A DNA stretch of 37,322 nt from Pseudomonadota bacterium (GTDB lineage: Bacteria > Pseudomonadota > Alphaproteobacteria > SHVP01): positions 1 to 37,322 of the forward strand of contig JAQBYN010000030.1 in assembly GCA_027622715.1 (NCBI GenBank). The letters run 5' to 3'. A program made the translations under genes and the position numbers. The first letter of the stretch is position 1. Each line of letters begins with the position of its first letter. Positions 1-37,322 of the stretch are shown here, in pieces. The notes beneath the pieces were generated by a model, which saw only the letters and a list, made by a program, of their open reading frames with translations, was not told the origin of the DNA and did no database searches.

Positions 1-26
1 GGGGGGGGGGGGGGTGGGGGGCGGGC
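1..26. other. Poly-G low-complexity window edge
   Basis: The window opens with 14 G residues, one T and then six more G. There is no coding signal here. It may be a real G-tract or an assembly or sequencing artefact at a contig end; the sequence alone cannot tell which. Confidence 0.6.
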
Positions 27-44
27 GCGTTCGTCCGGGCAAGA

Positions 45-251
45 CCCCCCTCCCTGCCCTCCCCCTCGGTGAGGGGGAGGAATATGGGGTGCGACCGACC
101 GGCTCATCGGAACCGGACCCGACGCAATAGGGAAAACGCCGAAACAAAGCCAACTGCCACGGTTTTGCTGGGGTTTGCCCCGTTTCCCCATGTCTCGGCG
201 GGACGTGTCTCCTCCCCCTGCGGGCAGGGGGAGGATAAAGGAGGGGGTTCG
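45..251. repeat. Paired G/C-rich intergenic repeats (family A, two copies)
   Basis: Two copies of one short palindromic unit lie here in opposite orientation, at 45-82 and 210-251. Each has a CCTCCCCCT arm, a short loop and an AGGGGGAGG arm, flanked on one side by a GGAGGGGG/CCCCCTCC tail. The same unit occurs twice more at 11540-11580 and 11611-11648. Apart from these repeats I see no gene or other signal in 1-278. Confidence 0.75.
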
Positions 252-278
252 CGCCCATTTGAATCACCGGTTCACCAA

Positions 279-1718
279 TTAGTCGTGCTTGATAATAACG
301 GTCTTGCAGACCGTGAGGTCGTGGACCGCTTCGAGGCCTTTTTCGCGGCCGAAGCCGGAGCGTTTCATGCCGCCGAAGGGCAGTTCGACGCCGCCGCCGG
401 CGCCGTAGCAGTTGACGAAAACCTGGCCGCACTTGAGGGCTTTGCCGAGGCGCATTTGGCGGCCGCCGTTTTCGGTCCACACACCGGCGGTGAGGCCGTA
501 GTCGGTGTCGTTGGCGAGGCGGATGGCGTCGTCTTCGTCGTCGAAGGGAATGGCGGAGAGGACGGGGCCGAAGACTTCCTCTTTGGCCAAGCGGTTGCCG
601 CGCGGTACCGGGCCGTACAGCGTCGGCGTCACGTAATAGCCGCCGGCGGCTGCGCCGGCGTCGATCTCGGCTTGGGCAAGGATGGGGATGCCGTCGGCGG
701 CGGCGGTGTCGATGAAGCCGCGCACGCGGGCGCGCTGGATCTCGCTGATGACGGGGCCGCAGTCGGGATCGGATTCCCAGGCGCCGACTTTGATCTTGGC
801 AAAGCGCTTGGCAGTTTCAGCGACGAAGTCATCGTAGATGCTGCGTTCGACCAAGAGGCGGCTGCCGGCCGAACAAGTTTGGCCGGCGTTTTGCACAATC
901 GCGCCCAACACGGTGGGCAGGGCTTTGTCCCAATCGGCATCAGCGAAAACGATCTGCGGCGACTTGCCGCCGAGTTCCATCGTGCAACTGCGGTTGTGAT
1001 CGGCGGCGGCTTTTTGCACCAGCGCGCCGACCGCGGGCGAGCCGGTAAAGCAAATATGGTCGATGCCCGGATGGGCGGCGAGCGCGGCGCCCGCTTCCTC
1101 GCCCAAACCGGTGACGATGTTGATGACGTCCGGCGGGATGCCGGCCTCAAGCGCCAGTTCGGCAATACGCATGACGGTTAGGCAGGCTTCTTCGGCCGGT
1201 TTGAGAACCAGCGCGTTGCCTGCGCAGAGGGCCGCGGCAACGGTGCGCGCGCCCATCTGCAGCGGATAGTTCCACGGGATGATGTGCCCGGTGACACCAT
1301 GCGGTTCGCGCAAGGTGAAGGCTTGATGACCGGGTAGGAAGGGAATGGTGTCGCCCTGAATTTTGTCGGCGGCACCGGCGTAATACTCGAAGTAACGCGC
1401 GGCCACGGTGGCATCGACGCGCGATTGCTTGAGCGGTTTGCCGGTATCGCGTGATTCGAGGCGGGCCAGTTCGTCGGCCGCTGCCGCCATTAGGGCGGCC
1501 ATGCGGGCGAGGTGGCGGCCCCGTTCCACCGCCGGGGTTATTTCCCAATGCGTCTCGAAGGCATGGCGGGCCGAGATTACCGCCGCGTCAATGTCGGGCG
1601 CGCCACCGCGAGCAATCGCGGCCAAAGGCGCACCAACGCTGGGGTCGACTAGAGCAAGCGTCTGACCGCTGTGGGCCGCGTGCCAACGTCCACCGGTGAG
1701 AATTTGGGCCTGTTGCAT
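279..1718 (-). CDS. NAD(P)-dependent aldehyde dehydrogenase
   Basis: This is a soluble ALDH-superfamily enzyme of 479 residues that oxidises an aldehyde to a carboxylate with NAD(P)+. The oxyanion asparagine is visible in PWNYP (Asn150), the general-base glutamate in MELGGKSP (Glu248), and the nucleophile in NAGQTCSAGSR (Cys282). The cofactor-site motif LKPAEEA lies near residue 173 and PFGGMKRSGFGREKG near the C-terminus. Length is normal for the family. I chose the ATG at 1718 over the in-frame one at 1769 because a GCGAGG ribosome site sits just before it and the upstream residues do not resemble ALDH. The gene is divergent from the solute-binding protein gene at 1894. It resembles betaine- or gamma-aminobutyraldehyde-type enzymes, but the substrate cannot be read from sequence. 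Confidence 0.93.
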   Translation of the reverse strand: MQQAQILTGGRWHAAHSGQTLALVDPSVGAPLAAIARGGAPDIDAAVISARHAFETHWEITPAVERGRHLARMAALMAAAADELARLESRDTGKPLKQSRVDATVAARYFEYYAGAADKIQGDTIPFLPGHQAFTLREPHGVTGHIIPWNYPLQMGARTVAAALCAGNALVLKPAEEACLTVMRIAELALEAGIPPDVINIVTGLGEEAGAALAAHPGIDHICFTGSPAVGALVQKAAADHNRSCTMELGGKSPQIVFADADWDKALPTVLGAIVQNAGQTCSAGSRLLVERSIYDDFVAETAKRFAKIKVGAWESDPDCGPVISEIQRARVRGFIDTAAADGIPILAQAEIDAGAAAGGYYVTPTLYGPVPRGNRLAKEEVFGPVLSAIPFDDEDDAIRLANDTDYGLTAGVWTENGGRQMRLGKALKCGQVFVNCYGAGGGVELPFGGMKRSGFGREKGLEAVHDLTVCKTVIIKHD

Positions 1719-1860
1719 TGGACCTCGCGCCTGGAAAGAGGCGAAACCTAACCCTTCACAATGCGCCAATCCATGCCTTTACCGGTTCAGCCGGCTTGGA
1801 CCGGTGCTATAGTTCCGCCATCGGCCCGCGGTATGAGACAAGCGGGCACGATTAGAACAA

Positions 1861-1876
1861 GCCCGCGTCGGCGGGC
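1861..1876 (+). promoter_or_regulatory. Small hairpin in the leader of the solute-binding protein gene
   Basis: A perfect 6-bp stem (GCCCGC/GCGGGC, loop GTCG) lies just upstream of the GGAG ribosome-binding site (about 1883) that serves the ATG at 1894. It could modulate translation or mRNA stability. A TATAGT -10-like hexamer sits upstream at 1808-1813, but no convincing -35 accompanies it. Regulatory function is unproven. Confidence 0.3.
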
Positions 1877-1893
1877 GCATTAGGGAGACCATC

Positions 1894-3378
1894 ATGAAAA
1901 AGTTGCTCATCGCTGCTGTTTTGGCGACGACGGCGTTGGTGCCGTTCGCCGCCCAGGCGCAGATGAAAGATTCCGTGACGCTCGGCATGCAGCTTGAGCC
2001 TTCGCCGGGCCTCGACCCGTCGCAGGGTGCAGCCGCCGCCATCAGCCAGGTGACCTGGTACAATATCTTCGAAGGCCTGACCCGCATCAACGAGGCGGGC
2101 GAAATTGGCCCGATGCTGGCCGACAGCTGGACCATTTCGCCGGACGCGAAGACCTATACCTTCAAGTTGGCAAAGGGCGTCAAGTTCCACGACGGTGCCG
2201 ACTTCACCGCGTCGGACGTGAAGTTCACGATCGACGCCGCGACCGCCGAGAAGAGCGGCAACAAAAACAAGAAAATGTATTCGACGATCAAGTCGATCGA
2301 GACACCGGACGATCACACGGTGATCTTGTCGCTTGAGGCGCCGAGCGCATTGTTCTTGTTCAAGTCGGCCCAATCGACTGGGGCGATGGTCGATCCGGCC
2401 TCGGCCGCGACCAACATGACCGACCCGGTCGGCACCGGCCCCTACAAGTTCGTACGCTGGACCAAGGGCGATTCGGTCGAGATGGAGTTGTTCCCGCAGC
2501 ATCGCAATGCGGCCAACATTAAGATCAAGAAGGCCAAGTTTCGGTTCATCAACGATGCCAACGCACAAGTGAATGCGTTGTTGTCGGGCGATCTGGATTA
2601 CATGACGGCGCTGACCGCGGCACAGATGTTCACGCAGTTCAAGAACAACCCCGACTTCACCGCGCTGGAAGGCACGACCGAAGGCGAGACGATCTTGACG
2701 ATGAACAACAAGTCCGGCGCGTTGTCGGACGTTCGGGTGCGTCGCGCGTTGATGCACGCAATCGATCGTCAAGCGTTGGTTGACGCGGCGATGTTCGGTT
2801 ACGGCACGCCGATCGGTTCGCACTTTGCGCCGCATAACGCGACGTATGTCGATCTGACCGGGATGTACGCCTACAACCCCGCCAAAGCCAAGGCGCTGTT
2901 GAAGGAAGCCGGTCACGAAAATCTGGAACTGTCGCTCAAGTTGCCGCCCGTCGGCTACGCGCGTGACGGTGGTCAGGTGATTGCCGACATGCTGAGCCAA
3001 GTCGGCGTGACGGCGAAGATCGAGAACGTCGAATGGCCGGTGTGGCTTGATCAAGTGTTCCGTGGCAAACAGTTCGACCTGACCATCGTGTCGCATGTCG
3101 AGCCGATGGACGTGAACAACTACACCAACGCGGAATATTACTGGCAGTACGACAGCCCGGAATTCCGTGACATCTATTCGAAGTTCGAGGCATCGACGAC
3201 GCCAGCGGATCAGAAGAAGTGGATTCAAGCGGCGCAGACCAAGATCGCAGAGGATGCCGTCAATGGCTTCCTGTTCGAGTTGGCCAAGTTGAGCGTTGCC
3301 AAGAAAGGCCTGACTGGGATGTGGGCGAGCTGGCCCGCGTTCATCAACGAGGTCGCGGCGCTGAGCTGGGAGAACTAA
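1894..3378 (+). CDS. Periplasmic solute-binding protein of a peptide-type ABC importer (SBP family 5)
   Basis: This 494-residue protein matches the dipeptide/oligopeptide/nickel binding-protein family. A Sec signal peptide is clear: MKK, a hydrophobic stretch, then cleavage after AQA near residue 23. There is no lipobox. Family signatures include the WYNIFEGLTRI region near residue 52, KFHDGADFTASDVKFT near 105-120, DPVGTGPYKF near 170 and VRRALMHAIDR near 280. It should capture a peptide or peptide-like compound in the periplasm and deliver it to inner-membrane permeases. A GGAG site precedes the ATG. A strong terminator follows directly. The dppBCDF-type genes at 6940-10611 lack their own binding protein, so this is the likely partner; that pairing is inference. 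Confidence 0.92.
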   Translation: MKKLLIAAVLATTALVPFAAQAQMKDSVTLGMQLEPSPGLDPSQGAAAAISQVTWYNIFEGLTRINEAGEIGPMLADSWTISPDAKTYTFKLAKGVKFHDGADFTASDVKFTIDAATAEKSGNKNKKMYSTIKSIETPDDHTVILSLEAPSALFLFKSAQSTGAMVDPASAATNMTDPVGTGPYKFVRWTKGDSVEMELFPQHRNAANIKIKKAKFRFINDANAQVNALLSGDLDYMTALTAAQMFTQFKNNPDFTALEGTTEGETILTMNNKSGALSDVRVRRALMHAIDRQALVDAAMFGYGTPIGSHFAPHNATYVDLTGMYAYNPAKAKALLKEAGHENLELSLKLPPVGYARDGGQVIADMLSQVGVTAKIENVEWPVWLDQVFRGKQFDLTIVSHVEPMDVNNYTNAEYYWQYDSPEFRDIYSKFEASTTPADQKKWIQAAQTKIAEDAVNGFLFELAKLSVAKKGLTGMWASWPAFINEVAALSWEN

Positions 3379-3398
3379 ACTCCACCTCCGAACCTGTA

Positions 3399-3432
3399 GG
3401 ACGGCCGGCATAGTCCGGCCGTCCCTTTTTTT
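3399..3432 (+). terminator. Rho-independent terminator after the solute-binding protein gene
   Basis: A perfect 10-bp G/C stem (3399-3408 with 3415-3424, loop CATAGT) is followed by a run of seven T at 3426-3432. It lies between the binding-protein gene and the M81 peptidase gene on the same strand. It may end the upstream transcript or attenuate read-through so that the binding protein is made in excess. Confidence 0.9.
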
Positions 3433-3456
3433 GCTTAGCGTTAATGGGAACCTGTC

Positions 3457-4932
3457 ATGCGCATTCTGATCGCCATGATGAAACACGAGACCAACACGTT
3501 CTCGCCGGTCGTCACCGACTGGGCGCGGTTTCAGGATTGGGGCGCGTTTATGGGCGCCGATGTCGTCAAGACATACAAAGACACCGCGATGCCGATCGCG
3601 GCCTATATAAAGATCGCGCGCGAGTTGGGCGCGGAGATCGTCACGCCGCTGGCGACCGAGGCGATGCCGTCAGGCAAAGTGACCAAAGAAGCCTACGAAT
3701 ACATGGCCGGATTGATTACCGACGCGGCCAAGGATGTCGATATCGCGCTGCTCGACCTACACGGCGCGATGGTGGCCGAGCATGTATTTGACGGCGAAGG
3801 CACGTTGCTGGCGCGCCTGCGCGCGATGCGCCCCGACCTGCCGATTGCGGTGACGTTGGACCTGCACTGTAATCTGACCCAAGCGATGGTCGATAACTGC
3901 ACCGCGCTGATCGGGTACAAAACCTACCCGCATGTCGATATGTACCAAGTTGCCGAGCAGGTCGGGCGCATCGTTGTGGCCGCGGTCCAGGGCAAGCTGG
4001 AGCCGGTGATGGCCTGGGGCCATCCGGCGCTGCTGTCGCAAACCTTGCGGCAAGGGACCGACGACGAACCGATGAAGACGTTGATCGCGATGGCGCGGGA
4101 CGCGGAGAGAAATTCCGATGTCCTGGCCGCCACTGTGTTCGGCGGCTTTCCCCTGGCGGATATGCCCGACGCGGGGACATCGGCGATCATCGTCACCGAC
4201 GGCGACATGGCGTTGGCGCAAGCCGAGCGCGATGCGATTTTGGAGGAGGCGTGGCGGCGGCGCGAAGAGTTCGTCTATCAGCCCGAGCCTTTGCAAGAAG
4301 CCGTGGGCCGCGCCAAGCTCATGACCAACGGCCCAGTCATGTTGCTCGATCATGCCGACAATTGCGGTTCGGGGGCGAACCAGGACGTGATGACGGTGAT
4401 TGCCGAAGTGCTGCGCCAGGACCTCGACGATGTTGTGGTGGGCGCGGTGTGGGACCCTGTCGCGGTACAAGCAATGCAGCGCGCCGGCGTCGGCAACACC
4501 ATCACCCTGAAGCTGGGTGGCAAAACCGACATGGCGGCCATCGGCCTGAAAGGCGCGCCGTTGGAAATCACCGGCACCGTCAAGGTGCTCACCGATGGCA
4601 GGTGGATCGTGCGCGGGCCGATGTATACCGGGGTGAGCGTCAATATGGGGCCTTCGGCGGTGCTGGATACCGGCCACATGCAGATCGTCGTGGTGTCGCG
4701 TCATCACGAGCCGTGGGACCGCGGCGTCTTTACCTCGGTCGGGATCCAGCCGGAGCACCACCGCTATATCTTGCTGAAATCGCGCATTCATTACCGCGCC
4801 GGGTTTGGCGACCTGCCCACGGCCACCGTGACGCTGGACGGCGACGGGGTGACGACATCGGATAATAGCCGGCTGACGTTCGAGCATGTCCGCCGCCCGA
4901 TCTTTCCGCTGGATTTGATCAACGAGCCCTGA
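3457..4932 (+). CDS. M81 family metallopeptidase (MlrC/microcystinase C-like)
   Basis: The 491-residue protein matches the MlrC family, named for the zinc enzyme that cleaves the linear tetrapeptide in microcystin degradation; most family members have unknown substrates. Family motifs are the N-terminal MKHETNTFSP (His10, Glu11), DLHGAM (Asp100, His102) and DLHCN (Asp135, His137), all candidate metal-site residues. The C-terminal domain holds LLDHADNCGSGANQD near residue 295 and the GVQPEHHRY-like region GIQPEHHRYILLKS near 430. No signal peptide is seen, so it is probably cytoplasmic. A GGGAA site precedes the ATG. It overlaps the next gene by one base (TGATG). With a peptide-type binding protein upstream and a peptide importer nearby, the likely role is hydrolysis of an imported modified or unusual peptide. 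Confidence 0.9.
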   Translation: MRILIAMMKHETNTFSPVVTDWARFQDWGAFMGADVVKTYKDTAMPIAAYIKIARELGAEIVTPLATEAMPSGKVTKEAYEYMAGLITDAAKDVDIALLDLHGAMVAEHVFDGEGTLLARLRAMRPDLPIAVTLDLHCNLTQAMVDNCTALIGYKTYPHVDMYQVAEQVGRIVVAAVQGKLEPVMAWGHPALLSQTLRQGTDDEPMKTLIAMARDAERNSDVLAATVFGGFPLADMPDAGTSAIIVTDGDMALAQAERDAILEEAWRRREEFVYQPEPLQEAVGRAKLMTNGPVMLLDHADNCGSGANQDVMTVIAEVLRQDLDDVVVGAVWDPVAVQAMQRAGVGNTITLKLGGKTDMAAIGLKGAPLEITGTVKVLTDGRWIVRGPMYTGVSVNMGPSAVLDTGHMQIVVVSRHHEPWDRGVFTSVGIQPEHHRYILLKSRIHYRAGFGDLPTATVTLDGDGVTTSDNSRLTFEHVRRPIFPLDLINEP

Positions 4933-6311
4933 TGCTGCACGACAGCTACGGCAACGCAGTCGACACTGACAATGCCGCGACGGTTGCGGCATTAGACCGG
5001 TTTGCGCGGAGCTTTCTCGCCTACGGCAAAGATTTCGCGGTCATCTTTGAGGCAGCGGCGGACGATCCCGACTGTTTGTTGGCACGCACGCAAGGCGCGT
5101 TGCTCGGTTTGTTCATGGAGAACAATGCGGGCTTGGCGCTCGCCACAGAACACCTCGAGGCCGGGCAAGCGCTGGTGGCCACAGGTGCCGGCACCGAGCG
5201 CGAGCGGTTGTACTTCCGCGCGGTCGAGGCGGCGGCGCGCGCCGATGTGACCCGCGCCACGGCAGCGCACGAAGAGCTCGCCGACAGTTGGCCGCGCGAT
5301 CTGTTCGCGGCCAAGCTGGGCCAGATTCACTATTTCAATGTCGGCGATGCGACCGGGATGCGGCGGATCGCGCAAAAAACCTGCGATGCGCACGGTGAGA
5401 CCGCCTATGCCTGGGGCCTGCTCGCTTTCGGTCTTGAGGAATGCGGCGAACTGGATGAGGCCGAGCGGGTTGGACGGCGCGCCGCCGAGATGACCGAGGT
5501 CGAGCCGTGGGCCCACCATGCGGTCGCGCATGTCTACGAGACGCGGGGCGATTTGGCCGGCGGTATCGCGTGGATGGAAGACCGGGCGCATACGTGGCGC
5601 GACTGTAACTCGTTCATGTTCACCCACAATTGGTGGCATATCGCGCTGTTCTATCTCGATCAGGGGGACACCGATCAAGCGTTGAGGATTTACGACACGC
5701 GGCTGTGGGGCGCGCCGCAGGGCGACCGCGCCTATTCCCAAGACCAAGCAGGCGCGGTGTCGATGCTGATTCGGTTGTCATTGCGCGGGTTGGTGTTGGA
5801 CGGGCGGTGGTCGGATGTGGCCGACGAAATCCTCAACCGCGAGGTGATGTACGACCAGCCCTTCCTGACCGCGCACTACGATTACGCGTTGGCCCGTTCG
5901 GAACACCGCACCGCGTATGAGCATTTCCTGCAAGGGCTGCACGATCACGCCGGCACGTTGGGTGCCGCCAGCGCGCCGTTGCGCCACATGTGGCTGGCCC
6001 ACGCCCTGCCGCTATGCCGCGGCATAGGCGCGCATGCCGACAACGATTTCGCGCTGGCCGCGACGCTGCTGGGCGAGACCCGGCCGCACTGGCAGGGCAT
6101 GGGCGGTAGTCATGCGCAGCGCGATTTGTTTGAGCAGATGTATCTCGATGCGCTGATTCGCTCGGGCCGTTCTGCCGAAGCCCTGCCGATCCTAGCGACA
6201 CGCGCGCGGCACGGCCGGGCGTGGCGGTACATGCAGCGCAGTTGGCGACGGCGACGTCGACAACGCGCCTTTAGCCGCTGCGTGCGCAGATTTCCCTCTA
6301 CCGCATCCTGA
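4932..6311 (+). CDS. TTC38-like tetratricopeptide repeat protein, C-terminus probably frameshifted
   Basis: This 459-residue protein is all-helical and Ala/Glu-rich. It carries the HNWWHIALFYLDQG signature near residue 235, typical of the TTC38 family of TPR proteins, whose biochemical role is unknown. The start ATG overlaps the stop of the M81 gene, so the two are translationally coupled. The last ~25 residues (from about residue 433) turn abruptly into an arginine-rich stretch (SWRRRRRQRAF). The +1 frame from 6244 instead reads GDGDVDNAPLAAAC, which looks much more like a protein. The stop codon at 6309-6311 lies inside a dispersed intergenic repeat (6302-6359). The natural 3' end therefore seems altered by a small indel and/or the repeat, unless it is a sequencing error. 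Confidence 0.8.
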   Translation: MLHDSYGNAVDTDNAATVAALDRFARSFLAYGKDFAVIFEAAADDPDCLLARTQGALLGLFMENNAGLALATEHLEAGQALVATGAGTERERLYFRAVEAAARADVTRATAAHEELADSWPRDLFAAKLGQIHYFNVGDATGMRRIAQKTCDAHGETAYAWGLLAFGLEECGELDEAERVGRRAAEMTEVEPWAHHAVAHVYETRGDLAGGIAWMEDRAHTWRDCNSFMFTHNWWHIALFYLDQGDTDQALRIYDTRLWGAPQGDRAYSQDQAGAVSMLIRLSLRGLVLDGRWSDVADEILNREVMYDQPFLTAHYDYALARSEHRTAYEHFLQGLHDHAGTLGAASAPLRHMWLAHALPLCRGIGAHADNDFALAATLLGETRPHWQGMGGSHAQRDLFEQMYLDALIRSGRSAEALPILATRARHGRAWRYMQRSWRRRRRQRAFSRCVRRFPSTAS

Positions 6312-6469
6312 GCCGGGTGGCTCGCGCCGACCGGCGCGGGCCGTCCGCGTCGAAGGGCCGTTTTCATGCGTTGTGTTTGCTCGCTTGAGGTGACGCGTCC
6401 TGCGCACGCGAGGGCGGGCCCTTCGACTCAAGCTGCTTTCGCACGGCGAAAGCAGCTTGGCTCAGGATG
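6302..6469. repeat. Inverted pair of CCTTCGA...CTCAGGATG intergenic repeats (family B)
   Basis: Two copies of one element lie in opposite orientation. The copy at 6302-6359 reads on the minus strand from GGCCCTTCGACG to GGCTCAGGATGCG. The copy at 6419-6469 reads CCCTTCGACTCA to GGCTCAGGATG on the plus strand. Each has a palindromic centre between the conserved ends. Similar short palindromic elements are common between genes in alphaproteobacteria. The rest of 6312-6550 shows no gene. Confidence 0.75.
6430..6458. repeat. Perfect 13-bp hairpin inside a family B repeat
   Basis: The arms 6430-6442 and 6446-6458 (AAGCTGCTTTCGC and its complement) are perfectly paired around the loop ACG. No T-tract follows on either strand, so it is not a classical terminator, though it could block 3' exonucleases or support Rho-dependent ends for the flanking convergent genes. 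Confidence 0.8.
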
Positions 6470-6550
6470 CAGCGTGTAGGGGCTGCTGGATTCGTGCGGG
6501 TGTGGATCTGTTGATATGTGGGTGTGAGAGCAGCGGGTTATGAGCAGCAG

Positions 6551-6904
6551 CTACGCCCACCCAGCGTCGTTTTCAGGTTTGTGGAAGTCATATTCGCGCT
6601 CGACTTTGGCGACTCGCAACGCATAACTGGCGTACCACCGGTCGCGGCCGGCTTGGCGGGCCATGACGTGGTCGGCCTGAGTCTTCCAGGCTTGAATCGC
6701 TGCCTCGTCACGCCAATAGCTGACGGTGATTCCGAGGCCCGTCTTGGCATCGCGGGTTGATTCGATTCCGAGATAGCCGGGCACTTGCGCGGCCAACTGG
6801 TCCATCAGGGCGGCGGTGCGTGCGTAGGCCGCCTCGTCACCATCGGTCCGTTGGGCGGTGAAGATCACTGCGTAGTACGGCGGGTCAAACAGCATTGCGG
6901 GCAT
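6551..6904 (-). CDS. Small antibiotic biosynthesis monooxygenase (ABM) domain protein
   Basis: This is a 117-residue single-domain protein of the dimeric alpha/beta ABM fold. The pattern fits: an early strand (YYAVIFTAQR), a helix region, the strand GYLGIESTRDAKTGLGITVSYWRDEAAIQAWK around residues 43-72, then a helix with DHVMARQAGRDRWY. The W-x-DEAAIQAWK stretch is the most diagnostic. Family members include YgiN-like quinol monooxygenases and HmoA/IsdG-like haem degraders; the substrate here is unknown. The ATG at 6904 has a strong GAGGAGG site. It lies 35 bases after the DppF-like gene on the same strand and may be the last gene of that operon. Confidence 0.8.
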   Translation of the reverse strand: MPAMLFDPPYYAVIFTAQRTDGDEAAYARTAALMDQLAAQVPGYLGIESTRDAKTGLGITVSYWRDEAAIQAWKTQADHVMARQAGRDRWYASYALRVAKVEREYDFHKPENDAGWA

Positions 6905-6939
6905 CCCGCCTCCTCTTTACGGCGTGCGCAACACCGCCC

Positions 6940-7811
<872 letters not shown>

Positions 7812-7815
<4 letters not shown>

Positions 7816-8804
7816 CGCGCGGCCCATTGTTTGCGCGCGGCATCGACATGCAGGCAGGCAACGTTGTGGCCCGCGGCGATCTGTACCACGGGCGGCTGGG
7901 TTGGGCGGCAGGCGTCAGTGACGTAGTCGCAACGGTCCTGGAAGGTGCAGCCCGCCGGCAAGTCGGCCAATTCCGGCACGGTGCCGGGGATGGTGCGCAG
8001 GCGGCGGCGCGAGGCCTTGGTGTCGTCGATCTGCGGCACCGCCTCGAACAGGCCCTGGCTGTAGGGGTGCGAGAGATTGGCGAAGACGTCATGCGTCGGG
8101 CCGCTTTCAACCCGCGCGCCGCCGTACATGACGATGACGTCCTGCACGTTTTGATAAATCACCCCGAGGTTATGGCTGATCAAGATCATCGCCATGCCGA
8201 GGTCTTCGATCAGGTTGCGGATGAGGTCGAGAATTTGTTTCTGGATGGTCACGTCGAGCGCAGTCGTGGGCTCATCCGCGATCAGCAGTTCGGGGCCGCA
8301 CGACAGCGCCATGGCGATCATCACGCGCTGACGTTGGCCGCCGGAGAGTTGGTGCGGGTAGCTGTTGATCCGCTTGGTCGGTTCCGGGATACCGACCATG
8401 TCCAGCAAGCGGAGTACCTCGGTGCGCGCCTCGGCCTTGTTGACGCCGCGGTGGAGGCGCATGGCCTCGGCGATCTGGCGGCCCACGGTATGCAGCGGGT
8501 TGAGCGAGGTCATCGGCTCTTGAAACACCATACCGATCCGGTTGCCGCGCACCTGGCACATCTGATCTTCACTGTAGGTCAGCAGGTTTTCGCCGGCCAG
8601 CTTGACGGTGCCGTCGGCCCAGCCGTTCTCGGGCAACAGGCCCATGATGGCGAGCGCGGTGAGCGATTTACCGCACCCCGATTCGCCGACGATACCGAGG
8701 GTCTGGCCCTTCTCAAGTTCAAACGACAGATTGCGCACCGCACGCGCTGGCCCGCGCACCGTGTTGAGCGTGACCGTGAGGTTATCGACAGCGAGCAATG
8801 TCAT
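7812..8804 (-). CDS. Peptide ABC importer ATP-binding protein (DppD/OppD-like)
   Basis: The companion ATPase has 330 residues. Walker A GESGCGKS is at 40-47, the Q-loop at [15 protein letters not shown] (94-108), signature LSGGQ at 153-157 and Walker [13 protein letters not shown] at 173-184. The C-terminal oligopeptide-type extension carries four cysteines (C-x5-C-x6-C and a later C before LHVD). A cysteine set at this place is common in the family and has been linked to an iron-sulfur cluster in a mycobacterial DppD. The start at 8804 overlaps the permease stop (TGATG); the possible upstream extension to 8915 only reads through the permease gene in another frame. Its end overlaps the DppF-like start by four bases. 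Confidence 0.93.
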
Positions 8805-9649
8805 CAGCGTTTCCGCGCCAAGCGAGGATCGATGACATCGCGCAGACCGTCGCCCAGCAGGTTCAGGCCTAGCACCGAAATGGCGATGGCAACGCCGGGA
8901 TAGACCGCAAGCCACGGGTTGATGAAGATCATCGAGCGCGTCTCATCCAGCATGCGGCCCCATGACGGCGTCGGCGGCTGGGCGCCGAGCCCCAAGAAGC
9001 TGAGCGCGGCCTCGGCAAGGATGGCGAGCGCGAACTGGATGGTGATCTGGACCACCAGGACCGACACGATGTTGGGCAGCACGTGTTCCACGGTGATGCG
9101 CAATTTGCCTTTGCCGGCGGCGCGCGCGGCCAAGATGAACTCGCGCGCCCAAATCGCGTTGGCGGCGCCGCGGGTCAGCCGCGCGAATACCGGGATCGAG
9201 AAGATGCCGATGGCGACGATGGCGTTGATCGCGCCCTGCCCCAATGTCGCGACCAACATGATGGCCAACAAGATCGCGGGGAAGGCGTACATGAAGTCCG
9301 ACGCGCGCATGATCAACTCTTCGGTCCAACCGCGTTTGGCCGAGGCCCACAGGCCCAGCGCCACACCAAACGTCATGCCGATCGAGACTGAAACAACCCC
9401 GACGGTGATGGAGTTTTGCGCGCCCGCCATGATGATCGAGAAAATATCGCGCCCGAACTGATCGGTTCCCAACAGGTGTTCCCACGACGGCGCGACGAGC
9501 CGCTCGCGCAGGTTCTGCTTGATCGGGTTCCACGGTGTCCACACCAGCGAGACCAGCGCGGTGAGAACCAGCACCCCGGTGAGTGAGCCGCCCGCGACAA
9601 ACGAGCGATGCGCGAGGCAGCGGCGCCAGATACTCGGTTGTCCCTCCAT
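8804..9649 (-). CDS. Peptide ABC importer permease (DppC-like)
   Basis: This inner-membrane permease has 281 residues and about six membrane segments. It begins with the short N-terminal helix typical of DppC (FVAGGSLTGVLVLTALVSLVW, residues about 17-37). LLGTDQFGRDIFS near residue 60 is a DppC hallmark. The EAA loop that docks the ATPases is EAALSFLGLGAQPPTPSWG near 212-230. It follows the DppB-like gene by 11 bases and overlaps the next gene by one base, so the four transporter genes form one tight transcription unit. Confidence 0.93.
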   Translation of the reverse strand: MEGQPSIWRRCLAHRSFVAGGSLTGVLVLTALVSLVWTPWNPIKQNLRERLVAPSWEHLLGTDQFGRDIFSIIMAGAQNSITVGVVSVSIGMTFGVALGLWASAKRGWTEELIMRASDFMYAFPAILLAIMLVATLGQGAINAIVAIGIFSIPVFARLTRGAANAIWAREFILAARAAGKGKLRITVEHVLPNIVSVLVVQITIQFALAILAEAALSFLGLGAQPPTPSWGRMLDETRSMIFINPWLAVYPGVAIAISVLGLNLLGDGLRDVIDPRLARKR

Positions 9650-9660
9650 GCCCCCTGCCC

Positions 9661-10611
9661 CTACACGTCGTGCGGCTTGAGCCGCGGGTCGATAACCGCA
9701 TACAGCACGTCGACGACAAAGTTGATGAACACCACGAAGGCCGCCAGCATCAGCACCACATCGCGCACCACGATGACGTCGCGGTTGCTGATCGCCTGCA
9801 AGATAAGGCGGCCCAAGCCGGGCATCGCGAAGACTTCTTCAACAACGATGGTGCCGGCGAGCAGATTGGCGAATTGCAGGCCCATGATGGTGATGACCGG
9901 GATCATCGCGTTGCGCAGCACATGACGCCACAACGTGGCGCGGCGGCTGAGACCCTTGGCGCGGGCGGTGCGCACATAGTCTTCGCGCATGGTTTCCAGC
10001 ACCGCCGAGCGGGTAAAGCGCGCAAGGATCGCGCCTTGCACGGTGGCGAGCGCGATGGCCGGCAAGATCAGCGCTTTGAAGGCGGGCCACACGCCGTTGT
10101 GCCAACCGGGAAAGCCGCCCGACGAAAACCACCGCAACTGGACCGCAAACAGCAGAATGAGCAGGAGCGCGAGCCAAAAGTTCGGCACCGAAATGCCGAG
10201 CTGACTGATCCCCATGACGGTGACGTCACCCGGCCGGTTGTGGCGCGACGCGGCGAAGACGCCGAGCCCAAAGGCCACGAACGCCGACAGCAACATTGCC
10301 AGGATGGCCAGCGGGAAGGTAATCGCCAAGCGCGCGCGCACCAGTTCTAGCACCGGCGTTGAATAGGTGTAACTGACACCAAAGCGCAGCGTGACGATGT
10401 CCTCAAGCCAGTCGAAATAGCGTTCAAGGATGGGCCGGTCGAGACCGAGTCTGTCGCGCAACGCGTCCACCGCACTTTGCGGCGCGTCGATGCCGAGGAT
10501 CACCGAGGCCGGATCGCCCGGCAGAATTTCCAGCGCGAGGAAGGTGAGCACCGTCGCGCCGAGCAAGGTGGCGATGAAGGTAACAAAACGCTTGGCGAGG
10601 AAGACGCTCAT
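9661..10611 (-). CDS. Peptide ABC importer permease (DppB-like)
   Basis: This inner-membrane permease has 316 residues. The N-terminal helix starts MSVFLAKRFVTFIATLLGAT and is followed by the family motif FLALEILPGDPA (about 24-35). The EAA loop region reads DYVRTARAKGLSRR (about 191-204), then HVLRNAMIPVITIMGLQ and the closing motif VVEEVFAMPGLGRL. It is the first gene of the importer operon, with a G-rich site before the ATG. No substrate-binding protein gene lies next to it, which is unusual for this family. The SBP family 5 gene at 1894 on the other strand is the nearest candidate. Confidence 0.93.
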   Translation of the reverse strand: MSVFLAKRFVTFIATLLGATVLTFLALEILPGDPASVILGIDAPQSAVDALRDRLGLDRPILERYFDWLEDIVTLRFGVSYTYSTPVLELVRARLAITFPLAILAMLLSAFVAFGLGVFAASRHNRPGDVTVMGISQLGISVPNFWLALLLILLFAVQLRWFSSGGFPGWHNGVWPAFKALILPAIALATVQGAILARFTRSAVLETMREDYVRTARAKGLSRRATLWRHVLRNAMIPVITIMGLQFANLLAGTIVVEEVFAMPGLGRLILQAISNRDVIVVRDVVLMLAAFVVFINFVVDVLYAVIDPRLKPHDV

Positions 10612-10660
10612 GGATCCCCAAGTCGATGGCGACTAGGGGACGGTGATAGCACAGATGGGT

Positions 10661-10720
10661 GGCCCCTTCGACTCGGGCGCTGCCCGTCTATCGGCGCGCT
10701 GCGTCCGGCTCAGGGTGAGG
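10661..10720. repeat. Family B intergenic repeat
   Basis: A copy of the CCTTCGACTC...GGCTCAGGGTGAGG element with G/C-rich inner arms. It lies in the 138-base gap between the histidine phosphatase gene and the DppB-like gene, which holds nothing else apart from the adjoining hairpin. Confidence 0.7.
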
Positions 10721-10724
10721 TTGT

Positions 10725-10750
10725 GCGGGCGCGGCCTGGGCCGCGCCCGC
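10725..10750 (-). terminator. Strong G/C hairpin at the end of the histidine phosphatase gene
   Basis: Two perfect 12-bp arms (10725-10736 and 10739-10750) face each other across TG, so almost all 26 bases pair. It starts at the stop codon of the minus-strand phosphatase gene. No T-tract follows (the next bases on the minus strand are ACAACC), so it is at best a non-canonical terminator or an mRNA 3'-end stabiliser. Confidence 0.45.
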
Positions 10751-11451
10751 TACCCCTCGCCGTCGGCCTTTTGCGGTTTGCGCCAGTCGGCGGATAGCAG
10801 GGTGCAGCGGCCGGAGGCGCGGAATTCGATGAGGGCCCAGGATGCGAGGGCGAGGCTGAGTTGGGGGGCGCGCTTGGCCGGCACGGCGTCGAGGTAGGCG
10901 GCGCCGTGGATCAGCGCGCTGCTGTCGCTGACGAAGACCTTTAGCGTATCGCCCGTCAGGTGGGGCCACATTTCTTCGGCGCGGCGGCGCACGTAGCCAC
11001 CGAGGCGCTCGCCGGTGGCGCCCAACGTTTCGGCGCCGGCAAACGGTGGGCGGTAGTCGGTATGGGTGAGCCAGTTCTTGGGCGTTTTGGTGAAGCGCGG
11101 GTCGTCGGCGATGAGCGATTCGAGTTGTGCCGTCTTGAGGTTGCCGCCCGCGCCCAGGCTGCGGCCGGCCAGTTCAGCGCGCTCGACGGCGCGGTAGCCG
11201 CGATGGGTGAGCGCTTCCAGATCTTCGGCGAGGATCGCGGCGGTTTGCCACGGGCCTTGGTTGGGCGCGCATTCGATGTCGTCGTCGATCTTGCAGTCCA
11301 TCTCGTCGGCCAGCGCATGCAACCGGTTGGCCGCCTTGCTGGCTTGCGATTCACCGGCGGCGGTGAGGGGAAAGGGCAAGTTGGTGCCGGGCAGGCCCGT
11401 CGGGTGTTTGAGCGCCGCGTGGCGCATGAAGACGGCGATCAATCGAGACAT
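10750..11451 (-). CDS. Histidine phosphatase family protein
   Basis: This is a 233-residue protein with the N-terminal phosphoglycerate-mutase-type motif FMRHAALKHPTG (Arg10, His11), followed by LPFPLTAAGESQA (25-37), which matches the 'LT..G..QA' segment of the family. A second candidate active-site histidine is in SDSSALIHGAAY (about residue 180). His11 would be the phospho-accepting residue. The usual RHGE is RHAA here, a tolerated variant. The substrate is unknown. I chose the ATG at 11451 because family similarity begins there; the in-frame extension to 11553 runs through repeat DNA. It stands alone, upstream of the importer operon and downstream of a repeat-filled gap. Confidence 0.75.
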   Translation of the reverse strand: MSRLIAVFMRHAALKHPTGLPGTNLPFPLTAAGESQASKAANRLHALADEMDCKIDDDIECAPNQGPWQTAAILAEDLEALTHRGYRAVERAELAGRSLGAGGNLKTAQLESLIADDPRFTKTPKNWLTHTDYRPPFAGAETLGATGERLGGYVRRRAEEMWPHLTGDTLKVFVSDSSALIHGAAYLDAVPAKRAPQLSLALASWALIEFRASGRCTLLSADWRKPQKADGEG

Positions 11452-11539
11452 TTGTTCACGTGGGGTTTTGGTGGGTGTGTCTTTCGACCATCTTCGGGCG
11501 GGGGATGCAAGGTCTTCTGGGTTTACGCGCCGCAAGAGT

Positions 11540-11648
11540 TCCTCTCCCTGCATGCAGGGGAGGATATAGGAGGGGGTTCGTTCGTGAGCGGTTCGGGTGA
11601 GACGGGTGGCGACCCCCTCCCTGCCCTCCCCCTCACGAGGGGGAGGAA
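11540..11648. repeat. Paired G/C-rich intergenic repeats (family A, two copies)
   Basis: Units at 11540-11580 and 11611-11648 match those at 45-82 and 210-251. They are arranged head to head, the GGAGGGGGTTCG tail of the first facing the GACCCCCTCC tail of the second, so the whole segment could fold into one long cruciform. This lies in the gene-free stretch 11452-11815. Confidence 0.75.
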
Positions 11649-11666
11649 GATTTGTGTCGCCCGCGT

Positions 11667-11805
11667 CCTTCGGGACGGCGCCTACGGCGCCTCCTCAGGA
11701 TGAGCTTGATTTTGTTTGGTGGGTCGGCCCTTCGTCACGGACGCCTGCGGCGGCCGGCTCAGGATGCGGTTAACTGAAGGGCGGTCAGTCTTAGCTCAGG
11801 ATGTC
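11667..11805. repeat. Cluster of family B intergenic repeats
   Basis: Two full copies lie at 11667-11705 (CCTTCGGGACGGCG...CTCCTCAGGATGAGC) and 11725-11769 (GGCCCTTCGTCACGG...GGCTCAGGATGCGG). A third, partial CTCAGGATG end lies at about 11796-11805. They sit just downstream of the last suf gene. I see no coding potential in 11452-11815. Confidence 0.7.
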
Positions 11806-11815
11806 GTTGCGGGCT

Positions 11816-12166
11816 CTACTTCTTGTCGGCGACCTTGAATGATTCGCCGCAACCGCAAGCGCCGACGACGTTGGGGTTGTTGAAGATGAAGCGGCTGGCG
11901 AGTTTTTCTTCGACCCAATCGAGTTCGCTGCCTTGGATGTATTGGACGGCTTCGGGGTCGACGAAGACGTTGGCGCCGTCGCGCTCGACCAGGATGTGGC
12001 CTTCGGGGGCTTCTTCAGCGAAGTCCATGGTGTAGCTCATGTCCGAGCAACCCATCTGGCGCACGCTGACGCGGATGCCTTTGGCGTTGTCGCGGGTGGC
12101 GAGCAGCCGCCGGACTTGGCCGGCCGCGGTCGGGGTCATCGTCAATACGTCCATTGCTTCGCTCAT
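11816..12166 (-). CDS. sufA: A-type iron-sulfur carrier SufA (HesB/IscA family)
   Basis: This 116-residue A-type carrier receives Fe-S clusters from the SufBCD machinery and passes them to target enzymes in the cytoplasm. The three expected cysteines are present: Cys40 in QMGCSDMSY, and Cys104 and Cys106 in GACGCGESF. It is the last gene of the suf operon, six bases after sufT. ErpA or IscA would be alternative names; position in the operon favours SufA. Confidence 0.9.
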   Translation of the reverse strand: MSEAMDVLTMTPTAAGQVRRLLATRDNAKGIRVSVRQMGCSDMSYTMDFAEEAPEGHILVERDGANVFVDPEAVQYIQGSELDWVEEKLASRFIFNNPNVVGACGCGESFKVADKK

Positions 12167-12172
12167 CTTGGT

Positions 12173-12544
12173 CTAGTCCATACCTAATTCAAGCCGTGCG
12201 ACTTCGGACATTCGCGAGGGTTCCCACGGCGGGTCCCACACGAGTTCAGCTTCGGCGTCGTCCACGCCGTCGACCGTCATCATCGCCAATTCGATCAAGC
12301 GCGGCATCGTGCCGGCGACCGGACAGCCCGGTGCGGTCAACGTCATCGTGATATAGGCGTGGCGATTTTCGATCTTTACATCATAGATCAGTCCAAGCTC
12401 ATAGATATCAACCGGAATTTCCGGATCGAACACGGTTTTTAGCGCGCGCACGATGTCGTCTTGCGACGGCCCTTCTTCAGGGCCTTGTGACCCGGTAAAG
12501 CGCGCGGGATCGTGGGGATCGGGTTGGCTCATTGCGTCGCTCAT
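12173..12544 (-). CDS. sufT: SUF-associated Fe-S maturation protein SufT (MIP18/DUF59 family)
   Basis: This 123-residue protein has the DUF59 core. DPEIPVDIYELGLIYDV spans residues 40-56, and the conserved cysteine is Cys74 in APGCPVAGTM. Family members help mature Fe-S proteins in the cytoplasm. The start at 12544 overlaps the sufU stop as ATGA; an alternative ATG is at 12532. The first ~27 residues are polar and Pro/Asp-rich and probably flexible. It is the seventh gene of the suf operon. Confidence 0.9.
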   Translation of the reverse strand: MSDAMSQPDPHDPARFTGSQGPEEGPSQDDIVRALKTVFDPEIPVDIYELGLIYDVKIENRHAYITMTLTAPGCPVAGTMPRLIELAMMTVDGVDDAEAELVWDPPWEPSRMSEVARLELGMD

Positions 12545-12990
12545 TCGGTTTTCGCCGGTTCACCAGCGCCGGTGATTGCATTGTTAAACGTGTGCCACGC
12601 CAGCGTCGCGCATTTGACCCGCGAGGGATACTGGCGCACGCCGCCCAGGACGACGAGGCGGTCGATATCGTCATCGCCGACCAGTTCGTGTTCAGTGGTG
12701 ACAAGTTCGTGGAATTTGTCGAACAGGGCCCGCGCCTCGGCCTCGGTTTTGCCGACCAGCACTTCGGTCATCAGCGATGCCGAGGCCATCGAAATGGCGC
12801 AGCCGCGACCTTCGAAATGGACGTCCTCAACCCGGCCGTCCTTGAGCGTGACATAGACGTGGACCTTGTCGCCGCATAGCGGGTTGTAGCCGTTGGCATC
12901 GGCGGTAAAGGACTCAGGCTTGCCGAAATTGCGCGGGCTTTTGCCGTGGTCGAGAATGATTTCTTGGTACAGATCGCGCAGGTCGTTCAT
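12541..12990 (-). CDS. sufU: SufU/IscU-type Fe-S scaffold or sulfur-transfer protein
   Basis: The 149-residue protein carries the three cysteines and aspartate of the IscU/SufU metal site: NPLCGD (Cys39, Asp41), GRGCAIS (Cys64) and VKCATLAW (Cys127). SufU proteins accept persulfide sulfur from SufS; IscU proteins build clusters on the same residues. The wide spacing between the second and third cysteines fits the SufU subtype. It overlaps sufS and sufT by four bases on either side, which implies coupled translation. Confidence 0.92.
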   Translation of the reverse strand: MNDLRDLYQEIILDHGKSPRNFGKPESFTADANGYNPLCGDKVHVYVTLKDGRVEDVHFEGRGCAISMASASLMTEVLVGKTEAEARALFDKFHELVTTEHELVGDDDIDRLVVLGGVRQYPSRVKCATLAWHTFNNAITGAGEPAKTE

Positions 12991-14240
12991 GCGAAGACCT
13001 TCCTGACGTCTTGCAGGCCGTCGATCAAGGCATCGACATCGGCGCGAGTGTTGTAGACCGCGAAGGACGCACGCACCGTGCCGGCAATATCGAAATGATC
13101 CATCAGTGGCTGGGCGCAGTGATGGCCGACGCGCACCGCGATGCCAGCTTGGTCGAGAATGGTGCCCGAATCGTGCGGATGCACGCCGTCGATCAGGAAC
13201 GAAATGATGCTGGCGCGCTCGGGCGCGGTGCCAACGAGTTGAATGTCGTTGAGGCCGCGCAAGCGCTCGAGCGCGTAGCCCAAAATATCGTCCTCATGGG
13301 CCAAGATGGCGTCGTGGCCGATGGCCGCGACATAGTCGATGGCCGCACCGAAGCCGACGGTGCCGGCAATGTTGGGGGTGCCGGCCTCGAACTTGTGTGG
13401 CAGCGCGGCATAGGTCGACCGGGCAATCGAGACCGTTTCGATCATGTCGCCGCCGCCTTGGTAGGGCGGCATGGCCTCCAGAAGGTCGGCCTTGCCATAC
13501 AGCACGCCGATGCCGCTGGGACCGTAAAGCTTGTGGGCCGAAAAGACATAAAAGTCGCAATCGACATCTTGGACATCGACGCCGCGGTGGACGATGCCTT
13601 GGCAACCGTCGATCAACACCGGGATGCCGCGGGCATGGGCCGTCGCAACAACGTCCTTGATCGGTACAACGGTACCGATGGCGTTGCTGGCATGGGTGAT
13701 GGCGACAATCTTGGTGCGCGGGGTGAGCATGTCCTCGAAGCGTTCGAACAAGAAGTCACCGGTCTCGTCGGTCGGCACCGCCCGCACCAGCGCGCCGGTT
13801 TTCTCGGCAATCATTTGCCACGGCACGATGTTGGAATGGTGCTCCAATGCGGTGATGAGTATCTCATCGCCCGGCTTGAGATTGGCGCCGCCCCAACTGG
13901 CGGCGACAAGATTGATCGCCTCGGTCGCGCCGCGCACGAAGATGATTTCTTTTGTTTCGCGGGCGTTGATGAAGGCGCGGACCTTTTCGCGGGTTGCCTC
14001 GTAGTTGTGCGTCGCGGTTTCGCTGAGGTAATGAACGCCGCGGTGGATGTTGGCGTATTCGGCCTCGTAGCAGTGACGCACGGCGTCGATGACGACTTGC
14101 GGCTTTTGCGCGCTGGCCGCGCTATCGAGAAACACTAGCGGTTTGCCGTGGACTTCGCGCGACAGAATCGGAAAGTCGGCGCGAATGCGCGCGACATCAA
14201 ACAGATCGGGCGCCGGTTGGAGGCGGACTGGGCTAACCAT
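12987..14240 (-). CDS. sufS: Cysteine desulfurase SufS
   Basis: This PLP enzyme of 417 residues removes sulfur from cysteine as a persulfide for Fe-S assembly. The PLP lysine is Lys237 in FSAHKLYGPSG, the persulfide cysteine is Cys375 in RVGHHCAQP, and the PLP-stacking histidine is His134 in EHHSN. The aspartate/glutamine pair is in DGCQGIVH (211-218), where many homologues have DGAQ. The start at ATG 14240 gives the normal SufS N-terminus; an in-frame ATG at 14327 would add sufD-overlapping residues unlike the family. It overlaps sufD by eight bases and sufU by four. Confidence 0.95.
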   Translation of the reverse strand: MVSPVRLQPAPDLFDVARIRADFPILSREVHGKPLVFLDSAASAQKPQVVIDAVRHCYEAEYANIHRGVHYLSETATHNYEATREKVRAFINARETKEIIFVRGATEAINLVAASWGGANLKPGDEILITALEHHSNIVPWQMIAEKTGALVRAVPTDETGDFLFERFEDMLTPRTKIVAITHASNAIGTVVPIKDVVATAHARGIPVLIDGCQGIVHRGVDVQDVDCDFYVFSAHKLYGPSGIGVLYGKADLLEAMPPYQGGGDMIETVSIARSTYAALPHKFEAGTPNIAGTVGFGAAIDYVAAIGHDAILAHEDDILGYALERLRGLNDIQLVGTAPERASIISFLIDGVHPHDSGTILDQAGIAVRVGHHCAQPLMDHFDIAGTVRASFAVYNTRADVDALIDGLQDVRKVFA

Positions 14241-15548
14241 CGGTACCCGCCAACCAGGTATCGACCAGCACCTCAAAACGGGCACGTTCCGCCTCGCCGT
14301 CGATTTCGTCGAGCGCGGCCTTAACAAAGGCCGATACCAGCAACCGCCGCGCGGTGGCGGTGTCGATGCCGCGCGCTTGCAGGTAAAACAACGCGTCCGC
14401 GTCGAGGTCGCCCGTGGTGGCGCCGTGCGAACATTTCACATCGTCGGCGTAGATCTCGAGTTCCGGCTTGGCGTCGATCTCGGCCTTGTCGGACAGTAGG
14501 AGCGCGTTGTTGAGCTGATGAGCGTCAGTCTTTTGCGCATCGCGGCGTACCGCGACCTTGCCTTGGAACACACCCCGCGCCGCATCGTCGAGCACGCCCT
14601 TGTAGACTTGCCGGCTGCTGCTGCCGCCGGCGGCATGATCGACCAGCGTGGTGATGTCGCCGTGTTGGTTGTCGCGCAACAGGTAGGTGCCGGCGACATC
14701 GAACGCGGCATCCGCACCGTTGATCGTCGCGGTCACCGATTGACGGGCAAGCCGCGCCCCGAACGCGCCGAGGAAGCCGCGGTAATGCGCACCACTCGCC
14801 AGGGCAACGCGGTCTTGGGCGAGGTGGAAGGCCGCAGCGCTTTCCTGTTGCACCTTGTAGCGGCGCAACGATGCGCCCTGCCCCATGACAATTTCGCTGA
14901 CCGGGTTGGACCAGTACACGCCGTCGCCCACATGCGTTTCGACCACGGTCGCGGCGCTGCCCTGGCCCATGACGATGAGATTGCGCGGGTGCAAAGCGAT
15001 TGGGCCCGACCCGCCGTCGGCGGCGAACACGATCTCGATGGTGGGCGCGACCTGCGCGCCGTCATCCAGGACCAACACATAGCCGTCCATCATGAAGGCC
15101 GCGTTGAGCGCGAGCAGCCCGTCGCCGTCGAGCGCCGAGACCCGCGCGATATGCGCTTTGAGCAAGTCGGTATGGGAGTCCAACGCCACGCTCATCGGCA
15201 TCAGGTGGACGCCCGCGGGCAATCCAGTGAGCCGCGACAAGTCGGGCTCGATCCGGCCGTTGGCAATGACTAAGCGGACTGAGTTACGTGTGCCGATGGG
15301 CGCGACACGCTCACGCAGCGCCGCACCAATGGGGCCGTCCGGCGCGGCGAAGTCGGTGGTCGCGAGATCGCGCAGGTCGGTGTACTTCCACGACTCGACC
15401 CGGCGCGAGGGTAGCGACTGGTCGCGGAAACGCACCAAACCGTCGCGGCGCGCGGCCTGTAGCCAATCAATCGGGGCACCGGGCAAACCCGCGCGCGCGG
15501 CGTCGAACGTCGCGAGGAACGGGAAGTCTGCGGCGATCCGGCGAATGC

Positions 15549-15552
<4 letters not shown>
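14233..15552 (-). CDS. sufD: Fe-S assembly scaffold subunit SufD
   Basis: SufD partners SufB and SufC in the scaffold that assembles Fe-S clusters. At 439 residues it is of normal length. The early RVESWKYTDLRDL stretch (about 50-62) is a SufD marker, and the C-terminal KCSHGATTGDLDADALFYLQARG segment (about 378-400) is the conserved region with the histidine and cysteine near the SufB interface. It overlaps sufC by four bases and sufS by eight. Confidence 0.94.
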
Positions 15553-16307
<755 letters not shown>

Positions 16308-16322
16308 GAGTTCTTTTCCGAA

Positions 16323-17780
<1,458 letters not shown>

Positions 17781-17793
17781 GCGTGTTGTCCGA

Positions 17794-18243
17794 TCAGGCG
17801 TTAAGGCTGGTGTCTGGAGCGACGGCCATCGGCGGCAGCGCCGGTTCAAGCACGTCAGCCAGGGTGAGGTCGTCGAGCACGCGGCGGATCGCGGCGGAGA
17901 CGACGTTCCACCGGCCTGCGATGGCACAGTGGCTCTCGTGTTCGCAAGTATTGCCGCCGGTATCGAGGCAGTCGGTTAACGCCAATTCGCCTTCGAATGC
18001 CGCGAGCACGTCGGAGAGCCGGACATTGTCGGGCGTGCGGTCCAACCTGTAGCCGCCGTAACGCCCGCGCTCGGCGGTAACAATGCCGACCTCGGTGAGG
18101 CGGTGAAGGAGCTTGCTTACCGTGGGCGCAGGCAGCCCGGTGGCGAGCGCCACATCGGCGGTATTGCGGTTACCGAGCGGCTGGCGCGCCATGTGGTGCA
18201 AGACCACCACGGCATAATCTGTCATACGGCTGAGACGGAGCAT
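17794..18243 (-). CDS. Rrf2 family Fe-S-sensing regulator of the suf operon
   Basis: This is a 149-residue winged-helix repressor. The N-terminus [19 protein letters not shown] and the helix-turn-helix [15 protein letters not shown] (36-50), followed by the wing RGRYGGYRL (59-67), are typical of IscR-like Rrf2 proteins. Cys92, Cys100 and Cys106 match the cluster-binding cysteines of this class. Cluster occupancy would report Fe-S status and control sufBCDSUTA, which it precedes in the same operon, so autoregulation is likely. The start lies within a CTAATC-rich upstream region that may be its operator. Whether it is an IscR or SufR functional equivalent cannot be settled here. Confidence 0.9.
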
Positions 18244-18246
18244 GGG

Positions 18247-18280
18247 CTAATCCTGAACTATCTAATCCTGATTAGATTAG
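18247..18280 (-). promoter_or_regulatory. Putative operator/promoter of the rrf2-suf operon
   Basis: The 10-mer CTAATCCTGA occurs twice (18247-18256 and 18262-18271), 15 bases apart. The second copy continues into an inverted CTAAT/ATTAG pair (18262-18266 and 18271-18275) and a further ATTAG at 18276-18280. This A/T-rich island in G/C-rich DNA lies 4-40 bases upstream of the Rrf2 start, where an autoregulatory site would be expected. Binding is inferred from position and symmetry only. Confidence 0.5.
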
Positions 18281-18406
18281 TCTGACTTTAATTAAGGCGG
18301 AAAATAGGGAGATTCAAGGCGTCTCGCAACTGGTTTTGCTGGATATCACATGATTCTTGGCTAGCGCCGCTTTCCCTGGGCCGGACGAGCGGTCATAAGT
18401 CGGCCC

Positions 18407-19081
18407 ATGGCTCTTCTCGACGGGCAAAACCGCGGCAATCCGCCGCCGCGCCAGCCCATGCTCAATCTGCCTCCGGCTGTCTTGGCCCTGATCGGCGCCA
18501 ATGTCGTGGTGCACCTGGCGGTTTTGATCCTACCGCGCGAGGCGCTGGGCTGGGTTCTCGTCCATTTTGCCTTCATTCCGATCCGCTACAGCATCGAAGG
18601 CCTGGGCGGCTGGCCGGCTTGGGCCGGCCCGGTGACCTACCAGTTTCTGCACGGCGGCTGGCTGCACTTGGGGATCAATATGGTGATGCTGGCGGCGTTT
18701 GGATCGGCCTTGGAGCGCACGGCCGGGGTGCGGTCCATGGTGATCCTTTATCTGGCCACCGGTGTGGCCGGTGCGTTTGTCCATTTTGCGCTGTTTCCGG
18801 GCAGCAACATCCCGGTTGTTGGGGCATCGGGCTCGATCAGCGGCCTATTCGGCGCGGTGCTGTGGTTGATGGCACGGCCCGACCGATTCGGCCGCCGCAG
18901 CATACGGTTCTGGCCCGCCGCGTTGATATGGATCGGGTTCTCGGTGGTGATCGGCTTTACGGGCATGCCCGGCGTCGCCGACGGCCAGATCGCTTGGGCC
19001 GCGCATATCGGTGGGTTCGTGGCCGGGATCGCCATCATGATGGTCATGTTGGCGATCGCCAAAGCCCGGGCTCGCCGTTAG
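18407..19081 (+). CDS. Rhomboid family intramembrane serine protease
   Basis: This 224-residue polytopic inner-membrane protein (about six helices) would cleave substrate helices within the bilayer. The catalytic serine motif GASG is at 139-142 (Ser141) and the catalytic histidine is His200 in AAHIGGFVAG. The HGGWLHLGINMVML segment (82-95) is the conserved rhomboid H-x-x-x-H-x-x-N region. Its natural substrate is unknown. It is divergent from the suf operon and shares the 163-base intergenic region. The ribosome site before ATG 18407 is weak. It converges on znuA with a 13-base gap. Confidence 0.92.
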   Translation: MALLDGQNRGNPPPRQPMLNLPPAVLALIGANVVVHLAVLILPREALGWVLVHFAFIPIRYSIEGLGGWPAWAGPVTYQFLHGGWLHLGINMVMLAAFGSALERTAGVRSMVILYLATGVAGAFVHFALFPGSNIPVVGASGSISGLFGAVLWLMARPDRFGRRSIRFWPAALIWIGFSVVIGFTGMPGVADGQIAWAAHIGGFVAGIAIMMVMLAIAKARARR

Positions 19082-19094
19082 GCGCGGGTCGCGG

Positions 19095-20045
19095 TCAGGA
19101 ACCCTCGATCAAGCAATCAACCAACGCCTTGGCCAAGTCAGTCATTAGGACGAAATACAGGTTGGGGCCGGGCGTTAGGTCTGCGCCTAGAAGGTCGGTG
19201 ACGGCGGCCCGCGCGGCGGTGCCGGCAATCACGGTTTTGATGACATCGGGTTTGACCTGGGGTTCGGCGAAGACGCAGGCCACGCCGGAGTCGGCGATGC
19301 GCGTCTGGATCTCGCGCAAGCGGCGCGCGCCGGGTTTGCGGTCGGGCGACACCGTGATCGCACCGGCGACAGTCAGTCCGTAACGGCTTTCGAGATATTG
19401 GTAGGCGTCATGGAACACGATGAACGGCCGATCCTTCACCGCGGCGAACTGGTGCACCAACGCGGTGTCGAGCGCATCGAGACGGGCCAGCGTTTGGTCG
19501 CCGTTGGCGCGGTAGGTGGCGGCGTTGGTAGGATCGATCGCACTCAGTGCCGCGACCGTTAACGCGACGATCGCACGCGCATTGGCGGGGTCGAGCCACA
19601 GGTGGGCGTCAGCGCCTTCATGGTCTTGATGACCGTGGCCATCGCTGACGCCGCCGGTGCGCGCGGCGAGGACGTTGATTTCATTTGCGGTCATCAACGT
19701 GATCACGCGCTGGCCCGGGCTCGGATCGCGCAGGGCGCGCGCGAGAAAGGTTTCAAGGTCTGGGCCGACCCAAACCACCAGATCCGCTTGCTGCACGGCC
19801 CGGGCATCTGAGGGCGCCATCGCATAGCCGTGCGGCGACGCACTGCCCCGCACGATGAGCGCTGGGACGCTGACCCCGGCGGCGACCGAGGCGACGAGAC
19901 TGTGAATCGGCGGAATGGAGACAGCGATCCGCGGTGCAGCGGCGGCCGGCGACGGTGCGTACCAGACAAGCGACACCGCAAAAGCTAGGGCGAGCCAACA
20001 AGATCGGTGGCCCGCGCCACACCGCGCCATGGTATGAAGCATCAT
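19095..20045 (-). CDS. znuA: Zinc ABC importer periplasmic binding protein ZnuA
   Basis: ZnuA (316 residues) binds Zn2+ in the periplasm and delivers it to ZnuB. An N-terminal signal sequence ends near SPAAAA (about residue 37). Zinc-site histidines are His72 (SPHGYAM), His148 (DAHLWLDP) and His212 (FHDAYQYL). A short charged loop, DGHGHQDHEGADAH (135-148), is the His/Asp-rich loop of ZnuA proteins. ATG codons at 20045, 20042 and 20030 are all usable, and none has a clear ribosome site; 20030 (MARCGAGHRS) gives an ordinary signal peptide. The gene is divergent from zur, with a Zur-type palindrome between them, and separate from znuCB. Confidence 0.94.
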   Translation of the reverse strand: MMLHTMARCGAGHRSCWLALAFAVSLVWYAPSPAAAAPRIAVSIPPIHSLVASVAAGVSVPALIVRGSASPHGYAMAPSDARAVQQADLVVWVGPDLETFLARALRDPSPGQRVITLMTANEINVLAARTGGVSDGHGHQDHEGADAHLWLDPANARAIVALTVAALSAIDPTNAATYRANGDQTLARLDALDTALVHQFAAVKDRPFIVFHDAYQYLESRYGLTVAGAITVSPDRKPGARRLREIQTRIADSGVACVFAEPQVKPDVIKTVIAGTAARAAVTDLLGADLTPGPNLYFVLMTDLAKALVDCLIEGS

Positions 20046-20054
20046 TGGTCGAGA

Positions 20055-20070
20055 TTATGTTATAACATAA
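20055..20070. promoter_or_regulatory. Zur box, perfect 16-bp palindrome between znuA and zur
   Basis: TTATGTTATAACATAA is a perfect palindrome and contains the ATGTTATAACAT core of known Zur operators. It lies 9 bases upstream of the earliest znuA start and 3 bases upstream of the zur ATG, the only such site in this region. Zinc-loaded Zur bound here would block both directions. Confidence 0.88.
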
Positions 20071-20073
20071 CGT

Positions 20074-20550
20074 ATGTCAACGCTCGGATTCGAAACCCAC
20101 AACCATACGCGCTGCATCCGCGATGCGGTCGGCGCCGCCGAGGCGGTCTGTCAGTCCCGTGGGCTGCGCTTCACGGCGTTGCGGCGACGGGTTCTGGAGT
20201 TGATATGGCAAAGCCATCGGCCAGCCGGTGCTTACGACCTGCTCGACCGACTTAAAGAGGAGCGACTTGGTGCGGCGCCGCCAACGGTATACCGGGCCTT
20301 GGATTTTCTATTGGCGCACGGCCTTATCCATCGCCTTGAATCGCTCAACGCCTTTGTCGGTTGCCCGCATCCGCAGGCCCCACACGACTCGCAGTTCCTG
20401 ATTTGCACCAGTTGCCACCGCGTGGCCGAACTGAGTGACACGAACATCGCGCGCCGTATTCAGACCAAAGCAACCGGCGCCGGGTTCCAACCGCAGCGGC
20501 AGACGCTTGAGGTCAGCGGCACGTGTGACGCGTGCGCGGGCGCACCATGA
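20074..20550 (+). CDS. zur: Zinc uptake regulator Zur (Fur family)
   Basis: This is a 158-residue Fur-family repressor with an N-terminal winged helix (LRFTALRRRVLELIW at 31-45, AAPPTVYRALDFL recognition region at 67-79) and a C-terminal metal and dimer domain. The segment GCPHPQAPHDSQFLICTSCHRVAEL, with Cys111 and Cys114, pairs with Cys151 and Cys154 near the C-terminus to form the structural zinc site. The CPHPQAPHDSQF wording is characteristic of Zur rather than Fur or PerR. There is no ribosome-binding site before ATG 20074, which directly follows the Zur box, so a leaderless transcript or a start inside znuA is possible. Its stop overlaps znuC as ATGA. Confidence 0.93.
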   Translation: MSTLGFETHNHTRCIRDAVGAAEAVCQSRGLRFTALRRRVLELIWQSHRPAGAYDLLDRLKEERLGAAPPTVYRALDFLLAHGLIHRLESLNAFVGCPHPQAPHDSQFLICTSCHRVAELSDTNIARRIQTKATGAGFQPQRQTLEVSGTCDACAGAP

Positions 20551-21326
20551 ACATCACACCGGCGCAACCCACCACACACGACACGCTGATCGACGCGCGC
20601 GGGCTGATAAAGCACTACGGCGGGCATACGGTGATCGATTCGGTCGACCTGACGTTACGCCGCGGCGAGCTGACCACGCTGATCGGGCCCAACGGATCGG
20701 GCAAGACGACACTGGTCCGTCTGCTGCTGGGTCTGGAACGACCCAACGCGGGCACCGTCACCGCACCGCCGGACCTTCGCATCGGCTATGTCCCGCAGCG
20801 CATCCATGTCGATGAGTCCATGCCGATCACGGTGCGCCGGTTCCTGGCATTGGGCGGTGCCCGCGCGAGCGGCATCAAAACGGCATTGGACGAGGTCGGC
20901 GCGCAGCATGTCTTGAACGCCCCACTGCAAACCATTTCGGGCGGTGAAATGCGCCGCGTCTTGCTGGCGCGCGCCCTGCTGCGCGACCCGGACCTGTTGG
21001 TCCTGGACGAACCGACCGCCGGCGTCGACCTCAACGGCCAGTCCGAGCTCTACGATCTAATCAACGCGGTTCGGCGCCAGAAGAACTGTGCGGTGTTGCT
21101 GATTTCGCATGACCTGCACATCGTGATGGCAGCGACCGATCATGTTGTGTGCCTCAACCATCATGTGTGTTGCAGTGGCGCGCCGGACGCGGTGAGCGCG
21201 CATCCCGAATACCTTGCGCTGTTCGGCCCGAAAGCCGCCCATACCCATGCGGTGTACACGCACGACCATGACCATGCGCACACCGTGGCCGGCGATGTCG
21301 TGCCGCTGGCGGACGACGCGTCGTGA
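20547..21326 (+). CDS. znuC: Zinc ABC importer ATPase ZnuC
   Basis: ZnuC (259 residues) energises zinc import through ZnuB. Walker A GPNGSGKTT is at 47-55, the signature ISGGEMRRVLLARAL near 130-144 and Walker B LLVLDEPTAGVDLNG near 150-164. A histidine-rich tail (THAVYTHDHDHAHT) near the C-terminus could bind zinc. The start at 20547 overlaps the zur stop as ATGA; an upstream in-frame ATG at 20532 lies inside zur. Its end overlaps znuB by four bases. Confidence 0.94.
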   Translation: MNITPAQPTTHDTLIDARGLIKHYGGHTVIDSVDLTLRRGELTTLIGPNGSGKTTLVRLLLGLERPNAGTVTAPPDLRIGYVPQRIHVDESMPITVRRFLALGGARASGIKTALDEVGAQHVLNAPLQTISGGEMRRVLLARALLRDPDLLVLDEPTAGVDLNGQSELYDLINAVRRQKNCAVLLISHDLHIVMAATDHVVCLNHHVCCSGAPDAVSAHPEYLALFGPKAAHTHAVYTHDHDHAHTVAGDVVPLADDAS

Positions 21327-22168
21327 CGTGGTCACTCGATGATTTTGTCGTCCGCGCGCTGATCGCCGGGATCGGTGTGGCCCTGGTCGCGGGGCCGTTG
21401 GGGTGTTTCATCATTTGGCGGCGCATGGCGTTTTTCGGCGCGACGATGTCGCACGCGGCGCTGCTCGGCGTCTCGCTCGCATTCCTGCTCAACATCAATG
21501 TCACGTTGGGAATTATCGGCGCGTGCACGGTGACGGCGCTGATTTTGCTGTCGCTAATGCGGCTGCGCGTTCTGCCGAGCGACACTTTGCTGGGGTTGCT
21601 GGCGCACGCGTCGTTGGCGCTCGGGCTGGTGGCCATTTCGTTTCAAGATACCTTGCGCATCGATCTATTGAGCCTGTTGTTCGGCGACATCTTGTCGGTA
21701 TCGCGCGGCGACCTGGGGTGGATTCTCGGCGGCGGCGCGGTTGCGCTGGCTGCGTTGGCCCTCATCTGGCGCCCCCTGTTGTCGGCGACCGTTCACGAGG
21801 AACTAGCGCAAGTGGAGGGCGTCAGGGTGCGCCTAGTCCAGGCCGCGTTCGTCTTGGTGATGGCCGTTGTCGTTGCCATTGCGATGAAGATCGTGGGGCT
21901 CTTGTTGATTATTTCACTGCTGTTGATCCCGCCCGCCGTTGCACGGCGTTTTGCGACAACGCCGGAAGTGATGGCCTTTGTTGCCGCCTTGGTTGGCGTG
22001 CTGTCCGTTATTGGCGGCATCGAGGCATCGCTGGTCTGGGACACACCGGCGGGACCGTCTATTGTCACGGCGGCAACCGTTCTGTTTGTGATCTCGTTGC
22101 CGCTATCGAGCGCGATCTGGCATGCGCTGTTCAGGAAACCGAAGAAGGCCCATCATCATGACCACTGA
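21323..22168 (+). CDS. znuB: Zinc ABC importer permease ZnuB
   Basis: This is an inner-membrane permease of the ABC-3 family, 281 residues with about eight or nine hydrophobic helices. Family segments include RRMAFFGATMSHAALLGVSLA (about 33-53) and KIVGLLLIISLLLIPPAVARR (about 189-209). It starts with GTG in a GTGA overlap with the znuC stop. The C-terminus ends in a KKAHHHDH tail that may bind metal. It overlaps the following DUF169 gene by 11 bases. Confidence 0.93.
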   Translation: MTWSLDDFVVRALIAGIGVALVAGPLGCFIIWRRMAFFGATMSHAALLGVSLAFLLNINVTLGIIGACTVTALILLSLMRLRVLPSDTLLGLLAHASLALGLVAISFQDTLRIDLLSLLFGDILSVSRGDLGWILGGGAVALAALALIWRPLLSATVHEELAQVEGVRVRLVQAAFVLVMAVVVAIAMKIVGLLLIISLLLIPPAVARRFATTPEVMAFVAALVGVLSVIGGIEASLVWDTPAGPSIVTAATVLFVISLPLSSAIWHALFRKPKKAHHHDH

Positions 22169-22877
22169 CTTTCGCGCGGCCGCCGCCGACATTACCGATA
22201 TTCTGGGTCTGAGCACGCCACCGCTCGCCATCAGCTTTCACGCCACGGCCGTTGCCGGCGTCGCGGGTTTTGGCGGCACCCATCCCGCCGCGACGGACGG
22301 CGGGCGTACCGGCGCGGTCGCCGCTGGTTGTGTCTTTTGGGTTAAAGCTGCCGAGCGCACCTTCGGTACCGTCGCAGCCGATCACGGCAACTGCAGCGTG
22401 GGCTCATTGACTCACGGTTTTCGCACGTTGGAGGACGTCGCCGGCAACGAGGACGTCGCCGCGCTGGTCGGTGCCGAATGGGTCTCGCCCGACATGTTTC
22501 CCAAAATCCCCACGGTAAGCGAGAAGCCGGCGCAGGTCGTCTATGGGCCATTGGCCGAAACGCCCGTTGCGCCCGATGTCGTGTTTCTACGCCTGAACGG
22601 CAAACAAGCGATGATGCTGCACGACGCCTGTCCCGATATTCGGTTCGAGGGCAAGCCGCAATGCCACGTCATTCCTATCGCCAAAGACCAAGGCAAGATC
22701 GCGCTCAGCGTCGGATGCATGTTGAGTCGCGTGCGCACCGGGATGTCCAATAACGACATGACGTGCGCGATTCCTGCCGCACGGATCAATGAGGTGATCG
22801 CCGCGCTTCGGACGGCGGCCGCGGCAGACCGGCAAGTGGCGGCCTACGCCGCGCAGGACGCCAAGCGCTTCGCCTGA
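22158..22877 (+). CDS. DUF169 family protein
   Basis: This 239-residue protein of unknown function matches the DUF169 pattern: LGLSTPPLAISF (16-27), a cysteine before an aromatic pair (GCVFW, Cys58), GNCSVGSLTHGF (Cys79), a central VFLRLNGKQAMML strand, and a closing SVGCMLSRVRTGMSNNDMTCAIP segment. At least six cysteines are spread along it, and metal or cofactor binding is conceivable but not shown. The start at 22158 lies 11 bases inside znuB, so it is probably translated with the zinc importer. It is followed after 33 bases by hpnC. Confidence 0.8.
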   Translation: MTTDFRAAAADITDILGLSTPPLAISFHATAVAGVAGFGGTHPAATDGGRTGAVAAGCVFWVKAAERTFGTVAADHGNCSVGSLTHGFRTLEDVAGNEDVAALVGAEWVSPDMFPKIPTVSEKPAQVVYGPLAETPVAPDVVFLRLNGKQAMMLHDACPDIRFEGKPQCHVIPIAKDQGKIALSVGCMLSRVRTGMSNNDMTCAIPAARINEVIAALRTAAAADRQVAAYAAQDAKRFA

Positions 22878-22910
22878 GCGGTCGCAGTAAACTGGCGCGC
22901 GGCGCCGAGC

Positions 22911-23798
22911 GTGGACCATATCGAGACACCATCGGGCAAAGGCGCCGGCGACGAGAACTTTCCGGTGGGATCGTGGCTGCTGCCCAAAGCGTTGCGCCCG
23001 CATGTCACGGTCTTTTACCGGTTTGCCCGCGGCGCCGATGACATTGCCGACAATCCCGAACTGGCGCCGGACGACAAACTGGCGCGGCTGGACCGCCTTG
23101 CCGCCGCCCTGCGCGGCGAGACGCGAGACGATCCCGCGGCAGCCATTGCGCACCGGATGCGCGAATCGCTGGCGACGACCGGGGTTAGCGCGCGCCATTG
23201 CCTCGATATCCTGGATGCATTCCGCCAAGACGCGACTATGCGCCGTTATGCGGATTGGGACGCGTTGATGGGGTATTGCGCGCGATCGGCTAATCCGGTT
23301 GGGCGCTACCTGCTCGACCTGCACGGCGAGGATAGCGCCGGCTATGCAGCCTCCGACGCGTTGTGCAGCGCGCTACAGATCATCAATCACCTGCAAGACG
23401 CGCAAGACGATTTCCGCAGCCTCGACCGGGTGTATGTGCCGCAAAATTGGCTTGCCCACGAGGGGATCGACGCCAGCGCTTTGGAGGCCGCGAGGAGCGA
23501 CGCGCGTCTGCGCCGGGTTTTCGACCGATGCCTCGATGGGGTGGACGATCTGCTGGTTCGCGCCCGCCCGCTGCCGGTCGTCTTGCGCAGTGGGCGTCTT
23601 GCCCTTGAGGCGGCGGCGATCTGGTCGGTGGCACACCATCTTGCCGCAGCGCTTCGCCGGCGCGACCCCATTGCCGGGCGTGTAGCGCCGTCGCGCGCGG
23701 CGTTTACCCTGCATGCCGGCGCGGGTGTTTTGAGTGCAATGCTCCGCCGCAGCTTGGCAAGGCGTCCACACAAACGCATCGCCACGCGAAACCCATGA
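22911..23798 (+). CDS. hpnC: Hydroxysqualene synthase HpnC
   Basis: HpnC converts presqualene diphosphate to hydroxysqualene in the bacterial three-step squalene route that feeds hopanoids. The 295-residue protein is of the squalene/phytoene synthase fold. The first aspartate-rich motif is FARGADDIADNP (DDIAD, 43-47), and the second is in HLQDAQDDFRSLDRVYVP. The DENFPVGSWLLP opening (14-25) is typical of HpnC. The start is a GTG at 22911 with only a weak ribosome site. It overlaps hpnD by four bases. Confidence 0.92.
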   Translation: MDHIETPSGKGAGDENFPVGSWLLPKALRPHVTVFYRFARGADDIADNPELAPDDKLARLDRLAAALRGETRDDPAAAIAHRMRESLATTGVSARHCLDILDAFRQDATMRRYADWDALMGYCARSANPVGRYLLDLHGEDSAGYAASDALCSALQIINHLQDAQDDFRSLDRVYVPQNWLAHEGIDASALEAARSDARLRRVFDRCLDGVDDLLVRARPLPVVLRSGRLALEAAAIWSVAHHLAAALRRRDPIAGRVAPSRAAFTLHAGAGVLSAMLRRSLARRPHKRIATRNP

Positions 23799-24652
23799 CG
23801 AATTCACAAGCAGATTTGCGCCGCACCGCGCGCAACCACGTGCGGGGCGTGGTTGATCGCTCGGGCAGTTCATTTGGCTGGAGCATGCGCACCCTGCCGC
23901 CCGCACAACGCGAAGCGATGTACGCGGTCTACGCGTTTTGCCGTGAGGTCGACGACGTTGCCGACGAACCCGGCGACCCGGTCGCACGTGCGCACGAATT
24001 GGAGAACTGGCGCACCGAAATCGACGCGGTGTATGCGGGATCGCCAACCCGTCCGACGGGGGTTGCACTCGCGGGCGCCGTAAGGACCTTCGGCTTACCC
24101 AAGGACGCCTTCGGCGCGATTATCGACGGCATGGCGATGGACTTGCGCGGCGACATGACCGCGCCAACCGAAGCGGTCTTGGGCCAATACTGCGACCGGG
24201 TCGCGGGCGCGGTGGGGCGGTTGTCCCTCACCATTTTCGGCGGCGCCGATCGTGTCGCGGACGAGCTCGCCCATGCGTTGGGCGAAGCGCTGCAGTTCAC
24301 CAACATCCTGCGCGACCTCGGCGAAGACGCACAATTGGGCCGTCTGTATTTGCCGCGCGAACGACTACGGGCGCACGGCATCGTGTCCTACGATCCCGCC
24401 ACGGTACTGGCGCACCCCAACATCGGCATAGTGTGCGCAGAGGTGGCGCGGCTCGCGCGTCAGCGATTCGCCGAGAGTGCCGCGCTGGTCGCGCGCGCTG
24501 AGTCGCGGCTCAAACCGGTGCGTATGATGATTGCGGTCTATGAGGGCATCTTGAGCGGGCTTGAGCGTCGCGGCTGGGACAATCCGGGCGCGCCTTATCA
24601 CATGCCTCGCCACACCAAGTTGTGGATCGCGTTGCGTCACGGCATTTTCTGA
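23795..24652 (+). CDS. hpnD: Presqualene diphosphate synthase HpnD
   Basis: HpnD joins two farnesyl diphosphates to presqualene diphosphate, the first step of the HpnCDE pathway. The 285-residue protein has the motifs FCREVDDVADEPGD near residue 50 and QFTNILRDLGEDAQLGRLYLP near residue 167-187. The SSFGWSMRTLPPAQREAMYAVYAF segment is a standard opening for HpnD. ATGA overlap with hpnC at the start and TGATG overlap with hpnE at the end show tight coupling. Confidence 0.93.
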   Translation: MTNSQADLRRTARNHVRGVVDRSGSSFGWSMRTLPPAQREAMYAVYAFCREVDDVADEPGDPVARAHELENWRTEIDAVYAGSPTRPTGVALAGAVRTFGLPKDAFGAIIDGMAMDLRGDMTAPTEAVLGQYCDRVAGAVGRLSLTIFGGADRVADELAHALGEALQFTNILRDLGEDAQLGRLYLPRERLRAHGIVSYDPATVLAHPNIGIVCAEVARLARQRFAESAALVARAESRLKPVRMMIAVYEGILSGLERRGWDNPGAPYHMPRHTKLWIALRHGIF

Positions 24653-25908
24653 TGGGGCATTTTCATGTGGTCGGTGCGGGGTTGGCCGGGCTCGCCTGTG
24701 CAGTTGCGCTGAGCCGCGCGGGACGCCCCGTAACACTTTATGAGGCCGCACCGCAGGCCGGCGGTCGGTGCCGGTCATACTTTGACGACCACCTCGGGCG
24801 CACCATCGACAACGGCAACCACTTGTTGATGAGCGGCAATACGGTTGCGCTGGCGTTCGTGGACACCATCGGTTCGCGCGACACGCTGACCGGACCCGAC
24901 CGGGCCGAGTTTCCGTTTGTCGATTTGCGGACGAACCAGCGCTGGGTGGTGCGACCCGGCGCGAGCCCCCTGCCCTGGTGGTTGCTGGTGCCTTCGAGGC
25001 GCGTGCCACAGACCCGGCTGGCCGATTATCGATCCGGGTTGGGTCTGCTTTTTGCCGGCTGCGCCGCCACGGTGAACGAGGTGTTCGATCCAGCCGGCGC
25101 GCTGTACCAACGGTTTTGGGAACCGTTGGCGGTGGCGGCACTGAACTGCGATCCGACCGAGGGCGCGGCGGCCCTATTGCGACCGGTGCTGCTCCGCACG
25201 TTCGGGCGCGGGGCCGCCTATTGCCAGCCGCTGGTTGCGGCGCGCGGCCTTTCTGAAACCTTCGCCGATCCGGCTGTGCGATTCATTGAGGCGCATGGCG
25301 GCACGGTTTGTTTTGGTGCGACCTTGCGGGCGACCGAGTGGCGCGACGATACGCCCATCGCGTTGCGTTTTGACTCCGAATCCGTACCCATCGCAAGCGG
25401 TGACCGCGTCGTTCTTGCTGCGCCGCCAACGGCGGTACAACGCCTGCTGCCAGGGCTAACGGTGCCGGAAGGATCGAACGCCATCGTCAACGCGCATATG
25501 CGCTTTGACGGGCCCGTCGATTGGCCGTGGCGCGCACCGTTGGCCGGACTGATCGGCGGCACCGCGCAATGGATCTTTCACCGTGACGACATTGTCAGCG
25601 TCACGGTCAGTGCGGCGGATGCGTTGGCCGAACAACCTAGTGAGGACATCGCCGCAATTCTTTGGCAAGACGTGGCGCGGGCGCTGGGCCGATCCGACGT
25701 GACGCCGCCGGCCATTCGCGTGGTCAAAGAAAAGCGCGCGACATTTCACCAGACCCCGGCGCAAGTGGCGCGGCGGCCCGGACCGCGGACGCGTTGGCCG
25801 GGTGTTTTTCTGGCGGGCGACTGGACCGATACCGGGCTGCCAGCGACGATCGAAGGCGCGATTCTGAGCGGCGAGCGCGCTGCCCGCGAGGCGATGACTA
25901 GCCGGTAG
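24652..25908 (+). CDS. hpnE: Hydroxysqualene dehydroxylase HpnE
   Basis: This FAD-dependent amine-oxidase-fold enzyme (418 residues) reduces hydroxysqualene to squalene. The N-terminal dinucleotide motif VVGAGLAGLACA (6-17) ends with the ribose-binding Glu31 (LYEAAPQAGGRC). The C-terminal FAD segment is FLAGDWTDTGLPATIEGAILSG. The start at 24652 overlaps the hpnD stop; an in-frame ATG at 24622 would be inside hpnD. It is the last gene of the + strand run and converges on dxs with a 13-base gap. Squalene-hopene cyclase is not in this window. Confidence 0.92.
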   Translation: MGHFHVVGAGLAGLACAVALSRAGRPVTLYEAAPQAGGRCRSYFDDHLGRTIDNGNHLLMSGNTVALAFVDTIGSRDTLTGPDRAEFPFVDLRTNQRWVVRPGASPLPWWLLVPSRRVPQTRLADYRSGLGLLFAGCAATVNEVFDPAGALYQRFWEPLAVAALNCDPTEGAAALLRPVLLRTFGRGAAYCQPLVAARGLSETFADPAVRFIEAHGGTVCFGATLRATEWRDDTPIALRFDSESVPIASGDRVVLAAPPTAVQRLLPGLTVPEGSNAIVNAHMRFDGPVDWPWRAPLAGLIGGTAQWIFHRDDIVSVTVSAADALAEQPSEDIAAILWQDVARALGRSDVTPPAIRVVKEKRATFHQTPAQVARRPGPRTRWPGVFLAGDWTDTGLPATIEGAILSGERAAREAMTSR

Positions 25909-25921
25909 CGCATACGCGCGA

Positions 25922-27850
25922 TCAGGCGCGGGCGGGCGTCTCGAGCGTTTCGTTGTAGCCCAATGCCTGGAGCACGGTGGCGACGATCTGCGGCGCGTTG
26001 AGTCCGGCGAGGTCGTATTGCTTTTCGGGTTTGTCGTGGTCGATGAAGAAATCCGGCAGGCACATCGGGCGGAATTTCACGCCCGACTCGAGCAGGCCTT
26101 CACGGGCGAGGAAGTGCGTCACCAACGTCGCGAAGCCGCCCATCGAGCCGTCTTCGATGGTAATCAGCACTTCGTGTTCCGCGGCCAAGCGGCGCGCGAT
26201 GCTTTCGTCAAACGGTTTGGCGAACCGTGCGTCGACCACCGTCGTAGACAAGCCGCGCGCGCCCAATATCTCCGCCGCTTTGAGCGATTCATGCAACCGG
26301 GTGCCGTAGGACATGATCGCAACCTTGGTGCCTTCGCGGACGACGCGGGCTTTGCCGATCGCCAATGGGGTGCCCTTGTCGGGTAGTTCGACGCCCATCG
26401 ATTCGCCGCGCGGATAGCGGATCGCCGACGGTCCGTCGTCGATCTGCGCCGCGGTCGCGACCATGTGCATGAGTTCAGCCTCGTCGCTGGGCGCCATCAG
26501 CACAAAGCCCGGCAAGCTACCGAGGAATGCAATGTCGTAGGAGCCTTGATGGGTAACACCGTCAGCACCGACCATGCCGGCACGGTCCATCGCAAAGCGG
26601 ACCGGCAAACGCTGGATTGCCACATCGTGGACGACTTGATCGTAAGCGCGTTGCAAGAAGGTCGAGTAGATCGTGGCAAAGGGTTTCAACCCGTCGGCCG
26701 CCATCCCGGCGCAAAAGGTCACGCCATGCTGTTCGGCAATGCCAACATCGAACGAGCGATTGGGAAACCGTTCGGCGAATTTGTCGATGCCGGTGCCGGT
26801 GGGCATCGCCGCGGTAATGGCGACGATGCGGTCGTCCTGCTCGGCCTCGGCGATGAGCGCTTTGGCGTAAACATTTGTGTAGGACGGCGGTCCGCCTGTC
26901 GCCTTGACCTGTTGGCCGGTGACGACATCGAATTTCGAAACCCCGTGATACTTGTCGGTGGCGCTCTCCGCGGGCTCGTAGCCCTTGCCTTTTTGCGTGA
27001 CGACATGGACGAGGATGGGCCCCTCACCGCGCGAGTCTTTGGCGTTGCGCAACACCGGCAGCAGGTGGTCGAGATTATGACCGTCGATCGGGCCGACGTA
27101 GTAGAAGCCCAATTCCTCAAACAGCGTGCCGCCGGTCAGCATGCCGCGGGCATATTCTTCGGCGCGGCGCGCGGCATTTTCGAAGGGGCGCGGAAACTTC
27201 TTGGCGAGCAATCGGCCGAGATGACGCATCGAGCGATACGGTTTGGCGGAAATAAGACGCGCGAGATAGGCGCTCATCGCACCGACAGGCGGCGCAATCG
27301 ACATGTCGTTATCGTTGAGGATGACGATCAGCCGGCTTTTGGCAGCGCCGGCGTTGTTCATTGCTTCGTACGCCATCCCGGCACTCATCGCGCCATCGCC
27401 GATCACGGCGACGACGTTATTGTCGGCGCCGCGCAAATCGCGGGCGACGGCAAAGCCGAGGGCAGCCGAGATCGAGGTTGAACTATGCGCCGCGCCGAAC
27501 GGGTCGTATTCGCTCTCGCGCCGGCTGGTGAAACCCGACAGGCCCCCACCTTGGCGCAGCGTGCGAATGCGATCGCGACGACCGGTCAAAATTTTGTGCG
27601 GATACGCCTGATGCCCGACATCCCAGAGGATTTTGTCGTCCGGCGTGTTGAAGAGGTAATGCAACGCGACCGTGAGTTCGACGACGCCGAGACCCGCGCC
27701 GAGGTGGCCGCCGGTATTCGAGACCGCGTCGATCATTTCCTGGCGCAGTTCGTCGGCCAGCTGCCGTAGCTGGTTTTCCTTCAATTGCCGAAGATCGGCC
27801 GGTAGTGCGACCGTATCTAAGAGTGGCGTTTTGCTGTCGTTTTGGCTCAC
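25922..27850 (-). CDS. dxs: 1-deoxy-D-xylulose-5-phosphate synthase
   Basis: DXS condenses pyruvate and glyceraldehyde 3-phosphate, the first step of the MEP isoprenoid pathway, in the cytoplasm with thiamine diphosphate and Mg2+. The protein has 642 residues with [14 protein letters not shown] (47-60, His49), [15 protein letters not shown] (77-91, His80), the ThDP motif GDGAMSAG (151-158) to NDNDMSI (179-185), the catalytic IAEQH segment near residue 370, and [16 protein letters not shown] chose a GTG start at 27850, preceded by AGAGGG, because the longer in-frame reading to 28105 has no DXS similarity. It supplies precursors used by the convergent hpnCDE genes. Confidence 0.95.
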
Positions 27851-28149
27851 CGTGATCCCTCTTGCTTGACAGCACCGTCGCGCGCCGCGGCGCTGACCAA
27901 GGCGACAAATACGTAGACTGCTGGACGCCGTCAGTCGAGGGCGATTTCCGGTGCCTTTGGGCGCAGTCGGCCCACCGCACAGGTGGCGCCCACGTCGATT
28001 CACCCCGCGCACCGGTGGCATCGGCGGATGCTGCGGGTTCGGTGCTGCCCCACGCCATGCAATAATCGAGGCGTATTCGCCGGACTCCGCGTTGTTGGTC
28101 GGCAAACGTTAACGAATGGCACGTTCGTGAGGACCCTGATATCTCGGAA
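27851..28149. other. Gene-free divergent region between dxs and the di-haem oxidoreductase gene
   Basis: About 300 bases separate the two divergent starts. Readings in all frames are short or lack protein character. The exonuclease VII small-subunit gene (xseB), which often precedes dxs in proteobacteria, is not here. I see a CGTTAACG palindrome at about 28110 but no convincing promoter pair or terminator. Confidence 0.5.
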
Positions 28150-29544
<1,395 letters not shown>

Positions 29545-29623
29545 GCACGCATAGGCCGAGCGCGGTTGCGAGACTGGGCGGGATCGGCTGTTATCGGCAA
29601 CTTCTCTGAGTGGAGTTCAATCC

Positions 29624-30778
29624 GTGGCGTTAGACCCCGAAACCTTTGACCAGTTGCGCGACAACGTGCGCCGATTCGTGCGCGAGCGGCTGGTGCCCCA
29701 CGAAGCGGCTGTCGACGAGGCCAATGAGATCCCGGCGGCGGTGATTGAGGAGATGCGCGGGCTCGGCCTATACGGCCTGACAATTCCGCCCGAATTCGGC
29801 GGGCTCGGTCTGAACAGCGCAGAAGAAGTACAGATCGCATTCGAGTTGGGCTGGACCTCGCCCGCGTTTCGCTCGGCCTTCGGCACCAACGTCGGGATCG
29901 GCTCGCAAGGTATCGTGTTGGACGGCACCGACGCGCAACGGCAACACTATCTGCCGCGTTTGGCGAGCGGCGAGATCACCAGTTCATTCGCCTTGACCGA
30001 GCCCGATTCGGGGTCCGACGCGGGCGCCTTGCGCACAAGCGCGCGGCACGACGGTGACGACTACGTTATCAACGGGACCAAGCGGTTTATCACCAATGCA
30101 CCGCGAGCCGGTCTTTTTACGCTGATGGCGCGCACCAACGCGGACGAGAAAGGCGCGCGCGGGGTGTCGGCATTCCTGGTCGAGGCGCCGCGACCGGGTC
30201 TGAGCATCGGCAAACCGGATCGCAAGATGGGCCAGCACGGCAGCCTAACGGCCGACGTTGTATTTGCAGACTGCCGGGTGCCGGCGAGCGCGCTGCTGGG
30301 CGGCGTCGAGGGTCAAGGGTTCAAGACGGCGATGAAGGTGCTGGACCGCGGGCGTTTGCATATTGCGGCCGTCGCGAGCGGCGTGGCCGAGCGGCTGATC
30401 CACGATTCGACCCGCTACGCCATCGAGCGCCAGCAATTCGGCAAACCGATTGGCGAGTTTCAACTGGTTCAAGCCATGCTGGCCGATAGCCGCACCGAGA
30501 GTTACGCCGCGCGCACGATGATCATGGACGCGGCGCGGCGGCGCGATGCGTGCGAAGACGTCACCGAGGACATCGCGTGCTGCAAACTGTTTGCCAGTGA
30601 AATGGTTGGTCGCGTCGCCGATCGCGCGGTGCAGATTCACGGCGGATCGGGGTATATCGCCGATCATGGGATTGAGCGGTTCTACCGCGATGTGCGGTTG
30701 TTTCGTCTATACGAGGGCACCAGCGAAATTCAGCGCATCATTATCGCGCGCAGCATGATCAAACGGGCGAGCGCCTAA
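29624..30778 (+). CDS. Acyl-CoA dehydrogenase
   Basis: This FAD enzyme of 384 residues introduces a double bond at C2-C3 of acyl-CoA. Markers are FALTEPDSGSDAGALRT (about 122-138), the INGTKRFITNA segment, the AIERQQFGKPIGEFQ helix, and QIHGGSGYIADHG near the end. The catalytic base is Glu364 in RLYEGTSEIQR, the placement used by short- and medium-chain enzymes. The start is GTG with a GGAG site. Chain-length or branched-chain preference cannot be read. Its stop overlaps that of the convergent allA-like gene. Confidence 0.93.
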   Translation: MALDPETFDQLRDNVRRFVRERLVPHEAAVDEANEIPAAVIEEMRGLGLYGLTIPPEFGGLGLNSAEEVQIAFELGWTSPAFRSAFGTNVGIGSQGIVLDGTDAQRQHYLPRLASGEITSSFALTEPDSGSDAGALRTSARHDGDDYVINGTKRFITNAPRAGLFTLMARTNADEKGARGVSAFLVEAPRPGLSIGKPDRKMGQHGSLTADVVFADCRVPASALLGGVEGQGFKTAMKVLDRGRLHIAAVASGVAERLIHDSTRYAIERQQFGKPIGEFQLVQAMLADSRTESYAARTMIMDAARRRDACEDVTEDIACCKLFASEMVGRVADRAVQIHGGSGYIADHGIERFYRDVRLFRLYEGTSEIQRIIIARSMIKRASA

Positions 30779-31344
30779 CCCGCCATCAGGCCTTGCGGGT
30801 CGGTCAATCGGAACCGCTGGCCGTATTCTTTTTCGTAATCGACCAACTGCGTCAGCGTGCCGGGCTTGCCGGCGAGCATCTCGGTCAGTTCGGCAGTGGT
30901 GCGCGCGTCCGTTAAAAAGGCGAACGTCGCCGCGGGCTGCCGTGCCGGGAATCGGCTGGAATGCCAGGTGCCCTTCCACATCATCACGCCCTGCGCGCCG
31001 TCGATATAGAACGCGCGAAAATCGCGCGTCGTAGGGATCGCGGCTGGATCGTTGGGGTCGGTCGGGGCGGCAAACACCGTGACCGACGCGTCGTTGTTGA
31101 GCGGGATAAAGGATTGCGTCACAGCGAAGTGCCGTTCGACAAGGGAGAATTCCAACACGGGCTGATAGTCGAACCGCGCAAAGTGCAGTTCCATTGTGCC
31201 GTCGATCTCGAAATCAACGCCCCAGGTGGTGGCGTTACCGCCTTGGAACAACGGCGGCTCGTTGCGCGCACCGATGACTTGGCCAAAGGGGGCAAAGGCC
31301 TCAGGCGTCAATGGCTCAATGGGAATGTCGATCAAGTCGCTCAT
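30775..31344 (-). CDS. allA: Ureidoglycolate lyase family protein (AllA-like)
   Basis: AllA releases urea and glyoxylate from ureidoglycolate at the end of allantoin breakdown. The 189-residue cupin-type protein opens with IPIEPLTPEAFAPFGQVIG and has the family core ERHFAVTQSFIPLNN, the VFAAPTDPND loop, and FYIDGAQGVMMWKGTWHSSRFP. The start at 31344 has a GGAG site; a longer reading to 31476 is inside the neighbouring gene. It follows the phosphotransferase gene by 14 bases. No other purine-catabolism gene is nearby, so the actual substrate may differ. Confidence 0.82.
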   Translation of the reverse strand: MSDLIDIPIEPLTPEAFAPFGQVIGARNEPPLFQGGNATTWGVDFEIDGTMELHFARFDYQPVLEFSLVERHFAVTQSFIPLNNDASVTVFAAPTDPNDPAAIPTTRDFRAFYIDGAQGVMMWKGTWHSSRFPARQPAATFAFLTDARTTAELTEMLAGKPGTLTQLVDYEKEYGQRFRLTDPQGLMAG

Positions 31345-31358
31345 GGGATTTCTCCAGT

Positions 31359-32339
31359 CTACAGTAGGCCGGCCTCGCGGGCCGGTTGTTGAATCAAATC
31401 GTGGAAGCGCGATAACTGGTGTGAGTAGCCGACCGCGGACCGGCCGACCACGTTGATCATCCCCGCCATGCCGCACAGGATGAAGAGGTGCCGCACGGTG
31501 AGAAAGAACGGCAATAGCGCGCGTTCATCGGCGCTGAGTGGGCGTACAGCGTTGTAGCCATCCAGGAACGCAGCGTTGATGTCGGGTGCGACGCCGAGAT
31601 AGTCGTTACGCCACACGAAATGCATCAATTCCTTGGCGAAAAAGTCGGCGCCGCAATTGTCCCAGTCGAGAAACGTCAACCGCCCGTCGTCGGCAAGGAA
31701 GATGTTGTGGGTGTGAATGTCGCCGTGGCAGGCGCCGTAAGGCACCACCAGTCCCTCCAGCCGCGCCGAAGCGCGCTCAATGAGCGCGGCATAGAGTTTT
31801 CCCTCGACCGAGTCCGCACCGACCATCGTCATCAGCGCAGGACGATTGCGGGCCATGAATGCCGGCGAGTTGACATCGACTGGCGCGGGCGGCTGAAAGC
31901 TCTCAGCAACACCGTGCATGCGCGCAACGATACCGCCGAGACGATGCGCGTCGTCCGGTGTGCCGTGACGGGCCATCGGCGCGCCATCGGCCCATGTAAA
32001 AAGCGAGAGATGGCGTGGGCCTTCGGGCGCAAGAACGGTGATGAAGTCATCGCCCGCGCGCGTCGCTACCGGTGCGGCGGCATCTAGCCCGTGGTTCGCG
32101 TGAAAGCGGATGAGCGCCATTTCATAGCGAACTTGATCCTCGGTACGGAACTTGTGGCGCAAGACGCGCGCCGCGCAGCGATGTTGGCCCACGCGCACGA
32201 GGTAGACATCGTTGACGCCGCGCGACATCAACTCGGCATATACCGGGCCGCCGAGGTCGTAATCGACGCCGATTGCCTCGGCGAGGGCATCGGCGCGCAA
32301 GATGCTGTGGGTGATCGGTATTTCGGGGATCGTCGTCAT
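31359..32339 (-). CDS. Aminoglycoside phosphotransferase-fold kinase (APH/SrkA-like)
   Basis: This 326-residue cytoplasmic protein has the APH/choline-kinase fold. The N-lobe has NDVYLVRVGQHRCAARVLRHKF (about 43-64), with arginine where many kinases have the ATP-binding lysine. The catalytic loop ACHGDIHTHNIF (about 208-219) has the expected Asp and Asn, followed by the metal motif FLDWDNCGADF. The pattern resembles the homoserine-kinase-like/SrkA branch rather than drug-resistance enzymes. The substrate is unknown. It probably shares a transcript with the downstream allA-like gene and is divergent from the alpha/beta hydrolase homologue. Confidence 0.85.
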   Translation of the reverse strand: MTTIPEIPITHSILRADALAEAIGVDYDLGGPVYAELMSRGVNDVYLVRVGQHRCAARVLRHKFRTEDQVRYEMALIRFHANHGLDAAAPVATRAGDDFITVLAPEGPRHLSLFTWADGAPMARHGTPDDAHRLGGIVARMHGVAESFQPPAPVDVNSPAFMARNRPALMTMVGADSVEGKLYAALIERASARLEGLVVPYGACHGDIHTHNIFLADDGRLTFLDWDNCGADFFAKELMHFVWRNDYLGVAPDINAAFLDGYNAVRPLSADERALLPFFLTVRHLFILCGMAGMINVVGRSAVGYSHQLSRFHDLIQQPAREAGLL

Positions 32340-32397
32340 CGCGCTAGTCTAACGCGCCGGGCGGGCCGGCGGCGATTCACCAGCGGCGGGACAGACC

Positions 32398-33192
32398 ATG
32401 CCTTACGTCGAGACCGAGAAAGCGCAGCTGTACTACGAACTCCAGGGCGACCCCGGGCCGGTCGTCACGCTGGCCCATGGTGGCGGCGGCAACATGCTGG
32501 AATGGTTTCATCAAATGCCCGCGTTGCTTGCGGGCTACCGCGTGCTGCTGTTCGATCAACGCGGTTGGGGCCGCTCTACCTGCGCCGTCGATGACATGCA
32601 ATTCCGCTATTTTCCGACTGACGCCCTTGCCGTGATGGACGCGGCCGGGGTCGAGCGCACAGCCATCGTCTCGCATGCGATTGGCGGTTGGACCGCGCTA
32701 GCCACCGCGATCGCCGCGCCTGAGCGTGTTGCCGGCATCGTCATGTCGGCGAGCGGTGGCGGGATTTTGTCGGACGGTATCTTACGGGTGTTTCGCGAGG
32801 GGCCGGGCCGCGTGGTTGGCGAGCGCGGCAAGATCCATCAGGTGATTACGGCGCCGGACTTTCCCGCGCGCGAACCCGCGTTGTTTTTCCTGATGCAGCA
32901 GATCGCCACGTTGAACCAGGACGTCGGTGCGTTCATGAAGCGCTCGCTTGACCCGTCGAACGGCGTTACCCAAGAGCGCCTTAAGGGTTACACCGTTCCG
33001 ACGTTGGTGATTGGGGGCAGCGAGAGCCGCATCATCCCGCCCGATGTGTTGCGCGACGCGAGCACGCAGATCCCTGGCGCCGAGTTTCAAGAAATCGCGG
33101 GCGCAGGGCATGCACCGCCGTTCGAGAAGCCGGCGGCGTTCAATGCCATGACCCTAGCGTTCCTCGCCCGGCACTTTCCGCCGCGCGGTTAA
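32398..33192 (+). CDS. Alpha/beta-hydrolase fold protein lacking the catalytic Ser and Asp
   Basis: The 264-residue protein aligns well with the alpha/beta hydrolase family: the oxyanion HGGGGN (27-32), FDQRGWGRS (52-60) and the late histidine in GAGHAPPFEKP (His238). The nucleophile elbow, normally G-x-S-x-G-G, reads SHAIGG (92-97), so Ala94 sits where the catalytic serine should be. The acid position, normally Asp in a G-x-x-D-x-x-x-P context, is Ser210 in GGSESRIIPP. Both codons read clearly (GCG, AGC), and the frame is intact throughout. It is thus probably not a classical esterase; a binding role or different chemistry is possible, as in cofactor-free members. It is divergent from the phosphotransferase gene. 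Confidence 0.87.
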   Translation: MPYVETEKAQLYYELQGDPGPVVTLAHGGGGNMLEWFHQMPALLAGYRVLLFDQRGWGRSTCAVDDMQFRYFPTDALAVMDAAGVERTAIVSHAIGGWTALATAIAAPERVAGIVMSASGGGILSDGILRVFREGPGRVVGERGKIHQVITAPDFPAREPALFFLMQQIATLNQDVGAFMKRSLDPSNGVTQERLKGYTVPTLVIGGSESRIIPPDVLRDASTQIPGAEFQEIAGAGHAPPFEKPAAFNAMTLAFLARHFPPRG

Positions 33193-34202
33193 GCCGCCAC
33201 AAACGTCCAGAAATAGCCGTCGGGCGCGCGGAACGAGAATGACCGGTTACCAAACTCGTCGGTGCGAACGGCCGTCACATCGGTTGCGCCGCCTGCCGTC
33301 ACCTTGTCGCGCATCGCGGCAATTTCGGTGACGCGGTAAGTGTAGAGCGAAAACCCGAGGTTACCGGCCGCCGAGTCGGCAACGCGGTTCTCCCCTTGGG
33401 TATCCCCGGTGATGCGAAATATGCGCAGCTTGCCAGAGCGCTGCATGCCCGGTGGATCGCCCGGGCGCACATCGTCGAAGTCCGATTCGCGCAACAGCTC
33501 GCCGTCGGCGAGTGGCACGACCACCGCCGGCATCGAGCCTGCTCTGGCGAGATAGTCGACATCGTGACGGTGCAACGCGAGCACGTCTTCGTAGAAATCG
33601 AGTTTTGCGACGTCAGATTCGGCGATACACAAACCGACTTGGGTGAACTGACTGGCGCGAAACCGGCAGTCATTGTTGATGGCGCCAAAGTGCGGCAGGT
33701 CGTGGGCGTAGCGCTGCACTAGGACGTGCCGGCTGTGCGGTTGAAAGAAAATGAACTCGCGCTTGCAGCGGATTTCATCCTCGAACGGATTCTCGGTGCG
33801 GCCCGGTTCGTTGATGGGATGAAATATAGGGCCGATCGTGTATACGGGCTCGCCCCGCGCTTGCAATGCCGCGGCGAAGTTGGCGACTTGCATCACTTCG
33901 TTAGATTTAGCGACCGCCCAGCGGTTGCCGGGCGTGCGCAGCGGCACTAGGCCCAATCCGGGGCCGAGTGGCTTGTCCCACCGCATCAGTCGAACGAGGC
34001 TGTGATCGGCCTCCTGATGGAGCAAGCGCACCGATTCCAAGGCAGAGTCGACCCCGTAAAGGTGGCCGGCCTCGGCGGCGGTCAACCTGCCGCGCGGGCC
34101 CGGCCGGTAGCCAAACAGGGCCCAATAACGCATCGCGACGTCCAAATCGGGAACGCCGATTCCGACCTCGTACACCCCGCCAACAACGGCCGGTTCGGTC
34201 AT
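33189..34202 (-). CDS. VOC (glyoxalase/dioxygenase) superfamily protein, multi-domain
   Basis: The 337-residue protein seems to hold two to three vicinal-oxygen-chelate modules. The first begins VGIGVPDLDVAMRYWALFGYRPG (about 12-34), the second QVGLCIAESDVAKLDFYEDVLAL (about 207-229), and the C-terminus ends with a typical FGNRSFSFRAPDGYFWTFVAA strand. Metal ligands cannot be assigned with confidence. The function is unknown; relatives include glyoxalases and ring-cleaving dioxygenases. The ATG at 34202 is chosen because the long upstream reading (to 34550) crosses into the divergent DUF4129 gene and is not VOC-like. Its stop overlaps that of the alpha/beta hydrolase homologue. Confidence 0.8.
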   Translation of the reverse strand: MTEPAVVGGVYEVGIGVPDLDVAMRYWALFGYRPGPRGRLTAAEAGHLYGVDSALESVRLLHQEADHSLVRLMRWDKPLGPGLGLVPLRTPGNRWAVAKSNEVMQVANFAAALQARGEPVYTIGPIFHPINEPGRTENPFEDEIRCKREFIFFQPHSRHVLVQRYAHDLPHFGAINNDCRFRASQFTQVGLCIAESDVAKLDFYEDVLALHRHDVDYLARAGSMPAVVVPLADGELLRESDFDDVRPGDPPGMQRSGKLRIFRITGDTQGENRVADSAAGNLGFSLYTYRVTEIAAMRDKVTAGGATDVTAVRTDEFGNRSFSFRAPDGYFWTFVAA

Positions 34203-34261
34203 TTTGAGCCTCGCTGCGTATGCGCCTTTGGCGCTCGTCCGACCTACGATAGCCTGAGACC

Positions 34262-35125
34262 ATGCGCAAAGCCCACCGCACCACCCGCACCGCCGTGGCG
34301 GCACTACTATGCGCGTCGCTTTGGACGAGTGCGCAGGCGGCTGATGACAACGCTGCGATCGAAACGGTCTTGAGTAATGACAAGTATCAGCGCGCCCTGC
34401 CTCAAGAGCCAGGCGGCCTGGGCGACCGGTCGCGCGGTTCATCCGGTGGCGCCGGCCTACCCTCTTTGGGCAACGACGGCGCCGATGGCCGCACCCGATC
34501 CCGGCCCCGAGAGGCGAACCCCGATGACGCCACGTCGCGGGCGGCACCACCGCCGGCCGCGCGACCGCCGGCGCGACCGCCGCGTTCGACCGATTCGCCG
34601 CCAGACATTGAGCGCATTGGTAACGTCGTTCTGTGGACTGTCCTCATTGTCGTCGGCGCACTCTTTTCAGTTTGGTTGTTTCGTGTGTCGTCGGGCTTAC
34701 GTCGCCGGCGGGGCAAAACAACCAGCCATTCGGTTGAACACGCCAAATCGCCCGAGCCAAACGAGACAGCGTCGGCCGATCCCACACCCCAGACCACGCG
34801 TATTCTGCCCGTCGTCCCGGCCCGACCACTGACTGAATGGGAGCGATTGGCTCAGGCCGGCGACTACGCCGCCGCGGTGCGCGCGATGCTGCGTTACGCA
34901 GTGGCGGTCATCCGCCAAAGACCTGGCACGGCGATCAGCGCCGACCTGACATCGCGCGAAATTCTGCGGGCGATCCGCGCGCAACGACCCATCGCCGAGC
35001 CGTTGTCGACCATTGTGGCAGCGGTCGAGTATGTCCACTTCGGCGGACGGTCGGCGACCGTTACCGACTACGAACGGTGTAGCGCGAGCCTGACCCAGAT
35101 CGACACACGCGAGGCGGCGGTATGA
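34262..35125 (+). CDS. DUF4129-containing membrane protein
   Basis: This 287-residue protein has an N-terminal signal (hydrophobic 11-25, AQA cleavage site), a Gly- then Pro/Ala/Arg-rich low-complexity linker (about 50-113), a single membrane helix (about 119-140), a basic stop-transfer RRRRGK, and a C-terminal cytosolic DUF4129 domain. The latter begins LTEWERLAQAGDYAAAVRAMLRYAVA and ends VHFGGRSATVTDYERC. Such proteins are encoded with MoxR ATPases and DUF58 proteins, probably as parts of an envelope-linked assembly of unknown function. It overlaps the next gene by four bases and is divergent from the VOC gene with 59 bases between. Confidence 0.85.
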   Translation: MRKAHRTTRTAVAALLCASLWTSAQAADDNAAIETVLSNDKYQRALPQEPGGLGDRSRGSSGGAGLPSLGNDGADGRTRSRPREANPDDATSRAAPPPAARPPARPPRSTDSPPDIERIGNVVLWTVLIVVGALFSVWLFRVSSGLRRRRGKTTSHSVEHAKSPEPNETASADPTPQTTRILPVVPARPLTEWERLAQAGDYAAAVRAMLRYAVAVIRQRPGTAISADLTSREILRAIRAQRPIAEPLSTIVAAVEYVHFGGRSATVTDYERCSASLTQIDTREAAV

Positions 35126-36336
35126 CCGGTAGCGACCGCGTCTTCTCGCCACGCACGCTTGGGATCCTCTTCCTGGTCGGTGGCATTGCCGCGGTCGCGA
35201 GTTTCGCCCTGAACGTTTTTGGCGACGGTTTGGGGCGCCGGACCATCGGTGCGAGCACGTTCTCGGTATCGGCAATCGGTCACGGTAATCTTGTCGAGCT
35301 CCTGAAGGCCGAGGGGTTTCAAGTCGTCGTCAGCACCAACCAGACCCGGCAAAAGGCGGGCCCCGGCGCGCTGCTGGTTCTTGCCGAACCAAGCCCTGGC
35401 GCACAAACCGAGCGCGCGCTGCAATCGATGCTCGGCGCGCCGAATACTTTAATCGTTATCCCGAAATGGTCGGGCACCCTGGCCGAAGAAAATACGCGGT
35501 GGATCGAACAAGCCGATCTCATCGAGATCGACGTGCCGCGCGCGGTTTTGGCGGAACTTGATTCCGGCTTTTCCCTGAGGCGCGGCCGTGTGACCAATTG
35601 GCGGACGTCCTTGGGTGCGAGCCCGACGCTGCGCGACCCGCAATTGCTGTCGGCTGGTGGCGCCGGTTCGCGGTTGACGCCGATGATCGCGAGCCCCGAC
35701 GGGATCCTCATGGGATCGATGCGACGCGGCGGTCAGCGAATTTGGATTCTGTCGGACCCCGACTTGTTGAACAACCACGGGATCGATAACGGGAACAACG
35801 CCGAACTGACGCTGGCCTTGTTCACCGCGGCGACGCCAACCGGCGGCACCGTGGTGTTCGACGAAACCATTCACGGGTTCCTCGACGGGAGCACGATTTG
35901 GCGCGCGGCGTTGCGTCCGCCGTTCTTGATTCCCACACTGATCTTGATCTTTGCGATGGCGGCCTTGGCATGGAATGCGGTGAGCCGGTTCGGCCGCGCC
36001 CTACCGGAAGCGCCGCCAATCCCGGCAGGCCACGCCGCCTTGATCGAAAATACCGCTGAACTGTTGGTGATGGGCGGCCAAACGCGAAACATCTTGCGCG
36101 ACTATTTCCGGCAAACGACCGCGCAAGTCGCGGCGGCGCTGCACGTTCAAATCTGGTCGCCGGAAGAACGATCCCACCATCTTGACGCGCTGGCGCAGGC
36201 GCGTGGCCTAGATTTGCGCCATGCGACATTGACCGCCCGCCTCGCGGAACTTTTAAAAAACCCGAAAGCGCGGGGCGCCCGCGCCCTTGCCGCCGACATC
36301 CACCGCTGGAAGAAAGAGATGACCCATGGATCTTGA
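35122..36336 (+). CDS. DUF4350 domain membrane protein
   Basis: The 404-residue protein has a membrane helix near residues 12-32, a periplasmic DUF4350 domain ([22 protein letters not shown] near 51-72 through [10 protein letters not shown] near 245-254), a second helix near 268-292 ([19 protein letters not shown]), and a cytosolic C-terminal helical region. The DUF4350 domain resembles the glutamine-amidotransferase-like fold but I see no catalytic triad. It sits between the DUF4129 gene (ATGA overlap) and the MoxR gene (11-base overlap). Confidence 0.85.
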
Positions 36337-37282
36337 TGCGATCAAGAAAACGGCGGACGCGATCCGCGCCGAAGTTGCCAAAGCGGTCATCGGACAAACC
36401 GACGCGGTCGACCTGATGCTGGTTAGCCTGATGTGCAGCGGGCACATCTTGTTGGAAGGCGTGCCGGGTACCGCGAAGACTTTGATGGCGCGGGCGTTCG
36501 CCGCCAGCCTGGCGCTAAAGTTTGGACGCATTCAATTCACGCCCGATCTGATGCCGGGCGACGTGCTGGGCACCAACCTGTTCAACTTTCAAAGCAATGA
36601 GTTCAAGTTGACCAAGGGGCCGATTTTTACCGAGCTACTGCTGGCCGACGAGATCAATCGCACGCCGCCCAAAACACAGGCGGCCCTGCTGCAGGCCATG
36701 CAAGAGCGCAACGTGACGATTGACGGCCAAACCTACGCGCTGGGTGGTGGGTTTATGGTTATCGCCACGCAAAACCCGATCGAGCAACAAGGTACCTACC
36801 CGTTGCCCGAGGCGCAGCTCGACCGGTTCTTGTTCAAGCATGTCTTCGACTATCCGAGCGAGGACGATGAGATTGCCATCGTCACCCTGCACGGCAACCG
36901 AACAACCATGCCGAGCCCCGATTCGCTCGGCTTGGCGGCGGTGACGAACCTGCAGACCTTGTCGGCGATCCGCACCTACATCAGCGACATTCGGTTGGCC
37001 GACGATGTGGTGCGTTACATCGTGTCGCTCGTGCGCGCGACGCGGGAGCACGCGGCAATCGAGTTTGGTGCGTCGCCGCGTGCGGCCAACATGTTGGCCG
37101 CTGCTGCCCGGGCGTTCGCCGCCTTGGATGGCCGCGACTATGTCATTCCCGACGATGTCAAAGCCTTGGCCGGCCCGGCCCTGCGCCACCGGATCGTGCT
37201 GTCGCCGGGGGCTGAAATCGACGGGCAAACCGCCGACGTCATTGTCGATCAAATTCTGGAGCAGGTTCCGGCGCCGCGATGA
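36326..37282 (+). CDS. MoxR family AAA+ ATPase
   Basis: This cytoplasmic AAA+ chaperone-like ATPase has 318 residues. Walker A is GVPGTAKT (45-52), with Ala replacing the usual Gly before Lys-Thr as is common in MoxR proteins. Walker B is LLLADEIN (104-111), the sensor-1 region is [20 protein letters not shown] (about 145-164), and the C-terminal lid follows ([18 protein letters not shown]...[18 protein letters not shown]). MoxR proteins act with VWA or DUF58 partners in protein maturation. The start at 36326 is inside the DUF4350 gene. Its stop overlaps the next gene as ATGA. Confidence 0.94.
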
Positions 37283-37322
37283 AACCAACAGCGCGCCTTG
37301 TCGTATTGCTGGCCGCGGGGGC
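37279..37322 (+). CDS. Start of a further gene in the MoxR operon, cut by the window edge (probably DUF58)
   Basis: An ATG overlaps the MoxR stop (ATGA) and opens a frame that reads [14 protein letters not shown] before the window ends. The hydrophobic start fits the N-terminal membrane anchor of DUF58 proteins, which normally follow moxR in this gene order. The identity is inferred from context; too little sequence is present to test it. Confidence 0.5.

Follow-up and report, generated by a model that had tools for sequence, protein, structure and literature searches.

The window, a 37,322-nucleotide stretch of DNA from a 3.1-Mb alphaproteobacterial genome (G000), contains the gene for P0001, an alpha/beta-hydrolase (ABH)-fold protein that lacks two of the three residues of the catalytic triad. 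Its position, its active-site features and its neighbors are collected in Table 1. The gene starts with ATG, and an MPxV N terminus is common to all orthologues. P0001 matches Pfam Abhydrolase_1 over its full length with 91.3 bits (cut-off, 25.8), which places it in the superfamily. Its best curated profile match is TIGR02427, the PcaD enol-lactonase, but the score of 106.4 bits does not reach that profile's cut-off of 255.85 bits. An AlphaFold2 model built from three sequences (mean pLDDT 72, pTM 0.77) shows an ABH fold; its confidence is low for the oxyanion loop (pLDDT <50 at residues 29 to 32), residues 56 to 62 and part of the cap. The first-pass annotation had described an intact frame with an ABH fold, and the open frame, the profile match and the model bear this out.

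Table 1. Coordinates of P0001, its active-site features, neighboring genes and other ABH proteins of the same genome (window positions unless a locus is named)
Feature	Coordinates	Strand	Remarks
ABH-fold protein P0001, without Ser nucleophile and Asp acid	32398..33192	+	264 aa; open frame; Abhydrolase_1; predicted ABH fold
HGGGGN oxyanion-loop region, residues 27-32	32476..32493	+	H27, G28, G29, G31 and N32 invariant in clade
Nucleophile elbow, S92-H93-A94-I95-G96-G97	32671..32688	+	A94 instead of Ser; H93 invariant in clade, Gln in sister clade
S117-A118-S119, end of beta6 (alternative acid position)	32746..32754	+	No Asp/Glu
Cap motif GPG[RK]xVG, residues 135-141	32800..32820	+	Specific to nucleophile-less clade
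E209-S210, turn after beta7	33022..33027	+	Ser in 4/4 clade members versus Asp in 22/22 other aligned family members
H238, catalytic-base position kept, within GAGHAPP	33109..33111	+	From sequence alignment
APH-like phosphotransferase (PF01636)	31359..32339	-	Divergent, 58 bp from P0001 gene; synteny kept in G001
Two-domain VOC/glyoxalase-like protein	33189..34202	-	Convergent, ends overlap by 4 bases; kept in G001 (78%) and G006 (51%)
Tandem double-ABH GxHTG proteins, ~580 aa	e.g. L144:35-1726; also L148, L150, L156	- (L144)	Many in G000
ABH clade with elbow Ala, His kept, Asp near beta6 end (IVDSG/VVDPG/VADPG)	L142:867-1778; L145:596-1513; L148:13021-13860	-; +; -	

Active-site residues

Sequence alignment with Est816, the nearest solved relative, pairs the elbow Ser, the Asp and the His of that enzyme with A94 (codon GCG), S210 (AGC) and H238 (CAT) of P0001. 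These are the residues and the numbering given in the first-pass annotation, which had placed Ala94 at the elbow and Ser210 at the acid position and had noted that His238 was retained. The 22 further members of the wider family in the alignment all have Ser, Asp and His at the triad positions, and the departure of P0001 from the triad is therefore not noise. The ABH fold can place its catalytic acid at either of two sites, one following beta7 and the other where beta6 ends (PMC7034887). P0001 has no Asp or Glu at either position: the turn after beta7 reads GGSESRIIPP (G207-S208-E209-S210), with S210 at the acid site, and residues 111 to 123, which include S117-A118-S119 at the end of beta6, contain no acid. 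The elbow position that would hold the Ser, Cys or Asp nucleophile of a hydrolase is Ala, Ala, Gln and Ala in P0001 and its three orthologues. Lacking an elbow nucleophile and an acid at the beta6 and beta7 positions, P0001 does not count as a classical serine hydrolase, and we infer that it no longer hydrolyzes substrates by the serine route.

Hydrolysis in the same pocket by another nucleophile or by activated water is unlikely. S117, S119, S210 and H93 are invariant near the expected pocket and would be the residues to consider, but the apex of the elbow carries no alternative residue, Ser or Thr at positions 117 and 119 is common in the intact relatives too, and the beta6 and beta7 positions supply no acidic residue for a dyad.

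Orthologues, paralogues and gene neighborhood

The P0001 clade has four known members, found in four genomes and three genera of one alphaproteobacterial family. Whole-genome searches identified orthologues with 84% identity in G001, which belongs to the same genus, 52% in G006 and 47% in G004, and a contig scan for relatives of P0001 returned two loci only, both of them the G006 and G004 orthologues. No further nucleophile-less relatives at an E value of 1e-33 or better were found among the best six candidates scored per genome in 385 genomes of the class and 398 of the phylum. The elbows of the three orthologues read SHAIGG, GHQVGG and GHALGA, none with a nucleophile. Position 94 is thus not always Ala (Ala in three of four members, Gln in one, where it could crowd the pocket), while all four keep His238, the HGG loop and a Ser in place of the acid. 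A private mutation or sequencing error at position 94, which Ser in close orthologues would have indicated, does not account for a nucleophile that is absent from every member in four genomes.

The nearest relatives outside the clade, one each in G000, G001 and G002, have a QSMAG elbow with Ser as well as Asp and His, and more distant aligned family members all have the complete set. A tree built from 26 proteins groups the four that lack the nucleophile together (100/99), with the three intact paralogues as their sister clade (100/99); support for the two combined is 98/97. Because the nucleophile-less clade is sister to intact Ser-Asp-His paralogues from the same bacterial family, the triad was lost after a duplication. 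The simplest account of these sequences would be one duplication within the family, after which one of the copies lost both residues. The intact paralogue encoded by G000 itself (G000:C33:2119-2889) is 40% identical to P0001 over its full length and, like P0001, has a divergent APH-like neighbor; it differs in its QSMAG elbow with Ser and in the Asp at the acid site. Since the same genomes hold an intact paralogue and a triad-less protein, the change of function can be tested directly.

Selection on the P0001 gene was assessed by comparing G000 with G001 (NG86). With dN of 0.095 to 0.100 and dS of 1.04 to 1.05, dN/dS is ~0.09, similar to the neighboring genes (0.05 to 0.10), and the gene is under purifying selection. 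P0001 differs between the two genomes at 16% of its amino acids and the intact paralogue at 32%, assuming that the paralogue pair is orthologous. The triad loss is fixed in the clade over an identity range of 47 to 84%, and the invariant residues specific to the clade are K8, Y71, H93, F132, G135, G137, V140, L172, S210, A221 and P261, in an alignment of four sequences in which ~40% of columns are invariant. Such conservation is typical of a protein that has a new role and is maintained in it. As the same triad loss is found in its relatives, P0001 has probably moved to a different job rather than decayed. It is a duplicate that has lost two catalytic residues, as a decaying copy or an assembly error might be, but the loss is common to four separately assembled genomes, dN/dS is low and P0001 evolves more slowly than the intact copy; decay or error is very improbable and is largely refuted by the orthologues. 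The first-pass argument against simple decay is therefore well supported.

The APH-like gene has homologues near the intact paralogues as well: the divergent neighbor on contig C33 of G000 is 36% identical to it, and in G001 a homologue lies ~3 kb from the intact paralogue. The VOC protein on the other side of P0001 has a weak Pfam match, and in G006 one small gene lies between the P0001 orthologue and the VOC gene. Among the 41 genomes searched, matches to the VOC family were confined to the five members of this bacterial family that have one or the other ABH clade, and none was found in the remaining 36; shared ancestry could explain this distribution. The family is multicopy in four of the five genomes, with six copies in G006. 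We considered whether the VOC protein could be a metal-dependent extradiol dioxygenase and found no support for this, as the usual ligand positions look unconserved by eye in an alignment of the paralogues. Where a VOC locus has a nearby ABH gene, the majority of these have a non-Ser ABH; an enrichment was not retained, as the genome background is already ~24 of 42 ABH genes among the matches listed.

A SAM-dependent methyltransferase adjoining the G006 orthologue was dropped as a specific partner because its family has 42 copies in the window's genome. This family of ~390-aa proteins (e.g., L041:914-2086, minus strand) has copies across the same bacterial family, 64 of them in G006, and a search of 11 genomes outside that bacterial family at an E value of 1e-15 found none. 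The window also has, at 22911-28105, a row of genes for two squalene/phytoene synthases, an amine oxidase and a DXS-like protein, which looks like a block of hopanoid (hpnCDE-type) and isoprenoid genes.

Possible roles: nucleophile-free catalysis or ligand binding

The predicted structure of P0001 matches esterases, enol-lactonase, C-C bond hydrolases, strigolactone receptors and NDRG proteins with Z scores of ~24 to 26 (~25 for Est816, enol-lactonase and the C-C bond hydrolases), but function cannot be read from a common fold. The PcaD enol-lactonase (enol-lactonase Z, 25.4) and the meta-cleavage (C-C) hydrolases are among the best matches; these enzymes use Ser-His-Asp, unlike P0001. To our knowledge, few ABH proteins that have lost both nucleophile and acid have been characterized.

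Tomato methylketone synthase 1 (MKS1) is an ABH-fold enzyme without the canonical triad in which a conserved His acts as base together with a neighboring Thr (PMC10548524). P0001 resembles it in residue pattern, with the triad lost (A94, S210) and the His base kept (H238); MKS1 differs in being a plant protein of the MES group that completes its hydrogen-bond pattern with the Thr and decarboxylates beta-keto acids. The cofactor-free ABH dioxygenases of the HOD/AqdC type cleave quinolone rings with O2. In HOD, QDO and AqdC, the general base is the His of a His-Asp dyad (H251-D126 in HOD), AqdC has a natural Ala at the elbow, and in HOD the elbow Ser is preceded by His100, a pocket-lining residue (PMC10548524). 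By motif position, HOD His100 corresponds to H93 of P0001. The first-pass annotation had offered two readings, a binding protein or cofactor-free chemistry as in some ABH members. Published cases point either way, with MKS1 and the AqdC group on the side of chemistry and NDRG-type proteins on that of a nonenzymatic role. The parallel with the dioxygenases holds only in part, as P0001 has no acid at S210 or within residues 111 to 123. Because the dioxygenases use a His-Asp dyad and P0001 has no Asp at the known positions, MKS1 is the nearer precedent.

The reading that we favor, with a probability of about one half, is that P0001 carries out cofactor-free chemistry of the MKS1 kind with His as its only catalytic residue. 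Under such a mechanism no acyl-enzyme would form. The substrate would sit in the old pocket, held by the amides of the oxyanion loop, H93 and the new cap motif, and His238, with Ser210 or the beta6 serines to orient it, would by itself act as general base or acid. Against this reading, no acidic partner for the His is visible in the sequence, the Gln at position 94 of one member could crowd the pocket, and the model has low confidence at the oxyanion loop. The reaction could be a decarboxylation, C-C lysis, elimination or isomerization. The VOC neighbor, the steadiest genomic partner (G000, G001 and G006), may share a pathway with P0001.

The hydrolase pocket might instead have become the binding site of a nonenzymatic ligand-binding or regulatory protein, comparable to NDRG, the main rival reading and one that we consider possible. 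NDRG proteins are regarded as nonenzymatic. They share the ABH fold with the P0001 model (Z, 23.8) but are eukaryotic and only ~14% identical to P0001; NDRG2, NDRG3 and the strigolactone receptors are all among its close fold matches. The loss of both nucleophile and acid, and the presence of either Ala or Gln at position 94, would be expected if chemistry there had become irrelevant, and the cap motif, new and conserved, could serve as a surface for a ligand or partner. Against binding, His238 and the HGG loop are invariant and S210 is fixed despite the variation at position 94, an indication that the surroundings of the His matter. The retention of His238 by itself is weak evidence for catalysis in an alignment of four sequences with ~40% of columns invariant, but position 94 varies where His238 and Ser210 both stay the same, a contrast that leans, across these four sequences, toward His-based chemistry.

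Nucleophile-less ABH proteins across the genome

A survey of G000 scored 56 ABH domains among the matches listed, with low-scoring second domains being uncertain. The elbow carries Ser, Asp or Cys in only 19 of these and His (GxHTG) in 23, mostly in tandem proteins of ~580 aa; the remainder have Ala, Gln, Asn, Trp, Gly, Lys or Glu. Counted by gene, ~24 of the 42 surveyed lack Ser, Asp or Cys at the elbow. On the basis of this survey, P0001 is one case in a lineage rich in nucleophile-less ABH proteins.

In a tree, the nucleophile-less ABH proteins of G000 fall into at least three groups, namely the P0001 clade, an Ala clade with a beta6 Asp and the GxHTG proteins, and there were apparently at least three separate losses of the nucleophile. 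Judged by motif, the Ala clade (L142, L145 and L148) resembles cofactor-free dioxygenases of the AqdC type. We tentatively propose that P0001 represents a bacterial class of ABH enzymes in which one catalytic His, assisted by H93 and Ser210, carries out cofactor-free chemistry in the absence of a nucleophile and an acid, and that its lineage has repeatedly made hydrolase folds nonhydrolytic. Judging from the survey, the bacterial family looks like a natural experiment in the conversion of hydrolase folds to other uses. Our limited literature search terms returned no paper on GxHxG elbows. Close tandem GxHTG proteins were found, among 240 genomes of the class, only in this bacterial family; relatives of a GxHTG protein, by overall match rather than by elbow, are also present outside it, for instance on plasmids of Rhizobium and Novosphingobium.
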